Origin: Poseidonibacter parvus
GTDB lineage: Bacteria > Campylobacterota > Campylobacteria > Campylobacterales > Arcobacteraceae
NCBI RefSeq assembly: GCF_001956695.1
Contig: NZ_CP019070.1
Span: 1,178,001 to 1,242,000, forward strand
Reading direction: 5' to 3'
Length of the DNA stretch: 64,000 nucleotides
Shown: positions 1 to 64,000 of the stretch, piece after piece
Numbering within the stretch: position 1 is the first letter of the stretch
Layout: each line of letters opens with the position of its first letter
Translations under genes and position numbers: made by a program
Notes under the pieces: generated by a model
The model's input: the letters and a program-made list of their open reading frames with translations, nothing else
The model's database searches: none
Told to the model about the DNA's origin: nothing

Positions 1-209
1 TTTTTATCTTGTAAGTTACTTGTTAATTGATTTTTATTTTCTTCAAGCCACTTTACTAAATAAGGACTTGCTTCTAAATCTGCCCAAAATACTGCTTTAT
101 AATCACCTTGTGCATCTGTATAAACAGAATCACACCATGAAAAAGGTTCATCATTTTCATGGTGTTCTTTTACCATTTGTTTATATTTTACTGCATCAAA
201 CTCTATCAT
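1..209 (-). CDS. Hypothetical protein, 3'-truncated by window edge
   Basis: The reverse strand reads openly from an ATG at 209 to the window edge, giving at least 69 residues that begin MIEFDAVKYKQMVKEHHEND. The start codon overlaps the TGA of the upstream DUF302 gene (ATGA), which suggests translational coupling. The visible part is acidic and aromatic-rich (WCDSVY, VFWADLE), with no signal peptide or membrane segment. I do not recognise the family. The C-terminus lies outside the window. Confidence 0.6.
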   Translation of the reverse strand, partial: MIEFDAVKYKQMVKEHHENDEPFSWCDSVYTDAQGDYKAVFWADLEASPYLVKWLEENKNQLTSNLQDK

Positions 210-583
210 TTAGCTTCATCAATGATTTTTAATAGTGTTTCTTGTGTACTTTGCGCTAATTCAATAAAATCAGGGTTAATATCATCAATTAATTGAGTTA
301 AAGAATTCATTGCAATATTTGTAATTCCTTCATCTTTATAAACTGAAATTTTACATGGCATAATTACTGATAAAGACATATCAGAACTTAAGAATTCTTT
401 TGCAACTTTTGGATTACAAACATCTAAAATTTGACATTCGTTTTCAAAATCTATTCCTTTTGAATTTAGTGTATTTTTAACATTATGAATATGTAATACT
501 CCAAAACTATAATTTGAAACGATTTCTTGTATTGTATCAACTACTTCTTGTACGCTTTTTTCTGATTGTTCTATATAATGCAT
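206..583 (-). CDS. DUF302 domain protein
   Basis: This 125-residue protein matches the DUF302 family: an N-terminal region (about residues 5-35), then FGVLHIHNVKNTLNSKGI, a Cys-containing stretch ending in CNP (about residues 56-58) and the strand LSVIMPCKISVY. DUF302 proteins are small alpha/beta proteins of unclear function. There is no signal peptide, so it is probably cytoplasmic. It overlaps the next gene by four bases (ATGA). Family assignment is from recalled motif order; no function can be given. Confidence 0.8.
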   Translation of the reverse strand: MHYIEQSEKSVQEVVDTIQEIVSNYSFGVLHIHNVKNTLNSKGIDFENECQILDVCNPKVAKEFLSSDMSLSVIMPCKISVYKDEGITNIAMNSLTQLIDDINPDFIELAQSTQETLLKIIDEAK

Positions 584-619
584 TTTAATTCCCTAATAAT
601 TTTTCGTAATTATAATATA

Positions 620-1063
620 CTATTTTTTTAAACTGGCTTTCTTCTTTTTTATAAAAGAAGTAGTAAAAAATATCTCTTTTTGAAATAAAATTAATGAAAC
701 AATCAAAGATAGCATTGCAAAGATAAACAAAGTTGCTATAAATACTGAACCATTAAACTGAAATATTGAACTTAAAAACATTGTTACAATAACAAGTGCT
801 ATTAATAGTCCAGTCATAGTACATAAAGAAATTGCATAGTTAATATTTTGCATTCTAAGTGTTAGTGATAACCTTCTATCTTCATGCTCATTATTTATAC
901 TAGTAGCATCAAATTTTTCTACTTTATCAATAATTCTTGATAATCTTCCTGTAAAAACATTTAGTAAGCCTGCCACACCCGCTAGTAAAAAAACAGGTGC
1001 GACTGAAAGCTGTATTAGATGAGAAACTGTGTTTACTCCCTCTTGTGTTATTGCTGTAATCAT
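620..1063 (-). CDS. DUF2721 family membrane protein
   Basis: The 147-residue protein starts with an amphipathic segment followed by a hydrophobic helix (SVAPVFLLAGVAGLLNVF, about residues 20-40). Then come a basic loop with GRLSRIIDK, a second helix pair around residues 80-130 and a lysine-rich tail. This is the DUF2721 pattern of small three-helix inner-membrane proteins. The function is unknown. It lies 36 bases upstream of the DUF302 gene on the same strand, possibly in one transcript. Confidence 0.8.
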   Translation of the reverse strand: MITAITQEGVNTVSHLIQLSVAPVFLLAGVAGLLNVFTGRLSRIIDKVEKFDATSINNEHEDRRLSLTLRMQNINYAISLCTMTGLLIALVIVTMFLSSIFQFNGSVFIATLFIFAMLSLIVSLILFQKEIFFTTSFIKKKKASLKK

Positions 1064-1188
1064 ATTATATGCCTATAGTTTGTATTTTGTATAGAAGTTT
1101 ATCATAATTTTGATTTTACTAATTCAATTGTTTTAATTTAGATATAATGCTAAAAAATCATATAATATATATTACAAAAGGAGCTAAA

Positions 1189-1623
1189 GTGGCTAAAGGG
1201 AAAAAGACAAGTATTAAAGAAATCAAAAGACTTGATAACAATGAAATAATGATTAATGGAAAAGAATATATTATTACAGAAGATACAAAAGATATTGAAA
1301 GTGCGATAACTATGAAAATTTCTTCAAATGGTAATAGAATTTTAAGATTTGAAGATGCTAATAAAAAAGCAAGAATTGATGTAAAAAAGAATTTTAATAT
1401 CGTAAAGTATTCTTTTGTAGATAAAGATGCAGCTTCAAAATTTAAAAAAGGACATGATCAAAACTTCTTAACAAAAGATGATTTAAAAGAAGTAATTGGA
1501 AATGCAAATTGTCATAAAGATGCAATGGAAATGATATATAAATTTACAGATAAAAAAAGTGATTCTTATGATTCAAAATCTGGCAATATGAACTTTTATT
1601 TATTTGAAGAAATAAAAGATTAA
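1189..1623 (+). CDS. Hypothetical protein, GTG start
   Basis: The open frame extends to an ATG at 1147. A strong ribosome site (AAAGGAG at 1177-1183) sits six bases before an in-frame GTG at 1189, so I place the start there, giving 144 residues beginning MAKGKKTSIKEIKRL. The product is soluble and lysine-rich with no signal or membrane helix. It contains a single Cys in GNANCHKDAMEMIYKF. I do not recognise the family. It stands alone, about 100 bases before the DUF3010 gene. Confidence 0.7.
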   Translation: MAKGKKTSIKEIKRLDNNEIMINGKEYIITEDTKDIESAITMKISSNGNRILRFEDANKKARIDVKKNFNIVKYSFVDKDAASKFKKGHDQNFLTKDDLKEVIGNANCHKDAMEMIYKFTDKKSDSYDSKSGNMNFYLFEEIKD

Positions 1624-1665
1624 GAGTAAAAAAGACTAAATATTACAAACTGACATAAAATTAAA

Positions 1666-1685
1666 ACAAAATCATAAAATTTTGT
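1666..1685 (+). terminator. Small inverted repeat, possible terminator
   Basis: Arms ACAAAAT (1666-1672) and ATTTTGT (1679-1685) flank a six-base loop, about 40 bases after the stop of the upstream gene. It is AT-only apart from one G-C pair, so it is a weak terminator candidate. It immediately adjoins a larger palindrome and the likely -10 element of the DUF3010 gene. Confidence 0.3.
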
Positions 1686-1730
1686 ATACTCTCATTTAAT
1701 ATTAATAAAAGGATTATTAAATGAGAGTAT
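1686..1730 (+). promoter_or_regulatory. 15-bp perfect palindrome spanning the DUF3010 start
   Basis: Arms at 1686-1700 and 1716-1730 are perfect reverse complements of 15 bases, with the loop at 1701-1715. The ribosome site AAAGG is in the loop and the ATG (1721) is in the right arm. A -10-like TATACT (1685-1690) overlaps the left arm. The dyad could be an operator for an autoregulator. If transcription starts upstream, it could instead be an RNA hairpin exposing the Shine-Dalgarno and closing the start codon. Confidence 0.55.
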
Positions 1731-2137
1731 GTGGAATCGAATTAAAATCAAACTATACAGTATTAACAGTTGTTGATTTTTTATCTGATGATATTGTTGA
1801 CTATATTGATTTAAAAATAAAAAAAATCACTTTAGACGATGATGAAAATAAACAAAGTATAATTTCTTACCTCAATGAAATAAATAGTTTTTTCAATAAT
1901 GAAAAAGTTGAAAAAATAGTAATAAAAAAACGCTCAAAAAAGGGAGCCTTTTCAGGTGGTGCACTAACTTTTAAAATGGAAGCTTTAATACAGTTATATC
2001 CTAATGCTGAGGTAAAATTGATATCACCTCAAGCACTATCCTCTTATGAAAGAAAAAATGAAATCACTTATCCTAAAAATCTAAAAAAATATCAAGAACA
2101 ATCATATTTAGCTATATTATCTATACTTTTTAAATAA
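1721..2137 (+). CDS. DUF3010 family protein (RNase H-like fold)
   Basis: This 138-residue protein opens with MRVCGIELK, and has VEKIVIKKRSKKGAFSGGA around residues 65-85 and FKMEALIQLYP followed by VKLISPQ. This is the hallmark order of the DUF3010 family, and full length is about normal. By fold the family resembles the RuvC/RNase H-like resolvase superfamily, but no activity is established, and the usual acidic triad is not obvious here. The start lies inside a perfect 15-bp palindrome, suggesting control of its own transcription or translation. Confidence 0.75.
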   Translation: MRVCGIELKSNYTVLTVVDFLSDDIVDYIDLKIKKITLDDDENKQSIISYLNEINSFFNNEKVEKIVIKKRSKKGAFSGGALTFKMEALIQLYPNAEVKLISPQALSSYERKNEITYPKNLKKYQEQSYLAILSILFK

Positions 2138-2230
2138 TTAAATGTAAAAAAGTGTAAATTTTACAATAATTAATTAATTATTTCTAAGTTTTATAGTAAT
2201 ATATCGAAATAAATTAGATATGGGAAATAT

Positions 2231-3445
2231 ATGATAAACGAAGAACTTCTTTCAACTTTGACTATTCTTTATGTTGAGAATGAAGAAAAAGAGATAAATA
2301 ACTTTAAAATAACATTTGAAAAATTATTTAAATCAATTATATTTGCTTCAGATGGATTAGAAGCAATGAATAAATTTAATGATGCGCTTTCAGATAATAT
2401 TATTATTGATTTAATAATTAGTGAAGTTTCTTTAACCCATTTAAGTGGAATAGATTTTTTAACTCATGTAAAAAAAGTTGATACTAATATACCATTTATC
2501 TTTACAAGTAGTACAATAAAAACACAGGATTTAATTAGTGCTATTAAAAATGGTGCAAGCAATTACCTTCTTAAACCAATAACAAAAAATCAAATAATAG
2601 ATGAAATTGAAAAAAAATGTTTAAATCAAAAAGAAAAAAAAACTAACTCTACATATATCAACGAATTAGAAGAATATTTAAATTCAATCAATAAAGTAGC
2701 AATTGTTTCAATCTTTGATGATAATGGGAAAATACTTTATGTAAATAATTTTTTTAGTGAAGTTTCAAAATACCTTGAAGAAGATTTACTTGAACAAGAT
2801 TATAGATTTACTTATCATAGTGATATTTCAAAAACTATATTAGAAGAACAATGGAATGAGCTTAAAAAGACTAAAAGTTGGAAAGGTAAAATAAAACATT
2901 TATCAAAGAATAACTCAGTGTTTTATACAAATACTACAATTACCTCTGTTCTTAATAATAAAAAGAATAAATTTATAAGTATAAATTTTTTAACAACAGA
3001 AGAAGAAAATAAAAAAAGAGATTACAAGAAAAAAGTACTTTATAACTTACAAGAAACGAGAAGAGTATATAATGTTGCACAAGATAAAATTCAAGAATTA
3101 AAAACAGAAATCTCAAAATATGAAGATGTTAATAAATATGAAGAAGAATTAATTAATCAAAAAGAATTAAGCATAAGGTATTATAAAGAAATTAAAGAGC
3201 TAGAAAAAAGAATTTCAAACTTAGATAGTAAACAAAGACAGCTTTCAATTGGAATTAACAATAAAATAAAAGAGATTACAACTATTACACAAGAGAAAAT
3301 CAATAAAAAGACTAGTACTGAAAATAAAATAAAAGAAATTCAAAGTGAAATAGAAACAAGAGAAGAATTAATAGTAAGAATATCAAATGAAATAACTAAA
3401 AGATCATCAAAAGTTAATGAACAAGAAAATAGGATAAAAGTTTGA
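2231..3445 (+). CDS. Degenerate receiver-PAS-coiled coil protein
   Basis: The 404 residues comprise a receiver domain (about 10-130), a PAS domain (about 145-265) and a long charged coiled coil (about 270-404), without a DNA-binding or catalytic output. The receiver is altered: the acidic pocket reads YVENE (E16, N17), and the phosphoacceptor position in DLIISEVSL is Glu65 rather than Asp. The switch Thr92 and Lys115 (YLLKP) remain. Glu at this site can mimic phosphorylation, so this may be a permanently signalling or non-phosphorylated receiver. It overlaps a similar paralogue directly downstream (TTGA junction), indicating tandem duplication and co-translation. Confidence 0.8.
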   Translation: MINEELLSTLTILYVENEEKEINNFKITFEKLFKSIIFASDGLEAMNKFNDALSDNIIIDLIISEVSLTHLSGIDFLTHVKKVDTNIPFIFTSSTIKTQDLISAIKNGASNYLLKPITKNQIIDEIEKKCLNQKEKKTNSTYINELEEYLNSINKVAIVSIFDDNGKILYVNNFFSEVSKYLEEDLLEQDYRFTYHSDISKTILEEQWNELKKTKSWKGKIKHLSKNNSVFYTNTTITSVLNNKKNKFISINFLTTEEENKKRDYKKKVLYNLQETRRVYNVAQDKIQELKTEISKYEDVNKYEEELINQKELSIRYYKEIKELEKRISNLDSKQRQLSIGINNKIKEITTITQEKINKKTSTENKIKEIQSEIETREELIVRISNEITKRSSKVNEQENRIKV

Positions 3446-4692
3446 TAAATTATAAGTTTTTAAAAACAATAAATATTTTATATATCCAAAATGATGAAAA
3501 TATTAAAAAAGATTTTCTACGCTTAATGGATGGCTTATTTAACAAAGTTATATGTGTTAATAAAGGAAAAGATGGAATTGAAGAATTTATAAAAAATAAA
3601 GATGAAACTTTTATTTTTGATCTTATAATATGTGATATTGATTTGCCAGATATAAATGGAATTGAAATAATAAAAAGTATAAGAAATGAAGATTTGGAAA
3701 TACCAATTATTTTACATACAGATAATACAGAGCAAGAAAAACTCTTTGAAGTAATCAAATATAATATAACAGATTATTTACCAAAAAACAGTTCTAAGAA
3801 AACATTAATTGATTCTGTACAAAAAGCTTCACGAACTAGACATCATGATAAATTTATGGAAGATATAGAAGAAGACTTAGAAGAATTAATTAATGCAATT
3901 AATGATGTTGCCTTAGTTAATAAAACAGATATTGAAGGTAATATAACTTTTGCAAATAAATATTTTTGCGAAACATCAGGTTATTGTCAAGAAGAAATAA
4001 TTGGTCAAAATCATAGTTTGATAAGAGCTAAAGATGTAAATGTTGAACAAGTAAAAGATATGACTAATACAATGAAATTAGGAAAGGTGTGGGAAGGAAA
4101 GATGAAATATATTTCAAAAAACAAAGAAATATTTTTTGCTTACCTTACTATTATTCCTATTAGAAATTCTTTTAATAATGATATAAAAGAGTTTATGTGG
4201 ATTAGATTTATATCAACTGATGAAGAGATAGAACAGAGTGAATTTAAGAAAAAAGTTGTACAAAGTATTCATTCTAGTAGAAGAATTAATCTTGAAGCTA
4301 GAGCTGAAATAGATACTTTATTTAAACAACTAGATAAATGCAAAGAACTTGAATGTATTAAAGGTTCATTATTTGAAGAGAAAAAGCGAGTTTCAAAATT
4401 TGCGAATCAAATAGCTTATTATAAAAAAGAGTTAAAAACTAAAGAAGATAATTTAAGAATTATAAGCCAAAATGCAAGAGAAAAGATTAACAGCTTATTA
4501 CTTAAAACAAAAAAAACTACACCTGATACAAAAGTTAAAAGTGTTAATAATGTAGAAGTTTTATGCACAAAACTTAATATAAAAAATAAAAGTATTAATG
4601 AATTAACAAAAGAATTAGATAATCAAATTGATATTATCGAAGAATTAGAACTTCAGATTGATCATGAAGAAAGAAATTTAAGTTTAATATAA
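3442..4692 (+). CDS. Degenerate receiver-PAS-coiled coil paralogue, TTG start
   Basis: This 416-residue protein has the same order as the preceding one: receiver (about 10-130), PAS (about 145-265, with TDIEGNITFANKYF) and a coiled-coil tail. It keeps the phosphoacceptor Asp65 (DLIICDIDLP) and Lys115, but lacks the metal-binding acidic pair (Q16, N17) and has His instead of Thr at position 92. It is therefore unlikely to be phosphorylated normally. The most probable start is TTG at 3442, overlapping the upstream TGA. The PAS type (KYFCETSGYCQEEIIGQNH) resembles Aer-like redox PAS domains, so redox or oxygen sensing is possible but unproven. Confidence 0.78.
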   Translation: MINYKFLKTINILYIQNDENIKKDFLRLMDGLFNKVICVNKGKDGIEEFIKNKDETFIFDLIICDIDLPDINGIEIIKSIRNEDLEIPIILHTDNTEQEKLFEVIKYNITDYLPKNSSKKTLIDSVQKASRTRHHDKFMEDIEEDLEELINAINDVALVNKTDIEGNITFANKYFCETSGYCQEEIIGQNHSLIRAKDVNVEQVKDMTNTMKLGKVWEGKMKYISKNKEIFFAYLTIIPIRNSFNNDIKEFMWIRFISTDEEIEQSEFKKKVVQSIHSSRRINLEARAEIDTLFKQLDKCKELECIKGSLFEEKKRVSKFANQIAYYKKELKTKEDNLRIISQNAREKINSLLLKTKKTTPDTKVKSVNNVEVLCTKLNIKNKSINELTKELDNQIDIIEELELQIDHEERNLSLI

Positions 4693-4706
4693 TAAAAAGG
4701 TCAGTT

Positions 4707-5591
4707 ATGGATATAAAAGAGATTATTAACTCACTTAACTTAATATATTATGAGTTTGATACTAAGAAAAATATTTTAATCAAAGATGTTAATTATTCTA
4801 ACAAATATACAAAATTAGAATTTTTTAAAATCACATATTACTTAAGCAAAAATAATATCTTTTTTAAAGTTTTAAAAGATAAATCTATTCAATTATCACA
4901 AAACAAATTTGAAATAAAAAAATGCTTTACATCATTTCTTGAAAAAGTAAAAGATTCAAATAAAGATATTTTTTTATTAAATGATAAAAAAGTAAAAGGT
5001 GCTAAAAATATTCCTTTATTTAAAATTGTTTATACAAAAGAACAAATTAAATTAGATGGATATGATGCCTTGATTTTTACATCAAAAAATTCTATAAATG
5101 CAATAGATTCTATAAATGAAAAATGGAAAAAAATACCCTCTTATGTGATTTCAGAGCAAACAGCAAAATTAGTAAAAGATTTAGATGGAAATGTAGAATT
5201 TATTAGTAAAACAAAACATGGAAATGAATTTGCTTATGAATTAATAAATAAGTTAAAAGGTAAGAGAGTCTTGTATCTAAGAGGAAAAAATATTGTCTCA
5301 GATTTAATAAACATATTAAAAGCTAATAATATTGATTGTTTAGATGAAATTATTTATGAAAATAGATTTGATGAATCGATAAAGAAGAAAAAGATACCTA
5401 AGAATTCAAAGATTATTTTTACTTCACCTTCTACTATTGAGTATTTTTTTAAAGTTTTTTCATGGGATGAATCTTTTACTGCTGTATCAATTGGTAAAAC
5501 TACAGCTAAATATTTTCCTTCAAATATAAAACCAGTACTTGCAGATGATACCTCATTTAAATCTTGTGTTGATAAGGCTTTGTCTCTATAG
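4707..5591 (+). CDS. hemD: Uroporphyrinogen-III synthase with N-terminal extension
   Basis: HemD closes hydroxymethylbilane to uroporphyrinogen III in the tetrapyrrole pathway. Typical HemD features begin near residue 87 (IFLLNDKKVKGAKNIPLF) and continue through DALIFTSKNSINAI, VLYLRGKN, IIFTSPSTIEYFF and AVSIGKTTAKYF. The first ~85 residues are an extra, lysine-rich domain with no recognised family. The gene follows the two receiver-PAS genes after 14 bases and may share their transcript. It converges on the downstream kinase gene with a six-base overlap. The HemD call is firm for the C-terminal part; the role of the extension is unknown. Confidence 0.82.
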   Translation: MDIKEIINSLNLIYYEFDTKKNILIKDVNYSNKYTKLEFFKITYYLSKNNIFFKVLKDKSIQLSQNKFEIKKCFTSFLEKVKDSNKDIFLLNDKKVKGAKNIPLFKIVYTKEQIKLDGYDALIFTSKNSINAIDSINEKWKKIPSYVISEQTAKLVKDLDGNVEFISKTKHGNEFAYELINKLKGKRVLYLRGKNIVSDLINILKANNIDCLDEIIYENRFDESIKKKKIPKNSKIIFTSPSTIEYFFKVFSWDESFTAVSIGKTTAKYFPSNIKPVLADDTSFKSCVDKALSL

Positions 5592-7415
5592 GTTTTTAGG
5601 TAAATGGTTATTTAAAGTAATATCGAAACTAGCACCTTTATACTTTTTGTTGTTATACATATATGTAACGTTAGTGGCACTTACTTTTCCTTTCATACCG
5701 TTTACAATCATATTATAAGCAATATGAAGGCCTAATCCTGTTCCTTTACTTTTATGCTTAGTAGTATAGTAAGGGTCAAATATTTTCATTAATATATTTT
5801 CAGGAATTCCTCCTGCACTATCTTTTATTTGAATATGAGTTTGTTTATCTTCATAATAAGTATTTATAAATATTAGTTTATCTTCATCATTTAAACTTAT
5901 TAAAGCATCTTTTGCATTATTGAAAATATTTATTAGACACTGTTTTAATTCATTTGGATAACCATCAATTTTTATGTCATCTTGGAAGTCTAATATTAAA
6001 TTTATGTTATTTGTCTTTGCACTTGGATTAACAAGTTCAATAAAACTTTCCATACATTCTTTTAAATCATAAGTTTCAAGAATTCTTTCACCTTTAATAA
6101 AGTTTTTAAAATCCTCAATAGTCTTAGACAGGTATTGAGTTTGAGTATTAATTGTTTCGCATGCATCATTTAAACTTTCATCTGTGAGTATATTATACTC
6201 TTTTTGCATTTTCATACCTGTAGCAGATGTGGATATTACACTTAATGGTTGTCTCCACTGATGAGCAATATTTCCTATCATTTCTCCCATTGATGCCATT
6301 TTAGTTTGCTCAAATAATTGTATATCTTTTTTTCTATTCTTTTCTATTTCGATAAATATTTTTTTCTCTCTATTAATAATTTTATCTTGCATAAAGATAA
6401 AACTTTTTAATAAATTATCAAGTTCAATATATTCTGTTTTTTCTGTTTTTCCATGATATTTATCATGTGCCATATTATTCATATTTGTTATAACTGTATC
6501 TAATGGTTTCCAAATAGATTTAAATAATCTTATTGAAAAATAAATTGACAAGAAAATCAATAATAAAATAAAACAAGAAATAAGAAATAAAAGTTGATTA
6601 AATGATTTGAATAAGGAGTCATAAGATTCTCTTACTATTATATACCAATCGAGTTTTTGTGATATTCCGTATATCCCAATATTATCATCTTTATTAATGC
6701 TATCAAAATGTATTTGTTGATACTCTTGTTTTTTTAATATAAACTCTTTATACAATTGCGTATTTTTAATTGTAATTCTTTGAGAAATTAATTCTGGTTT
6801 TTCTGGATTTGCTAAAAAAATACCTTTTTGATCCAAAATACGGACCATACTCGTACCATCTTCACTTTTGAACTTACTTGCAAAATCATTTAATGTGCTT
6901 AAATTAATAATTAATACTGCAAAAAAGTTTTCATTTATTTTTAATGAATAAGAAATTTCAGGTTTCAAACTTATATTTGATAAATAAACATCTGACCAAT
7001 ATTCTTTATCTGAATTTTTAATATTTAAAAATGATTTTGAATTCGAATAATCAAAGCCTTTAAATACCTTGTTTTCTAGTGTTTTAGAAGAAAAATCTAC
7101 TAGTATACCTTTTTTATCAAGTATTAAAATAGTAGATATATCTTTTTGAACATTTAATATATTTTCAATTAGATTATGTTTTTTCGAAGGATATGAGTCT
7201 TTTATAAATCTAGCTACATATTCGATATTTGAAATAATATTATTAGATGCTTCTTCTACAATCTTTACTAAGTGCAGATGTTTATTATAAACTGAATCTT
7301 CCTTTGCCTTATACATCTCGAATAAAATCCAACTTGAAGCTAATAATAAAGGTATTGTTGCAAATATTATAAAATAAAGTATAATTTTAGCTTTTAAACT
7401 AGTCCTTTTAATCAT
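5586..7415 (-). CDS. Membrane sensor histidine kinase with dCache domain
   Basis: The 609-residue kinase has TM1 (about 10-32), a large periplasmic double-Cache region (about 40-265), TM2 (about 275-297) and a HAMP-like linker. The HisKA domain has His385 in GNIAHQWRQP, and the ATPase domain has the N box NIFNNAKDAL, DSAGGIP and GTGLGL. All catalytic motifs are intact. It starts two bases after a periplasmic binding-protein gene, which probably supplies the ligand signal. No response regulator is adjacent; candidates are the REC proteins elsewhere in this block. Confidence 0.88.
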   Translation of the reverse strand: MIKRTSLKAKIILYFIIFATIPLLLASSWILFEMYKAKEDSVYNKHLHLVKIVEEASNNIISNIEYVARFIKDSYPSKKHNLIENILNVQKDISTILILDKKGILVDFSSKTLENKVFKGFDYSNSKSFLNIKNSDKEYWSDVYLSNISLKPEISYSLKINENFFAVLIINLSTLNDFASKFKSEDGTSMVRILDQKGIFLANPEKPELISQRITIKNTQLYKEFILKKQEYQQIHFDSINKDDNIGIYGISQKLDWYIIVRESYDSLFKSFNQLLFLISCFILLLIFLSIYFSIRLFKSIWKPLDTVITNMNNMAHDKYHGKTEKTEYIELDNLLKSFIFMQDKIINREKKIFIEIEKNRKKDIQLFEQTKMASMGEMIGNIAHQWRQPLSVISTSATGMKMQKEYNILTDESLNDACETINTQTQYLSKTIEDFKNFIKGERILETYDLKECMESFIELVNPSAKTNNINLILDFQDDIKIDGYPNELKQCLINIFNNAKDALISLNDEDKLIFINTYYEDKQTHIQIKDSAGGIPENILMKIFDPYYTTKHKSKGTGLGLHIAYNMIVNGMKGKVSATNVTYMYNNKKYKGASFDITLNNHLPKNL

Positions 7416-7417
7416 TT

Positions 7418-8506
7418 TTATTCTTCAATTCTTACGTATTTTGCATTTTTCACTTTCATCATAAAATATTCTCTTGTTACATCACCATATTTATCAAAAG
7501 TTATATTTCCTTGAAGACCTTTATATATTTCTTGTTTAAGTATTCGTTGTTTTAAAGTGGAAATATCACTTGATTTAGAAAGCTTATTTATTAAAATTTT
7601 TCCAAGTTCATATCCTTGGGTTTCTATAGCAGAAGGTTCTTTGTTGTATGTTTTCATAAATAGATTTCTAAACTTTAAAAAATCTATATCCTTAGAATTT
7701 TCATCATATTCAGTAGAAAAAAGAACATCTTCAACTGCTCTTCCTCCATTTGAAATAAAATCCTTAGTTTTTGCCCAGCCTGAAGCTAGTATTTGACCTT
7801 TGATATCATTTACTTTTAAATATTGAATAATATTTGCACTATCAATTGAATTTGCTATGACTACAATTAAGTCTATTTTTTTTATTTTTAAATTTTCAAC
7901 AATATTTTTATATGGTTCATTTATATCAAATTTTTCAACAAAGCTATTTTGCCATTTTAGCTGAAGCTCTTTTTTAAAGAATTTTTCATAATCACTTGAA
8001 TAATCTTGGTTTTTAGAATCGTATATAAAAACAATATTTTTATTTTTTTTAACATATTCTATTAAGCCTTTAAATTTTTTATCAGAATTTTCAACTTGAA
8101 TTCTTAAAAAATTATCATCTTTTTTATTGAAATAATTTGAACTAGCAGTTGGAGATATTAGTAATGTATCTGTTTGTTTATCTATTATTTGATAAGAAAC
8201 TTTCGACATTGAGCTAGTAGTGTTACCAACTATTAGTTTTATATCATTTTGCAGAAAATATTCAATTGCTTTTTTTGCTTCATTTTCATCTTGTTTATCA
8301 TCTTTTTGAATAATTTCTACTTTTTGATTGTTAATCATATAGTCTATTTCTTCAAAAGCAAGAGTAAATCCATCTCTTATGCTTGTACCTAGAGCAGAAT
8401 ATTTTCCACTAAGACCTGCTACAAAACCTATTTTAATATCTTCTTCTTTTGTATTTACACATGAATTAAAAAAAATAATTATAATAAGAAATGATATATA
8501 TTTCAT
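7418..8506 (-). CDS. Lipoprotein, branched-chain-amino-acid-type periplasmic binding protein
   Basis: This 362-residue protein has a short signal with a lipobox-like FFNSC (Cys16), so it is probably membrane-anchored in the periplasm. The rest is a Peripla_BP_6/LivJ-type fold: IKIGFVAGLSGKYSALGTSIRDGFTLAFEEI near the N-terminus, LIVGNTTSSMS, and LASGWAKTKDFI. No permease or ATPase genes are nearby. Its partner is the dCache kinase gene two bases downstream, suggesting a sensory rather than transport role, as in other binding protein-kinase pairs. The ligand is unknown; amino acids, amides or similar small molecules are typical for the family. Confidence 0.83.
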   Translation of the reverse strand: MKYISFLIIIIFFNSCVNTKEEDIKIGFVAGLSGKYSALGTSIRDGFTLAFEEIDYMINNQKVEIIQKDDKQDENEAKKAIEYFLQNDIKLIVGNTTSSMSKVSYQIIDKQTDTLLISPTASSNYFNKKDDNFLRIQVENSDKKFKGLIEYVKKNKNIVFIYDSKNQDYSSDYEKFFKKELQLKWQNSFVEKFDINEPYKNIVENLKIKKIDLIVVIANSIDSANIIQYLKVNDIKGQILASGWAKTKDFISNGGRAVEDVLFSTEYDENSKDIDFLKFRNLFMKTYNKEPSAIETQGYELGKILINKLSKSSDISTLKQRILKQEIYKGLQGNITFDKYGDVTREYFMMKVKNAKYVRIEE

Positions 8507-8664
8507 CTTTTACCTTTCTATGCAAGAATGTCTATTTTAATTAATTGTAACATAACTTTTTATTATCTAACTTTTTCAAGTATGAATGCTTGGATGATAT
8601 AAGCTCTAATTTGATAAAATGCAAATTTTAAAATAGTATCAAAAATCAAAAAGGTTTAATAATA

Positions 8665-10923
8665 ATGAGCGAGAAAAAAGATTTTTTACGTCTTAAAGTT
8701 GAAGAAGATTTACAAGCTGGTAAATATAATAAAGTTATAACACGATTCCCTCCTGAACCAAATGGTTTTCCACATATAGGACATGCTAAATCAATTTGTA
8801 TAAACTTTGGTATTGCCGAAGATTATGAAGGTTTTTGTAATTTAAGAATGGATGATACAAATCCAACAAAAGAAGATACTAAATATGTTGAAGCTTTAAA
8901 AGATGCTGTGCAATGGCTTGGTTTTAACTGGGGAGATAAAGTACATTTTACTTCAGATTATTTTCCTAAATTATATGAATATGCAATACAACTTATAAAA
9001 ATGGGTAAAGCATATGTTGATAGTATAAATGAAGAAGAAATGAGAGAATTTCGTGGAACTGTAAAAGAAGCAGGAAAACGAAGTATTTATGCAAACAGAA
9101 GTATTGAAGAAAACCTAGAACTTTTTGAAAAGATGAAAAATGGTGAATTTAAAGATGGTGAGCATGTATTAAGAGCTAAAATAGATATGAGTGCTGCTAA
9201 TATGAAACTAAGAGATCCTCTTTTATACAGAATTAGACATGCGCATCACTTTAGAACAAATGATGATTGGTGTATTTATCCAATGTATGATTTTGCTCAT
9301 TGTTTATCTGATTATTTAGAAGGTGTTTCTCACTCAATTTGTACTTTAGAATTTGAAAATAATAGAGACATTTACAACTGGGTACTTGATACTTTAGGTT
9401 TAGAACTTCCACGACCTTACCAACATGAGTTTGCGAGGCTTGGAATTAATTATACAGTAATGAGTAAAAGAAAGCTTTTAGAGCTAGTTCAAGGTGGACA
9501 GGTTTCAGGTTGGGATGACCCAAGAATGCCTACAATTGCTGGGTATAAAAGAAGAGGGTACACAAAAGAATCTATTTTAAATTTCTGTGATCAAATTGGG
9601 ATTGCAAAAGCAAATTCAATGGTAGATGTTGCACAATTAGAATTTTGTATTAGAGATGATTTAAATAAAAAAGTTCCTAGAGTTATGTGTGTTCTTGATC
9701 CTTTAAAAGTAACAATTGAAAACTATGAAGGTAGTGAAGAAATTGATGCTTCTTATTATCCTCATGATGTACCAAAAGAGGGTTCTAGAAAAATACCTTT
9801 TTCAAAAGAGATATTTATAGAAAAAGATGATTTTTGTGAAAATCTACCAAAAGGATATTTCCGTCTTACACCTACACAACCTGTACGATTAAGACATGGG
9901 TTTATAATTACTTGTAAAGAAGTTATAAAAGATTCAAATGGAAATATTATAGAAATAAAAGCACAATATCATCCAAACTCAAAAAGTGGTGAAGATACAA
10001 GTGGTATAAAAGTAAAAAGTGCAATACAATGGGTAAGTTCTAAAGACGCAAAGCAAATTGAAGTAAGATTATATGACAGATTATTTAAAGATGAAGCACC
10101 TGAAGGTTTAGAAGACATTAATCCAAATTCATTAAAAGTTATCAAAGATGCTTTAATTGAACCTGCTGTTATAACACAAAAACCAGATACTAGATTTCAA
10201 TTTGAAAGACAAGGTTATTTCTATGCTGACCCAATTGATTATAGTGATGAAAAACCAGTATTTAATAAAATTGTAGGTTTAAAAGATTCATGGGCTAAAA
10301 AAAGTGTTAGTAAAGAAAATGCTAAACAAGAGCCAAAAAAAGAAGTAAGAAAAGAGCAAGTAGTTGGTTCTGAAACTCCAATGAATGATGAGCAAAAAGA
10401 GTTATTTGAAAAATATACAAATGAACTAAAACTAAATAGTGAAGTTGCAAATATTTTAGCAAGAGATGAAAAACTTTCTTCTTTTTATGAAGAAGTTTTA
10501 AAAGAGTTAAATAGTCCTATTAGTATTGCAAATATTGTAGTAACTGAAGTAGCAAGAGTGTTAAAAGAAAAACAAATAGATGAGCTTAAATTTAATTCAA
10601 AACAAATAGCACAGCTTGTAAAAATGCTTGATGATGAAACTATTTCAAATAAGATTGCAAAAGAAGTATTTGAAGAAATGTCTAAAATAGGTGAAAATCC
10701 AATAACAATAGTTGAGCAAAAAGGTCTTGTTCAAATAAGTGACCCTGCTATAATTTTACCTATTATTGAAGAGATTATTGCAAAGAACCCTGATAATTTA
10801 GAAAAATATAAAGCAGGAAACAAAAAACTTCTAGGTTTTTTTGTAGGGCAAGTATTAAAAAATACAGGTGGAAAAGCTAATCCTAAAGTTGTTAATGAAC
10901 TTGTAGGTTTAAAACTACAATAA
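8665..10923 (+). CDS. glnS: Glutamine--tRNA ligase fused to a YqeY domain
   Basis: GlnRS charges tRNA-Gln with glutamine. The first ~550 residues are a class I GlnRS: the HIGH-type motif PPEPNGFPHIGHAKS, the central YDFAHCLSDYLEGV and the KMSKS-type motif VMSKRKL, followed by the anticodon-binding barrel. Residues from about 590 to 750 form a helical YqeY/GatB-tail domain (LNSPISIANIVVTEVARVL, then GFFVGQVLKNTGGKANP). That domain binds the tRNA elbow in GatB and in Deinococcus GlnRS. The 752-residue length fits the known fusion family. Many relatives in this phylum make Gln-tRNA by transamidation, so a direct GlnRS is notable. A terminator follows. Confidence 0.95.
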   Translation: MSEKKDFLRLKVEEDLQAGKYNKVITRFPPEPNGFPHIGHAKSICINFGIAEDYEGFCNLRMDDTNPTKEDTKYVEALKDAVQWLGFNWGDKVHFTSDYFPKLYEYAIQLIKMGKAYVDSINEEEMREFRGTVKEAGKRSIYANRSIEENLELFEKMKNGEFKDGEHVLRAKIDMSAANMKLRDPLLYRIRHAHHFRTNDDWCIYPMYDFAHCLSDYLEGVSHSICTLEFENNRDIYNWVLDTLGLELPRPYQHEFARLGINYTVMSKRKLLELVQGGQVSGWDDPRMPTIAGYKRRGYTKESILNFCDQIGIAKANSMVDVAQLEFCIRDDLNKKVPRVMCVLDPLKVTIENYEGSEEIDASYYPHDVPKEGSRKIPFSKEIFIEKDDFCENLPKGYFRLTPTQPVRLRHGFIITCKEVIKDSNGNIIEIKAQYHPNSKSGEDTSGIKVKSAIQWVSSKDAKQIEVRLYDRLFKDEAPEGLEDINPNSLKVIKDALIEPAVITQKPDTRFQFERQGYFYADPIDYSDEKPVFNKIVGLKDSWAKKSVSKENAKQEPKKEVRKEQVVGSETPMNDEQKELFEKYTNELKLNSEVANILARDEKLSSFYEEVLKELNSPISIANIVVTEVARVLKEKQIDELKFNSKQIAQLVKMLDDETISNKIAKEVFEEMSKIGENPITIVEQKGLVQISDPAIILPIIEEIIAKNPDNLEKYKAGNKKLLGFFVGQVLKNTGGKANPKVVNELVGLKLQ

Positions 10924-10952
10924 AAAAGAAGAGCTCTTGGCTTTTCTTTTTT
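10922..10952 (+). terminator. Rho-independent terminator after glnS
   Basis: A 13-base stem (10922-10934 with 10940-10952, one G-U pair) with a five-base loop ends in a run of six T residues. It begins on the second base of the glnS stop codon. It is a strong intrinsic terminator in the + direction. Confidence 0.8.
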
Positions 10953-11100
10953 CCTTTGATAAATAATAAATAATATTTACTGAATTCAAAGAAGATACCA
11001 TTTTTACAATCTTTTAAATAAAATATTAAAAATCAATATTTATTAATAATTAAATTATAAGATGATAGACTTAGATAAAAATTAATATTTTATTTAAAAT

Positions 11101-12903
11101 GTGAGTAAAAAACAAATGAAAGAAAACCAATTTACTATACTATTTGTGGATGATGAATCTGATATTCGAGAAGAAATGGAAATGTACCTTCGTAATATAT
11201 CAAAAGAGTTTTATCTTGCAGAAAATGGTGTTGAAGGTTTAAAATTATTTAAAGAAAAAAAGCCTGATCTTATTCTTAGCGATATTGTTATGCCTAAAAT
11301 GAATGGTCTTGAAATGTCTGAGGAGATTAGAAATATTTGTTCTGATGTTCCTATAATTCTTCTTACAGGAAATAGTGATGCCGAATTTTTTAAAAAAGCT
11401 ATTGATCTTTCTATTGATAAATATATAAATAAACCAATTAATTTAAAACTATTAAATAAAACTATTAATCAAATTACTAAAAACTTAAATACAAAACTAG
11501 AAATAAAAAAACAAGCTACTCTTTTAGAACAATATAAAGAAACAGTAGATATGAGCTCAATTGTTTCAAAAACAGATATAGAAGGAAACATTACTTATGT
11601 TAATGAGCAATTTTGTTTAATATCTGGCTATAAAGATTTTGAAATTTTAGGGAAAAAACACAATCTTATAAAACACCCTGATATGGATGCTAAAATATAT
11701 ACTAATTTATGGAAAACTATTAAAAGAGATAAAAAACCTTGGAGTGGAGAACTAAAAAATAAGAAGAAAGATGGTACTCACTATTGGGTAGATACAACAA
11801 TAAATCCTATTTTAGATCATGACAATAATATTATTGAGTTTATTGCTTTAAGAAGAGATATTACTCATGAAGTTCAAATGCGTGATTATTTTAAAAATGA
11901 ATTAAATATTACTAATAAACAATTTAGTTCAGCATTAAATATTTCAAAAGAGTATGAAAAAGCTATTAATGAAAGTACAGTAGTATCAAGAACTGATGCA
12001 AGTGGTAAAATAATATATGTTAATGACCAATATATAGATATTTCTGGGTTTTCGAAAGAAGAGTTAATAGGTAAAACAAATAGAATAGTAAGACATCCTG
12101 ATAATCCAAATAAGATATTTGAAGACTTATGGAATGTAATCACTTCTGGACAAATATGGCACGGCGTTTTAAAAAACCAATCAAAAAATAAAAAACCATA
12201 TTGGATAAATACTACTATTGTTCCTATTACAAATGAGAATAAAAAAATTATTGAGTATATGGCAATAAGTAATAATGTTACAGAAATTTTTTATCTTCAT
12301 TCTGAAATTGAAAATACCCAAAAAGATGTTATTTATAAAATGGGACAAATAGGAGAAACAAGAAGTCAAGAAACAGGAAACCATGTAAAAAGAGTTGCTA
12401 ATTATTCTAAAATATTAGCTAAATTATATGGTTTAGATGATAAAAAAGTAAATCTTCTTTATTCTGCAAGTCCTATGCATGATATTGGAAAAGTTGGTAT
12501 TCCTGATAGCATACTTAATAAACCTGGGAAATTAAATGATGAGGAATGGGAAATAATGAAAACCCATACCCAAATAGGGAAAGAAGTACTTTCTGGATCT
12601 TTAAGAGAAGTTTTAAATGCGGCAAGAGTAGTTGCATATGAACATCATGAAAAATGGGATGGAAGTGGATATCCTAGAGGTTTAGAAGGTGAATCTATTC
12701 ATATCTTTGGTCGTATTACTGCACTTGCTGATGTATTTGATGCACTAGGAAGTAATAGGTGCTATAAAAAAACATGGAGTGATGAAAAGATTTTTAAACT
12801 ATTTAAGGAAGAAAGAGGAAAACATTTTGAACCAAGACTAGTAGATTTATTTTTTGAAAATTTAGATATGTTTTTAAATATCCGAAATAAATTTAAGGAT
12901 TAA
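11101..12903 (+). CDS. Response regulator REC-PAS-PAS-HD-GYP, c-di-GMP phosphodiesterase
   Basis: This 600-residue cytoplasmic regulator has an intact receiver (VDDE pocket, phosphoacceptor Asp in LILSDIVMP, switch Thr, Lys in INKPI), two Aer-like PAS domains (about 140-260 and 275-395) and an HD-GYP domain (about 405-590). The HD-GYP motifs are complete: MHDIGK near residue 460 and HHEKWDGSGYPRGL near 515. HD-GYP enzymes hydrolyse cyclic di-GMP. The start is GTG at 11101, or ATG at 11116; neither has a clear ribosome site. It heads an operon with two PhnD-like binding proteins and a histidine kinase, the likely phosphodonor. Confidence 0.9.
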   Translation: MSKKQMKENQFTILFVDDESDIREEMEMYLRNISKEFYLAENGVEGLKLFKEKKPDLILSDIVMPKMNGLEMSEEIRNICSDVPIILLTGNSDAEFFKKAIDLSIDKYINKPINLKLLNKTINQITKNLNTKLEIKKQATLLEQYKETVDMSSIVSKTDIEGNITYVNEQFCLISGYKDFEILGKKHNLIKHPDMDAKIYTNLWKTIKRDKKPWSGELKNKKKDGTHYWVDTTINPILDHDNNIIEFIALRRDITHEVQMRDYFKNELNITNKQFSSALNISKEYEKAINESTVVSRTDASGKIIYVNDQYIDISGFSKEELIGKTNRIVRHPDNPNKIFEDLWNVITSGQIWHGVLKNQSKNKKPYWINTTIVPITNENKKIIEYMAISNNVTEIFYLHSEIENTQKDVIYKMGQIGETRSQETGNHVKRVANYSKILAKLYGLDDKKVNLLYSASPMHDIGKVGIPDSILNKPGKLNDEEWEIMKTHTQIGKEVLSGSLREVLNAARVVAYEHHEKWDGSGYPRGLEGESIHIFGRITALADVFDALGSNRCYKKTWSDEKIFKLFKEERGKHFEPRLVDLFFENLDMFLNIRNKFKD

Positions 12904-12906
12904 ATT

Positions 12907-13767
12907 ATGAAAATAATTAAATTAATAGTTTCCTTAGTGCTTTTTTATAATGTTAGTTTTGCGAAAGAATTTTTAAATGTTGGTTATGATTTAAGTAACA
13001 CTACTATGCTTTCAAAAAAAGATATGAAAGTTGCAACGGATATATTATTGAAAAAGTTATTGGAGAACTTAGATATTCAATCAAGTTTTATATATTATTA
13101 TAATCCTTTAGAAATACAAAAAGATATTGACACAAGTAAACTTGATTATATTACAGTAACTCCTTTAAGGGTTGTAAAGTATTTAGATTTAGATAGTTTA
13201 GAAAAAGCTTTTGGTCAGGGTTCAAACAATATGAAAGAATATAATTTGATTCTAATATCAAGAAGTGAACTTAATATTGATAATGATAAAGAATTAGCGG
13301 ACAAAAAAATCCTAATGAATACAAAAAATGAACTTCATACTTTATATATAGATTATATTTTTCTAAAAAATATAGGAAATCAAAAAGCAAAACTACATTA
13401 TTCTAGATCCTATCAAAGATCAATTTTAGATTTGTTTTTCAAAAAAGCTGATGTAGCTATTGTTACTCAAAAAAGTTATGATATAGCAATTGAATTAAAC
13501 CCTCAAATTGCAAAAAAAGTTTCAATTTTTAAGAAAACTAATATTTCAGACGCACAATTAGGTTTTTTTAGAAAAGGTTTAGATGAAAAAATTAAAAAAA
13601 GTATGAGAAATGCTACTGATAATATTAATTCAACAGTTAAAGGGAAACAACTTTTATCTTTATATAAAACAGAAAAAATTGTTGAAACAGATTTGAACTT
13701 ATTAAAACCAATTAGAGAATTAGTAAACAAATTTAATAAACTAAAAAAGGTTAAAGGTATAAAGTGA
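12907..13767 (+). CDS. PhnD-like periplasmic binding protein (first copy)
   Basis: The 286-residue protein has a signal peptide (MKIIKLIVSLVLFYNVSFA) and a PhnD/phosphonate-binding-like fold: LNVGYDLS at the mature start, the hinge region LDYITVTPLRVVKYL, and VAIVTQKSYDIAIELNP. It lies three bases after the HD-GYP gene and overlaps the next gene (GTGA). There is no phn or transporter gene nearby, so it probably feeds the kinase of this operon. The ligand is unknown; family members bind oxyanions, phosphonates and other small molecules. Confidence 0.8.
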   Translation: MKIIKLIVSLVLFYNVSFAKEFLNVGYDLSNTTMLSKKDMKVATDILLKKLLENLDIQSSFIYYYNPLEIQKDIDTSKLDYITVTPLRVVKYLDLDSLEKAFGQGSNNMKEYNLILISRSELNIDNDKELADKKILMNTKNELHTLYIDYIFLKNIGNQKAKLHYSRSYQRSILDLFFKKADVAIVTQKSYDIAIELNPQIAKKVSIFKKTNISDAQLGFFRKGLDEKIKKSMRNATDNINSTVKGKQLLSLYKTEKIVETDLNLLKPIRELVNKFNKLKKVKGIK

Positions 13768-14660
13768 GAAATCATATTTTTAGTATATTTAGAATAATGC
13801 TAATTATTCTTTTGCCATTACAATTATTAGCCGATGATTCCTCGAAGTTAAGTGGAAAAATGGGATATTTAATCGATGGATTAAGTAGTGTAAAATATAA
13901 AGATGCAAGAATTGCATTTGATTTATGGAAAATTGAAGTAACTAAAAATAATGATATTGATGTATCAATAAAATATCTTGATACAGAAAAAGAAATAATT
14001 AAAGGATATAAAAATTCTGAATTTGAATATATTTCAATAAATCCTTTTTTCTATTTAAAAAATAGTAAGCTTATTGATAGTCTTACTCAAACTTGTTCTA
14101 TAACATTAGAAGGGGATAAAGAGTTTGAACAATATGTTTTACTTGTTAAAGATAAAAATATAAAAACATTAAAAGATTTAAGAGGGAAAAAAATTGGAAT
14201 TGAGAATGATGATTATCTAGCAAAAATCTTTTTAGAATATGAAAGTTTAAAAAAATTATCTAAAAATTTAAAAAAATCTCGTTATGAGATTGTAAAAACG
14301 AAAAAAAAATCAACTGCCATTTTAAACACATATTTTGGGAAAATAGATGCCTGTGTAGTTCCAATAAGTACATATAATTTGGTTCAAGAACTTAATCCTT
14401 CTGTTAGTAAAAAATTAAGAGTATTAAGTGTTTCCCAAGAGATATTTATGCCGCTTATAACTTTTTTTCATAAAGATGCAAATAAGCAATTTGTAGACAT
14501 TTTAATAAATGAAATAAATATTCTTCCTACTACTTCTCAAGGACAAAATATTTTAAATCTTTTTAAAATAAAAGGTGTAAAAAAAATAGAGTGTAAAAAA
14601 TTAGAACCTCTTAAAACGTTTTATAAAAAATACGAATTATTAAAAAGTAGTAAAAAATGA
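13764..14660 (+). CDS. PhnD-like periplasmic binding protein (second copy), GTG start
   Basis: This 298-residue protein has an N-terminal signal (FRIMLIILLPLQLLA) and a PhnD-like domain with EYISINPFFYL, VLLVKDKNIKTLKDLRGKKIG and DACVVPISTYNLVQELNPS. The motif TLKDLRGKKIG is typical of type II binding proteins. The GTG start overlaps the previous stop, and its own stop overlaps the kinase start (ATGA), so the three genes are translationally coupled. It is a diverged relative of the preceding protein. Two binding proteins for one kinase could mean two ligands or a heterodimer. Confidence 0.8.
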   Translation: MRNHIFSIFRIMLIILLPLQLLADDSSKLSGKMGYLIDGLSSVKYKDARIAFDLWKIEVTKNNDIDVSIKYLDTEKEIIKGYKNSEFEYISINPFFYLKNSKLIDSLTQTCSITLEGDKEFEQYVLLVKDKNIKTLKDLRGKKIGIENDDYLAKIFLEYESLKKLSKNLKKSRYEIVKTKKKSTAILNTYFGKIDACVVPISTYNLVQELNPSVSKKLRVLSVSQEIFMPLITFFHKDANKQFVDILINEINILPTTSQGQNILNLFKIKGVKKIECKKLEPLKTFYKKYELLKSSKK

Positions 14661-16243
14661 GAAGAATTAAACTATTTTCTAGTTTCTTTCAAAAAATATT
14701 CGTTCTTCTCTCTAGTACAATTTTAATACTTGTATTATTTTCAGAATACTTAATTTTAAAGTCTCAAGAACAATCATTAGTTAATGTAATGTATTCAAAA
14801 GCAATTACTATTGCAAAAGCAATTACTCTTGTAACTTCTGATGCAATGGTTACAAATGATAATAGTTTTATTGTTGAGCACTTACAAAAAGTAATTGAAG
14901 ATAATGATGTAATAAAATATGCAATAGTTACAAAAGCTCAATATGAAGATGAGATTATACTTTTAACACAGGAAAATTGGTCTTTATTATCAAGTCTTCC
15001 TTTAAATATTAAAAACACACATAGTGAAACAATTAATTCTGAAAAGATTAAATCTAGAATAGTAGATGAAAAAGTTTTTCATGTTTCTTTTCCTGTAGTT
15101 TTTACAGGAATTAAATGGGGATGGATAGATATTGGTTATTCACTTGATGAGTATAATAATGATTTAGATTTTTTATATAAATCAATGCTTATTATTTTAA
15201 TTGTAGTTTTAGGAATATCTTTTTTATATTCATTTTTTATTTCAAAATGGATAGTAAACCCTATTTTATTAATTAATAAAGCTGCTCATAACGTTTCAAT
15301 TGGAAAACTTGATACAAAGGTTGAGATTAACTCACAAGATGAATTAGGACAATTGTCAAACAGTTTTAATCATATGACTAATACTTTAAAACTTTCAGAT
15401 GAAAGACTTAGAAAATCAAATGAAGAATTAGAAATTAGAGTACAAGAAAGAACACATGAATTAAATCAACTTAATCTTGATTTAGATAAAAAAATTCAAG
15501 AAGAAGTATCAAAACAATCACAACAAGAAAAAATGCTTATTCAGCAATCACGTTTTGCTGCAATGGGAGAAATGATTGGAAATATTGCTCATCAATGGAG
15601 ACAGCCTTTAAATGCAATGGGTCTTGTAATTCAAAATTTAGAACTTGCTTATGAAATGGAGATGATTGATGAAAAATATATTAATAGAGTTATTACTAAA
15701 TCAAATAGATTATTAGGTTCTATGTCTCAGACAATTGATGATTTTAGAAACTTTTTTAAACCAAATAAAAAAGTTGAAGTATTTTCAATAAAATCTTCTA
15801 TTGATATTTCAATAGATATTATTAAAAATACTTTAGAAAATAATATGATAAATATTATAGAAAATATAGATGAAAAGCTTACTATTAAAGGTTTTCCAAG
15901 TGAGTTTTCACAAGTTATTTTAAATCTTCTTGGAAATGCAAAAGATGCTTTAGTTGAAAATAATGATAGTAATAATAGAGAAATAATCATAAATGTTTCA
16001 AAAGAAGGTAAAGATGTATTAGTGAAAATATCAGATAATGCAGGAGGAATACCTTTAAATATAATAGATGATATTTTTGATCCATATTTTACAACAAAAG
16101 AAGAAGGGAAGGGTACTGGAATAGGTCTTTATATGTCTAAGATGATTATTGAAAACAATATGGATGGTTCTCTTCTTGCTAAAAATGAAAATAATGGTGC
16201 AAGTTTTCTAATAAAAATGAAAATAAATGAAGAGATACTTTAA
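14657..16243 (+). CDS. Membrane sensor histidine kinase coupled to PhnD-like proteins
   Basis: The 528-residue kinase has TM1 (about 12-34), a periplasmic region of about 140 residues, TM2 (about 176-196), HAMP (about 197-248), a coiled coil and HisKA with His312 (GNIAHQWRQP). The ATPase domain is intact (LLGNAKDAL, DNAGGIP, GTGIGL). It ends the HD-GYP/PhnD/PhnD operon. The periplasmic part starts like that of the other PhnD-linked kinase in this window (small helical region with KAI.. motifs), consistent with docking of a binding protein. It probably phosphorylates the receiver of the HD-GYP protein; this is inferred from operon order. Confidence 0.88.
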   Translation: MRRIKLFSSFFQKIFVLLSSTILILVLFSEYLILKSQEQSLVNVMYSKAITIAKAITLVTSDAMVTNDNSFIVEHLQKVIEDNDVIKYAIVTKAQYEDEIILLTQENWSLLSSLPLNIKNTHSETINSEKIKSRIVDEKVFHVSFPVVFTGIKWGWIDIGYSLDEYNNDLDFLYKSMLIILIVVLGISFLYSFFISKWIVNPILLINKAAHNVSIGKLDTKVEINSQDELGQLSNSFNHMTNTLKLSDERLRKSNEELEIRVQERTHELNQLNLDLDKKIQEEVSKQSQQEKMLIQQSRFAAMGEMIGNIAHQWRQPLNAMGLVIQNLELAYEMEMIDEKYINRVITKSNRLLGSMSQTIDDFRNFFKPNKKVEVFSIKSSIDISIDIIKNTLENNMINIIENIDEKLTIKGFPSEFSQVILNLLGNAKDALVENNDSNNREIIINVSKEGKDVLVKISDNAGGIPLNIIDDIFDPYFTTKEEGKGTGIGLYMSKMIIENNMDGSLLAKNENNGASFLIKMKINEEIL

Positions 16244-19200
16244 AGTTTAAACTTTAAAGCATCCTCTAAAATCATAGGTTTAGAAATAAGATAACCTTGG
16301 ATTACAGGACATTTTCTTTCAATTAAAAAATCTTTTGTTTCTTCTGTTTCAATACCTTCTGCTACAACAGTTTTTTTCATAGTTTTTGCCATAAGAATAA
16401 TTGTTGATACCAATTCTTCATCATCTTTATTTCCTGGAATATTATTAAAGAAACTTTTATCAATTTTTAGTTCATCAATTTTAAGAGTTTTAATTGAGTT
16501 AAGAGATGAATATCCTGTTCCAAAATCATCAAGAGAGATTTTAAAACCAAGCTCTTTTATTTTTTCAATTATCACTTTTGTTTGATTAATATTAATCATA
16601 GCGGCACTCTCTGTAATCTCTATTTTTAGAATATTAACTAAGTTTTTATCTTTTAATATAATTGCTTCTAAAAGATTAATAAGGTCGTGGTTTATTTGTA
16701 AACGTGAAACATTTACAGCTATTTTAAAATCTTCTTTAAATACTTCTTTTATTTTGTAATAATCTTCTACTGCTTGTTTAATTACCCAAGTTCCAATAGG
16801 TATAATTAATTTTGATTCTTCAGCATAAGGAATAAATTCATCAGGAAAAACTTCTCCATTTATTGGATGTTTCCATCTAACTAATACTTCAAAACCTACA
16901 AGTTTATTTTTTGTTAAGTCGCACTGTGGTTGATAAGTTAAATAAAATTCTTGATTTTGAATAGCTAAATTTAAATCATTATGCAATAAAGAAATCTTAT
17001 TTACTTTATCTGCCATATTTTGAGAAAAGAAATGATAATTGTTTTTCCCACTATTTTTAGATTTGTACATAGCAATATCTGCGTTTTTAATTAGTGTATC
17101 AATATCATCTTTTTGTGTGTCATTTGGATATATACTAATACCAATACTACAAGATATAAAATGATTGTTTTCATCAATTTTAAAAGGTATTTGTAATTTA
17201 GTAAGAATGTTTTTTGCTACCATTTCAGTATCTTCTTGGGTTTTTATTTCATTAAGTATTACAATAAACTCATCTCCACCTAAACGCGATACAATATCAC
17301 TTTCTCTTAAAACACTTTTTAATCGATTAGCTGTTTTCTTTAGTACTTCATCTCCAGTTTCATGTCCATATGTATCGTTAATTTGTTTGAATCTATCTAA
17401 ATCAATAAACAAAACTGCAAATTGATAATCATGTCTTTTTGATATTTTTATTAATTGAGACATACTTTCTTTAAGTAAAAGTCTATTTGGTAATTTTGTT
17501 AAGGTATCATAATGAGCTAAAGATTGTAACTCTTTTTGGTTTCTTTGAATTTTTGAATAATCTGAATAAATAGCTACATATTGTATGGCTTTATTATTTT
17601 CATCATAAATAGTTGAAATAGCAACCCATACTTTATAAATTGTTCCATCTTTCTTTTTATTGTAAATCTCACCTTTAAATGTGCCATTCTTTATCAGCTC
17701 TTCCCACATATTTTTATAATATTCTTTATCATGTTTATTTGACTTTAAAATTGCTGGAGTTTTACCTAATATATCAGATTTTGTATAACCTGTCGTTTTT
17801 GTAAAAGAATCATTAATTGAGATAATCTTAGCTTTAATATCTGTAATTAGGATGGATTCTATTGTTTGTTTAAATATTCTCGAAGTTTGTTCTAATTTTA
17901 ATTCACGTACCTTATGATCGGTTAAATCATGAATTATTGATTGTAAATAAACTTTATTTCCTATATTTATTAAAGAAGCATATATTTTTAAATATTGAGT
18001 TTTCCCATCTTTCAAAGTTCTAGATGCCTCATATGTATCAATTCCAAACTCTTCTAGATTTCTTAAGTGAGTGCTGAAATTGTGTTTATTATGAAGTATA
18101 CTAAAAATCTCAACAGAAGATAATTCTTCTATATTTGTATTCTTTAAATCAAGAAGTATAGATGCTTTTTCATTAACTGATTTGATTTTTCCAATACTAT
18201 GATCTATTAAAATAATTGCATCAGAAGCATAATAAAATAGTTGATTAAACATATTTTCTGATTCAACTCTTTCTGATATATCTTCAATCGTAATTAAATA
18301 AACATTACTTTTATTATCTATTTCTTCTGGAATTATTCTAAAAAAATAGTTTTTATTTTTGTAGCTAAGTTGCTTGGTTGTAATTTTATCTATTTGATTT
18401 AAATTATCTAAAGTATCACAAAAATTACTTGCTTCTTTATTCTTAAATATAGGAAAATCAGAAAATTTTCTTTTATATAATAAATCAGAAGAAATATTGA
18501 AAAATTCAAAAGCTTTTTTATTTCCAAATAATATATCTTGTTGTTCATTTATTCGTAATATTACTTCTGGCAAGTTATTACTTAGAACTTTAAAGTTTTC
18601 TAATCGTTGTTCTAGTTCTTTATTTAAGGCATGTTCAATTGTTATATCTGTAAATATACAAAATGCACCTAAAAGTTTATATTCAGCTGAAAAATAAGGT
18701 ATTGCTTCAATTTTGAGCCATATTGTTTGATTAGGTACTTTATGTTTAATAGAGAAGATAGAAGTATCTTGTATTTTTTTAGTTTTAATAGCTTTAGTAG
18801 AAGGGAAATCATCAATAGATATAGCTTGAGATTTTTCATCAAGAAAAAATGAATTTATATCATTTAAGTTTTTAGATATTAAAGCTTTCTTATCTCCAAG
18901 TATTTTAGAAGCAAGATGATTTAAATCTATAATATTATTTTGTTTATCAAAATAAATAATACCTTGTTGAGAGTTCTCGAAAAGTGCTTTAAATCTGTCT
19001 TTTTGTTCTTTTTCATCTTGTATATCTCGAATAGATAAAAGAAAAGTATCATTATTTTGTTCTGACCAATTATGATAGCTTAAACTACAGTATCTAAATC
19101 CATTTTTTGTTTTAAGTAATATTTCTAAAGATGTATTTTCTTTCTCTTTATTTCTTACCCAATCTAGAAATTTTGTAATATGTTCAGTGTATATATATGA

Positions 19201-19536
19201 ATATAAAGGTACTAAATTAGAGGTTAAGTTAAAAGAGCTAAACATTGAAAGTATTTCTTTATTTGCCCTTAATATTCGAAAATCATTAGATATTAAAGCA
19301 TAAGCAATTGGAGCATTATTAAATAAAATTTCTAATTCATTTTGTGCATTTTCTAAATCTAGAATATGAGTTTGTAATTCATTATTTTGAGCTTCTAATT
19401 CAGCTTGATAAATTTCTGTAATTTGAGTAATTTCTTTTAAGCTTTTATTATTAAAATTATTAGAATTATTTGATGAAGAATTTTCTATATCTTTTAGTGC
19501 AATAGCTTTTAGTCTTTCGTATTCTTGTTTTTTCAA
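16240..19536 (-). CDS. Five-PAS GGDEF-EAL cyclic di-GMP protein
   Basis: This 1098-residue soluble protein starts with a short coiled coil and five PAS-like domains (roughly 60-175, 180-305, 310-425, 428-545, 550-665). These are followed by GGDEF (about 670-835) and EAL (about 845-1095) domains. GGDEF is intact (RLGGDEF) with an RESD inhibitory site five residues before it. The EAL motif reads EVL, with the other catalytic elements present (IEITES, DDFGTGYSSL, IDKSF, VAEGIET), so both synthesis and hydrolysis are possible. The fifth PAS (TDIKAKIISINDSF) is the best conserved. It converges on the upstream kinase with a four-base overlap. Confidence 0.92.
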   Translation of the reverse strand: MKKQEYERLKAIALKDIENSSSNNSNNFNNKSLKEITQITEIYQAELEAQNNELQTHILDLENAQNELEILFNNAPIAYALISNDFRILRANKEILSMFSSFNLTSNLVPLYSYIYTEHITKFLDWVRNKEKENTSLEILLKTKNGFRYCSLSYHNWSEQNNDTFLLSIRDIQDEKEQKDRFKALFENSQQGIIYFDKQNNIIDLNHLASKILGDKKALISKNLNDINSFFLDEKSQAISIDDFPSTKAIKTKKIQDTSIFSIKHKVPNQTIWLKIEAIPYFSAEYKLLGAFCIFTDITIEHALNKELEQRLENFKVLSNNLPEVILRINEQQDILFGNKKAFEFFNISSDLLYKRKFSDFPIFKNKEASNFCDTLDNLNQIDKITTKQLSYKNKNYFFRIIPEEIDNKSNVYLITIEDISERVESENMFNQLFYYASDAIILIDHSIGKIKSVNEKASILLDLKNTNIEELSSVEIFSILHNKHNFSTHLRNLEEFGIDTYEASRTLKDGKTQYLKIYASLINIGNKVYLQSIIHDLTDHKVRELKLEQTSRIFKQTIESILITDIKAKIISINDSFTKTTGYTKSDILGKTPAILKSNKHDKEYYKNMWEELIKNGTFKGEIYNKKKDGTIYKVWVAISTIYDENNKAIQYVAIYSDYSKIQRNQKELQSLAHYDTLTKLPNRLLLKESMSQLIKISKRHDYQFAVLFIDLDRFKQINDTYGHETGDEVLKKTANRLKSVLRESDIVSRLGGDEFIVILNEIKTQEDTEMVAKNILTKLQIPFKIDENNHFISCSIGISIYPNDTQKDDIDTLIKNADIAMYKSKNSGKNNYHFFSQNMADKVNKISLLHNDLNLAIQNQEFYLTYQPQCDLTKNKLVGFEVLVRWKHPINGEVFPDEFIPYAEESKLIIPIGTWVIKQAVEDYYKIKEVFKEDFKIAVNVSRLQINHDLINLLEAIILKDKNLVNILKIEITESAAMININQTKVIIEKIKELGFKISLDDFGTGYSSLNSIKTLKIDELKIDKSFFNNIPGNKDDEELVSTIILMAKTMKKTVVAEGIETEETKDFLIERKCPVIQGYLISKPMILEDALKFKL

Positions 19537-19591
19537 ATTAACTTCTTTTGGAATTATTTACTTTTGATTATAACATAGTACAAAGAAATAA

Positions 19592-21316
19592 CTAAACTTC
19601 GTCTAATTTCTTTGCAAATTCCTTATTTAATTTTTCAAGCTCTTTTTGTAATTCATTAAGTCTTGCTACTTTTTTATTTTTTTCAGTAAGACTTAGTTCT
19701 TCAATTTGTGCAATTTCATTTCTTATATCTAAAGTTGCTTTTGCTTTTTGTGTTACTATTAAAGCTCTTAATTTCTTTATTTCTTTTTTATTTCTTTTTG
19801 GTTTTACTACTTTTTTCTTTTCAGTTGAATCATCCTCTTCCCAACCAATTTTTTCTAAGAATTCATCATAAGTTCCATTAAAGTAATCAGCTCCATTGTT
19901 TGTAAAAACAATTAATCTATCACAAACAGCTCTTAATAATTCTTCACTATGCGTTACAATCATACAAGAACCCTCAAAGGCTTTTATTGCATTTGTAAGT
20001 GCGTCTATTGAGTCAATATCTAAGTGGTTTGTAGGCTCATCAAGAAAAAGAAGATTTACATCTTGTGCAATAATTTTACCAAGCATTACTCTTGATTTCT
20101 CACCACCTGATAGAAGTGAGATTTTTTTCTTTGCATTATCTCCACTAAACATCATTAAACCACAAATTTTTCTAATAACTGGTTCTGAAAGTTTATGGTT
20201 TACACTATAAATTTCATCCATAATTGTATTTTTAGCATTTAAGTGAGAAATATTTGTTTGTCCAAAATGTCCAAATTCACAAGAGGGATGAAAATCAACT
20301 TTTCCACTTAAGGCTTGTAATTCACCTGCAATTGTATTTAAAAGAGTTGATTTACCTTTACCATTTTTACCAATGATTCCAACTGTTTCACCACGAGATA
20401 GTGCAAATGTTATATCTTTGAAAAGTATATTATCTTTTGTATATCCGAAGCTTAAGTCTTTTGCTTCTATTAAAAACTTCGCAGCTGTATCTTTGTAGTT
20501 AAAATCAAAATTTAAATTTGCATCATAATTTATATCTTCTAAAATATCCATTTTTTCTAAGATTTTTACTTTTGATTGTGCTAGTGTTGAAGTTGCTGCT
20601 CTTGCTTTATTCTTTGCAATAAACTCTTCTAAATCTTTAATCTTTTTTTCTTGAGCAATTTTTTGTTTTTCATGATGCTCTTCATTTGCTAAAATCTGAT
20701 CATGGAATTTTTTTGTTCCACCTTGAATTAAGAAAGCTCTTTTTCTTACAATTCCTAAAGTATGAGTACAAACGCTATCCATAAAATCTCTATCATGTGT
20801 GATTAGTATTACTTCACCTTGAAAAGATTTTAAAAATGCTTTTAACCATCTAATTGACAAAATATCAAGGTAGTTTGTAGGCTCATCTAGTAAAAGCATA
20901 TTTGGTTCAGTTAAAAGAAGTTTTGCTAAATTAATTCTAATTTGAAAACCACCTGAGAAAGATTTTGGGTCTTTTTCTAAGTCTTCTTCTGCAAACCCTA
21001 ATCCAAATAAAATCTTTTCAGCTTTGTAAATATCATATTTATCATCTTCACTTAAAGCTAAGGCAGTTTCACTTATAAGTGTTTTTTCTGAGAAGTCAAA
21101 GTACTGTTTTAATGCACCTATTTTATAAGCTTTGGGAAATTTTATTTCACCTAAATCTTGATGCTCTTCACCTAAGATTAGTTTAAATAGTGTAGATTTT
21201 CCAGTACCATTTCGTCCTACAAGGCCAACTTTATCACCAGAATTTAAACGTAAGTTTAGTTCACTATAAAGTTCACTTGTTGGATAGCTTTTTGATATAT
21301 TTATTAGTTCAATCAT
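19592..21316 (-). CDS. ABC-F family ATPase, ribosome-associated type
   Basis: The 574 residues contain two ABC ATPase domains without membrane segments. Walker A motifs are GRNGTGKST and GKNGKGKST; the signatures are FSGGFQ (first) and LSGGEKS (second); Walker B is LLLDEPTN and LFLDEPTN. The linker (about 210-260) is charged and helical, and a lysine/glutamate-rich coiled coil closes the C-terminus. This is the ABC-F layout of translation factors (Uup, EttA, YheS, YbiT group); I cannot assign the subfamily. It stands alone between signalling genes and is not a transporter. Confidence 0.9.
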   Translation of the reverse strand: MIELINISKSYPTSELYSELNLRLNSGDKVGLVGRNGTGKSTLFKLILGEEHQDLGEIKFPKAYKIGALKQYFDFSEKTLISETALALSEDDKYDIYKAEKILFGLGFAEEDLEKDPKSFSGGFQIRINLAKLLLTEPNMLLLDEPTNYLDILSIRWLKAFLKSFQGEVILITHDRDFMDSVCTHTLGIVRKRAFLIQGGTKKFHDQILANEEHHEKQKIAQEKKIKDLEEFIAKNKARAATSTLAQSKVKILEKMDILEDINYDANLNFDFNYKDTAAKFLIEAKDLSFGYTKDNILFKDITFALSRGETVGIIGKNGKGKSTLLNTIAGELQALSGKVDFHPSCEFGHFGQTNISHLNAKNTIMDEIYSVNHKLSEPVIRKICGLMMFSGDNAKKKISLLSGGEKSRVMLGKIIAQDVNLLFLDEPTNHLDIDSIDALTNAIKAFEGSCMIVTHSEELLRAVCDRLIVFTNNGADYFNGTYDEFLEKIGWEEDDSTEKKKVVKPKRNKKEIKKLRALIVTQKAKATLDIRNEIAQIEELSLTEKNKKVARLNELQKELEKLNKEFAKKLDEV

Positions 21317-21387
21317 AATTCTCTTTTTATTATTAAGGTTTTAATTTCGCGATTATATGATATGAAGAGTTATAGCTTGATAAATTA

Positions 21388-22785
21388 CTAAGACTCTTTA
21401 TTAAGAGTTACTTTAAAACATGCTCCTTTATAAAGCTTTTTATTATATTTGTATTCTTCATTATTTACAGTAATTAATCCATAATGTCTTTCTTTTATTA
21501 TTTTTGAAGCCATTGAAAGTCCTAATCCTGTTCCTATAGATTGGTGTTTTGATGTGAAATATGGTTCAAATACTCTATTTATGATGGAATTTGGAATTCC
21601 ACCACCACTATCTTTAAAACTTATTTCAATTTTTTCATTTTCAATTTCTTTAACATCTATAAAAATGAACCTATCATCTGTATTTTTTATATTTGTTTTA
21701 AGAGCATCTTTTGAATTATTAATTATATTTATAAAGGCTTCACTTAGTTCATTTCTACTTCCATAAATAGATAAGTTTTTATCTGTATTATCTATTAATG
21801 TAATAAAGTTGTCTGAAATACTTGCATTTACAATAGAAATAGTATATTGAATAACATCACTTAGTTTTATTAAGGAATGACTCTTGTCACCTTTTAAAAA
21901 ATCTCTAAAATTATCAATTGTATTTGAAAGATATTTGGTCTGATTTAGAATTGTTTTTGAAGACCCTAGTATATCTTCTTTTGTAAATTCCATTTCCATT
22001 TCAGATTTGAGCATCATTCCACTTGCACTTGTAGAAATTATCGATAATGGTTGTCTCCATTGATGAGCTATGTTTCCTATCATCTCACCCATACTCACCA
22101 TCTTTGATTGTTCTGCAAGAAGTTTAGTTTTGATTTTATTATCTTCTATTTCTTTTTCTAATTGTTTAGTCATTTCATTTATATTTTCAGCTAAATCTTT
22201 AAATTCATCTTTTGTATCTATTTTTATTAGTTTATGTAAGCTATTAATATTTATTTTACTTGTACTATTAGATATAAAGTTGATTTTACTAATTAGGAAA
22301 TATTTTACTATTAAAATCAAAATCACTATTAAAAGACTTGTAATAAGAAGGGATATAATAATTATAGTTTGGATTCTTTTATTTACTATTTTTGTATTTT
22401 CAGAATTTGAGATTTCTGAAACAACTCTTGCTAATATTTCTCCATCAATTACAACATTAGATTTAAATAAACTCTTCTCATCTTCAGTTAAACCTTTATT
22501 ATAAACTTGAGATACTATTTTGTTATTTATAACCACTCGTACAGAAGATATATCTTTATAGGCTTTTAAAGTATTTTCTACAATTGTATCAATAGCTGGA
22601 TAATCTTTTAATAATACAGCATCAACAATAGATATTGAAATAGTATTTACTATTGCTTTACCTTGCTTATTTTGAAGATACTGTAAAAATTCTTTTTCAT
22701 CTTTTATTATAAAAAAACCAAAAAACAATAATAAAGACATCACAGTAACAAGAACTATTGATGTTATTTTAAATGTTAGTTTCAT
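21388..22785 (-). CDS. Membrane sensor histidine kinase coupled to PhnD-like protein
   Basis: The 465-residue kinase has TM1 (about 7-27), a ~110-residue periplasmic domain, TM2 (about 139-165), HAMP-like linker, HisKA with His241 (GNIAHQWRQP) and an ATPase domain with IINNSKDAL, DSGGGIP and GTGLGL. The start overlaps the stop of the PhnD-like gene (TAATG), so the two are coupled. Its kinase core is close to that of the kinase at 23716-25335, including an 85-base identical DNA stretch. The two therefore look like products of duplication or gene conversion with different sensor parts. Confidence 0.88.
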   Translation of the reverse strand: MKLTFKITSIVLVTVMSLLLFFGFFIIKDEKEFLQYLQNKQGKAIVNTISISIVDAVLLKDYPAIDTIVENTLKAYKDISSVRVVINNKIVSQVYNKGLTEDEKSLFKSNVVIDGEILARVVSEISNSENTKIVNKRIQTIIIISLLITSLLIVILILIVKYFLISKINFISNSTSKININSLHKLIKIDTKDEFKDLAENINEMTKQLEKEIEDNKIKTKLLAEQSKMVSMGEMIGNIAHQWRQPLSIISTSASGMMLKSEMEMEFTKEDILGSSKTILNQTKYLSNTIDNFRDFLKGDKSHSLIKLSDVIQYTISIVNASISDNFITLIDNTDKNLSIYGSRNELSEAFINIINNSKDALKTNIKNTDDRFIFIDVKEIENEKIEISFKDSGGGIPNSIINRVFEPYFTSKHQSIGTGLGLSMASKIIKERHYGLITVNNEEYKYNKKLYKGACFKVTLNKES

Positions 22786-23612
22786 TAAAATTTAGATGAA
22801 TTATCCATACTCTTTTTTACAAGGGCATAGTCTTCATCATCTACCTCTAAGAATCCAGTTTTTTTAAGAGATTTTAGTATTTTTTTATCTTTTAATTTTA
22901 ATAAAGATTTTTTTAAAAAACTATAAATCTCATTATCCATTCCTGCTTTTACTAACCATGGTTTTGTAATATTTTCAAAACTGTAAATAGTTTTTAAACC
23001 TCTATCTTTATATTTTTTATAAGTACTTTCTTTTATTACACCTGCATCAAAATTACCATTTGCAACAGCTAATGCTACTTTATCATGTCGACCTAAGTAT
23101 TCATAGTTTTTTAGATCTTTTGAATTAATTCCTACTTTAAGCATTTCATTCTGTGCAAGATATTTTCCAATTGTTGAACGTTTATCTCCAAATGCAAAAC
23201 TTTTACCTCTTAAATCTTCTAAAGATTTAATATCAGAATTTTTATTAACAATAAACACTCCGTTAAAAACTTTTTTACCTTTATGTTCTTCTTTTACAAG
23301 TAGTTTTAACTCTTTATTTTTTTTCTTAGCCAAAATATAACTCGCGGGACCAAAGCGAGCAAAGTCATAATTACCTTTGATAATCCCTTCTTGTGCACTT
23401 TCATAAGTAGGATAAATTTTAATGGATATTTTTAAGTCTAGGCCTTGTTTTTTTGCATCTTTTTCTAGATAATTAATTATAGGTTTAAACTGTTTATACA
23501 TTACAGAAGCCTTATCAGAAGTATAAACACCAAATTTTATATCTATTGCAAAAACAGTTGTAATCATAAATATTGAGAGAATAAAGAAAATTATTTTTAA
23601 AGTTTTTTTCAT
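22785..23612 (-). CDS. PhnD-like periplasmic binding protein (third copy)
   Basis: The 275-residue protein has a signal peptide (IIFFILSIFMITTVFA) and a clear PhnD-type domain: IKFGVYTSDKASVMYKQFKP, YDFARFGPASYILA, SLEDLRGKSFAFGDKRST and NFDAGVIKESTYKKY. The FGPASY segment corresponds to the ligand-site loop of phosphate/phosphite/phosphonate binding proteins. There is no ABC permease or ATPase partner; the coupled gene is a histidine kinase. It is predicted to be the periplasmic ligand receptor for that kinase. The ligand cannot be read from sequence alone. Confidence 0.85.
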   Translation of the reverse strand: MKKTLKIIFFILSIFMITTVFAIDIKFGVYTSDKASVMYKQFKPIINYLEKDAKKQGLDLKISIKIYPTYESAQEGIIKGNYDFARFGPASYILAKKKNKELKLLVKEEHKGKKVFNGVFIVNKNSDIKSLEDLRGKSFAFGDKRSTIGKYLAQNEMLKVGINSKDLKNYEYLGRHDKVALAVANGNFDAGVIKESTYKKYKDRGLKTIYSFENITKPWLVKAGMDNEIYSFLKKSLLKLKDKKILKSLKKTGFLEVDDEDYALVKKSMDNSSKF

Positions 23613-23715
23613 TTTTTATCCTTAAAACAAAGATTGTAAAAATTATTTATTATAAGGAGTATATCATAAGTAAATATAAAAAGACTAAATTAGGACTTAA
23701 GTTAATTAATTATGT

Positions 23716-25335
23716 TTAAGATGTTTTATTTAGAATTACTTTAAAACAAGCTCCTTTATAAAGTTTGTTATTATATTCATATTCTTCATTTTTCACAGTA
23801 ATTATTCCAGAATGTCTTTCTTTTATAATTTTAGAAACTATCGCAAGTCCTAACCCTGTTCCAATAGATTGGTGTTTTGATGTGAAATATGGTTCAAATA
23901 CTCTACTAATAATGGAATTTGGAATTCCTTTTCCACTATCTTTGAAGCTTATTTCAATTTTATCATTTTCAATTTCTTTTACGTCTACAAATATAAATCT
24001 ATCATCTGTATCTTTTATATTTGTTTTAAGAGCATCTTTTGAATTATTAATTATATTTATAAAGGCTTCACTTAGTTCATTTCTACTTCCATAAATATAT
24101 AAGTCTTTATCAATATTACTTACAAAAGTAATATAGTTGTTTGATATACTTGCATTTATTAAAGAAAAAGTATATTGCATAACATCGTAAAGACTGATTT
24201 TAGAATGACTTTTATCTGCTTTTAAAAAGTCCCTAAAGTTATCAATAGTATCAGAGAGATACTGTGCTTGTTTTAATATATTTTTTGAAGACCTTAATAT
24301 ATCATCTTCATTTAAATCCATTCCTAAATCTGATCGCACTATCATTCCACTAGCACTTGTAGAAATAACAGAAAGTGGCTGTCGCCACTGATGTGCAATA
24401 TTACCTATCATCTCTCCCATTGAAGCTAATTTAGATTGCTCTTCTAAAAGTTTAATATTACTTATATCTCTTAATGATAAGATTAGATGCTTTTTATCTG
24501 GTAATAATGCAATACTTACATGAACAGTAATATGCTTATCTTTTTTTGTGATGCAAGATTTTTCCATATTATCAACAGAAATATTATTAATAGCATTATT
24601 AATAGCTTCTTTATAGTTTTCTTTATCTTCATCAATAGTTAAATCAAAACAATTTTTTTGTAATAGTTCTTCTAAAGAATAACCAAGTAAATCAATAAAA
24701 GCTTGATTACAATTAACAAATTTAGTATCTAAATCAATAATTGCAATACCATCTTTAATTGTTTTAAATATTGTTTCGAATTCTTTCTTTTGTTCTAATA
24801 TTTTTTGTTCAAACAGTTTTCTTTCATCAATATCTGTATGAGTTCCAATAAGCCTAATAGGTTTTCCTTCTTCGTCTCTTTGAACTATGATACCACGGTC
24901 TAAAATCCATTTATACTTTCCATTTTTACAAAGTATTCTATGCTCATTTTTATAAGAACTGGTTTTTTCTTCTAGATGATTATTTACATCTTTTAAAACT
25001 TGAACTATATCTTTTGGATGAACTCTTTTTTCCCATTCATGAAAACTATTTTCTATTTCACTTTCTTCATATCCAAGCATTTCCTTCCATCTTTTCGAAA
25101 GATATACTTCGTTTGTTTTTATATTCCAATCCCATAAACCATCACCATTTCCATCCACAGCAAACTTCCATCTAAATTCACTATCTTCTAAAGCTTGAGT
25201 CCTTTTTTTTAGTGCATTTTCTAAAGCACTATTATAGTTTTCTAAAATTTCATTGTTTTTTAAAGTTAGCTTTTCATTTTTGTAAGCAAGCCATGCAAAT
25301 AAGAAAGAAATTAATGTTATTAAAATATATATCAT
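23716..25335 (-). CDS. PAS-PAS histidine kinase, probable partner of CHASE protein
   Basis: The 539 residues begin with one membrane helix (MIYILITLISFLFAWLAY), then a short coiled coil, PAS1 with PAC (about 52-172), PAS2 (about 185-295), HisKA with His315 (GNIAHQWRQP) and an intact ATPase domain (NIINNSKDAL, DSGKGIP, GTGLGL). No periplasmic sensor is present. The upstream CHASE gene is in the same frame and separated only by one TAA and five codons, so both parts correspond to a normal TM-CHASE-TM-PAS-PAS-kinase. An AAAGGAA that overlaps the upstream stop could start this half independently. Confidence 0.88.
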   Translation of the reverse strand: MIYILITLISFLFAWLAYKNEKLTLKNNEILENYNSALENALKKRTQALEDSEFRWKFAVDGNGDGLWDWNIKTNEVYLSKRWKEMLGYEESEIENSFHEWEKRVHPKDIVQVLKDVNNHLEEKTSSYKNEHRILCKNGKYKWILDRGIIVQRDEEGKPIRLIGTHTDIDERKLFEQKILEQKKEFETIFKTIKDGIAIIDLDTKFVNCNQAFIDLLGYSLEELLQKNCFDLTIDEDKENYKEAINNAINNISVDNMEKSCITKKDKHITVHVSIALLPDKKHLILSLRDISNIKLLEEQSKLASMGEMIGNIAHQWRQPLSVISTSASGMIVRSDLGMDLNEDDILRSSKNILKQAQYLSDTIDNFRDFLKADKSHSKISLYDVMQYTFSLINASISNNYITFVSNIDKDLYIYGSRNELSEAFINIINNSKDALKTNIKDTDDRFIFVDVKEIENDKIEISFKDSGKGIPNSIISRVFEPYFTSKHQSIGTGLGLAIVSKIIKERHSGIITVKNEEYEYNNKLYKGACFKVILNKTS

Positions 25336-25350
25336 ATTATATAAATTCCT

Positions 25351-26106
25351 TTATTTTTCACTATTTTGTAAATGAAAAATCCATTTGCCATTTGGCACTA
25401 CAACTTCAAATTTAAGAGAGTTTTCTTCTGTAAAGTTTTTACTTTTTGAAAGTAAAGGCCTATTTGTCATATCAGGATTAAAGCCTTCAAGTTTATATTC
25501 AAAGCCATTTTTTATGATTTTTTCTTCTAATGATTTCATAATCCCATCTACATAAAGTATTACTATAGAAAAGCCCCAAAACTTTTCTTTTTGGTTATTA
25601 TTTATAAAAATAGGTTTTCTTGCAATTAGGGCATATTTCTCATTTTGCATTAGTTTTACAGGACCTACAAATATTATCTCTCTTTTTTCTATAGCTAACA
25701 AGGCACTATCATCTCTTCTTTTATCTTCTAATAAATTATGTCCCATAGCTGTTTTATGTGCTTCATATGGATAAACATTTGACACAATACCATCTTTAGC
25801 TATTTGTATACAAGCTAATGCGTCTTTCCCTTTCATAAGATTTTTTGCCCAAATATCAAAATTTTTTGTATTGTAGTTATTTTGTTTAAGTAATACAATT
25901 TGAGAATCTATAACTGTAATTCCTTGTGATATTTTTGATTGTATTTCGTTAACAATATTTAACATTAATAGATTTGCTTTTTTTGAAGTTCTTGTCTCTT
26001 CTTTTTCTTTATAAAACATGTAAAAACTAATTAATGTTGAAAATATAAACGTAAATGTCAGAATAAAAACTATTAAAGGTCTTTTTTCTCTAAAACTATC
26101 TATCAT
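25351..26106 (-). CDS. Membrane-anchored CHASE sensor protein, possibly split from downstream kinase
   Basis: The 251-residue protein has one N-terminal helix (PLIVFILTFTFIFSTLISFYMF) and a periplasmic CHASE domain with VSNVYPYEAHKTAMGHNLL, KREIIFVGPVKLMQ and ALIARKPIF. CHASE domains bind small ligands in receptors such as cytokinin kinases. The protein ends right where a second membrane helix is expected (NGKWIFHLQNSEK). The next in-frame ATG, 15 bases beyond the TAA, begins exactly that helix. Either this is a genuine two-gene receptor or a nonsense mutation has split one gene. The start has a good ribosome site (AAGGAT). Confidence 0.82.
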   Translation of the reverse strand: MIDSFREKRPLIVFILTFTFIFSTLISFYMFYKEKEETRTSKKANLLMLNIVNEIQSKISQGITVIDSQIVLLKQNNYNTKNFDIWAKNLMKGKDALACIQIAKDGIVSNVYPYEAHKTAMGHNLLEDKRRDDSALLAIEKREIIFVGPVKLMQNEKYALIARKPIFINNNQKEKFWGFSIVILYVDGIMKSLEEKIIKNGFEYKLEGFNPDMTNRPLLSKSKNFTEENSLKFEVVVPNGKWIFHLQNSEK

Positions 26107-26174
26107 TTGAATCCTTGTAAGGTTTATTATATCTTAAAACAATAAAACTAGTAAATATTTAGTTTTAAACTTGA

Positions 26175-29100
26175 CTATAGGATTTCAATCCTATTTCTAC
26201 CATTATCTTTTGCTTTGTATAGTGCATCATCAGCTCTTTTAATTAAAGAATAAATATCTTCATTTTTTTTATAAACTGCAATTCCAAAACTAGCTGTTTT
26301 TTGTTCATTTATTGAAAAAGAATAAGAAGCTATTTCTTTTTTTATATTATTTGCAAGTTGATTTATGCCTTCTAAATTTGTATCTGCACAAACTACTAAA
26401 AATTCTTCACCACCCCATCTTCCAACAGTATCAGTTTTTCTTGAATTAGACTTTATAATATTTGCAACTTCTTTAAGTACAACATCTCCCATTTGATGAC
26501 CATATACATCATTTACTTTTTTAAAATAATCAATATCAATCATTATTATTCCAAAACTTGTTTTGTATCTATTTGCTCTATTTACTTCAAGTGATAAAAC
26601 TTCATCTAATTTATTTCTATTAAAAAGTTTTGTTAAATTATCTCTAATTGAAAGTTCTTCAAGTTGTTTGTTCTTTTCATCTAGCTTTTTATTTAACTTA
26701 TTAATAGTTCTATTTCTATGCATAACTAAAGATAAGACAATTACAAAAAACAAAGTAATCAATATGATTTTTTTATAATCAATAGATTGCTCAATTTGAA
26801 TGGCTATCCATTTACCTATAATTGTTCTTATCTTTTCATCACCTATATTATTTAACGTTTTTTGCATAATAGTATTAAGAAGTGCTTCCTCTTTTTTTGA
26901 AGCAAGACTAAGTTGTTGATCAAATTCTAATCTACCAGCAACTTTTAAATCTACAAACCCATATTTTTGTATCGCATATGCAATAGCAGACAAGGCATCC
27001 ACATACCCAAATAATTCACCTTCTTGTACTTTTCTTAGTCCTTCTTCAGCACTTTCAACTTTTACAATATTTATATTTGGATTACTTTTTTTTAATAATT
27101 CTACAGTTGAGTATCCATTTATAACTCCTATATTATGATTTGAAAGAGCTTTACTATCTTTTATAAAAAACTGTTCTGTTTTTGTTGCAACGGCTAATGA
27201 ATCAATAATATAAGGTTTAGTAAAGTTCATATAAGCTTCTCTACTTCTAGTCTTTGTAGCCATTGGCAGAATATCACATTTATTATTTTTAATATTTTCT
27301 AGCGACTCTTTCCATGTTTTACTTGGAATTAATATTATTGGTTTATCAATTGATTTGGAAACTAGATTCATTATATCTGCACCAATACCAATATACTTGC
27401 TTTTTGTATCAATACTTTCGTACGGAAGGAAATTTGGGTCTACACACATGCTTATAAATTTTTTAGTGGATAAATACTCTTTTTCTTCTTTTGAAAACGG
27501 TATTATTTCTTTATGTCTTTCTTTTGATAACCACTTTTTCTCTAGTTCATCTCTTTGTATTTTCGTTAGATTTATTGTTTTATTTAAAGCTGATTGTAAT
27601 AAAGTCCAATCTTTTCTTATTCCAAAAGCTTCTTTTGTTATTCGAAAAACAGGTTCTATTCTCATGGGAATACTAAGTAATTTATTTCTTAAATCCATAT
27701 TATTAATCGTATATTCTATTACTTCATATATACCAATTGAGGCATCGAACTCTTTATTTAATAATGCATTTATTACTTGGTGATTGTCTTTGTAAGTTTT
27801 TATTTTAATATTAGGATAATGTTTTCTTAAAATTTCTTCTTCAAGGTATCCTTTTACAACACCTACAGTTTTATTATTTAATAAAGATAGACTAGTTAAA
27901 TGACTATTTTCTTTTCTTACTATTATTCCTGTAAAATAATCATAATAGTCTTGACTAAAAATAGCAAACTCTCTTCTTATTTTTGTGTTTACCATTTGTC
28001 CTATCATATCAATATTTTTATTTTTAAGGTTCTCTAAGGCACTGTTCCAAGTCATTGTTTTTGTATATTCAAATTTTACACCTAAAAGTTTTGATAGTAA
28101 ATCAGCATATTCAACAGAGAAACCATTTAATTTATCATTTTTAATAAATGAGTAGGGTGGATATGAATAATCCATATAAACTTTTATTACAGGATTATTA
28201 TTTAAAAACTCTCTTTCTTCATTTGATAAAGTTATATCATCTGATTGAAATATAAAGTCTTTAAAGTCTACATCTTTCATACTACTTACTAATTCTGCTT
28301 GCATAAAATTTTTTGATAAAAACTCTACTCTTGCAACATCAATTTGTCCTATAGGATAGGTTTTTGTAAGCATTAACTGTTCAATTTGTTCAGCTTCAAA
28401 TAAAAGTTCTTTTTTAGTTTTATTTTGAGTATTATATTTTTTTAAAATCAGTTCTACAATTTCTTCTTTATTTTCTAAAGCATATTTCCATCCTTTATTA
28501 GAAGCTTCTTTAAATTCTTTTACAAGAGTTGTATTATTTTTTAAGAATTCTTTTGATGTAAAAAGATTCACATCATAATTTTCATATCCGTATAAAGATG
28601 GATTAAAGATATTATATTTAATACCAAGTTCATCTAATTTATATATTTCATTTGTTGTAAACACAGCCATTGCATCTATTTCTTTATTTATAAACTTTTT
28701 AGTATCAAAAGATGTACCAATAAAATCTATATTAGATAAAGAGACTCCTGCTTTTTGAAGCATCAGTTTTAAAATAATAGTATCGATATTATTAGATACA
28801 CCCATTACTTTTTTGTTTTTTAGATCTGAAAGTGTTTTTATTTTTTTTTGTGTAACTAGAACTAACGGCGATTGTTTTAGATAATTTGCAAGAAATATTA
28901 CAGGTTTACCATTTATATATTCAGCTATTAAAGAAGAATAAGTAACTCCAAAATTAGCCTTTTTATTTAAAACATTAGAAACAATATTGTCATCTGCTTT
29001 ATACTCAATAAAGTCTAAGTCTACACCAATATCTTTATAAAAGCCTTTTTCTTTTGCAGCATAAAATCCTGCAAATTCAAATTGATGTTTCCATTGTAAT

Positions 29101-29189
29101 TGCAACTTTAATTTTTTTATTTCTGTTGCATTTAAAATTAAACTAAGAAAGATAAATAATAGTAAAAATATTTTTTTAAATAAATTCAA
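26175..29189 (-). CDS. Diguanylate cyclase with three periplasmic binding-protein domains
   Basis: This 1004-residue protein has a signal/anchor (FLLLFIFLSLILNA), an NMT1/THI5-like binding domain (about 25-325, starting LQLQWKHQFEFAGFY), two SBP_bac_3-type domains (about 335-545 and 570-795), one TM helix (about 803-823), a short coiled coil and a GGDEF domain. GGDEF is intact (RWGGEEF) with an RKTD inhibitory site. The periplasm would thus be sampled by three modules that drive cyclic di-GMP synthesis. NMT1-type domains are best known for pyrimidine thiamine precursors, and an NMT1 transporter protein is encoded at 38954-39901. No transporter partner is nearby. Confidence 0.9.
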   Translation of the reverse strand: MNLFKKIFLLLFIFLSLILNATEIKKLKLQLQWKHQFEFAGFYAAKEKGFYKDIGVDLDFIEYKADDNIVSNVLNKKANFGVTYSSLIAEYINGKPVIFLANYLKQSPLVLVTQKKIKTLSDLKNKKVMGVSNNIDTIILKLMLQKAGVSLSNIDFIGTSFDTKKFINKEIDAMAVFTTNEIYKLDELGIKYNIFNPSLYGYENYDVNLFTSKEFLKNNTTLVKEFKEASNKGWKYALENKEEIVELILKKYNTQNKTKKELLFEAEQIEQLMLTKTYPIGQIDVARVEFLSKNFMQAELVSSMKDVDFKDFIFQSDDITLSNEEREFLNNNPVIKVYMDYSYPPYSFIKNDKLNGFSVEYADLLSKLLGVKFEYTKTMTWNSALENLKNKNIDMIGQMVNTKIRREFAIFSQDYYDYFTGIIVRKENSHLTSLSLLNNKTVGVVKGYLEEEILRKHYPNIKIKTYKDNHQVINALLNKEFDASIGIYEVIEYTINNMDLRNKLLSIPMRIEPVFRITKEAFGIRKDWTLLQSALNKTINLTKIQRDELEKKWLSKERHKEIIPFSKEEKEYLSTKKFISMCVDPNFLPYESIDTKSKYIGIGADIMNLVSKSIDKPIILIPSKTWKESLENIKNNKCDILPMATKTRSREAYMNFTKPYIIDSLAVATKTEQFFIKDSKALSNHNIGVINGYSTVELLKKSNPNINIVKVESAEEGLRKVQEGELFGYVDALSAIAYAIQKYGFVDLKVAGRLEFDQQLSLASKKEEALLNTIMQKTLNNIGDEKIRTIIGKWIAIQIEQSIDYKKIILITLFFVIVLSLVMHRNRTINKLNKKLDEKNKQLEELSIRDNLTKLFNRNKLDEVLSLEVNRANRYKTSFGIIMIDIDYFKKVNDVYGHQMGDVVLKEVANIIKSNSRKTDTVGRWGGEEFLVVCADTNLEGINQLANNIKKEIASYSFSINEQKTASFGIAVYKKNEDIYSLIKRADDALYKAKDNGRNRIEIL

Positions 29190-29257
29190 TTTAATCCTTT
29201 TAATAAGTTTACTCTTTTTATACTAAATTATAAAAAATAAAACATTTTCTAATCACA

Positions 29258-29276
29258 AAGGATAATAATTATCTTT
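29258..29276. promoter_or_regulatory. Fur/PerR-like palindrome upstream of peroxiredoxin
   Basis: AAGGATAAT-A-ATTATCTTT is a 19-base dyad with one mismatch; its core GATAATAATTATC is perfect. It resembles Fur/PerR family boxes. It lies 79 bases before the peroxiredoxin ATG, in the region between the divergent cyclase and peroxiredoxin genes. PerR control of peroxide defence genes is known in Campylobacter. Binding here is inferred, not shown. Confidence 0.5.
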
Positions 29277-29354
29277 AAATAAATATTGTTAATAAAACTT
29301 TAAGAATAAAATGGTAAACTTCCATCAATAATAAAAAATATCAAAGGAAAAAAA

Positions 29355-29951
29355 ATGTTAGTAACAAAAAAAGCTCCAGATTTCACAGCAACAGCTGTAT
29401 TAGCAGATGGTCAAATTGTAGAAGATTTTAATTTATATGAAAATATTGGTGAAAAGGGTGCAGTATTATTTTTCTGGCCTTTAGATTTTACATTTGTATG
29501 TCCTTCAGAAATCATTGCTTTTTCAAAAAGAGTTAAAGATTTTGAAGAAAGAGGTATTCAAGTAATAGGTTGTTCAGTAGATTCACAATTCTCTCATTTT
29601 GCATGGAGAGAAACACCTGTTGAAATGGGTGGAATTGGTAGAGTAGAGTTTCCAATGGTTGCAGATTTATCAAAACAAATTGCACGTGATTATGATGTAT
29701 TACTTAATGATGAAGTAGCTTTAAGAGGATCTTTTTTAATTGATTCAGATGGAACAGTTAGACATTCAACAATTAATGATTTACCACTTGGAAGAAACAT
29801 TGATGAAATGATTAGAATGGTTGATACAATGATTTTTACAAATGAAAATGGTGAAGTTTGTCCTGCAGGTTGGGCAAAAGGTGATGAAGGTATGAAAGCA
29901 TCAACTGAAGGTGTTGCTGAGTATTTAGCAAACAATGAAAATAATTTATAG
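29355..29951 (+). CDS. 2-Cys peroxiredoxin (AhpC/Prx type)
   Basis: This 198-residue thiol peroxidase reduces hydrogen peroxide and organic peroxides. The peroxidatic Cys is in FTFVCPSEI (about residue 49) and the resolving Cys is in GEVCPAGW (about residue 170). The sequence GCSVDSQFSHFAW and the GG-type loop (VEMGGIGRV) mark a typical 2-Cys Prx1/AhpC enzyme. The start has AAAGGAAAAAAA upstream. It is followed 25 bases later by trxB and then trxA, which supply electrons: NADPH to TrxB to TrxA to peroxiredoxin. A Fur/PerR-like box is upstream. Confidence 0.95.
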   Translation: MLVTKKAPDFTATAVLADGQIVEDFNLYENIGEKGAVLFFWPLDFTFVCPSEIIAFSKRVKDFEERGIQVIGCSVDSQFSHFAWRETPVEMGGIGRVEFPMVADLSKQIARDYDVLLNDEVALRGSFLIDSDGTVRHSTINDLPLGRNIDEMIRMVDTMIFTNENGEVCPAGWAKGDEGMKASTEGVAEYLANNENNL

Positions 29952-29976
29952 AATACACTTTTAAAAGGAATACATA

Positions 29977-30906
29977 ATGTTAGATTTAGCAATTATTGGA
30001 GGAGGACCTGCAGGATTAACAGCAGGTTTATATGCAACAAGAGGTGGTTTACAAAATGTAACTATGTTTGAAATGGGTATGCCAGGTGGTCAAATTACAG
30101 GGAGTTCAGAGATAGAAAATTATCCAGGACAAGGTAAGGTTATGACAGGTATGGAACTTATGGAAAACTGGCCAGCTCAAGCTTTAAAGTTTGGTTTAAA
30201 GCATGAAATGAATCAAGTTAAAACAGTAGTTAAAGATGGTGATATTTTTACTATTATTACAGCAGATGGAAAACAACAAGAGTCAAAATCTGTTTTATTA
30301 GCAACAGGTTCTGTTCCAAGACGTGCTGGATTTAAAGGTGAAAATGAATTCTTTGGTCGAGGAATTTCAACTTGTGCAACTTGTGATGGTTTTTTCTATA
30401 AAGGGAAAGAAGTAGCACTTATAGGTGGGGGTGATTCTGCTTTAGAAGAAGCCGTTTACCTTTCAAAGATTTGTTCAAAAGTTTATTTAGTTCATAGACG
30501 TGATACTTATAGAGCAGCTCCATCTACGATTGAGCATATGAAAGCTCGTGATAATATTGAAGAAGTTACAAATGTAGATGTAGAAGAAGTATATGGTGAT
30601 AATATGGGTGTAACTGGTCTAAAAGTTAAATCAAAAATTGATGGAACAATTAGAGACTTAAATGTACCTGGTGTATTTGTCTTTGTAGGTAGAGATGTAT
30701 TAAATGAACCATTTAAACAAGAAGATGGAACTTTCCTTTGTGATGTAAATGAGCAAGGTGAAATAATAGTTGACTTAAAAATGAGAACAAATGTTCCAGG
30801 AATTTATGCAGCTGGTGATGTAAGAATAGACGCTGCTAAACAAGTTGTATGTGCAGCAGGTGACGGTGCTACTGCTGCTGTAGATATTATTGAATACGTA
30901 GGATAA
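29977..30906 (+). CDS. trxB: Thioredoxin-disulfide reductase
   Basis: The 309-residue flavoenzyme transfers electrons from NADPH to thioredoxin. It has the FAD dinucleotide site IGGGPAGLTAGLYA at the N-terminus, the redox motif CATCDG (about residues 133-138), an NADPH site IGGGDSALEEA and the C-terminal FAD motif GIYAAGDVR. Length is normal. It lies between the peroxiredoxin gene and trxA in the same direction, with a terminator after it, so trxA may have its own promoter as well. Confidence 0.97.
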   Translation: MLDLAIIGGGPAGLTAGLYATRGGLQNVTMFEMGMPGGQITGSSEIENYPGQGKVMTGMELMENWPAQALKFGLKHEMNQVKTVVKDGDIFTIITADGKQQESKSVLLATGSVPRRAGFKGENEFFGRGISTCATCDGFFYKGKEVALIGGGDSALEEAVYLSKICSKVYLVHRRDTYRAAPSTIEHMKARDNIEEVTNVDVEEVYGDNMGVTGLKVKSKIDGTIRDLNVPGVFVFVGRDVLNEPFKQEDGTFLCDVNEQGEIIVDLKMRTNVPGIYAAGDVRIDAAKQVVCAAGDGATAAVDIIEYVG

Positions 30907-30930
30907 AAAGAGTTTTTAATAACTCTTTTT
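30905..30930 (+). terminator. Intrinsic terminator after trxB
   Basis: AAAAAGAGTT (30905-30914) and AACTCTTTTT (30921-30930) form a 10-bp stem with a six-base loop, ending in five T residues. It begins inside the trxB stop codon. Being AT-rich it may be only partial, allowing read-through to trxA. Confidence 0.65.
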
Positions 30931-31028
30931 AGGATTTGCTTCTTTAAATTGAATTTATTTTCATTAGAATAAGAAGCTAACATAAGTAAAGTCTCATAAA
31001 AATAGGGACTATTTTAAGGAATAAAATA

Positions 31029-31355
31029 ATGAGTAAATATATAGAATTAACAAATGAAAATTTTGATGCAACTGTAAAAGAAGGTGTATCACTAGTAGAC
31101 TTCTGGGCTCCATGGTGTGGACCTTGTAAAATGATATCTCCAATTATTGATCAACTTGCAGTTGATTTTGATGGAAAAGCAAATATTTGTAAAGTAAATG
31201 CAGATGAACAACAAGACTTAACAGTTAAATATGGTGTAAGATCAATACCAACAATTATTTTTATTAAAAATGGTGAAGTAATAGATCAAGTAATTGGTAC
31301 ATCTGCTAATAAAGAAGTTCTTACAGAAAAGATTAATTCATTAATTAATAAATAA
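31029..31355 (+). CDS. trxA: Thioredoxin
   Basis: This 108-residue thioredoxin carries the classic active site WCGPCK (about residues 29-34), the cis-proline loop SIPTII, and a normal length for the family. It reduces disulfides in the cytoplasm, including peroxiredoxin. TrxB, encoded upstream, re-reduces it. The order peroxiredoxin-trxB-trxA forms a complete peroxide-reducing chain. A ribosome site (TAAGGAATAAA) precedes the ATG. Confidence 0.97.
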   Translation: MSKYIELTNENFDATVKEGVSLVDFWAPWCGPCKMISPIIDQLAVDFDGKANICKVNADEQQDLTVKYGVRSIPTIIFIKNGEVIDQVIGTSANKEVLTEKINSLINK

Positions 31356-31388
31356 TTATTTTAATAATTGAAATTCATAGTAGTTTTT

Positions 31389-31461
31389 ATATAATGAAGT
31401 TTAACTGAAACAAATGTAATTTCTTTTTTTAGTGATATACATTTTTAACACTTCATTATAT
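31389..31461. repeat. Nested inverted repeat between convergent genes
   Basis: A perfect 12-base inverted repeat (31389-31400 with 31450-31461) encloses a second 7-base repeat (AAATGTA at 31412-31418 with TACATTT at 31438-31444). It sits between convergent trxA and the chemoreceptor gene, where a bidirectional terminator would be expected. The span (73 bases) and internal loops are larger than in usual terminators. Confidence 0.55.
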
Positions 31462-31480
31462 GCTAATGATATTAATTGTT

Positions 31481-32344
31481 CTATTTTTCTAAATTTGAAA
31501 TAAGTGCTTGCCCTAATTGAATATTTGTCTGTGAACCGTTTATAGCTTTTCTAGTATCTTCAACTACATTATGGATTTTATTTTTAATTGTATCTGAGCT
31601 TTGTAATTGTTGGTTTACATTACATAATATTGTATTAGAATTTTCACTATTCTGATTTGCTACTTCAATAAGATTTTTAAGTTTTAATATAGCATCTTTA
31701 GAAATTTCTACACTATTTTTTACTAAAACTTGAATATCTTCATTTTTATTTGTTACTGAACTTGTCATTTTTTTGATGTTATCTATTTCATTTCCAATAT
31801 TTAGTGTGGATTCTTTTGATGAAGCAGCTAGTTTTTTAACTTCAGTTGCAACAATAGCAAAACCTCTTCCAAACTCTTTTGCTTTAGATGCTTCAATAGC
31901 AGCATTTATAGCTAATAGATTTGTTTGCATTGATATTTTATCGTTCACTTTTACTAAATCTGTAATTGAATTGTTTTTTTCATTTAACTCTTCAATTGTA
32001 TATGAAAACTCGTCTATGGCTTTTGACATATTATTAATTAGGTCAAATAGTTCTTGAACTAAAGTTATAACACTTGTACTTTCTTGTGATGCTAATTTTG
32101 CAGAATTTAAAGAATCATCGGACATAGTTTGTATTTCATTTGAATGATTAATAAAAATATTTACTAACTGCTCAATATTTTCAACTTCAGATAATCTTGT
32201 TTTTGAAGCACTATTTACTTTTATTGCATTGTTTGTTATATTTTGAGCTATATTTAATGACTCATTTAAATTTAATTTGTCAAAAAGTTCTGCTTTTCGT
32301 TTTAATTCTTGTAACTCTTCTGATTCTATTTCTTCAATTGACAC
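31481..32344 (-). CDS. Soluble methyl-accepting chemotaxis signalling protein without sensor domain
   Basis: The 287-residue protein consists almost only of a chemoreceptor coiled coil. The hairpin tip is clear: [20 protein letters not shown] then [14 protein letters not shown] (about residues 140-175), which contacts CheA and CheW. There is no membrane helix, HAMP or recognisable ligand domain. The first ~50 residues are a short acidic helix. It therefore may bind another sensor or form a cytoplasmic array. The nrtS gene lies directly upstream (26-base gap) and may be co-transcribed. Confidence 0.85.
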
Positions 32345-32370
32345 TTTTTATCCTTGCTTTAGCTTATTTT

Positions 32371-32616
32371 TCATTGCTTTTTCTCAACATGCAAATTCAA
32401 TTTCATTGTAATTGCTGTATACATTGATACACTAAAAGGAACAATAAATGTTAAAAAAAATTTGTAATAGTTTATATCTTCAAAGGCTAAGATAAATATC
32501 TTTTCACCTTGATTAATTAGATTTAGAACAATTCCAACAAACAAAGCAATCTTTATGGCTTTTAATAATAGTGTTTTATTAGAAGCAATAGAAATTATTA
32601 GTTGTAGTTTATTCAA
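32371..32616 (-). CDS. nrtS: NrtS-type small membrane protein (nitrate/nitrite transport)
   Basis: The 81-residue protein has two membrane helices, KAIKIALFVGIVLNLINQGE and KFFLTFIVPFSVSMYTAI. The pairing of LINQGE with FIVPFSVSMYTA is the signature I recall for the NrtS family, small proteins reported in nitrate/nitrite uptake. No nitrate reductase or regulator is nearby. Its neighbour is a sensor-less chemoreceptor on the same strand. The family call is good; the transport role is from the family only. Confidence 0.72.
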   Translation of the reverse strand: MNKLQLIISIASNKTLLLKAIKIALFVGIVLNLINQGEKIFILAFEDINYYKFFLTFIVPFSVSMYTAITMKLNLHVEKKQ

Positions 32617-32719
32617 AATGTATCCTATTTTTTTAGTTGTTAGAGTATATCATAAAAATTATTTAGTACTTGTTTAGAACATTTTTGTAGTTTTTAATTA
32701 AATATTTGAATTTAGAAAA

Positions 32720-32795
32720 TGGAGGAGCTAGTCGGACTCGAACCAACGCATACCGGATTTGCAATCCGGGGCATTACCAGCTTTGCTATAGCTCC
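32720..32795 (-). tRNA. tRNA-Cys (GCA)
   Basis: On the minus strand the gene runs from 32795 to 32720 with acceptor stem GGAGCTA/TAGCTCC, anticodon loop TTGCAAA (GCA), T arm GTTCGAGTC and encoded CCA. The discriminator base is U, an identity element for Cys. It is the last of three tandem tRNA genes. Confidence 0.95.
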
Positions 32796-32851
32796 AATGT
32801 TAGATAAATCATTTTTATATTGGAAAGAAAATGATTAGTTGTAAATAAAAG

Positions 32852-32940
32852 TGGCAGAGAGCAAGGGATTCGAACCCTCGGAGGCGTGAACCTCGCCGGT
32901 TTTCAAAACCGGTCCATTCGACCAACTCTGGCAACTCTCT
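32852..32940 (-). tRNA. tRNA-Ser (TGA)
   Basis: On the minus strand, acceptor AGAGAGT pairs with GCTCTCT (last pair T-G), the anticodon stem CCGGT/ACCGG encloses a loop with TGA, and a long variable arm (GCGAGG...CCTCCG region) marks a class II serine tRNA. The T loop GTTCGAATC and encoded CCA are present. It is the middle of the Leu-Ser-Cys cluster. Confidence 0.95.
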
Positions 32941-32954
32941 ACTTTTATAATTAG

Positions 32955-33041
32955 TGGTGCGAATGGTCGGAATTGAACCGACACTCCGAAACCGGAATTG
33001 GATTTTAAGTCCAACGCGTCTACCTATTCCGCCACACTCGC
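32955..33041 (-). tRNA. tRNA-Leu (TAA)
   Basis: On the minus strand, acceptor GCGAGTG pairs with CATTCGC, the anticodon loop CTTAAAA gives TAA, and a class II variable arm and T loop GGTTCAATTCC are visible, with encoded CCA. It is the first gene of the cluster. Confidence 0.95.
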
Positions 33042-33089
33042 ACTATTTGGTAGAATCTAAAAAACTGATGTTTCTTAAATTGGAGTGGG

Positions 33090-33095
33090 ATTATA
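33090..33095 (-). promoter_or_regulatory. Putative -10 element of the tRNA cluster
   Basis: On the minus strand TATAAT lies about 49 bases before tRNA-Leu and is followed by the C-rich stretch CCCACTCC, a discriminator typical of stable-RNA promoters. A -35 hexamer is not clear, as is common for sigma70 promoters in this phylum. Confidence 0.45.
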
Positions 33096-33243
33096 ATAAA
33101 ATAAACTTTAAAATTAACTTTAAAAACAACTATTTTCTTGCAAATTTCTAAAAAAATCAATTTATTATGTAAAGTAGGGTATAATCTTTATAATTAATCT
33201 ACAAATAATACAAAAATCAAGAACAAATTATAAGGTACAATAT

Positions 33244-34533
33244 ATGTCATTTTCAAACTTAGGATTAAGTGATCCTATTTTAAAAGCTATTAAAGAGCAA
33301 GGTTATACAGAACCAACTCCAATTCAGAAGCAATCAATTCCAATTATTTTAACAAAAAAAGATGTTTTAGCAGGTGCACAAACAGGTACAGGTAAAACAG
33401 CTGGTTTTACACTTCCTTTATTACAAAGAATGAGAGAGCGAAAAACAAAAGGTAAGCCTTATGTTAGAGCACTTATCTTAACGCCCACTAGAGAACTTGC
33501 AGCACAAGTAGGCGAAAGTGTAAGTACTTATGGAAAGTATCTTCCTTTTAAATCAGCAGTTATTTTTGGTGGAGTTGGTATTAATCCTCAAAAAGCAGCA
33601 ATTAGAAAAGGTTTAGATATTTTAACAGCAACTCCTGGACGACTTTTAGACTTAGTTAACCAAGATTGTTTAGACTTAAGTAGAGTTGAGTTCTTTGTTC
33701 TTGATGAAGCTGATAGAATGCTTGATATGGGCTTTATTCACGATATTAAAAAAGTATTAGCACTTTTACCAAAACATAGACAAAATTTACTTTTTTCTGC
33801 AACTTTTTCAGATGAAATAAAAAAATTAGCAGATGGACTTCTTAATAAACCAACTTTAATAGAAGTTGCAAGAAGAAACACTTCTTCAGAAATTGTGTCA
33901 CAAGTAATCCACAGTGTTGATAAAAGTAGAAAAAGAGAGCTTTTATCTACAATTATTATAAAAGGTAAATGGAAACAAGTTTTAGTATTTACAAGAACAA
34001 AGCATGGAGCAAATAGACTAGCAGAACAACTTGGAAAAGATGGAATCTCTGCAGCTGCAATTCATGGTGGAAAATCACAAGGTGCAAGAACAAGAGCTTT
34101 AGCTAATTTTAAATCATCTGAAATTAAAGTATTAGTAGCAACTGATATTGCAGCTAGAGGTATTGATATAGACCAACTGCCTCATGTAGTAAATTATGAG
34201 TTACCAAATATCGCAGAAGATTATGTTCACAGAATTGGAAGAACTGGTCGAGCAGGAAACGAAGGTGAAGCTATTTCTTTAGTTTGTATTGATGAATTAG
34301 GTCTTTTAAAAGATATTGAAAAACTAATTAAAAAAACAATTAAAAACGTCCCAATTGAAGGCTTTGAAGTAGACCCACGAATTAAAGCAGAACCAATTCA
34401 AAAGAAAAAAACTCCAAGAGGTTCTAATGGTTCTAATTCAGGCAATAGAAATAATTCAAATAGAAGAAAACCAGAAAGCAAGAAAAACAATCCAAGAAGA
34501 AATCCAAGAGCAAATACTAAAAGACCGAGTTAA
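33244..34533 (+). CDS. rhlE: DEAD-box ATP-dependent RNA helicase, RhlE type
   Basis: This 429-residue helicase has the Q motif with [10 protein letters not shown], Walker [11 protein letters not shown], motif Ia [12 protein letters not shown] ([13 protein letters not shown]), SAT (FSATF) and the C-terminal motifs [14 protein letters not shown] and [10 protein letters not shown]. The C-terminus is a basic Asn/Arg/Lys-rich tail (about residues 385-429), typical of RhlE-like RNA-remodelling helicases in RNA decay or ribosome assembly. It is followed by an epimerase-like gene after three bases. Confidence 0.92.
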
Positions 34534-34536
34534 AAA

Positions 34537-35430
34537 ATGATTTATAGTTTAGAAAATAGTGAAATAAAAATTGAAGTAAATAGCTTTGGAGCTGAACTTA
34601 AAAGCTTAGTGTTATTAGAAGATAAGCTTGAGTATTTATGGCAGGGAAATCCTGATTTCTGGAATAGAAGCTCACCTGTATTATTTCCAATTGTTGGAAA
34701 ACTATTAGATAATACTTATACTTTTAATAATAAACAATATTCAATGTCTCAGCACGGTTTTGCAAGAGATAAAGAGTTTTTACTTGTAAAGCAAAATAAA
34801 AACTCTTTAAAGTTTTTATTAAAAAGTGATGATAAAAGTTTCGAAATCTATCCTTTTTCTTTTGAGTTATATATTAGCTATGAAATTAAGGACAAAAAAC
34901 TAAAAGTATCTTATGATGTTTTAAATAAATCAGAAGACAAAATGTACTTCTCAATTGGCGCTCATCCAGCTTTTAATTGGCCTCTAACACAAGATAAAAA
35001 TGATTGCCAAGAAGATTATTACTTTGAGTTTGAAGCTTTAGAAGATGATACTTTACAAAGATTACCATTATTAGAAAATGGAATTTCATCTAAAAAAGAA
35101 GATGTAATAATAGAAAATAAAAAACTAGCAATTTCAAAAAACACTTTTACAAAAGATGCTTTGATTTTCAAAACAGAAAGTAAAACTAATAAGCTAAATA
35201 CAATAAAACTAAAAAATAGTAAAAATGATAAATTTATACAAATGGATTTTGAAGGCTTTTCACATTTAGGACTTTGGTCAAAACCAAGTGGTGCACCTTT
35301 TGTTTGTATTGAACCTTGGCATGGAATTGCTGATTTTATTGAACATAATCAAAAACTTGAAGATAAAGAAGGAATAATCAAACTAGAAAAAGATGATACT
35401 TTTTCTAGTTCTTATTTTATTAGTATTTAA
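34537..35430 (+). CDS. Aldose 1-epimerase family protein
   Basis: The 297-residue protein belongs to the galactose mutarotase-like superfamily: EYLWQGNPDFWNRSSPVLFPIVGKL, SQHGFARDKEF, a catalytic-type His in IGAHPAFNWPL and the late FVCIEPWHGIADF. It resembles the LacX/YeaD side of the family, which interconverts sugar anomers or sugar phosphates. The substrate is unknown. It sits three bases after the helicase gene and converges with the Nramp-like gene. Confidence 0.85.
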   Translation: MIYSLENSEIKIEVNSFGAELKSLVLLEDKLEYLWQGNPDFWNRSSPVLFPIVGKLLDNTYTFNNKQYSMSQHGFARDKEFLLVKQNKNSLKFLLKSDDKSFEIYPFSFELYISYEIKDKKLKVSYDVLNKSEDKMYFSIGAHPAFNWPLTQDKNDCQEDYYFEFEALEDDTLQRLPLLENGISSKKEDVIIENKKLAISKNTFTKDALIFKTESKTNKLNTIKLKNSKNDKFIQMDFEGFSHLGLWSKPSGAPFVCIEPWHGIADFIEHNQKLEDKEGIIKLEKDDTFSSSYFISI

Positions 35431-35432
35431 TT

Positions 35433-36641
35433 TTAAAAAAATATAAAATAAACTACTACCATTGAAGCTAAGTATATTAAACCTAAAAGAGCTAATAGTG
35501 TAAGCCAAGTAGGTTTTTCATACTGCTTTGATAAACTATAATTTAAATATGCAAATACAGGTGCTGAAATAAATGAAGCTGTCATTGCAAATGGTATCAT
35601 TTTCCCAATTGAACTGCTGAAAAATTGTATTACAATAAATGCAACACTAGTTGTAAAAAGCATAGAGTATTGTAAGGCTTTATGTGAAAAAACTTGGGCA
35701 GTTTTATCTTTTAATAAAACAATACTTTGATGATTACATCTAGAATATCCATCAACAGCAACAATAGTAGTTCCATATAAACAAATAAAAGCTATAAAAG
35801 TAATAAAGCCTCTTGTCCACTCTCCAATACTAGTAGCATACATATCAATAAATTGATTGATAAACTTTCCACCACTTAATGGCGTTATATCTTGTCCATA
35901 TTGAACTAATGCACCCAAAGACATAAACATCAAAGCTAAAACAATAGTTATTAAATAACTGCTATTAAAATCAATCAGTCTTCTTCTCTTATACTCAGGA
36001 TTTAATTTGTTTTTCTCAACAACCCAAATAGAAGCAGAAACACTAAGCTCCATAGGTGAGGGCATCCAACCCATAAGTGCTATTAAAAAAGGAATTGCTG
36101 CTATTTGAAATGCATTTGGTTCTATAAAATCAACTTTTGCTTGCATATTTGTTTGAGTAAAGGCTAAAATTAAAGCTATGATAGTCACTACACTTAAAAA
36201 TAGCATAATGATTTTAGAAACACTATCTAAGGCTTTATATTGTTTATAATAAAGTATAAACAAATATGTAAGAAGTATAAATATACTATAAACTTGCAGT
36301 GATAAATCAAGTGGTATTAGCATTTTTAATAAAACTGCACTAAGTAGTGTTCCACCTGCAACATTCACAACTGTAGCAAAGGCATTAAAAACTAGAAAAA
36401 CCCATAAATAAGCATTTCCTTTTTCACTATAACCTTGAAGTAAAGTTTTATTATGAATAGTACTATAATCAAAAGCAAATCTATAAAATGGGTATTTTAA
36501 TAAATTTACTACAATAATAAATAAAGCTAATTGATATCCATAATAAGCTCCCGCTTGTGTAGAAGCAATAATATGCGATCCCCCAACAGCTGACGAAGCC
36601 ATAATAATCCCAGGCCCAAAATTCTTTAAAAATTCTTTCAC
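35433..36641 (-). CDS. Divergent Nramp-family transporter, last gene of thiamine operon
   Basis: The 402-residue protein has about 11 membrane helices and Nramp-like spacing (GPGIIMASSAVGGSHIIASTQAGAYYG at the start, WMPSPMELSVSASIW in the middle). The canonical metal-binding motifs are absent: TM1 has VGGSH where DPGN is expected, and TM6 has MPSPME instead of MPHN. It is thus unlikely to carry Mn/Fe in the standard way. It begins ten bases after thiE in the TPP-riboswitch operon, so a role in thiamine-related uptake is plausible. This is inference; divergent metal transport remains possible. Confidence 0.75.
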   Translation of the reverse strand: MKEFLKNFGPGIIMASSAVGGSHIIASTQAGAYYGYQLALFIIVVNLLKYPFYRFAFDYSTIHNKTLLQGYSEKGNAYLWVFLVFNAFATVVNVAGGTLLSAVLLKMLIPLDLSLQVYSIFILLTYLFILYYKQYKALDSVSKIIMLFLSVVTIIALILAFTQTNMQAKVDFIEPNAFQIAAIPFLIALMGWMPSPMELSVSASIWVVEKNKLNPEYKRRRLIDFNSSYLITIVLALMFMSLGALVQYGQDITPLSGGKFINQFIDMYATSIGEWTRGFITFIAFICLYGTTIVAVDGYSRCNHQSIVLLKDKTAQVFSHKALQYSMLFTTSVAFIVIQFFSSSIGKMIPFAMTASFISAPVFAYLNYSLSKQYEKPTWLTLLALLGLIYLASMVVVYFIFF

Positions 36642-36651
36642 TTTATACCTT

Positions 36652-37308
36652 TTAGTTTTTTAAATTATGTATAGTTTTTTCCATATCTTTTGATTTTGTA
36701 ATAGCAGAAATTATTGCAAGACCATTACAACCACATTCCAAAATATTCTTTGCATGTGCTTCTTGTATTCCTCCAATTGCAACTAAAGGCTTTTTGATAT
36801 TTTGTTTTCTAATATCTTTGATTAAATCTAGTCCAACACTTGGTTTTGCATCGCTTTTAGAGTTTGTTTTATATATAGGTCCTACTCCAAAATAATCAAT
36901 ACCTTCAATATCTTTAGCCTGAAGTGCTTGTTCTAAATTATTTATAGAAAGTCCTAGTAAAAGTTTTCCTTGTATTTGTTTTACAACTTCACATACCTCT
37001 TTGTCATCTTGACCTATGTGAATACCGTCAGCTTTTAATTTTAAAGCTAGGTCTATATTATCATTTATAAAAAAAGGTACATTATATCTTTTACAAAGAG
37101 TTTGAGCTTTTTTAGCTAGTTCAAAAATCTCTCTTTCATTTTGTAAACAGTTTTTACCTTTTTCTCTAAATTGAAAACAAGTAATACCATTCTTTAAAGC
37201 TTCTTCTAAAATATAAAGTAAATTTTCTTGTGCAGAATTTTCTAAGTGAAGACAATCCTGTGTTCCTGCTATAAAATAAACGCCAAGCATTTCTTTAACA
37301 TTAAACAT
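36652..37308 (-). CDS. thiE: Thiamine-phosphate synthase
   Basis: ThiE joins HMP-pyrophosphate and HET-phosphate (thiazole) to thiamine phosphate. The 218-residue sequence shows the TIM-barrel landmarks FQFREKG, FFINDNIDLALKLKADGIHIGQDD, LLGLSINNLEQA, FGVGPIYKTNSKSDA and VAIGGI. It overlaps thiD by eight bases and continues the riboswitch-controlled minus-strand operon. Confidence 0.95.
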   Translation of the reverse strand: MFNVKEMLGVYFIAGTQDCLHLENSAQENLLYILEEALKNGITCFQFREKGKNCLQNEREIFELAKKAQTLCKRYNVPFFINDNIDLALKLKADGIHIGQDDKEVCEVVKQIQGKLLLGLSINNLEQALQAKDIEGIDYFGVGPIYKTNSKSDAKPSVGLDLIKDIRKQNIKKPLVAIGGIQEAHAKNILECGCNGLAIISAITKSKDMEKTIHNLKN

Positions 37309-38119
37309 TTTTATCCTTTAAAGAGTATGCCCAATGATTTGTAGGTCCATGTCCTGAGCCTATATTTAAAGGATTACTAATAGCTGCACTTATAAAATCT
37401 TTTGCTAAGACTATACTTTCTTTAATACTATTTCCCTTTGCAAGTTGTGCTGTTATACAAGCACTAAAAGTACAACCCGTACCATGTGTTTGAACTGTAT
37501 CAAATCTTACAGCGCTTAGCGTAAACTCTTCATCTTGCGTAAATACCCAATCTTCACAAATTTCACTTGTGCTATTATCTGTATGTCCACCTTTTATGAT
37601 TACTATTTTTGCTCCCATTTCTTGAAGTTTTAAAGCGGCTTTTCTTGCACTTTGTTTGTCGTTTATATCAATATTTGTTAAGGCTTTTGCTTCAGGTAAA
37701 TTTGGAGTTATTATGTCACAAAGAGGAATCAACTCTTCTTTTAAAGCTTTTGTTGCATTTTCTTGTAAAAGTGCAACTCCACCTTTTGATATCATCACTG
37801 GGTCTAATACAAAATATCCAAAGTCATACTTCTTAATACAGTTTGCAACACAAGTTATAACTTCTTGACTTCCTAGCATTCCTACTTTAAAAGCTTTAAT
37901 ATCAAAATCATCAGCAATTGCTTTTAGTTGGGATTGTATAGTTTCTAAAGGAATTTGATGAATATCAAATACACCTGTTGTATTTTGAGCTGTTATTGCT
38001 GTAATTGCAGTTGTTCCAAAAACACCTCTTTCTTGAAAGGTTTTTAAATCTGCTTGAATTCCAGCACCACCACCACTATCTGAACCTGCTATACTTAAAG
38101 CTTGTGCTACTTTACTCAT
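37301..38119 (-). CDS. thiD: Hydroxymethylpyrimidine/phosphomethylpyrimidine kinase
   Basis: ThiD phosphorylates HMP twice to HMP-PP. The 272-residue ribokinase-fold enzyme has SIAGSDSGGGAGIQADLKTF at the N-terminus, AITAQNTTGV, the substrate loop LDPVMISKGG and the catalytic anion-hole motif HGTGCTFSACI. It overlaps thiE and lies 29 bases after thiM. Together with ThiM and TenA it supports salvage of thiamine pieces rather than full synthesis. Confidence 0.95.
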   Translation of the reverse strand: MSKVAQALSIAGSDSGGGAGIQADLKTFQERGVFGTTAITAITAQNTTGVFDIHQIPLETIQSQLKAIADDFDIKAFKVGMLGSQEVITCVANCIKKYDFGYFVLDPVMISKGGVALLQENATKALKEELIPLCDIITPNLPEAKALTNIDINDKQSARKAALKLQEMGAKIVIIKGGHTDNSTSEICEDWVFTQDEEFTLSAVRFDTVQTHGTGCTFSACITAQLAKGNSIKESIVLAKDFISAAISNPLNIGSGHGPTNHWAYSLKDKNV

Positions 38120-38148
38120 GTTTTTTCCTCTTATTTAAATTATTACAA

Positions 38149-38943
38149 TTATTCAAAACTTATTTTTGCGTATTTTTCTACTGTGGTATCATCTAATTTT
38201 GCTAGACTATCAAGTAAGGCTATATAAAACTGTCCTGTTTGATTATCATTTAGTTGTTCTTTTACAATTTGTCCTGCAATTGCGTAAGAAGTACAAGCAC
38301 TTACAGTTAGTTCAAAACTATTTTCTCCAAGTGTTAAAAATGCTCCACAAACTGCACTTAAAAGACATCCTGAACCTGTGATTTTTGGGAATAGTGTTGT
38401 TCCATTATCTATTTTTGCTACTTTAAGTCCATCACTTATATAATCAATCTCTCCACTAATTGAGACAATACAATCATATTTTAAAGCTACATCTTTTGCT
38501 ATTTGTGAAAAGTTGGCTTCTCCACTTCCTGCATCAACGCCTTTTGCCTTCCAATTAACTTGGGCAAGATGTGCTATTTCTCCTGCATTTCCTCTTATTA
38601 AATCAAACTTTATTTCTTTTAATAAAGTCTGTACAGTTTGTTTTCTAAAAGAAGTAGCTCCTACACCAACTGGGTCTAAGACTACTGGTATATTGTTTTT
38701 ATTTGCACTTTTCCCTGCTTTTATCATAGACTTTACTTGCTCTGATGTAAGTGTTCCTATGTTTATAACTAAAGCTTGACAAATAGCAGGTAGTTCGTCC
38801 ATTTCTTCAATTGCATTTGACATAATAGGTGAACAACCCATACTTAATAAACCATTTGCTACATAATTTGCTACAACTATATTTGTAATATTATGTATTA
38901 AAGGACTATTTTGTCTTAATCTTTTTATATTATCTGTTTGCAT
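38149..38943 (-). CDS. thiM: Hydroxyethylthiazole kinase
   Basis: ThiM phosphorylates salvaged thiazole (HET). The 264-residue protein contains SPLIHNITNIVVANYVANGL, GCSPIMSNAIEEM, LDPVGVGATSFR, IRGNAGEIAHLA and the catalytic ITGSGCLLSAVCGAF. Length and motifs are normal. It lies between the ThiY-like gene and thiD in the same operon. Confidence 0.95.
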   Translation of the reverse strand: MQTDNIKRLRQNSPLIHNITNIVVANYVANGLLSMGCSPIMSNAIEEMDELPAICQALVINIGTLTSEQVKSMIKAGKSANKNNIPVVLDPVGVGATSFRKQTVQTLLKEIKFDLIRGNAGEIAHLAQVNWKAKGVDAGSGEANFSQIAKDVALKYDCIVSISGEIDYISDGLKVAKIDNGTTLFPKITGSGCLLSAVCGAFLTLGENSFELTVSACTSYAIAGQIVKEQLNDNQTGQFYIALLDSLAKLDDTTVEKYAKISFE

Positions 38944-38953
38944 TATTTAGCCT

Positions 38954-39901
38954 TTATTTTAATAACTCTTTTGCGTAATCATCTAAGTTTGGAATAGTTT
39001 TAATAAGCTTGTTTTCTTTCATAAATGTAGCCATTTTTTTATATACAACTTTATCGAAAACAGCTGGATTTTGTGCTAAATATGGTATTGTATCATTCCA
39101 TGCAAGAGTATTTAATTTATTATTTAACTCTTTTGGTTTATAACTTACAAATGATTCCCAAGATTTTTTAGGATTTTCTTTTAAGTATTTTGTAGCTTCT
39201 TGTAAAGCTTTTACAAAGTTTTTATATTTTTCTTGCGACACAGTTTCTTTATTTGCTACAACTACAAGCTCATCATATTTTGGAACACCATAATTTTCAG
39301 GGAAAAATGCTACTCCTTCTTCTTTTTCTATTTTTAATTGATTTAATTCAAAGTTTCTAAAAGCACCTATTACTGCATCAACTTGTTTACTCATTAAAGA
39401 TGGAGATAAAGACCAGTTTACATTTATAAGTTCAACATCTTTTGCTGATAAATTTACAGATTTTAACATAGAATCTAAAAGTGCTGTTTCAAATCCACTT
39501 ACAGAGTATCCTACTTTCTTACCTTTTAAATCTTCTATGTTTTTTATACCACTGTCTTTTAATACAACTAAGCTATTAAGAGGTGAGTTTACAAGAGTAG
39601 CAATTCTAACTAATGGTAAACCTTGTGCTACTTGCATTTGTAGTTGTGGTTGGTAATCAACTGCTAAATCAGCTTTTTTTGCAGCTACAAGTTTTGGTGG
39701 CATTGATGGATCAGCTGGTTCAATAATTTCTACTTCTAAATTATTCTTTTCAAAAAAACCTTCTTGTTGTGCAATTATAATAGCTGCATGGTCAGGATTT
39801 ACAAACCAGTCTAAAAGCAAACTTACTTTTTCTTTGTCTGCAAATGCACTTGAACTTAATAGTAATAAACCTAGTGTTATTTTTGATATTATTTTTTTCA
39901 T
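38954..39901 (-). CDS. thiY: ThiY-like (NMT1/THI5 family) periplasmic binding protein
   Basis: The protein binds a pyrimidine thiamine precursor for the ThiXYZ-type transporter, judged from family and context. I place the start at the ATG at 39901, which has an AAGGAAA ribosome site and gives a signal peptide (KITLGLLLLSSSAFA). The open frame extends upstream to 39958. The mature part begins VSLLLDWFVNPDHAAIIIAQ, typical of NMT1 proteins, followed by KADLAVDYQPQ and GYSVSGFETALLD. It is 315 residues from this start. The matching permease and ATPase lie upstream at 40804-42278. Confidence 0.88.
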   Translation of the reverse strand: MKKIISKITLGLLLLSSSAFADKEKVSLLLDWFVNPDHAAIIIAQQEGFFEKNNLEVEIIEPADPSMPPKLVAAKKADLAVDYQPQLQMQVAQGLPLVRIATLVNSPLNSLVVLKDSGIKNIEDLKGKKVGYSVSGFETALLDSMLKSVNLSAKDVELINVNWSLSPSLMSKQVDAVIGAFRNFELNQLKIEKEEGVAFFPENYGVPKYDELVVVANKETVSQEKYKNFVKALQEATKYLKENPKKSWESFVSYKPKELNNKLNTLAWNDTIPYLAQNPAVFDKVVYKKMATFMKENKLIKTIPNLDDYAKELLK

Positions 39902-39930
39902 TTTATTTAATTTCCTTATGTTTTTTATAT

Positions 39931-40584
39931 TTATGATAGGTCTAAACCCATTTGCCAAAATGATATTTCCATTCTTGTTGCTGTTGTAAAAATATCTTCT
40001 ATTTTTTCCATTTGTTTTTGTGATAAATCTTCACACAGTTTTTCAAAAAAACTTGTTGCTTCTTTTGCTGCTTCTTGATACTCTTTTGAAGAGTACATAT
40101 CTATCCAAGATTGATATGGATTATTTTGCACACTTAGATTGTTAGAAGTTATATAATCAGCTACTTTTGCATAACCTACAAAACAAGGTATTAAACCTGC
40201 ATAAAGTTGTGTTAAATCTCCATTTAATCCACAATCTAGTACAAACCTTGTGTAAGCTATACAAGCCGTTGATTCTTTTTGTTCATAAATTGATTTTTCA
40301 TCAATTCCAAACTCCTTACAATAACTTATATGAAGTTGTATCTCATCTAGTATTGAATTTAAAGCTTGTCTTGAGAATTCCATTTGTTCAAAAGTATCAC
40401 TTTTATACATAGCAAGTGCAAAAGCACGGCTATAATGAAATAAATAAATATAATCTTGCATTAAATAGTGTTGAAAGTTTTTAAGCTCTAATGTTCCAGA
40501 AGCTAATTTTTGAACAAATTCATGTTTAATATAATCATCCCAATAGGGTTGAGATTTCTTGATAAGATTTTGTGTAATAGTCAT
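39931..40584 (-). CDS. tenA: TenA-family thiaminase II
   Basis: TenA hydrolyses aminopyrimidine breakdown products of thiamine so that HMP can be reused. The 217-residue helical protein starts QNLIKKSQPYWDDYIKHEFV, has the nucleophile Cys region GLIPCFVGYAKVAD and the late catalytic Glu in RMEISFWQMG. It is the first gene after the TPP riboswitch, with ribosome site AAGGAG seven bases before the ATG. Confidence 0.92.
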   Translation of the reverse strand: MTITQNLIKKSQPYWDDYIKHEFVQKLASGTLELKNFQHYLMQDYIYLFHYSRAFALAMYKSDTFEQMEFSRQALNSILDEIQLHISYCKEFGIDEKSIYEQKESTACIAYTRFVLDCGLNGDLTQLYAGLIPCFVGYAKVADYITSNNLSVQNNPYQSWIDMYSSKEYQEAAKEATSFFEKLCEDLSQKQMEKIEDIFTTATRMEISFWQMGLDLS

Positions 40585-40586
40585 AA

Positions 40587-40618
40587 TTCTCCTTATAAGT
40601 GTTTATAAATAAGAAGAA
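40587..40618 (-). promoter_or_regulatory. tenA: Possible Shine-Dalgarno sequestering hairpin before tenA
   Basis: TTCTTCTTA (minus strand, 40618-40610) can pair with TAAGGAGAA (40595-40587), which contains the tenA ribosome site. The nine pairs include one G-U. This could be a translational expression platform of the TPP riboswitch. The pairing is short and not tested. Confidence 0.4.
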
Positions 40619-40680
40619 GAGTTTATCTTTAAAAAAAGATAAAAAAATTGAAGTATAAAAATACATTTGTAAAAAACAAA

Positions 40681-40758
40681 TCCCTACGTTAGCATTACCT
40701 AAATCAGGTTCAAAGGTCGAAGTTTTAAACTCCCTCTCAGCCTATTTATAAGCTCCCT
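40681..40758 (-). ncRNA. TPP riboswitch (THI element)
   Basis: The minus strand contains the hallmark THI-box segments in order: AGGGAGC at the 5' end, GGCTGAGAGGGAG, GACCTTTGAACCTGATTT, and GGTAATGCTAACGTAGGGA at the 3' end. These form the P1, pyrimidine-sensor and pyrophosphate-sensor helices of the TPP aptamer. It lies 97 bases before tenA and should repress the salvage operon when thiamine pyrophosphate is abundant. The upstream permease and ATPase genes are not under it. Confidence 0.95.
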
Positions 40759-40773
40759 ATGTATTAAAGCAAA

Positions 40774-40802
40774 ATCTTATCACAAAAAAAACCTTAAGTC
40801 AA
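40774..40802 (-). promoter_or_regulatory. Sigma70-type promoter for the TPP riboswitch operon
   Basis: On the minus strand TTGACT (40802-40797) and TAAGAT (40779-40774) are spaced by exactly 17 bases, with a TG one base before the -10 (extended -10). Transcription would start near 40767, just before the aptamer. It lies at the end of the permease gene, so tenA onward can be transcribed separately from the ABC genes. Confidence 0.7.
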
Positions 40803-40803
40803 T

Positions 40804-41550
40804 TTAATGTAAATGACTAGCCCATGGAATAAATTTCTTTGTAAGATAATCTGTTAGAAAATAGATACTTAAAGTAAGTATTATTAATATAAAAAGTGCA
40901 GAAAACATTAAATCAATTTGCATTCGTGCATTTGCATGTAACATTAAATATCCAAGTCCTTTAGATGAACCAACCCATTCGCCAATAACCGCTCCAATAG
41001 GTGCTATACAAACTGCTATTTTAAGCCCTGAAGCTAATGAGGGTAAACTAGCTTTAAATCGTACTTTAAACAAAGTTTGTAAAGGTGTTAGCTTATATGT
41101 ATGAGCTAAGTCAAGCCACTGTTTTGGTGTGTTTTTAAGTCCATCATAACAAGCACTTGTAATTGGAAAATATATAATAATAACTGTCATAACTATTTTT
41201 GAAGCTAAGCCATAACCAAACCATAAAACTAAAAGTGGAGCTATTGCAAATACAGGAATAGCTTGAGAAATTACAAGTATTGGAAGTAAGTATTTTTCAA
41301 TTTTTTTAAAGTATAGTAGGGCAAAAGCAGAGCTTAGACCAAAGAAACATCCAAGGATTATTCCTAGTATTATTTCTAAAAGTGTAGTTTGTGTATGTTC
41401 TAAAAGTAAGTCATATTGATTTATTAATTGTAAAAATACATCTTTTGGTTGCGGTAACATATAATGAGGTAAATCAAAAATTATAATAAGAGCTTGCCAA
41501 AGTCCTAATAAAAAAATAGTAGGAAGTAATATTTTAAAAAGCTTTTTCAT
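40804..41550 (-). CDS. thiX: ABC transporter permease, ThiX-like
   Basis: The 248-residue BPD_transp_1-type permease has about six helices and the ATPase-coupling loop (EAA motif) around LAHTYKLTPLQTLFKVRFKASLPSL. It belongs to the SsuC/TauC/ThiX group. Its start overlaps the ATPase gene. Both lie just before the thiamine salvage genes that include the NMT1-type binding protein, so pyrimidine-precursor uptake is the likely job. It ends 46 bases before the riboswitch. Confidence 0.87.
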   Translation of the reverse strand: MKKLFKILLPTIFLLGLWQALIIIFDLPHYMLPQPKDVFLQLINQYDLLLEHTQTTLLEIILGIILGCFFGLSSAFALLYFKKIEKYLLPILVISQAIPVFAIAPLLVLWFGYGLASKIVMTVIIIYFPITSACYDGLKNTPKQWLDLAHTYKLTPLQTLFKVRFKASLPSLASGLKIAVCIAPIGAVIGEWVGSSKGLGYLMLHANARMQIDLMFSALFILIILTLSIYFLTDYLTKKFIPWASHLH

Positions 41551-42278
41551 AGATTACTTTCTTTTAATTTTGAGATTAACTCTTCTTGTAAATTCCAGAG
41601 CTTTTCATTTGAAAGTTGATGAGGTAAATTACCTTCTAAACTTGCCACTTCTTTTATGCTTACTGGTTGATTTTCTAAAATATAAATATGATTTGCTAGT
41701 TTTATTGCTTCTTGTGGATCGTGTGTTACTAATACAACGGTTTTATCTTTTAATAAATCGCAAGTTAAATCTTGAAGTTGTATTTTTGTAATTGCATCTA
41801 AAGCTGAAAAGGGTTCATCCATTAAAATTAGATTTGAATCTTGCATAAGTGTTCTAGCTAAGGCTACTCTTTGTTTTTGTCCACCTGAAAGTTCATAAGT
41901 TTTTTTATCTAAATGTTTAGACATATTTACTTGGTCCAAAATCTCTTTTGCTTTTTGTAGAGTCTTTTTTGTTTTACATCCTTTTAAATGATAAAAAAGT
42001 TGTACATTATCTAAAATACTAAGCCATGGATAAAGTGAATTTTCTTGACTAAGCCAAGCTATATTTGTATTTTCTTTAAGTGTAATTTCTCCACTTGTTA
42101 TAGTTTCTCTTTCAAGATTTGCAATACATCTAAGAAGTGTTGATTTTCCAACTCCTGAACTTCCTAATAAAGCTGTATTTTTATTTTCTAATATATTAAA
42201 GTTAAGATTTTTAAATAGAGATTTACCTTTGAAATCAAGGTTTAGGTTTTGTATTTGGGCTATGAAATTATTATTCAT
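41547..42278 (-). CDS. thiZ: ABC transporter ATPase, ThiZ-like
   Basis: The 243-residue ATPase has Walker A GSSGVGKST, signature LSGGQKQRVALARTL, Walker B LILMDEPFSALD and a switch His (VLVTHDP). It matches the SsuB/TauB/ThiZ group. The stop overlaps the permease start (ATGA). It powers import with the ThiX-like permease and ThiY-like protein. This two-gene unit sits upstream of the riboswitch and probably has its own promoter. Confidence 0.88.
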   Translation of the reverse strand: MNNNFIAQIQNLNLDFKGKSLFKNLNFNILENKNTALLGSSGVGKSTLLRCIANLERETITSGEITLKENTNIAWLSQENSLYPWLSILDNVQLFYHLKGCKTKKTLQKAKEILDQVNMSKHLDKKTYELSGGQKQRVALARTLMQDSNLILMDEPFSALDAITKIQLQDLTCDLLKDKTVVLVTHDPQEAIKLANHIYILENQPVSIKEVASLEGNLPHQLSNEKLWNLQEELISKLKESNL

Positions 42279-42311
42279 GGTTTTATTTTTTATAAATAAA
42301 GAGGATAATTT

Positions 42312-42638
42312 TTAATTATCTTCTTCATTTGTTTCAGTAGTTTCATCACTTACAACTTTAGGCTCTCTAATACCAGCAACGCTTAAAATTTCCATATATA
42401 AAGTTTCACATTTTTCATTTGAAGCTTCATCTATATTTTTTGTAATATCAATAAAATCAATTACTTTTGGTTCTTCTTCATTTTTTCCAAATTTACAGTT
42501 AAATTTCCAAAAATCAACACCTTCAGGTCTTGGCTTATTTTTTTCTCTTTTAATGTATTTTCTAATTTCATGTTTGATAGCTTCTATTTGTCTATCTGGG
42601 TGTTTGTTTTCAACGTTTAATTTGAATGTTTTCTTCAT
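42312..42638 (-). CDS. DUF6172 family protein
   Basis: The 108-residue soluble protein starts MKKTFKLNVENKHPDRQIEA and continues IKHEIRKYIKREKNKPRPEG, VDFWKFNCKFG and a conserved C-terminal region before an acidic tail. This matches the DUF6172 pattern I recall. The function is unknown. It lies 33 bases upstream of the ABC ATPase gene, but a shared transcript is uncertain. Confidence 0.72.
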   Translation of the reverse strand: MKKTFKLNVENKHPDRQIEAIKHEIRKYIKREKNKPRPEGVDFWKFNCKFGKNEEEPKVIDFIDITKNIDEASNEKCETLYMEILSVAGIREPKVVSDETTETNEEDN

Positions 42639-42669
42639 TTCTTTCCTTTTGGCGCATTATATCTGAACA

Positions 42670-42774
42670 TTAGTTGATATCACATTTTCCAAATCTGCAT
42701 TTTAAAAATTTATATAACATGTATACAAAATATATTAAAATTGCTATTTCAAATATTTGGTAAATTATTTCCAT
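42670..42774 (-). CDS. Small membrane peptide (34 residues)
   Basis: A short frame on the minus strand begins at ATG 42774 and ends with TAA at 42670-42672. The peptide has one hydrophobic helix (IFEIAILIYFVYMLY) followed by KFLKCRFGKCDIN, a basic tail with two Cys residues. A GGGA ribosome site overlaps the stop of the upstream 87-residue gene, 11 bases away, suggesting co-translation. No homologue is recalled, so it is a prediction from reading frame, spacing and composition. Confidence 0.5.
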   Translation of the reverse strand: MEIIYQIFEIAILIYFVYMLYKFLKCRFGKCDIN

Positions 42775-42785
42775 TTAAATATTCC

Positions 42786-43049
42786 CTAATGCTCATGATC
42801 TTCTAGATTTTGTGAAATATAATCATAAATTCTTTGATATTCACTATCTTCTGTTTTATCTTCTTCAATAACTGCTAGTACATTTTGAAGTTCTACTAAA
42901 AGTGATTCCATTTCTGTTACAGCAAGTTCGTCATCTTCACTTTGTTTACCTTCAGCTAAAAGTATATGCAAATCATCAAGATATGCTTCTACTTCTGGAA
43001 TCATTCCATTTTCTACTAAATCTTTTAGTTTGTCTTTTATTTCTGACAT
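42786..43049 (-). CDS. Small acidic helical protein (paralogue of 63346-63600)
   Basis: This 87-residue acidic protein is predicted all-helical, starting MSEIKDKLKDLVENGMIPEV with EAYLDDLHILLAEGKQSEDD next. A related protein is encoded at 63346-63600 (MSKIQELEKLLKEDVLPEV, then ELLDIAEGKKS). The shared order PEVE..(L/I)D(D/E)L..AEGK(Q/K)S..ME suggests one paralogous family. No known domain or function. It is followed closely by the small membrane peptide gene. Confidence 0.7.
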   Translation of the reverse strand: MSEIKDKLKDLVENGMIPEVEAYLDDLHILLAEGKQSEDDELAVTEMESLLVELQNVLAVIEEDKTEDSEYQRIYDYISQNLEDHEH

Positions 43050-43114
43050 TTATTATCCTTAAGTTAAAATGTAATTATATAGTGAAAAATATTGGTTTAG
43101 CTTAGATACAATAA

Positions 43115-43753
43115 ATGATGAAAAAGTTATTACTTATTTTAACAATATTTTTAAACTTAGAAGCTATAGAAATAATAAAAAAACCAATTGTTTTTGATAA
43201 AATGAGAATGGATTTAACAAAAGATTATATAAAGAATCATTATGGTTTAAGTGTTGATAATATTAATATTATTCCGAAAATGATTGTAATTCATCATACG
43301 GCTGTAAATAGTCTAAAGAGATCTTTTCACAGATTTAATCCTTCAAGATTATTAATTGATAGAAAAGATATAGCAAAGGCTTCATTACTTAATGTATCTG
43401 CACATTTTCTAGTTGCTAGAGATGGTACTATTTATTCACTTATGAATGAAACTCACATGGCTAGACATGTTATTGGTTTAAATTATTCAAGTATAGGAAT
43501 TGAAAATGTTGGAGGCCAAAAAAAGAGTGATACTTTAACAAAAGAACAGTTAGAAGCTAATATTAAGTTAGTAAATTATTTAAAGAAAAAATATAAAACA
43601 ATTGAGTACTTAATCGCACATAGTGAATATCTAAAATTTAAGACTCATGAATTATGGTTAGAAAAAGACAATAGTTATAAAACTATTAAAAGTGACCCTC
43701 ATAAAAAGTTTATGAAAGCATTGAGAAAAGAAATAAAAGGATTAAAAAACTAA
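43115..43753 (+). CDS. N-acetylmuramoyl-L-alanine amidase (Amidase_2 family)
   Basis: The 212-residue protein has a short signal peptide (KKLLLILTIFLNLEA) and an Amidase_2/PGRP-type domain: MIVIHHTAVNS (first zinc His), AHFLVARDGTIYSLM, SIGIENVGG, IAHSEYLKF and the last ligands in KSDPHKKF. It would cleave between MurNAc and the stem peptide in the periplasm during wall turnover. It is monocistronic. The start could be either of two adjacent ATGs (43115 or 43118). Confidence 0.85.
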   Translation: MMKKLLLILTIFLNLEAIEIIKKPIVFDKMRMDLTKDYIKNHYGLSVDNINIIPKMIVIHHTAVNSLKRSFHRFNPSRLLIDRKDIAKASLLNVSAHFLVARDGTIYSLMNETHMARHVIGLNYSSIGIENVGGQKKSDTLTKEQLEANIKLVNYLKKKYKTIEYLIAHSEYLKFKTHELWLEKDNSYKTIKSDPHKKFMKALRKEIKGLKN

Positions 43754-43805
43754 AGTTCGCGTTTTAGATTTTTATCTCAACTTTTATTCTCTTTCATATT
43801 ATATA

Positions 43806-44291
43806 CTAAATAAGTTTAGTTTTACTAATAATAACTCCATCATTATCCGCATAAAGGTAATCTCCTTTATTAAAAGTCAAACCTTCAAAGCATATTTCTT
43901 CACCTCTTGATGAAGATGTTTTTTCAAAATTTCTTAAAGGACAAGTTCCAATTGCAAATAATCCTACATTAATATTTTTAGTTTCATCTGTATCTCTTAC
44001 ATAACCATTTAAGATTATTGCTTGCCAATTGTTTTTAGCTGCAAATGCCATTAATCTATCACCTACAACTCCAAAAAATTCTTGTGCATTATCTACAACT
44101 ACAATTTTTCCTTCTCCATCTTCATCTCTTAGCATTTCTAGTAAACGCCAATTACTTTTATCTAGTTTTATTGTTTCAATTTGTCCATAAAATCTTTTTA
44201 AACCACCATAATTTATAAATTTTGTTGGTAGTACTTTTATCTCTTTATCTTGATTTTCATCACATAAATCTGCTGTATGTATATTTTTCAT
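43806..44291 (-). CDS. rraA: RraA family protein
   Basis: The 161-residue protein has the RraA fold motifs TADLCDENQD, GKIVVVDNAQEFFGVVGDRLM, AIILNGYVRDTDE and ADNDGVIIS. RraA proteins bind RNase E in enterobacteria. The retained GDR...RD pair is also found in HMG/CHA aldolases of this superfamily, so the true role here, where RNase E may be absent, is open. It is a single-gene unit with a small palindrome in its leader. Confidence 0.85.
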   Translation of the reverse strand: MKNIHTADLCDENQDKEIKVLPTKFINYGGLKRFYGQIETIKLDKSNWRLLEMLRDEDGEGKIVVVDNAQEFFGVVGDRLMAFAAKNNWQAIILNGYVRDTDETKNINVGLFAIGTCPLRNFEKTSSSRGEEICFEGLTFNKGDYLYADNDGVIISKTKLI

Positions 44292-44310
44292 TTCTTTTCC
44301 TCTTCCTTTA

Positions 44311-44331
44311 TCTCAAATTATGAATTTGAGA
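44311..44331 (-). repeat. Small palindrome in rraA leader
   Basis: TCTCAAAT (44311-44318) and ATTTGAGA (44324-44331) form a perfect 8-base repeat with a five-base spacer, 20 bases upstream of the rraA ATG. It may be an operator or a leader hairpin. There is no further evidence. Confidence 0.35.
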
Positions 44332-44486
44332 TTTATATAGTAGTGAAAATAAATGTAAAAAAAATGTATAAATTAAATGAATATTAAAATTTATAATTAA
44401 TCTAAATAAATAAGCTAATAAAAATAATATTTAAAACTAACTAACTATAAAGCTATTATATAATTCGTAAAAAATAAAGAATTTAT

Positions 44487-45428
44487 ATGAAAAAATTTAC
44501 AAATGAATCTATGTATGAGATTATTCATTATTTTGAAACTTCATTAAAAAAATATGAAATAATAAGTATTGAAGTTTTAAATCCAGATTTAGGAATTGAT
44601 AATTATGCAGGTTATACTATTGATTTAGATGAATCATATATCTATAGGTCATATAAATCATGGACCGATTTAGCTGAACTAATGTTTTGTAAAATGCTTA
44701 CACCTATAGTTCTTTCAGAAAATACAATATGCTTAAAATTTAGGAAACTAGATCTTTCTAGCTCTTTTCATAATGATTTAAATGATGAAGAAAATGAAAA
44801 GTATGGAATAAAATCAGACTTTTCTAAAATAAATAAAAACGAAGAGCCAGCTTTTGTTTTTCCTTACACAAAAGCTTTAATACATACAAAAGTATATGAA
44901 AAAAAACAAATACTAAATCTTGGTGTTAATAAAGCAGATGAATTTGAAATCATAAAAAATATTGTTTATTCTGAAGTTTTTGAAAAGATTAATTTTGTTG
45001 GAATTGATTATTCAAAGAGTGCAATTAATCAAGCAAAACAAAAATTTCCAAATAAAAACTTTGAGTTTTATTCACATGATATAAATAAATTAGATGATTT
45101 AAATTTAAAGAAATCTGATTTAATTATTTCAATTGGAACACTACAATCAAGTAGTATTAACTTTAAATTAGTATTTATGTCTTTAATTCAAGATTACTTA
45201 GAAGATGGTGGAAGTATTATTCTTGGTTTCCCAAATTGTCGATGGGTTGAAGCTGATATGATTTATGGTGCAAAAAATCCTACTTATACATATTCTGAAC
45301 AATCTTTGCTTTATAAAGATGTTTATTTTTGTAAAAAATATTTACAACAAAAAAAGTTTAAAGTTACGCTAACAGGTAAGAATTACCTCTTTTTAACTGC
45401 AACTTGCATTAAAAAGAAACAGAAATAA
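44487..45428 (+). CDS. Class I SAM-dependent methyltransferase
   Basis: The 313-residue protein has an N-terminal region (about 1-120) of unknown type and a Rossmann methyltransferase domain. The nucleotide pocket reads ILNLGVNKADEF, then VGIDYSKSAINQAKQKFPNKNF (acidic loop), SDLIISIGTLQS (motif IV) and DYLEDGGSIILGFPN. The substrate is unknown. It is preceded by about 195 bases of AT-rich sequence and followed by an unrelated small gene. It is not visibly in an operon. Confidence 0.78.
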   Translation: MKKFTNESMYEIIHYFETSLKKYEIISIEVLNPDLGIDNYAGYTIDLDESYIYRSYKSWTDLAELMFCKMLTPIVLSENTICLKFRKLDLSSSFHNDLNDEENEKYGIKSDFSKINKNEEPAFVFPYTKALIHTKVYEKKQILNLGVNKADEFEIIKNIVYSEVFEKINFVGIDYSKSAINQAKQKFPNKNFEFYSHDINKLDDLNLKKSDLIISIGTLQSSSINFKLVFMSLIQDYLEDGGSIILGFPNCRWVEADMIYGAKNPTYTYSEQSLLYKDVYFCKKYLQQKKFKVTLTGKNYLFLTATCIKKKQK

Positions 45429-45486
45429 GTTTTTTTATTTTTTTATTTATGATACAATTATTGCATAAAAATTCAAGGAGTATATT

Positions 45487-45771
45487 ATGCCATGTAAACA
45501 TATAGAAGTAAAAACATTTAAGTTAGCTCATTCTACAAGTGACACAGTTAAAATAGAACACGTTGAAAAACCTTATGGTGAATATTCTAGCCCAGTTGTT
45601 AGTATTGCTATTTATTCAGAAGGAAAAACTAAAACTTCAGAAGTTGAAATACCTTATGAAAATATTGAAATATTTTTTAAAGCTTTAAATGAATCAGTTG
45701 CACTTTGTGATTCAATTCCAAGAAGTGAAATACATGCTGAATTAAATTCAGAAATTGGTGGTGGAGCATAA
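45487..45771 (+). CDS. Small hypothetical protein
   Basis: The 94-residue protein begins MPCKHIEVKTFKLAHSTSD, with AAGGAG upstream and normal spacing. It is mostly beta-strand-like (VVSIAIYSEGKTKTSEVEIP) and ends in GGGA. It has two Cys residues and no signal peptide. I do not recognise the family. A strong terminator follows immediately, so it is a single-gene unit. Confidence 0.65.
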   Translation: MPCKHIEVKTFKLAHSTSDTVKIEHVEKPYGEYSSPVVSIAIYSEGKTKTSEVEIPYENIEIFFKALNESVALCDSIPRSEIHAELNSEIGGGA

Positions 45772-45793
45772 AAGGTGAGTTGACTCACCTTTT
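45770..45793 (+). terminator. Intrinsic terminator after small hypothetical gene
   Basis: AAAGGTGAGT (45771-45780) and ACTCACCTTT (45783-45792) form a GC-containing hairpin that ends in T residues, overlapping the stop codon. It is a good + strand terminator. Confidence 0.75.
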
Positions 45794-45892
45794 ATAAGTT
45801 CTACTTATATCTTAATAAATTAATCTCTAATTCCTAATCTAAAATAAGAAATTTTTCTGATATAATTTTCGAAAATTTTAATAGGAATTAAT

Positions 45893-46318
45893 TTGAATTC
45901 AACATCAACTTATGTTTTTTTATCGTTTATAACTGCTACTATTGCTACTTTAGGAAGTCTATTTTTTTCTGAAGTTATGGAGTTTATACCTTGTTCTATG
46001 TGCTGGTATCAAAGAATATTTATGTATCCATTGGTATTAATATTTTTAGTAAATATGTTATACCCAGATGATAAAATTGTAAAGTATGCAATGCCTATAG
46101 TATTAGTAGGTTTGTCTTTTTCTATTTATCATAATTTACTGATGTTTGAAATAATACCTGAAAGTATTGTTCCTTGTGTTCAAGGTGTTCCTTGTTCAAC
46201 TGAATATATTAATTGGCTTGGTTTTATTACTATTCCTTTTCTTTCATTAATTTCCTATTCAATTATTTTAATCTTATTATTATTTATAAAAAAAGGAATT
46301 TCATCAAATGAAAAATAA
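45893..46318 (+). CDS. DsbB-family disulfide bond formation protein, TTG start
   Basis: The 141-residue membrane protein has four helices and two periplasmic Cys pairs: CSMC (residues 34-37) after the first helix, and CVQGVPC between the third and fourth. DsbB passes electrons from DsbA to quinones. The start appears to be TTG at 45893 with AGGAA six bases before. It overlaps the DsbA-like gene, giving a DsbB/DsbA pair. DsbI-type variants in this phylum are an alternative name. Confidence 0.88.
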   Translation: MNSTSTYVFLSFITATIATLGSLFFSEVMEFIPCSMCWYQRIFMYPLVLIFLVNMLYPDDKIVKYAMPIVLVGLSFSIYHNLLMFEIIPESIVPCVQGVPCSTEYINWLGFITIPFLSLISYSIILILLLFIKKGISSNEK

Positions 46319-46958
46319 AAAAATTGTCGTAATCTCATTATTAGTTCTTGTAATCGCATTTATAGCAGGCACATATCTTTACAAAAGTAATGAAACAAAA
46401 AAAGTTCAAAATGTCACTACTAGTGAAGATGGAGCACCTTATATAAGAGCTCATTCTCCAAAGTTTGGAGATAATAAAAAGAATGTAGTTGTTGTGGAAT
46501 TTTTAGATCCTGAATGTGAAGCTTGTGCAGCATTTCATCCAATTATGAAAAGAATGTATAAAGAAAACTACGAAGATATCTCTTTAGTTATTAGATATTT
46601 ACCAAATCACAGAAACTCTAGATTTGTTGTAAAACTTCTTGAAGCATCAAGATTACAAAATAAATATAATGAAGCTTTAGATGTAGTTTTCTCTACACAA
46701 GATAAATGGGCAAATCATAACAATCCTCAACCTGGATTATTATGGACTTATATTGCTAAAATTGAAGGTATAGATATTAAAAAAGTTGAAGAAGACGTTA
46801 AAAATTCAAATTTTGATGAAATGATGGATATTGACTCTAATGATGGAAGAACTTTAGGTGTACGAGGAACTCCTACTATTTTTGTAAATGGAAAAAAATT
46901 AGCAGTATTATCTTATTCAACATTAATCGAATTAGTAGAATCAGAAATATACAAATAG
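46308..46958 (+). CDS. DsbA-like periplasmic thiol-disulfide protein
   Basis: The 216-residue protein has an N-terminal membrane anchor or signal (IVVISLLVLVIAFIAGTYLY) and a thioredoxin-fold DsbA-type domain. The active site is CEAC in VVEFLDPECEACAAF, and the cis-Pro loop is GVRGTPTIFVNG. It probably introduces or exchanges disulfides in the periplasm and is re-oxidised by the DsbB-like protein encoded just upstream (11-base overlap). Confidence 0.87.
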   Translation: MKNKKIVVISLLVLVIAFIAGTYLYKSNETKKVQNVTTSEDGAPYIRAHSPKFGDNKKNVVVVEFLDPECEACAAFHPIMKRMYKENYEDISLVIRYLPNHRNSRFVVKLLEASRLQNKYNEALDVVFSTQDKWANHNNPQPGLLWTYIAKIEGIDIKKVEEDVKNSNFDEMMDIDSNDGRTLGVRGTPTIFVNGKKLAVLSYSTLIELVESEIYK

Positions 46959-46980
46959 TCTGTTTTTGTAGCAGATTTTT

Positions 46981-47013
46981 AAAATAGGTATTTTTAGGCC
47001 AAATACCTATTTT
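46981..47013 (+). terminator. Intrinsic terminator after DsbA-like gene
   Basis: A perfect 13-base inverted repeat (46981-46993 with 47001-47013) with a seven-base loop ends in four T residues. It is the longest hairpin in this region and fits a + strand terminator. Confidence 0.75.
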
Positions 47014-47088
47014 ATATAGAGAAAATATTAAGAAAAATTATGTATACTATGTATTAAATATTAAACGTAGAAAACAAAAGGAATTTTA

Positions 47089-48270
47089 ATGTCATTTCTA
47101 GAAAAAGTTAATGCATTTTTCGCAATTGCAAAAGAATCAAATTTTGATATTGCTAAAATTTATGCACAAGATCCAAATGGTGTATACGCAGCACTTTTAG
47201 TAGTGTTAGTAATTGTACTAATTATAGTATTTTTCATAAGAAGATCTATGAAAATATCTTCAGCTGTAAAATTAGTATCTAATATACAAAACTCTAATGA
47301 TTTTGATGAATACGACTCTTCATTAACTAAACTTGCAACAGAACTACCTAAAAGAGGTCCTAGACTAGCAAACAGTATCAATGCGCAAAAAAATGATATT
47401 CTACAAAGAGAATTAAATTTATTAAAAGATTTTAATATTAAAGATAAAATCAATAAATATAAGCAAATTTCAGCTCAATATGCTTTAATTGCACAGAATT
47501 CTAAAAAATATAAAATGGATGATTTAACATCTTACTATGAAGAAAAATCTAAAACATTATTAGATGAAAACTTAAGTGCTGAAATTAGTGCATATAGTGA
47601 AAATACAGACTTTGATGAAAATGATGTAGATTTTGTTAATAGTATTGTTTCTTATGCTAATACTACAAGTAATCCAGAATCATTATTAAATCCACTTATT
47701 GAACAAATTAATAAATTCTCTTACTCTTATAATTTAGATTTATTCAAATTTACAAAAGCACTTGAAAAAGATAAATCAGGATTAGTATATAAAAATTGTA
47801 ATGAAAAGTTAAAAGAAGCAATTACAAGCCAAGAGAATAGAATCTCTAATGTAATTTTATCTTATATGTTAGAAAATGATGAAAAAGAAGCTGTATATTC
47901 ATATATTACAAACCTTCAATCATCTACTTATTTACAAGATTTATATCATAATTTCTTTGCAAAAACAGAAGATATTGATTTAGATTTAGCATTTGTAGCA
48001 AATGAAACAAAAATCCAATCTGATTATTCAAATCATATAGATTGCCAAATTACAGATAATTGGAGAGATTTAACATATATTAATCATATTATTAAATCTC
48101 CAAGAGTTCTTGAAACAATCGGACATATATCTTATAGAAATGTTTTAGAAAGAATTGAAAGATTAGAAAAAGATGAAGAGACTAATAAAGCAATAGCAGA
48201 AGCACTTCAAGTAGCACGACGTGCAGAAACAATTGCAAACGAAGCAAAAGAAATCGCAAGACAAAAATAA
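47089..48270 (+). CDS. Hypothetical membrane-anchored helical protein
   Basis: The 393-residue protein has an N-terminal ~30-residue segment, one membrane helix (YAALLVVLVIVLIIVFFI, about 33-50), then a long, mostly helical cytoplasmic part. The tail is an Ala-rich coiled coil (AIAEALQVARRAETIANEAKEIA). I see no known domain. The layout is like membrane-tethered scaffold or coiled-coil proteins. It is followed by a terminator, so it is monocistronic. Confidence 0.7.
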   Translation: MSFLEKVNAFFAIAKESNFDIAKIYAQDPNGVYAALLVVLVIVLIIVFFIRRSMKISSAVKLVSNIQNSNDFDEYDSSLTKLATELPKRGPRLANSINAQKNDILQRELNLLKDFNIKDKINKYKQISAQYALIAQNSKKYKMDDLTSYYEEKSKTLLDENLSAEISAYSENTDFDENDVDFVNSIVSYANTTSNPESLLNPLIEQINKFSYSYNLDLFKFTKALEKDKSGLVYKNCNEKLKEAITSQENRISNVILSYMLENDEKEAVYSYITNLQSSTYLQDLYHNFFAKTEDIDLDLAFVANETKIQSDYSNHIDCQITDNWRDLTYINHIIKSPRVLETIGHISYRNVLERIERLEKDEETNKAIAEALQVARRAETIANEAKEIARQK

Positions 48271-48300
48271 ATAGAAGGTGCATTTAGATGCACCTTCTAT
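48271..48300 (+). terminator. Intrinsic terminator
   Basis: ATAGAAGGTGCAT (48271-48283) pairs perfectly with ATGCACCTTCTAT (48288-48300) with a four-base loop, directly after the stop codon of the membrane-anchored gene. The T tract is short. Confidence 0.65.
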
Positions 48301-48316
48301 AACTTAAAGATTAAAT

Positions 48317-48610
48317 ATGGACACTCTTACACTTATTTTAATATTTCTTATATTTTTCGCAATTTTTTTATTTTTTGCTGCAAGTAAAAAAAAGAATATA
48401 AAAGAACCTGCTGTAAAAAAAGATGAGTTAATACAAGCTTATAAAATTCAAATGAGAGACTTACTAAAGAAATATGAGAATGATAAAGAAACTCAAACAG
48501 TTGAAAAAATAAAACTACTTAAACAAATAAATCATGAACTATCAATGAATCTTTTTTTTAATGAAAATGAAGCTACAAAACTTTTAAAAGAACTTTCTTC
48601 TTATAGTTAA
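48317..48610 (+). CDS. Small membrane-anchored hypothetical protein
   Basis: The 97-residue protein begins with a strong hydrophobic helix (LTLILIFLIFFAIFLFFAA), followed by a lysine-rich helical cytoplasmic region (AYKIQMRDLLKKYENDKETQ). It resembles small single-pass helical proteins; no family is recognised. It is in the same direction as its neighbours but separated from the previous gene by a terminator. Confidence 0.65.
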   Translation: MDTLTLILIFLIFFAIFLFFAASKKKNIKEPAVKKDELIQAYKIQMRDLLKKYENDKETQTVEKIKLLKQINHELSMNLFFNENEATKLLKELSSYS

Positions 48611-48680
48611 TATCATTTATGATTTATTAACTTATTTTTACTATAATTTCAAATAATTAAACTTACAATATAGGATAACT

Positions 48681-49268
48681 ATGAAAACAAAATACATTAT
48701 ATTCACACTACTTACATCAATTTTTTTATTTTCAGGATGTGACTCAAAATCAGAATTTGATGAAAGCTTAGTTGCAGATGTAAAAAAGAATACTCCAATT
48801 ATTAAAGAGTTTGTTTCAAGAACACTTAAACTTACAACTACTGATGGCAAAATAATTGAACTTACTACAACAAAAGAAGGTATTGACTTTAAAGATTATA
48901 AAGGCAAAAAAGCAATCTTAGTTGATGTTTTTGCAACATGGTGTCCGCCATGTATTAAAGGTATTCCAGTACTAAAAGAATTAAGAGAAAAATACAAAGA
49001 TGATTTTGAAATAGTATCAGTACTATTTGAAAAAGAAGAAGATAAACCAAAAGCTGAAGTTTTAGAGTTTATTGAGAAATATGGTATTACTTATCCAATT
49101 ACTATTGGAGAAGAAAACTTTAAACTTGCAAAAGATTTAGGTGATGTTCAAAGAATTCCTGAACTATTTTTATTTTCAAAAGATGGAATGTTTGTTAAAA
49201 AATTCCTAGGTGAAACAGAGTTAGAAACTTATGAAGAGTATGTAAAAATGGCAATTGGTAAAAAATAG
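48681..49268 (+). CDS. TlpA-like thioredoxin-fold lipoprotein
   Basis: The 195-residue protein has a lipoprotein signal (LTSIFLFSGC) and a TlpA/ResA-type thioredoxin domain. The active site is WCPPC (about residues 90-94) and the cis-Pro loop is RIPELFLF. Such proteins reduce periplasmic disulfides, often for cytochrome c or Cu centre assembly. The aminotransferase gene follows two bases after the stop, but a functional link is unlikely. Confidence 0.87.
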   Translation: MKTKYIIFTLLTSIFLFSGCDSKSEFDESLVADVKKNTPIIKEFVSRTLKLTTTDGKIIELTTTKEGIDFKDYKGKKAILVDVFATWCPPCIKGIPVLKELREKYKDDFEIVSVLFEKEEDKPKAEVLEFIEKYGITYPITIGEENFKLAKDLGDVQRIPELFLFSKDGMFVKKFLGETELETYEEYVKMAIGKK

Positions 49269-49270
49269 AT

Positions 49271-50383
49271 TTGAGATATGAAAATGTTTCTTCATTCATT
49301 GTAATGGATATAGTAAGAGAGGCTCAAAAATATGAAGATACTATTCATTTTGAAATAGGTCAACCTGATTTAAACCCAAGTTTAAAAGTAAAAAAAGCAC
49401 TTCAAAAAGCTGTTGAAGACAATAGATTTTCATACACTGAAAGTTTAGGCCTAATAGAACTTAGAAATAAAATATCTACAATGTATAAAAAAAACTACAA
49501 TGTAGATATTGAACCTCAAAGAATACTACTAACACCTGGAACTTCAGGTGCATTTTTAATTGCTTATACTTTAACTTTAAAATATAAACAAAACTTAGGA
49601 CTTTCGGATCCTTCTTATCCTTGTTATAAAAACTTTGCTAATATGCTAGATATTAATCCTTGTTTTATGAATATTGATAAATCTTCTAATTATGAATTAA
49701 CTGTTGAGCATTTAAAAAAAGAAAATATCCAAGCTTTACAAATTTCTTCACCATCTAATCCTACTGGTAACTTATATTCAAAAGAAAACTTAGAGCAAAT
49801 GATTTCTTATTGTAAGGAAAAAGATATATCTTTTATATCAGATGAACTTTATCATGGTTTAACTTATGAGCAAAATGCTCATACTGCATTAGAGTTTAGT
49901 GATGATGTTTTTGTAATAAATGGTTTTTCAAAATATTACTGTATGCCTGGAATGAGGTTAGGGTGGATAGTAGTACCCAAAAATTTAAGTAGAGAAGCTG
50001 AAAAAATAGCACAAAATATTTTTATATCTGCACCCACACTTTCTCAATACGCAGCAATAGAAGCTTTTGATGACAAATACTTAAGTAGTATCAAAAATAC
50101 TTTTAAAGAACGTAGAGACTACTTATATGATGAATTAAGCACTATTTTTGAAATAGATGCTAAACCTGATGGAGCATTTTATCTTTGGGCAAATATTTCA
50201 AAGTATAGTGATGATAGTTTTGCTTTTGCAAAAGAGTTATTAGAAAATATTCATGTAGCAACTACTCCTGGAATTGACTTTGGTTCTAATAAAACAAATC
50301 AATATATTAGATTTGCATATACAAGAGATATAGAGCATATGAAAGAAGGAATAAAAAGATTGAAAGAGTATTTAAGTAAATGA
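49271..50383 (+). CDS. Class I/II PLP-dependent aminotransferase, TTG start
   Basis: The 370-residue enzyme has the aspartate-aminotransferase fold: IGQPDLNPSLKV near the start, LTPGTSGAFLIAYTL, ISSPSNPTGNLYS (phosphate/Asn site), ISDELYHGLTY and the PLP lysine in GFSKYYCMPGMRLGW. The C-terminus has the substrate Arg region YIRFAYTRD. The exact substrate is uncertain. The likely start is TTG at 49271, two bases after the TlpA stop. It overlaps the HAD gene (ATGA). Confidence 0.86.
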   Translation: MRYENVSSFIVMDIVREAQKYEDTIHFEIGQPDLNPSLKVKKALQKAVEDNRFSYTESLGLIELRNKISTMYKKNYNVDIEPQRILLTPGTSGAFLIAYTLTLKYKQNLGLSDPSYPCYKNFANMLDINPCFMNIDKSSNYELTVEHLKKENIQALQISSPSNPTGNLYSKENLEQMISYCKEKDISFISDELYHGLTYEQNAHTALEFSDDVFVINGFSKYYCMPGMRLGWIVVPKNLSREAEKIAQNIFISAPTLSQYAAIEAFDDKYLSSIKNTFKERRDYLYDELSTIFEIDAKPDGAFYLWANISKYSDDSFAFAKELLENIHVATTPGIDFGSNKTNQYIRFAYTRDIEHMKEGIKRLKEYLSK

Positions 50384-51009
50384 AAAAATTTATACTATTT
50401 GACAACGACGGAGTTTTAGTCGAAACTGAACCTTTATATTTTGAAGCTAATGTAAAAGCTTTGAGTGAACTTGGAATCAAGCTTACGTTTGAGAGATATA
50501 TGAAAATTATGGCAAGAGGTGGAACTGCTTGGGAAGTTGCAAGAGAAGCTGGAATTACAAAAGAAGTAATTGATAAAAAAAGATTTCAAAGAGATGAGTA
50601 TTATCAAGAATTTATTAAAACAAGAGATATTGAGATTCCTGATGTAAAAGAGATATTAAAAGAGCTTTCAAAAAAATATAAAATGGGAATTATTACAACT
50701 TCAAGAAGAGTTGATTTTGAACTAATTCATAAAAATAGAGGAATTACTGATTTTATGGATTTTGTTTTATGTGTTGAAGATTATCCTAAAGCTAAGCCTT
50801 ATCCTGATCCATATTTAGCAGGTTTAGAAAAGTTTAAAGCAAATGCTTCTGAAGCTATTGTAGTAGAAGATTCACAACGTGGTCTAAGCTCTGCTGTTAA
50901 TGCTGGAATTGATTGTGTTATTGTTAAAAATGAGTTCACTTTAACTCATGATTTTTCAAAAGCAAGTTATAGAATAGATACTTTAAAAGATTTACTTAAT
51001 ATTCTTTAA
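50380..51009 (+). CDS. HAD-superfamily phosphatase
   Basis: The 209-residue protein has the HAD motif I FDNDGVLVETEP (both Asp present), motif II TTSRR, Lys in KAKPYPDPYL and motif III VVEDSQRGLSSA. The cap domain at about 15-80 matches phosphoglycolate phosphatase/beta-phosphoglucomutase relatives. The substrate is unknown. It is co-translated with the aminotransferase and converges on the next gene with a four-base overlap. Confidence 0.87.
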   Translation: MKKFILFDNDGVLVETEPLYFEANVKALSELGIKLTFERYMKIMARGGTAWEVAREAGITKEVIDKKRFQRDEYYQEFIKTRDIEIPDVKEILKELSKKYKMGIITTSRRVDFELIHKNRGITDFMDFVLCVEDYPKAKPYPDPYLAGLEKFKANASEAIVVEDSQRGLSSAVNAGIDCVIVKNEFTLTHDFSKASYRIDTLKDLLNIL

Positions 51010-51416
51010 TCTGTTGCTATTACAAAACCATGGTTTTCTTCTTCTTGAAAACAACCAATTTGGCATTTTGTTACTTTAAGGTCTGATTTTTTAAGAGTTG
51101 AGCCTATTTTATTTATTGAATGGTTTTTCTCTTGAGCTATTTTCCAAGCTACTTGGCATTCTATTTTAGAATTATTAGAATTTGATTTTAACATATCATA
51201 AATATCATCATTCATATCTGTAAATTTTAAATCTCCAAATACTCCTAGTTCACAATTAGTGATTTTAAAGTTCATATCTTTAGCTATTTGTGCAATCTCT
51301 TTTGGTTCTTTACCAATTAATTTAGCAACTCTAAAAGCTTTTAAACATGATAATGCACCGTTCTCATCTAAATTTGTAAGAACTAAGTCTGTTTGTATTG
51401 AATCTAATTTAACCAT
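51006..51416 (-). CDS. Hypothetical protein with twofold internal repeat and paired cysteines
   Basis: The 136-residue protein contains two similar halves. Repeat 1 has C24, A27, A31, I52-T53, C55, G58 and F60; repeat 2 has C87, A90, A94, V115-T116, C118, G121 and F123. The Cys spacing is 31 residues in both and the halves are offset by 63, so this looks like a real duplication. The repeats resemble helical DNA-binding-like units ending in a Cys-x-x-Gly turn, but I cannot name a family. The cysteines could bind a metal or form disulfides. Confidence 0.68.
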   Translation of the reverse strand: MVKLDSIQTDLVLTNLDENGALSCLKAFRVAKLIGKEPKEIAQIAKDMNFKITNCELGVFGDLKFTDMNDDIYDMLKSNSNNSKIECQVAWKIAQEKNHSINKIGSTLKKSDLKVTKCQIGCFQEEENHGFVIATD

Positions 51417-51692
51417 TAATTTTACTAACCTTTTATTTTGTGATATTATAAAGTTTCAAGCTTATGATAACTTTATATTATAAACTAGTTATTTAAATAT
51501 ATTATAATTTTATTGTATAAAATTTGTATAATTGTATTTTATAAATAGAGTGAAAGGAGAAGACACTCTATTTATTAACTTGTATGTTTGTAGGAGAATC
51601 AAGTTTATAGTTTTTATTATTTATTAGGGTCGTGTAACCTAATGCATGTAAAAATTATAATAGCTTAGTATTAACCTTTTTTAAATAAAAGG
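51417..51692. other. Structured intergenic region, candidate small RNA locus
   Basis: No gene-length frame is visible here. A TATAAT at 51527-51532 (preceded by TTTG) could start transcription near 51540. A perfect 12-base hairpin follows (51541-51552 with 51564-51575) with loop AAAGGAGAAGA, then a second AGGAG near 51592 and a weaker hairpin (51623-51643). It ends at the hairpin 51670-51697. This arrangement suits a small RNA on the + strand. Confidence 0.4.
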
Positions 51693-51697
51693 TTAAT
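51670..51697. terminator. Hairpin at end of RND gene
   Basis: ATTAACCTTTT (51670-51680) and AAAAGGTTAAT (51687-51697) form an 11-bp stem with a six-base loop. It covers the stop codon of the RND gene on the minus strand. There is no clear T tract on either side, so it is weak or only a stabilising structure. Confidence 0.45.
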
Positions 51698-54176
51698 GCT
51701 TTGTAAATGGTTTTAATAATATTATTAATCTTGGAAGTAAAAGTAGTGCTGAAGCTAAGATTGTAGCCATTACAACTACTGTTAATAAACCAAAGTAAAT
51801 AGTAGGAATTAAATTTGATAAAACAAGTATAGAAAAACCTACTACAACTACTAAAGAAGTGTAATACATAGCATATCCAATACTTTCATGAGATCTTTTC
51901 ATAGCATTGATATAATTATGATCAAACTTGTACTCTTCTTTAAATCTATGAATATAATGTATTGTATCATCTACTCCAATACCAATAGAAATAGCTGCAA
52001 TTGTAATAGTCATAATATCTAAAGGAATATTTAACCAACCCATAATTCCAAAAATAGCAGAAATAGGAATAATATTAGCAATTAGTGCAATAAATGCAAT
52101 TTTAAGTGATCTAAAAAGAAGTAAAAACATTATAAATAAAATCACTAAAACAAAACCTAATGTAGAGATTTGAGAATCAAATAATGATTGAAGCATATTG
52201 TTATATAAAACCATTAGGTTTGATAATTTATATGACGTTTCTTTATTTTCAATAATATCTCTTAAATCAGTATTGATTTTATTTAATAATTCATTTCTTC
52301 GTAAACTTGGATTTGAATCGACTATTCTCATAGTAATTCTAGCTTCATTATGCTCAATATTTACATATGGAGCTAAAATCAAATCTTTATATCTTTCTGG
52401 AAGTTTTTTATATAAAAGTGCTAGTGTTATTCCATCTAATTCTTTATTGTCATTTAAAAGTTTTCCTACTTTTAAAATACTTGCTAAAGATTGTACTTTT
52501 CCAACTTCTTCCAGTGAGTCTAGATAGTTATGAACTTTTGTAATTGTATTCATTTTATCTTGTGAAAACCAATATTGTTCATCGTTTTCGCTTTCTTTAT
52601 ACTCATCTTCAAAGTCATCAAAAAAGTCATCTTCGCTAGCTTTTTCTACAATTTTTACTGTTTTTTCTTCATCTTTGAATTTTATAATTACATCTAAGGG
52701 CGTTGTTCCACCTAAATTTTCATCAATTACTTTCATTCCTTTATAAATATCTGTACTTTGTTTAAAGTAGTTAATAAAACTATTCTCTACAATTAATTGT
52801 GATGCTCCTGAAAGAGAAAATACAACTACAAGTAAAGAACCTATTAAAATACTACTTCCTTTGTTTTCTACAAGGTATGAAGCTTTTGAAATAAGTGAAA
52901 ACTTAGAGTTTTTTTCTCTTTCATGTTCATCTTTTTTATTCACCATTATTAAAACAATAGGAAAAACTAAAAAAGCAATAATAAGTGAGATTGCAATTCC
53001 AGCACTCATCATTAAACCTAAGTTTTTAACAGGTTGAATACTTGATAATACTAAAGATGCAAAACCTGTAATTGTAGTAATAATTGCAAAAAATGAAGGA
53101 TTCATTTTTGATAAAATAGTGTTTATCACTAGCTTATATTGACTGGCATTTTTATATTTTACATTTAATTCTCTATATCTTACAATTAAGTGTAAAACTA
53201 TTGAAATGGTTATTATTAACTGTAAAGCAATAAAGTTTGATGATATTACAGTAACTTCCCAATTAAATAAACCCAATACTCCAGCTGTTGAAACAACAGA
53301 TAAAAGACAAATAACAATTGGTAAGATAATCCATCTAGGATGTCTAAAAATAAACCATAAAATAAAAATAAGTAAAAATACTAAAGTAGAACCATAAATT
53401 AATAAATCACTTCTAACAAAGCCTACAATATCATTTGCAATCATATTTATTCCACCAAGGAAAATACTTGCTTGATTATCGTACTTACTAATTATTGCTC
53501 TAATATTTTTAATATCACTTGTTTCTTGTTCTCTTAAAAAATCTCTATATTCTTTAAACTCTAATACAGTTTTATTTAAAAGATTTAATTCATCTTTTGT
53601 AATATTATTTGCTCTTTTTTTAGCTAATAAATCATTTCTTTTTTCTAAAAGTTCAAAATACTTTTTGTCTTCTTTTAGATTTAACATTAATGCAGTCGTT
53701 TTAAAATCTGGACTTACTAAGTTATTTGAGTAAAGTTCAGATGTTAAAAACTCTTTTTTAACTAAAGTTAAATCATACTCTTTAGTACTAAGAGTTTCAA
53801 CTCCATCAACTAAATCAGAAATTGGTCTTATTGGAGATTGAACTAAAGGAACATTTAATATTGAAGTTATACTTTCTATATTTTCTAATTTAAGTAAATC
53901 ATCTGAAAGGCTTGATAATCTATCTAAACTTGTTTTTGAAAGTAATTCATCATAGGGAGAGTAAGTAATAACTAAAAAGTTTGGATTGTAATATCTTTTG
54001 TTTACTTCTCTAGAAAATTTTAAATCTTTATCATCATCAAGTAGAAGTGTTTCAGCCGAAGCATCAATTTCAAGTTTTGTAGCGTAGTATCCTAAAACAG
54101 TAATGCTAGTGAATAATACTAGTAAAACTGCAATTGGAAATTTTAAAATGACATTGTCATAAATCTTTTTTATCAT
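51693..54176 (-). CDS. RND/MMPL-type transporter of MlaA-MlaC operon
   Basis: The 827-residue protein has twelve predicted helices in two RND halves, each starting with a helix and a large periplasmic loop. The first half includes AVLLVLFTSITVLGYYATKL; sterol-sensing-type segments GASTLVFLL-like and ISIGIGVDDTIHYIHRFKEEY near residue 700 are typical of MMPL/HpnN proteins. It follows mlaC after one base and mlaA before that. It may move lipids between the inner-membrane side and MlaC without the ABC MlaFEDB, which is not seen here. Confidence 0.85.
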   Translation of the reverse strand: MIKKIYDNVILKFPIAVLLVLFTSITVLGYYATKLEIDASAETLLLDDDKDLKFSREVNKRYYNPNFLVITYSPYDELLSKTSLDRLSSLSDDLLKLENIESITSILNVPLVQSPIRPISDLVDGVETLSTKEYDLTLVKKEFLTSELYSNNLVSPDFKTTALMLNLKEDKKYFELLEKRNDLLAKKRANNITKDELNLLNKTVLEFKEYRDFLREQETSDIKNIRAIISKYDNQASIFLGGINMIANDIVGFVRSDLLIYGSTLVFLLIFILWFIFRHPRWIILPIVICLLSVVSTAGVLGLFNWEVTVISSNFIALQLIITISIVLHLIVRYRELNVKYKNASQYKLVINTILSKMNPSFFAIITTITGFASLVLSSIQPVKNLGLMMSAGIAISLIIAFLVFPIVLIMVNKKDEHEREKNSKFSLISKASYLVENKGSSILIGSLLVVVFSLSGASQLIVENSFINYFKQSTDIYKGMKVIDENLGGTTPLDVIIKFKDEEKTVKIVEKASEDDFFDDFEDEYKESENDEQYWFSQDKMNTITKVHNYLDSLEEVGKVQSLASILKVGKLLNDNKELDGITLALLYKKLPERYKDLILAPYVNIEHNEARITMRIVDSNPSLRRNELLNKINTDLRDIIENKETSYKLSNLMVLYNNMLQSLFDSQISTLGFVLVILFIMFLLLFRSLKIAFIALIANIIPISAIFGIMGWLNIPLDIMTITIAAISIGIGVDDTIHYIHRFKEEYKFDHNYINAMKRSHESIGYAMYYTSLVVVVGFSILVLSNLIPTIYFGLLTVVVMATILASALLLLPRLIILLKPFTKH

Positions 54177-54776
54177 TTAGTTTTTTTCGTTTGCTTCTTT
54201 TAAAACAGCTAACATTTCATCGAAAGTTTTTTCTTTTAATAATCCTGAAAATTGTTGTCTATTTGTTTGCATAATACTTACACCAATTAAATCAACATCA
54301 TAAATCAACCACTCATTACTAGCTCTATTTTTGTAAAAGTTATAGTTAATTGTGTATACATCATCTTGACCAATTAACTCTGTAACTAACTGTAATCTAC
54401 TTCCTTTATAATCTTCTAAAGAAATAATCTTTACTTCTTGATTTGTATATAATTCAAGTTTATCAATATATGAGTTTTTTAGTTTTCTTTCAAAAACTTT
54501 TACAAATTCATTTCTTTGTTCTTTAGAAATTGATGTCCAAGTTTTTTTACCTAAAGCAATTTTTGACATAGTATTATAATCAAAAACTGAATCAATTATA
54601 GAAACTATTTTTTCACCTTTTTGCTTAGTTTGAAGACTTTCATCTTTTAAAATAAGTAAAATTGTATTGATTTTATTTCCCATTTCTTCTTTTATTGTCT
54701 CTTTTTTCAAAGCACTTGCAGATGTAATTGCAAAAGTAATCAATAATAATATTTTAAATAAGTTCTTTAATTTCAT
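54177..54776 (-). CDS. mlaC: MlaC-like periplasmic phospholipid-binding protein
   Basis: The 199-residue protein has a signal peptide (LLLITFAITSASA) and the MlaC/Ttg2D fold with FDYNTMSKIALGKKTWTSISKEQRNEFVKVFERKL. This FxxxxMSxxALGxxW pattern is the family hallmark. It would ferry phospholipids in the periplasm. It lies two bases after mlaA and one base before the RND gene. Confidence 0.88.
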   Translation of the reverse strand: MKLKNLFKILLLITFAITSASALKKETIKEEMGNKINTILLILKDESLQTKQKGEKIVSIIDSVFDYNTMSKIALGKKTWTSISKEQRNEFVKVFERKLKNSYIDKLELYTNQEVKIISLEDYKGSRLQLVTELIGQDDVYTINYNFYKNRASNEWLIYDVDLIGVSIMQTNRQQFSGLLKEKTFDEMLAVLKEANEKN

Positions 54777-54778
54777 TT

Positions 54779-55600
54779 TTATTCCTCTATTTGTTTATTT
54801 CTTCTTTGATTATATACATCTCTTAAAAATGGATATAAATCTAAAGCATCTTTTTTAATACTTTCATATTGACCAAGTCTAAGTGAAGTAGAATTTATCG
54901 TATCTGTAGCGATTATTCCTACATTTTCTAAACTATTATTTGGAATTTTATATCCAATATCACTTGAACCAGTTGTGCTTAGAGGACTAATATATCCATC
55001 AGCTGCAAGTCCTACAATATCTCTAAGATTTGAAGGTCCTAAAAAAGGTAAAACAACATGAAAACCTTCTCCAACTCCATAATATCCAAGAGTTTGTCCA
55101 AAGTCTTCGTCATGTGCTTCCCAACCTAATTCAGTTTTAGCAGGATCCATAAAACCAGCTAATCCAAAAGTAGTGTTAATTAAAAATCTTCCTAACTCTT
55201 CAACTGAGTTTTCAAATTTTAATTGTAATAAATTGTTTATAAATCTTAAAGGAAATAGCAGATTTGAAAAAAAGTTAGAAATTCCAACTCTAAGGGTTTG
55301 TGGAAATACATAAGTATATCCAGTTGCAACAGGACTTAAAGCATAAGTATAAATACCATCATTAAAAGATGTCATTACTCTATTATAACCACTTAAAGGG
55401 TCAAATACTTCTACTTGTGTATTTGCAAACTCATCTGCAAATTCATCTTCAAAATCATCATATTCAACTGTTTGTGATTTATTAGTTTGTGAGGAAATTT
55501 TTATTTTCTCATCAATTTTATTTTTTGCATTTGATGCTTCTTTTACTGCGCAGGCATTAAAAATGAAAGCTGTTAAAATAAGTAAAATAATATTTTTCAA
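54779..55600 (-). CDS. mlaA: MlaA (VacJ) outer-membrane lipoprotein
   Basis: The 273-residue lipoprotein has a lipobox (LTAFIFNAC) and an acidic linker, then the VacJ core: FDPLSGYNRVMTSFNDGIYT, GISNFFSNLLFPLRFINNLLQ, ELGRFLINTTFGLAGFMDPA, and DEDFGQTLGYYGVGEGFHVV. MlaA removes mislocalised phospholipids from the outer leaflet. It begins the three-gene Mla-type operon; an M23 peptidase gene precedes it by 68 bases. Confidence 0.93.
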   Translation of the reverse strand: MKNIILLILTAFIFNACAVKEASNAKNKIDEKIKISSQTNKSQTVEYDDFEDEFADEFANTQVEVFDPLSGYNRVMTSFNDGIYTYALSPVATGYTYVFPQTLRVGISNFFSNLLFPLRFINNLLQLKFENSVEELGRFLINTTFGLAGFMDPAKTELGWEAHDEDFGQTLGYYGVGEGFHVVLPFLGPSNLRDIVGLAADGYISPLSTTGSSDIGYKIPNNSLENVGIIATDTINSTSLRLGQYESIKKDALDLYPFLRDVYNQRRNKQIEE

Positions 55601-55668
55601 ACTTTTCCTTTGTGCTATTTTTTTGTATTATATAGAAAAAATGTGTAGATAATGTTTAAGTAAGTTTT

Positions 55669-56520
55669 TTATTGCTTTTTTAAGCTATTTAAAACCTCTA
55701 TTGCATTTAATGGATCTACCTGTATACCGTTGATTCTAAAAGAAAAGTGTAAATGTGGACCAGTTACTCTTCCTGTACTTCCACTAAGACCTAGTATTTC
55801 ACCTTTTTTGATAAAATCTCCAACTTTATAATTCATAAGACTTAAGTGAAAATAACAAGAATAAACTCCAAAACCATGATCTATTACAATAGAATTACCT
55901 GAATAGAATCTATTTTGTGCAATTTTTACAATACCTGAATTTGAAGCAATAATTGGTGTACCATTTTTTGCTCTAAAATCTGTACCACTATGATAGGATT
56001 TAAGCATTCCATTATAGACTCGTTTTGTTCCAAAATTACTGGTGATTTTAGAATTTAATGGATAAATGAACTCTTCATCCCATAAGATTTTATTTGTTTT
56101 ACTTTTATATATTTTTATAGCTTCTGCATACTCTTTTTTAGTTCTGGCAACTCTTGATGGATTTGGTTTTAGTTTCTTTTTTGAAACATTTATTACTTCA
56201 CTTTTATATTTTCCATCAACAACTTTTAGATTTAAACCTTTAAAAACTTTTTTATTGTTTTCAAGATAAGAGATAATAACTCTATAATTGTCTTTCTTCT
56301 GATAGTATGAAATTGGCAATAATGCAGAGTATGTATTTTTTTTAAACTTATTTTTAAAAAAATCTATATTTTGTGTATGAAACGTCAGTTTTACATTTGA
56401 TATATTTTCTTTTTGTATTTCCAACAGAACTGTGTTGGCATTTTTTACAACATTTTGGCTTATTGTTAAGGCAAATAAATTGCAAAATAGGATTACTTGG
56501 ATTATTAATATTTTTTTCAT
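55669..56520 (-). CDS. M23-family metallopeptidase
   Basis: The 283-residue protein has a signal peptide (ILIIQVILFCNLFALT), a beta-rich N-terminal domain (about 20-135) and an M23/LytM peptidase domain (about 160-275). The zinc ligands are present: YHSGTDFRA (His and Asp), VYSCYFHLS and GPHLHFS. It also has ASNSGIVKIA and GSTGRVTGP of active enzymes. It likely trims peptidoglycan crosslinks in the periplasm, as the cell-shape endopeptidases of this phylum do. Confidence 0.9.
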   Translation of the reverse strand: MKKILIIQVILFCNLFALTISQNVVKNANTVLLEIQKENISNVKLTFHTQNIDFFKNKFKKNTYSALLPISYYQKKDNYRVIISYLENNKKVFKGLNLKVVDGKYKSEVINVSKKKLKPNPSRVARTKKEYAEAIKIYKSKTNKILWDEEFIYPLNSKITSNFGTKRVYNGMLKSYHSGTDFRAKNGTPIIASNSGIVKIAQNRFYSGNSIVIDHGFGVYSCYFHLSLMNYKVGDFIKKGEILGLSGSTGRVTGPHLHFSFRINGIQVDPLNAIEVLNSLKKQ

Positions 56521-56632
56521 AAATAAATAATATCTAAAAATATTTAAGTAATAGTTTTATTAACTTATTTATCTATTATTACAAACTTGGTATAATCAGC
56601 GAAAATTAGAAAAACAAACTATTGGAGTTATA

Positions 56633-57343
56633 ATGGGTAGAGCCTTTGAATATAGAAAAGCGTCAAAATTAAAAAGATGGGGAGCAATGTCTAGATTGTT
56701 TCCAAAATTAGCAAAAGCTATTGAAATGGCAGCAAAAGCTGGGGTTCCTGATCCTGAAATGAACTCAGCACTTAGAACAGCTATTTTAAATGCAAAAGCT
56801 GAAAATATGCCAAAAACAAATATTGAAGCTGCTATTAAAAGAGCAAGTGGAAAAGATTCTGCTAACTATACAGATGTAAACTTTGAAGGAAAAGGACCTC
56901 ATGGTTCTTTAATCTTTGTAGAAACTGCTACTGATAATAATACAAGAACAGTTGCGAATGTTAAAATGTATTTTAATAAAAATGGTGGTTCAATGGCACC
57001 AACTGGTTCTTTAGAATTTATGTTTGATAGAAAAGCATTATTTGAATTTAATAAAACTGAAGATATGGATATTGAAGAATTAGAATTAGAACTAATTGAT
57101 GCAGGATTAGAAGAAATTGAAGAAGAAGACGGTATTGTTTTAGTAACTGCTGATTACACTGATTTTGGTACATTAAATACTGCATTTGAAGAAATGGGAA
57201 TTGAACTTACTAAAGCAAAATTAGAAAGAATTTCAAATAATCCACAAACATTTACAGAAGAACAAGAAGAAGAGATTGGAAAGTTATTAGAAAAACTTGA
57301 AGATGATGATGATGTTCAAGCTGTTTATACAAATATGGCATAA
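56633..57343 (+). CDS. YebC/PmpR-family DNA-binding regulator
   Basis: The 236-residue protein shows the full YebC pattern: [60 protein letters not shown], and [21 protein letters not shown] with the acidic C-terminal domain. YebC/PmpR proteins regulate transcription and some help ribosomes at polyproline stretches. Length is normal. It ends at a shared terminator with the convergent TM2 gene. Confidence 0.92.
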
Positions 57344-57351
57344 ACAACACT

Positions 57352-57380
57352 AGAAGAAATCAATTTAATTGATTTCTTCT
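57352..57380. terminator. Bidirectional terminator between yebC and TM2 gene
   Basis: A perfect 14-base inverted repeat (57352-57365 with 57367-57380) is flanked by T-rich or A-rich ends. It serves the convergent yebC-like gene and the TM2 gene, whose last codons and stop lie inside it. Confidence 0.7.
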
Positions 57381-57670
57381 GAACTTCTTTCAAACTCTTC
57401 TAAAATATTTAGATTAAAATCTTTTACAATATTATTTAACTTAAAACCATCTATTACCCATAAAATAAAAAGACCTATTAAAATCAAATAACCTATAAGA
57501 ATAAAAGTAGTAATTAGTCCAATAAATCCTACAAGTATATATATCCACCAACGCTTTTGTTTTGTATATAGTCTATGCATTCCAAAGATACCTAAAAACC
57601 ACCATAGAAGATAAGCTAATACAACACTTAGTTGTTGTGTTTTTGCTTTTTCTAAATCAATATTATTCAT
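57365..57670 (-). CDS. TM2 domain-containing membrane protein
   Basis: The 101-residue protein has the TM2 pattern: YLLWWFLGIFGMHRLYTKQKRWWIYILVGF with a second helix pair (LIGYLILIGLFILWVIDGFKL), the DGFKL turn being typical. TM2 proteins are small inner-membrane proteins of unclear role. It begins two bases after the M48 protease gene, so the two are probably co-transcribed. Confidence 0.87.
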   Translation of the reverse strand: MNNIDLEKAKTQQLSVVLAYLLWWFLGIFGMHRLYTKQKRWWIYILVGFIGLITTFILIGYLILIGLFILWVIDGFKLNNIVKDFNLNILEEFERSSEEIN

Positions 57671-57672
57671 TT

Positions 57673-58431
57673 TTATTTTCTTTTTAATTTAGCAATTGTA
57701 TTTTTAATATCTTTAATTCTTGTATTCGAACTTGGATGTGTTGAAAAGAATTCATTTTGAGTTTTTTTACCAGCACTCATATTTTGCCAAAAGTTTAAAG
57801 CTTCATAAGGATTGTATCCTGCTTTAACCATTAAATAAATACCAATTTCATCAGCTTCACTTTCTTGTAATCTACCATAAGGAAGCATTACTCCTAATTG
57901 TGAACCAAGACCATAAGCTTGATTAAATGCATTTGTATAGCCAGGTGCAGTTGCTGCTAATACTACATTTCCAATAAGTTGTATTCCTTGTTGTACTTTT
58001 GCTGAACTCATTCTCTCAGCTCCATGACGAGCAAGAGCATGTGCAACTTCATGAGACATAACAGTTGCTAACTGATCGTCATTTTTAGCAGCTTTTAAAA
58101 TACCTGTATAAACTACAACTTTTCCACCAGGCAAACAAAACGCATTCATTGCGTCATTTTGAACTAGATTAAATTCCCATTTAAAATCAGGTCTATTTGC
58201 AGCAGCTGCAATTTTTGCACCAATTGCTTTTACTCTTCTTGCATCATAAGTATTGTTAATTACTTTTGCTTTTGATAAAGCTTGCTTATATGATGTTTCT
58301 CCTAGTGCTAATTCTTCTTTAGGTGACATAAAAATCATTTGCGATCTATTTGTATAGGGTGTTTTATGTGTACAACCTATGATTATTAATACAGTGATAC
58401 CTACAAAAATGAAATTTCTTAATAGTTTCAT
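57673..58431 (-). CDS. M48-family metalloprotease lipoprotein
   Basis: The 252-residue lipoprotein has signal and lipobox (FVGITVLIIIGC) and an M48 peptidase domain with zinc motif SHEVAHALARHG and the third ligand in RLQESEADEIG. The N-terminal part (YTNRSQMIFMSPKEELALGE) is typical of periplasmic LoiP/BepA-like proteases, which act in outer-membrane protein quality control. It is co-transcribed with the TM2 gene. Confidence 0.92.
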   Translation of the reverse strand: MKLLRNFIFVGITVLIIIGCTHKTPYTNRSQMIFMSPKEELALGETSYKQALSKAKVINNTYDARRVKAIGAKIAAAANRPDFKWEFNLVQNDAMNAFCLPGGKVVVYTGILKAAKNDDQLATVMSHEVAHALARHGAERMSSAKVQQGIQLIGNVVLAATAPGYTNAFNQAYGLGSQLGVMLPYGRLQESEADEIGIYLMVKAGYNPYEALNFWQNMSAGKKTQNEFFSTHPSSNTRIKDIKNTIAKLKRK

Positions 58432-58592
58432 AGCTCTTCCTTTTTATATTTTACTTATATCTTTTATTATATCTAAAGAAAATTATCTTAAACTGTAATC
58501 TAATAATCATATAATTTATTTTAAACTTTTAGAAAAATCTATTGATAATAATAAATATTGTATTATTACAAAAATTATTATAAAGAATAAAT

Positions 58593-58901
58593 ATGAAATG
58601 TCCTCATTGTCAAACTAGCGTTGAATTAGATTCAAAAATGTATTTTAAAACCCTTACTGGAAAATATACTTGTCCTAGTTGTTCTAATAAATTTAAATTA
58701 GATAGAAGTATCAAATATTATGGTTGGATTGCAATTGCAATTTTTATAGCTTTAATCGATTCTTATTTTGTAATGAAGTTTGCACAAACTACAACTTTTT
58801 CAAGCGTGATATTTGCTTCTTGGTTAGTGGTACTGTTTTTTGCATATTGTTATATAGATAGAAGATTAGAAAATAACATGCCTACAAAAAAGATTAATTA
58901 G
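58593..58901 (+). CDS. Zinc-ribbon membrane protein
   Basis: The 102-residue protein has a zinc-ribbon domain with CPHC (residues 3-6) and CPSC (about 32-35), then two membrane helices (YYGWIAIAIFIALIDSYFVM and TFSSVIFASWLVVLFFAYCY). It may be a small regulator or adaptor at the membrane; the function is unknown. Its stop TAG shares its last base with the GTG start of the next gene. Confidence 0.72.
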   Translation: MKCPHCQTSVELDSKMYFKTLTGKYTCPSCSNKFKLDRSIKYYGWIAIAIFIALIDSYFVMKFAQTTTFSSVIFASWLVVLFFAYCYIDRRLENNMPTKKIN

Positions 58902-59791
58902 TGCAAGCAAAAAAGGGTAATATTTATGGTGTTATAACCATTTTACTATACTCTTCACTAGCACTTTTTTCAATATTTACTAGTAATATTCCTGCTTTTG
59001 AATTAACATCATTATCTTTTTTTGTAGCTTCTTTTGTAGGATTGGCTTTTTTAAAAAAACAAAAAGTTCACATATCTAAGCTTTTTAAAATTCCTGTAAA
59101 AGTCTGGTTTATTGGAATAAATGGTTTATTTGGTTATCACTTTTTTTACTTCTTGGCTATTAAAAATGCTCCTGCTGTTGAAGCAAATCTAATAAATTAT
59201 TTATGGCCATTATTGATAGTAGTATTTTCATCTTTTTTACCAAATGAAAGATTAAAATGGTTTCATATCTTAGGAACAATTCTTGGATTATTTGGAGCTT
59301 TTCTTTTAGTTTCAAAAGGTGGAAGTTTTTCTTTTGAAGCACAATATATTTCAGGATATATATTTGCAATAATTGCAGCTTTAATATGGTCATCATATTC
59401 TGTGATTTCAAGAACATTATCTCATATTCCTACCTATGCAGTTACGGGCTTTTGTATGGCTACTGCTATATTATCAGGTATTTGTCATTTTATATTTGAA
59501 ACTACTGTTATTCCAAATGCTACAGAATTATTTGGAATATTAATGCTTGGACTTGGACCTGTTGGAGGGGCGTTTTATTTATGGGATTATGCAGTTAAAA
59601 ATGCAGATATAAAACTACTTGGTTCAATTTCATATTTTACACCATTACTTTCTACGCTATTACTTGTACTTTTAGGATATGCCGAATTTACTACGGCTAT
59701 TACATTAGCTTGTATTTTTATTATTTTAGGTTCATTTGTAAGTTCAGCGCAGTATTTAAAATCAATAAAAAACTTCTTTTTTAAGAAATAA
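58901..59791 (+). CDS. EamA-type DMT-superfamily exporter, GTG start
   Basis: The 296-residue protein has ten membrane helices in two EamA halves: residues about 7-135 (including FYFLAIKNAPAVEANLINYL) and about 150-290 (IFAIIAALIWSSYSVISR, LLGSISYFTPLLSTLLLVLL). Such proteins export amino acids or other metabolites. The start is GTG at 58901, overlapping the upstream TAG. The substrate is unknown. An RNA methyltransferase gene follows after ten bases. Confidence 0.88.
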   Translation: MQAKKGNIYGVITILLYSSLALFSIFTSNIPAFELTSLSFFVASFVGLAFLKKQKVHISKLFKIPVKVWFIGINGLFGYHFFYFLAIKNAPAVEANLINYLWPLLIVVFSSFLPNERLKWFHILGTILGLFGAFLLVSKGGSFSFEAQYISGYIFAIIAALIWSSYSVISRTLSHIPTYAVTGFCMATAILSGICHFIFETTVIPNATELFGILMLGLGPVGGAFYLWDYAVKNADIKLLGSISYFTPLLSTLLLVLLGYAEFTTAITLACIFIILGSFVSSAQYLKSIKNFFFKK

Positions 59792-59801
59792 GGAAAACAA
59801 A

Positions 59802-60584
59802 ATGCAGAATAAAATGCAAGACATAATCAACATTAGTGAGATAAATGATCCCCAAATAAAAGAGTTTATAAGTTTACGAAAATCACAAGTTGAAGAAAAT
59901 CAAGTAGTAGTAGAGAGTAAAAATGTTTTCAAAAAACTTTTTTCAACAAATATAAAAATACATAAAGTTTTTACAACTATTGAGCATCTTGATTTTTTAA
60001 AAGAAAACTGTTCAGACATAGATTTTCCAATATACACTGCAAGTAATGAACTAATGAAAGATATAGTAGGGCACAAAATACATCAAGGTATGTTAGCACT
60101 TATAGATAAACCTAAATATATTACTTTTGATGAAATACAAGGTAATGTTGTAGTATTAAATGGACTCACATCTCCTGAGAATGTAGGCTCAATTGTTCGC
60201 TCTTGTGCAGCTTTTAATATCACTACTTTAATTATAGATGAAAATACATGTTCACCATTTATTAGAAGATGTATTAGAGTTTCTACTGGAAATTTATTTA
60301 ATATAAAAGTATATAAAACAAGTACTTTAAAAGATGATTTAATAAAACTACAATCTTTAGACTACAAAGTATTAACAACTGCAAATCATGAAACAGCAGT
60401 AAGCTTGCATGAATTTACTTTCCCAAAAAAATCAGCAGTAGTAATAGGAAGTGAAGGTTTTGGAGCACAACAAGATATTATTGATTTATCAGATAATATT
60501 CTTAGAATTGATATAAGTGAAGAAGTTACAAGTTTAAATGCTGCTATTGCTGCATCTATTGTGTTTTTTCAGATGGGTAAATAG
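59802..60584 (+). CDS. SpoU/TrmH-family RNA 2'-O-methyltransferase
   Basis: The 260-residue SPOUT enzyme has an N-terminal substrate-binding domain (about 1-105) and the SpoU domain: motif 1 LTSPENVGSIVRSCAAF, motif 2 VVIGSEGFGAQ and motif 3 VTSLNAAIAASIVFFQM, which form the knotted SAM site. It methylates ribose in rRNA or tRNA (RlmB/TsnR/TrmH type); the exact target is not decidable from sequence. It ends the zinc ribbon-EamA-SpoU cluster. Confidence 0.9.
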   Translation: MQNKMQDIINISEINDPQIKEFISLRKSQVEENQVVVESKNVFKKLFSTNIKIHKVFTTIEHLDFLKENCSDIDFPIYTASNELMKDIVGHKIHQGMLALIDKPKYITFDEIQGNVVVLNGLTSPENVGSIVRSCAAFNITTLIIDENTCSPFIRRCIRVSTGNLFNIKVYKTSTLKDDLIKLQSLDYKVLTTANHETAVSLHEFTFPKKSAVVIGSEGFGAQQDIIDLSDNILRIDISEEVTSLNAAIAASIVFFQMGK

Positions 60585-61181
60585 CTTTTATTAATGAAAG
60601 AAAATTCTCTTTAAAAAAATAAAAGAAAATAAGAGGAAATGATTTTATAAGTTAGTTCCTTGCTTAATCAAGTATTGATTTTGATCACTTCATTATCTAA
60701 TTTAACTATTCTATATAGTATAAAGTAGGTCTATTTGTTCTGTTAGAATCAATCAATACCCTATGACTTACTTTTATTTTTAACTTTACTTTATTTGTAT
60801 TTGAAATTATCCATAGTCAAGTATTCACAGCTCTTACTGTTGCTAATATATCCTAAAATTTAGTGTTATTGCTTCTATTTTATACCTTTATTAATACCCC
60901 TTTTACTCTATTTATTATTTCAAACTCATCTAATTCTATATCATTATATAAAGAGTTTAAACTTTTTATATATAAATTCTTCAATATTATCGGTGAGATA
61001 CAAAGTTATGTTTATTAGTCATTTATCGTTTTTATCTATAAATACTAAACTATTATTAGCAATAGTCTGGTCTATAATTGAATAGTTTCTTATTTCCTAT
61101 TTCATGAGATATGACGTCTTTTAATTTATCTATTATTTCATTATAATTATACGTAAAGTATTATATTTAAAAGGACATAAA
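60585..61181 (-). pseudogene. Decayed coding sequence, origin unknown
   Basis: This is the longest gene-free stretch in the window. No intact frame exists. On the minus strand short protein-like pieces occur in shifting frames: DKLKDVISHEIGNKKLFNYR near 61100, TIANNSLVFIDKNDK near 61050 and LDEFEIINRVKGVLIKV near 60910, with several stops and frame changes. This pattern fits an eroded gene. I cannot name the ancestor, and AT-rich DNA also gives such pieces by chance, so the call is tentative. Confidence 0.35.
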
Positions 61182-61193
61182 CTGAAAAATCCA

Positions 61194-62147
61194 ATGGAAC
61201 TATATAATGAATTTGAACCAGCATTTGGACTTATAGGAAAAGCATACAATTTATTTGATAAGTGGCAAACAAAAAAGCATGTAGATGTTGTAACATCATT
61301 TCATAGAAATATATTAGATGGTGAAGAAACAGAAGAGCGAATAAACTATGAAAAAGAGAATATACAAGTAAATCAAGATGACTATTTTACATTATTGAAA
61401 TTTGCAATAGCTGATGATGAAGAACAAAAAACAGATATCTATTCAAATATTTATAAATATATTAGAGATCATCAAAATATAGAAAAACGTGAAAAGAATA
61501 GAATCATAAGAATTACCAAAGCTTTACCTTTTTCTGCAATAGAACTTTTACCTGAAATTTATGTATATAATAAGTTTGATAACTTAGATAAAGACATAAA
61601 GCTATATTTAAGTACATTAGCAAATAACTTTAATTTTGCATTTGAAATAAATTTATTCATTCAATATGGCTTATTTGTTGAAGAATCTATCGTCGGTCAG
61701 GATAAAAGAATCCAAATAACAGAACTGCTTAATAAAATGACAGAAATATTTTTTAAAAAAAATGAATTAACTCCGGAGTTCTTAGATATTTCAAAGAAGG
61801 AAAAAAGAGGAAAAATTATTCTAACTTATGATTTAGAAGATAATAAAAATATTAATAAATTAAAAAGTATTTTCTTTCAATCTAAACTAGACGTAATTTC
61901 AGAAGTAAATTTTGAAACAAATTTAAATGGAATAATACAGAATATTGCTTTTTTGTTTACAAAAAAACCACTATCTAATCAAACAATTAATATTTTAAAA
62001 AAGAATTTAAGAAGAAATAACAAAATTATAAAAGTAACTTTTGATAAAGATGCTATAGATCCAATTCCTGAAATTGGTAATGAATTAATCTTTTTAAATA
62101 ATAAATCTTGTATAGATGCATTTATAGATAGTATTGTAATTGAATAA
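61194..62147 (+). CDS. Unknown intracellular protein in accessory islet
   Basis: The 317-residue protein starts MELYNEFEPAFGLIGKAYNL and has no signal, membrane helix or recognised motif. It is mostly helical up to about 200 (RINYEKENIQVNQDDYFTLL, DIYSNIYKYIRDHQNIEKRE), then mixed (GKIILTYDLEDNKNINKLKS). The ribosome site AAAAGG lies 19 bases from this ATG but only seven from an in-frame CTG at 61182, which may be the real start. It stands between decayed sequences, so it may be a recently acquired or defence-type gene; that is a guess. Confidence 0.6.
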   Translation: MELYNEFEPAFGLIGKAYNLFDKWQTKKHVDVVTSFHRNILDGEETEERINYEKENIQVNQDDYFTLLKFAIADDEEQKTDIYSNIYKYIRDHQNIEKREKNRIIRITKALPFSAIELLPEIYVYNKFDNLDKDIKLYLSTLANNFNFAFEINLFIQYGLFVEESIVGQDKRIQITELLNKMTEIFFKKNELTPEFLDISKKEKRGKIILTYDLEDNKNINKLKSIFFQSKLDVISEVNFETNLNGIIQNIAFLFTKKPLSNQTINILKKNLRRNNKIIKVTFDKDAIDPIPEIGNELIFLNNKSCIDAFIDSIVIE

Positions 62148-62182
62148 TATACAAAAATAAAAAGTAGGGTAGTCACCACCTT

Positions 62183-62242
62183 TTATGTTTATGCAGCTTG
62201 GAATAGTGCTAACTCTACAGTCAATGAAGAATATATAGATTA
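62183..62242 (+). pseudogene. Possible C-terminal remnant of a lost gene
   Basis: A short frame ending at TAA (62240-62242) reads VYAAWNSANSTVNEEYID. The pattern YAAWN...T..EEY resembles the C-terminus of some restriction or nuclease proteins (from memory), but no start or body exists. It could be debris from a deleted gene, or chance. It lies between the unknown gene and the YeeE terminator. Confidence 0.25.
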
Positions 62243-62243
62243 A

Positions 62244-62266
62244 AAAAGGCGTTTTAAACGCCTTTT
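62244..62266. terminator. Bidirectional terminator at YeeE gene end
   Basis: AAAAGGCGTTT (62244-62254) and AAACGCCTTTT (62256-62266) form a GC-containing 11-bp stem. It overlaps the YeeE stop codon and could end transcripts in both directions. Confidence 0.7.
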
Positions 62267-63344
62267 AAATCTGATAGTCGTTGTTGTTATCTTTCCAATC
62301 AAAGATAAAACACATAGGTAGTTTATTTTTCTTATTTAGAAGTAGTGCTGTTATGATTCCTGAAACCATAATAGAAACGATTGCTAAAAAAGATGCAAAA
62401 GCAAGTGTAGAAAGTCCAGTTAATCCTTGTCCAACTGTACAACCAATTGATAAAACACCACCTGTTCCCATAAGTGCTCCACCAATCATATTATATTTTG
62501 TTCTATTAATATTTTGTGCTGCTGTACAACCAAAGCTATATTTTTTATTAATAAATGACATTACAAATGTTCCAAATAAAACACCAATTACAATTGATAT
62601 TGCAAATGATAATTCATTTACTTGATAAAACATAAATAGTTCTAAAGATTTTGCAGTTGGATAAACAAAAGTAATACCTGTTAAGTCAATCACTCTTTCC
62701 ATACTTTCAGCACCTACAACACCAGTTATATACCAAGCAATTGAGATTAAAATCCCAATAACAACTCCATCCCATAATGTTAATACTCTTTTAACTTTTT
62801 TAACTAAAAATAATAGTAAGGCTACTAAAATAGCAAGTACTACAAAAATATTCATTTGTACATTTTCAATATATGATGAAAGATGTATTAAAGTTTCATT
62901 ATTGATAATTGGATTTAAAACACCATGAAGAATACCTTTAGTTGTAGCATAAGCAAAGATACCAATAAAGATAATTGTGATTAAAGAGTTTGAATCACCT
63001 TGTGCAAATTTAATTAATTGTCTATTTCCACAACCGTCAGCTAACATCATTCCAATACCAAATAAAGCTCCACCAAAAATGATAATAAAGTAATTGATAT
63101 CTTCTTTAAAGAACACAGTTTCAGTTAAGTCAATTTCAAAATAACTAGATAGTAAAGATGTGGCAATAATTGCAACAATCATTGCCATTACTACAGAAGA
63201 ACCTCTTCTTGTTGATTTTGTAAGAATAAAATCTTTTACAGAACCACTAAAACAAAACTGCTGTTTTTGAGCCACCATTCCAAAAACTGTTCCAAGAAGT
63301 AAAGCTAAGATATTTACTGTTTCAAATATTTCTAAATCAAACAT
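62265..63344 (-). CDS. YeeE/YedE-family sulfur-compound transporter
   Basis: The 359-residue membrane protein has about nine to ten helices and the YeeE/YedE pattern: MVAQKQQFCFSGSVKDFIL, GIGMMLADGCGNRQLIKFAQG, FGCTAAQNINR and GGVLSIGCTVGQGLTGLS. The conserved Cys residues (in FCFSG, DGCGNR, SIGCT) are those proposed to relay thiosulfate or sulfur in TsuA-type proteins. A rhodanese-like gene follows further upstream on the same strand and a small acidic protein gene abuts its start (one base). Confidence 0.88.
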   Translation of the reverse strand: MFDLEIFETVNILALLLGTVFGMVAQKQQFCFSGSVKDFILTKSTRRGSSVVMAMIVAIIATSLLSSYFEIDLTETVFFKEDINYFIIIFGGALFGIGMMLADGCGNRQLIKFAQGDSNSLITIIFIGIFAYATTKGILHGVLNPIINNETLIHLSSYIENVQMNIFVVLAILVALLLFLVKKVKRVLTLWDGVVIGILISIAWYITGVVGAESMERVIDLTGITFVYPTAKSLELFMFYQVNELSFAISIVIGVLFGTFVMSFINKKYSFGCTAAQNINRTKYNMIGGALMGTGGVLSIGCTVGQGLTGLSTLAFASFLAIVSIMVSGIITALLLNKKNKLPMCFIFDWKDNNNDYQI

Positions 63345-63345
63345 A

Positions 63346-63600
63346 CTATTTATCTAATCTCATTTCTTCTAAAACTTCTAATATTTCAATTGCATCTTCA
63401 TCTTTTAAGTTATTGTTTTCAATATCCAAGATCACTTCATCAAAATATAATTTGATATCTTCCATATATTTTAATTCGTCTTTATCTTCTTTAGTAGATT
63501 TTTTACCTTCAGCTATGTCAAGAAGTTCATCAATGTTTTCTTCTACTTCAGGTAGTACATCTTCTTTTAATAGTTTTTCTAATTCTTGAATTTTACTCAT
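63346..63600 (-). CDS. Small acidic helical protein (paralogue of 42786-43049)
   Basis: The 84-residue protein is acidic and predicted helical (MSKIQELEKLLKEDVLPEVE, then EEDKDELKYMEDI-like segments). It matches the order of the 87-residue protein at 42786-43049, and the two seem to be paralogues. It lies one base upstream of the YeeE gene on the same strand, so it could be a partner of that transporter; that is inferred from position only. Confidence 0.65.
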   Translation of the reverse strand: MSKIQELEKLLKEDVLPEVEENIDELLDIAEGKKSTKEDKDELKYMEDIKLYFDEVILDIENNNLKDEDAIEILEVLEEMRLDK

Positions 63601-63680
63601 TCTCGTTCCTATATTAGTCTAATTTTTGAGATTATATCAAAATAAGTTCTATAGTAAAGAATAAATGTAAAAAAATTAGT

Positions 63681-63708
63681 AAATAAAAAGGGATTAACCT
63701 TTTTATTT
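63681..63708. terminator. Terminator overlapping the rhodanese gene end
   Basis: AAATAAAAAGG (63681-63691) and CCTTTTTATTT (63698-63708) form an 11-bp stem with a six-base loop, covering the stop of the rhodanese-like gene (63703-63705). Confidence 0.6.
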
Positions 63709-64000
63709 ATAACAATGTTCGGCTTTCATTTGACCAAATTTGTTTTTAGTTCCAGCTTTATATTTTTTTGAAGAATAACCAGTTGTTACAGGATTACACG
63801 TATCAATCCAAGAATAAATATCAAATATTTTAACTGTTTTAAATCCCATTAATTTAAAAGTTTCTGCCTCAATAGAAGCTCTTTTTGCTGTGTTACAAAC
63901 AACAATAAGGTTTTGTTTTACAAAATTATCATCATCATCTAATGCAAAGTTCGCAAGAGCTTTTTCAGGTGCTTGTCTTCCAACTCTAACACTTCCTTTT
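63703..64000 (-). CDS. Rhodanese-like sulfurtransferase, 5' part beyond window
   Basis: The minus strand gives the C-terminal ~99 residues of a rhodanese-fold protein: GSVRVGRQAPEKALANFALD, IVVCNTAKRASIEAETF with the active-site Cys loop, then LMGFKTVKIFDIYSWIDTCN and a lysine-rich end. Rhodaneses move sulfane sulfur. Position next to the YeeE/YedE transporter supports a sulfur role. The start is outside the window. Confidence 0.75.
   Translation of the reverse strand, partial: KGSVRVGRQAPEKALANFALDDDDNFVKQNLIVVCNTAKRASIEAETFKLMGFKTVKIFDIYSWIDTCNPVTTGYSSKKYKAGTKNKFGQMKAEHCYK

Follow-up and report, generated by a model that had tools for sequence, protein, structure and literature searches.

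The Nramp-like protein encoded at positions 35433-36641 on the minus strand of the window, by which we mean the whole stretch of 64,000 nucleotides of the Poseidonibacter parvus genome analysed here, was given the working name NRL. Its gene closes a thiamine operon with a TPP riboswitch, it belongs to a clade linked to thiamine genes in two phyla, and it has lost the metal-site residues of the Nramps. The substrate of NRL is probably some thiamine precursor or thiamine itself, and the best explanation found, to which we give a probability of roughly 0.55, is that NRL is a secondary importer of hydroxyethylthiazole (HET), the thiazole half of vitamin B1.

The first-pass annotation of the window had an Nramp-like gene closing a TPP-riboswitch operon ten bases after thiE, and this was confirmed by the ORF coordinates, the convergent neighbour and the match to RF00059. 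Along the minus strand the gene order is thiZ, thiX, TPP aptamer, tenA, thiY, thiM, thiD, thiE and NRL (Table 1), with the aptamer inside the gene row and not at the operon head. ThiM, ThiE, ThiXYZ and TenA have established roles in the thiamine salvage pathway. The ten bases between thiE and the GTG start of NRL are 36642-36651, and the downstream neighbour of NRL (34537-35430, plus strand) is convergent and ends 2 bases away, which makes NRL the last gene of the operon. The thiY-like ORF as listed overlaps tenA, and its start may be placed too far upstream. One TPP aptamer and three tRNAs were the only RNA families above gathering score in the window, and the same scan found no M-box riboswitch there. 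A scan for promoters and terminators did no better than shuffles (40 versus 40.3 and 3 versus 2.3). The window genome is a single contig of 2.87 Mb, and its close relatives are recorded as Arcobacter sp. or uncultured Campylobacterales.

Table 1. Features of the thiamine operon in the window, with the evidence for each assignment.
Feature	Position	Strand	Evidence
NRL, Nramp-like transporter, proposed HET (thiazole) importer	35433..36641	-	ORF, 402 aa, GTG start
thiE, thiamine phosphate synthase	36652..37308	-	TIGR00693 213.8 bits, cut-off 145.1
thiD, HMP/HMP-P kinase	37301..38119	-	TIGR00097 345.4 bits, cut-off 204.95
thiM, hydroxyethylthiazole kinase	38149..38943	-	TIGR00694 315.5 bits, cut-off 256.4
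thiY-like substrate-binding protein (NMT1/THI5-like), pyrimidine side	38954..39958	-	PF09084 245.5 bits; ThiY name by context
tenA, thiaminase II / aminopyrimidine salvage	39931..40584	-	TIGR04306 167.3 bits, cut-off 130
TPP riboswitch aptamer, between thiX and tenA	40664..40769	-	RF00059 66.8 bits, gathering 54.3
thiX-like ABC permease	40804..41550	-	PF00528 120 bits; name by context
thiZ-like ABC ATPase	41547..42278	-	PF00005 105.5 bits; name by context

Searched as a single sequence, NRL matched no Pfam family and no PDB chain at E≤1, and its score against the NCBIfam model NF037982 (Nramp_1) was 43.8 bits, under the cut-off of 50. A family profile built from 41 NRL relatives was searched against the PDB chains, with matches listed at E≤10. 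Nine of the ten PDB sequences matched were Nramps or NRAT (E 0.001-0.0075), and PF01566 was matched at E≤1 by 30 of the 41 family members, the window NRL itself not being among them. By profile comparison, the sequence likeness of the family to the Nramps can be called weak but specific. The AlphaFold model of NRL (pLDDT 86.8, pTM 0.86) aligned with DraNramp (6d91) at a Foldseek TM of 0.72, and DraNramp was the best match by VIA (Z 37.2, rmsd 3.3 over 369 residues); amino acid carriers of the LeuT fold came next after the Nramps (Z about 27-32). The predicted fold is that of Nramp/LeuT, the top matches by both Foldseek and VIA being Nramps, and the description of NRL as Nramp-like is upheld by the profile match together with a predicted structure closest to DraNramp.

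NRL keeps the Nramp fold yet fails the Nramp metal-site test. D56, N59 and M230 of the Nramps have roles in metal binding. In the alignment of the 41-member profile, DPGN in TM1 of the Nramps aligned with G20-G21-S22-H23 of NRL, and M230-P231-H232 in TM6 of DraNramp paired, without gaps, with S195-P196-M197. The metal-site D, N, Met and His are in this way replaced by G, H, S and M; most relatives carry A-P-I where the window NRL has S195-P196-M197. Equivalent metal-binding residues are named for another Nramp in a passage of PMC10606218. The earlier reading of DPGN as VGGSH and MPHN as MPSPME was correct in that both motifs are lost, but its TM6 register, with M193-P194, is two residues off the profile alignment; the MPH triplet is absent on either register. 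TM6 is broken at 193-197 in the model and TM1 is unbroken, the latter a point against the importer reading given below. H23, W192 and E198, near the former metal site, are invariant or nearly so among the 41 family members and are candidates for contact with HET.

A scan of contigs for NRL relatives gave at least 80 loci. The neighbour screen listed 99 loci, with flanks of 1.5 kb for those from the genome search and up to 10 kb for those from the contig scan, and ThiZ matches below 40% identity were left out of it. All 16 listed loci with an NRL above 60% identity, from 11 genomes, had thi genes adjoining, namely thiM, or thiD and thiE where a short locus stops before thiM. None of the 80 listed loci with relatives at 47% identity or less adjoined a thiamine gene, and three of the 99 had no long NRL match. 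Conservation of the thiamine adjacency had been named as a point to check, and within the clade, at 63% identity or more, it is kept in two phyla. The survey of thiamine versus metal genes among the neighbours, also proposed earlier, gave thiamine genes in the clade and, by eye and uncounted, no metal operons. Neighbour clusters of the relatives, whose representatives were judged by eye from the first 60 residues, displayed mostly species-level synteny besides the thi genes. The phylogeny within the Nramp relatives was made as a tree of 61 family proteins, including every second paralog of the contig scan, and here one branch, with 100/100 support, sets the 15 thiamine-linked rows apart from the rest. 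A tree rooted with an outgroup showed branches of length 10, and the root was not taken from it.

The motif loss extends well beyond this clade. By sequence comparison, both GGSH and the PxP motif, the latter mostly as PAPI in TM6, recur in relatives of 38-47% identity from Pasteurellaceae, Neisseria, Pseudoalteromonas, Rheinheimera, Streptococcus, Moraxella and Aliarcobacter-type genomes. The loss of the metal motifs is older than the link to thiamine; as most members of the wide family that has it are not found near thiamine genes, it does not by itself point to thiamine transport. The idea that it marks a thiamine function was for this reason rejected.

NRL was present in six of the ten genomes compared from the Arcobacter-like genus of the window genome, hereafter g1. 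In the Pasteurellaceae, a protein search gave an NRL-family match in 106 of 140 genomes, and ten of the 140 had a copy at 64-68% identity. The other full-length copies in this family were 43-48% identical, with nothing between the two sets (fragments, 41-61%). The sets are separated by 20 positions, and the clade-specific positions include S17 for A, Y36 for W, G97 for V, M197 for I and L199 for I. A plasmid search for NRL returned 15 records, all of them below 60% identity, and no thiamine genes were annotated in the six plasmid regions viewed, two of which are without any annotation.

Some arrangements of the wider family were also recorded. Spirabiliibacterium mucosae carries three NRL relatives in tandem (L050:8481-12715) and S. 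falconis two (L035). In G151 and G332 (L013, L015) the relative overlaps the end of a response-regulator-like gene, itself located after a histidine-kinase-like gene, an arrangement common to these two genomes and unlike the thi operon. The 1.9 Mb contig called Pseudomonas stutzeri NCTC11607 (L036) has an NRL relative that groups tightly with Haemophilus, and the N. gonorrhoeae "plasmid" record NZ_CP119140.1 (L217) is of chromosome size, 2.17 Mb; both are likely label errors.

ThiM was present in all 16 genomes with an NRL of the clade (NRL-positive genomes). Full ThiM matches occurred in six of six NRL-positive and none of four NRL-negative g1 genomes, although two of the latter are only 85-86% complete, and in the Pasteurellaceae ThiM was found in 10/10 NRL-positive genomes versus 85/130 others (95/140 overall; Fisher p 0.03). 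NRL lies inside the thi operon in all six NRL-positive g1 genomes, and in nine of the ten Pasteurellaceae it follows thiE directly, at most 6 kb from thiM. The clade loci are thiMDE or thiXYZ-tenA operons. In the Pasteurellaceae genome G469 the operon reads TPP-thiZ-X-tenA-Y-Y-NRL and thiMDE forms a separate TPP operon; in G425 (Avibacterium) and G459 the operon is thiMDE-NRL, with neither thiXYZ nor tenA in it; and in G002, of g1, the order is thiZ-X-[TPP]-thiY-thiM-NRL, with thiD, thiE and tenA absent from the operon. NRL thus stays with thiamine genes through these rearrangements, chiefly with thiM, though not with it alone. TPP aptamers were located on the NRL operons of the window, G001, G002, G003, G006, G424-G427, G428 (as L027), G459, G467, G468, G469 and G481; the sole exception among the NRL operons examined was L021 (G004), on a contig of 6.4 kb. 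The aptamer is located between thiX and tenA in G003 and G006 as in the window, between thiX and thiY in G002, and before thiZ in several Pasteurellaceae (L027, L203, L206, L207, L208).

Between the window and Testudinibacter, identity is 52-69% for the thi proteins all along the operon and 66% for NRL; ThiM of the Aliarcobacter-type G018 is 39% identical to the window ThiM. These identities suggest that the whole operon, with NRL, was transferred between the phyla in one piece. With the operon moved as a unit, the two phyla are not two independent confirmations, and the independent events are few.

ThiU (HI_0418), from the thiamine gene cluster of H. influenzae, is a predicted HET transporter according to a passage of PMC10588857, and ThiU and ThiW are entered as HET transporters in a table of PMC6593275. 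The operon of H. parainfluenzae (L133) reads TPP-thiZ-X-Y-tenA-M-D-E-MFS, and the MFS gene, ThiU-like by its position, occupies the place of NRL. A ThiU-like gene adjoined thiM in none of the ten NRL-positive Pasteurellaceae and in 40 of the 85 others with ThiM (Fisher p 0.0045, kinship ignored). In a tree of ThiD and ThiE, built from 36 of the 37 rows with ThiE (one short row was dropped) and without ThiU operons of the 57-62% group, NRL operons of the Avibacterium/Gallibacterium type were sister to ThiU operons. This placement suggests one exchange of NRL and ThiU, perhaps a few, and because the genomes are kin, the count of adjacent ThiU is weaker than its p-value. The typed ThiU-like list was confined to complete matches of at least 57% identity; one of those excluded is a broken ThiU-like gene next to thiM in G531. 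The count of any ThiU-like MFS (57/85 versus 0/10, Fisher p 5e-5) was dropped as proof because many of the matches lie away from thiM and ThiU has a paralog, YhjE, mentioned in PMC10588857. Neither NRL nor an intact adjoining ThiU-like gene was present in 45 of the 95 Pasteurellaceae with ThiM, which counts against the HET reading. ThiU and NRL are alike in position, each closing, behind thiE, a TPP operon that is otherwise homologous. They differ in that ThiU is a major facilitator, from another superfamily (TIGR00883), and no sequence relation was seen; with ThiW, NRL would share the proposed substrate, HET.

In G437 and G515 (L209:7656-10577, L210:6224-9022), an NRL relative of 44-46% identity adjoins an MFS gene whose product is 59% identical to ThiU. 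These pairs are divergent or convergent and lie outside thiamine operons, the MFS possibly being of the YhjE type, and coordinates suggest the same pair in G435, G436, G438, G440 and G441.

The needs of the hosts differed between the two groups. Of the 140 Pasteurellaceae, five gave a ThiG match, and none of these is NRL-positive; four hosts gave partial matches (about 32 bits, some 55 residues), too short for ThiG. Three of the ten have ThiC and could thus make the pyrimidine themselves, whereas the ThiG route to the thiazole is closed to them. In the NRL-positive g1 genomes, by contrast, a full ThiG match was present in 5/6 (the sixth, G004, is 88% complete) and ThiC also in 5/6, so that HET import is not essential there and NRL would serve salvage. 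A strong match to ThiB, the thiamine-binding protein of ThiBPQ, occurred in all six g1 and nine of the ten Pasteurellaceae NRL-positive genomes (15/16; the exception is G469), which indicates that thiamine uptake is already provided. At L211, ThiB, ThiP and ThiQ adjoin the thi operon, thiB being over its cut-off, thiP at 394.0 versus 395.1 and thiQ at 208.5 versus 245.05. This thiBPQ set is convergent to NRL in G006 (L211:11771-15042) and, by the ThiB coordinates, close by in G003 and G004; in the window genome the ThiB match lies elsewhere (C1:798503). The usual host has a pyrimidine supply, thiamine import, a HET kinase and, in the Pasteurellaceae, no ThiG, and the piece missing would therefore be a HET importer.

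The function of NRL may be depicted as follows. It would be a secondary active importer of the Nramp/LeuT fold, with a central site that no longer coordinates metal, and would take up HET from outside. ThiM would phosphorylate the imported HET, ThiE would join the product to the pyrimidine (HMP-PP), and plentiful TPP would shut the operon, NRL included, through the riboswitch. HET is preferred because the operon holds pyrimidine uptake (ThiXYZ, with TenA, by context) and ThiM and no other HET transporter, because of the co-occurrence with ThiM, the position near thiM and the exchange with ThiU, and because the NRL-positive Pasteurellaceae are without ThiG and have thiamine uptake covered by ThiB. 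The fold, the metal-site loss, the TPP-riboswitch operon, the clade, the ThiM co-occurrence and the occupation of the ThiU slot were all computed; import direction, ion coupling and substrate are what we infer. The earlier proposal of a changed substrate, perhaps a part of thiamine, gains from the altered substrate-site residues and from thiamine adjacency in two phyla, and the choice of HET goes a step further than these.

The layout of G469, where NRL comes after a pair of thiY genes with thiZ-X-tenA and stands apart from thiMDE, would fit a pyrimidine or thiamine substrate as well. A pyrimidine carrier (of HMP, aminopyrimidine or a formylated form), acting as a second, low-affinity route beside ThiXYZ, would also suit the thiY-thiM-NRL row of G002, but ThiXYZ already covers pyrimidine uptake in most NRL operons, the operons of G425 and G459 are without thiXYZ or tenA, and NRL goes with ThiM in every NRL-positive genome; this substrate is considered improbable. 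Import of thiamine itself, to which a similarly low probability is given, agrees with the TPP-riboswitch control and with NRL in G469, the one host without a strong ThiB match. Against it stand the ThiB matches of the 15 other genomes and the fact that a thiamine importer would need no ThiM, with which NRL co-occurs.

That NRL still carries a divalent metal, for example Mg or Mn for thiamine enzymes, through another coordination sphere is very unlikely. The fold of the model would allow it; YcsG, a distant relative by fold, is reported as an Mn importer in PMC10448178, and NrmT as carrying Mg in PMC4072509. The replaced D, N, Met and His and the absence of an M-box from the window speak against a metal, and a need for metal would leave both the restriction to genomes with ThiM and the exchange with ThiU unaccounted for. 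It is somewhat easier to imagine, though still unlikely, that NRL carries or exports a compound loosely tied to thiamine, such as oxidised thiazole, cysteine, glycine or 5-oxoproline. The broader family occurs in unrelated neighbourhoods, so that its general substrate may be an ordinary metabolite, and PxpT is such a use of an Nramp-like fold according to PMC13274462. The thiamine clade, however, is strictly tied to TPP operons and ThiM, and the pxpA loci of G490, G432 and G425 have a PxpT-like gene of their own; the protein search with NRL in the Pasteurellaceae gave no match at the PxpT places of G425 and G490. In the window genome pxpA (C1:1098562-1101659) is accompanied by TRAP-like genes, and 5-oxoproline therefore probably enters by a route other than NRL. 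Two pxpA genes occur in the window genome, and by eye one of them is accompanied, in the region L228 (C1:1093000-1107000), by pxpB- and pxpC-like genes after TRAP-transporter-like genes.

With the SLC11/Nramp proteins (MntH, PF01566; DraNramp), NRL shares the fold and a weak profile match, and differs in its replaced metal-site residues, its score below the NF037982 cut-off and its lack of a Pfam match. PxpT, as described in PMC13274462, is 50% identical to YcsG, is placed with NRAMP in TCDB and is needed for growth on 5-oxoproline, and an organic substrate is argued for it. YcsG is reported as the Mn importer MntG in PMC10448178, so that, between these two sources, the substrate of YcsG is disputed. 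The Nramp-like fold is common to NRL and these proteins (NRL model versus YcsG model 9a52_A, Z 30.9 by VIA), whereas PxpT sits with pxpABC and the NRL clade in thi operons; the idea that NRL is simply YcsG/PxpT was rejected on this difference of gene context, although they may still belong to one sequence clade. In Pasteurellaceae and Neisseria forms of PxpT, TM1 reads AIGPGFLTQ, and the YcsG chain 9a52 was not among the PDB matches of the NRL family profile at E≤10 (hmmsearch). NrmT, an Nramp relative whose new substrate, Mg, was found through its M-box riboswitch (PMC4072509), resembles NRL in lying outside Slc11, in being controlled by a riboswitch and in having a changed substrate, which for NRL is proposed; it differs in having Mg and the M-box where NRL has the TPP riboswitch and thiamine genes. 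By analogy, NrmT is the nearest precedent of logic and PxpT the nearest for an organic substrate. Searches of an open-access literature library showed no Nramp-type carrier of thiamine or thiazole.

Vitamin B1 salvage has a gap at the uptake of HET. The known carriers are predictions, and in one survey (PMC6593275) ThiW was found in only 64% of HET auxotrophs; the NRL clade gives a candidate. The odds are judged slightly in favour of the wider reading that a clade of the Nramp fold went from metals to a vitamin precursor, a heterocyclic organic substrate, and replaces ThiU in homologous operons as a missing HET importer, its sister family being carriers of organic solutes. That sister family, in Pasteurellaceae, Neisseria, Pseudoalteromonas, Rheinheimera and Streptococcus, matches only the label of divalent metal transporter. 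The case also touches the question of how this fold shifts between metal and organic substrates, the point disputed for YcsG/PxpT, and for the NRL family the NF037982 name "Nramp family divalent metal transporter" may be misleading.
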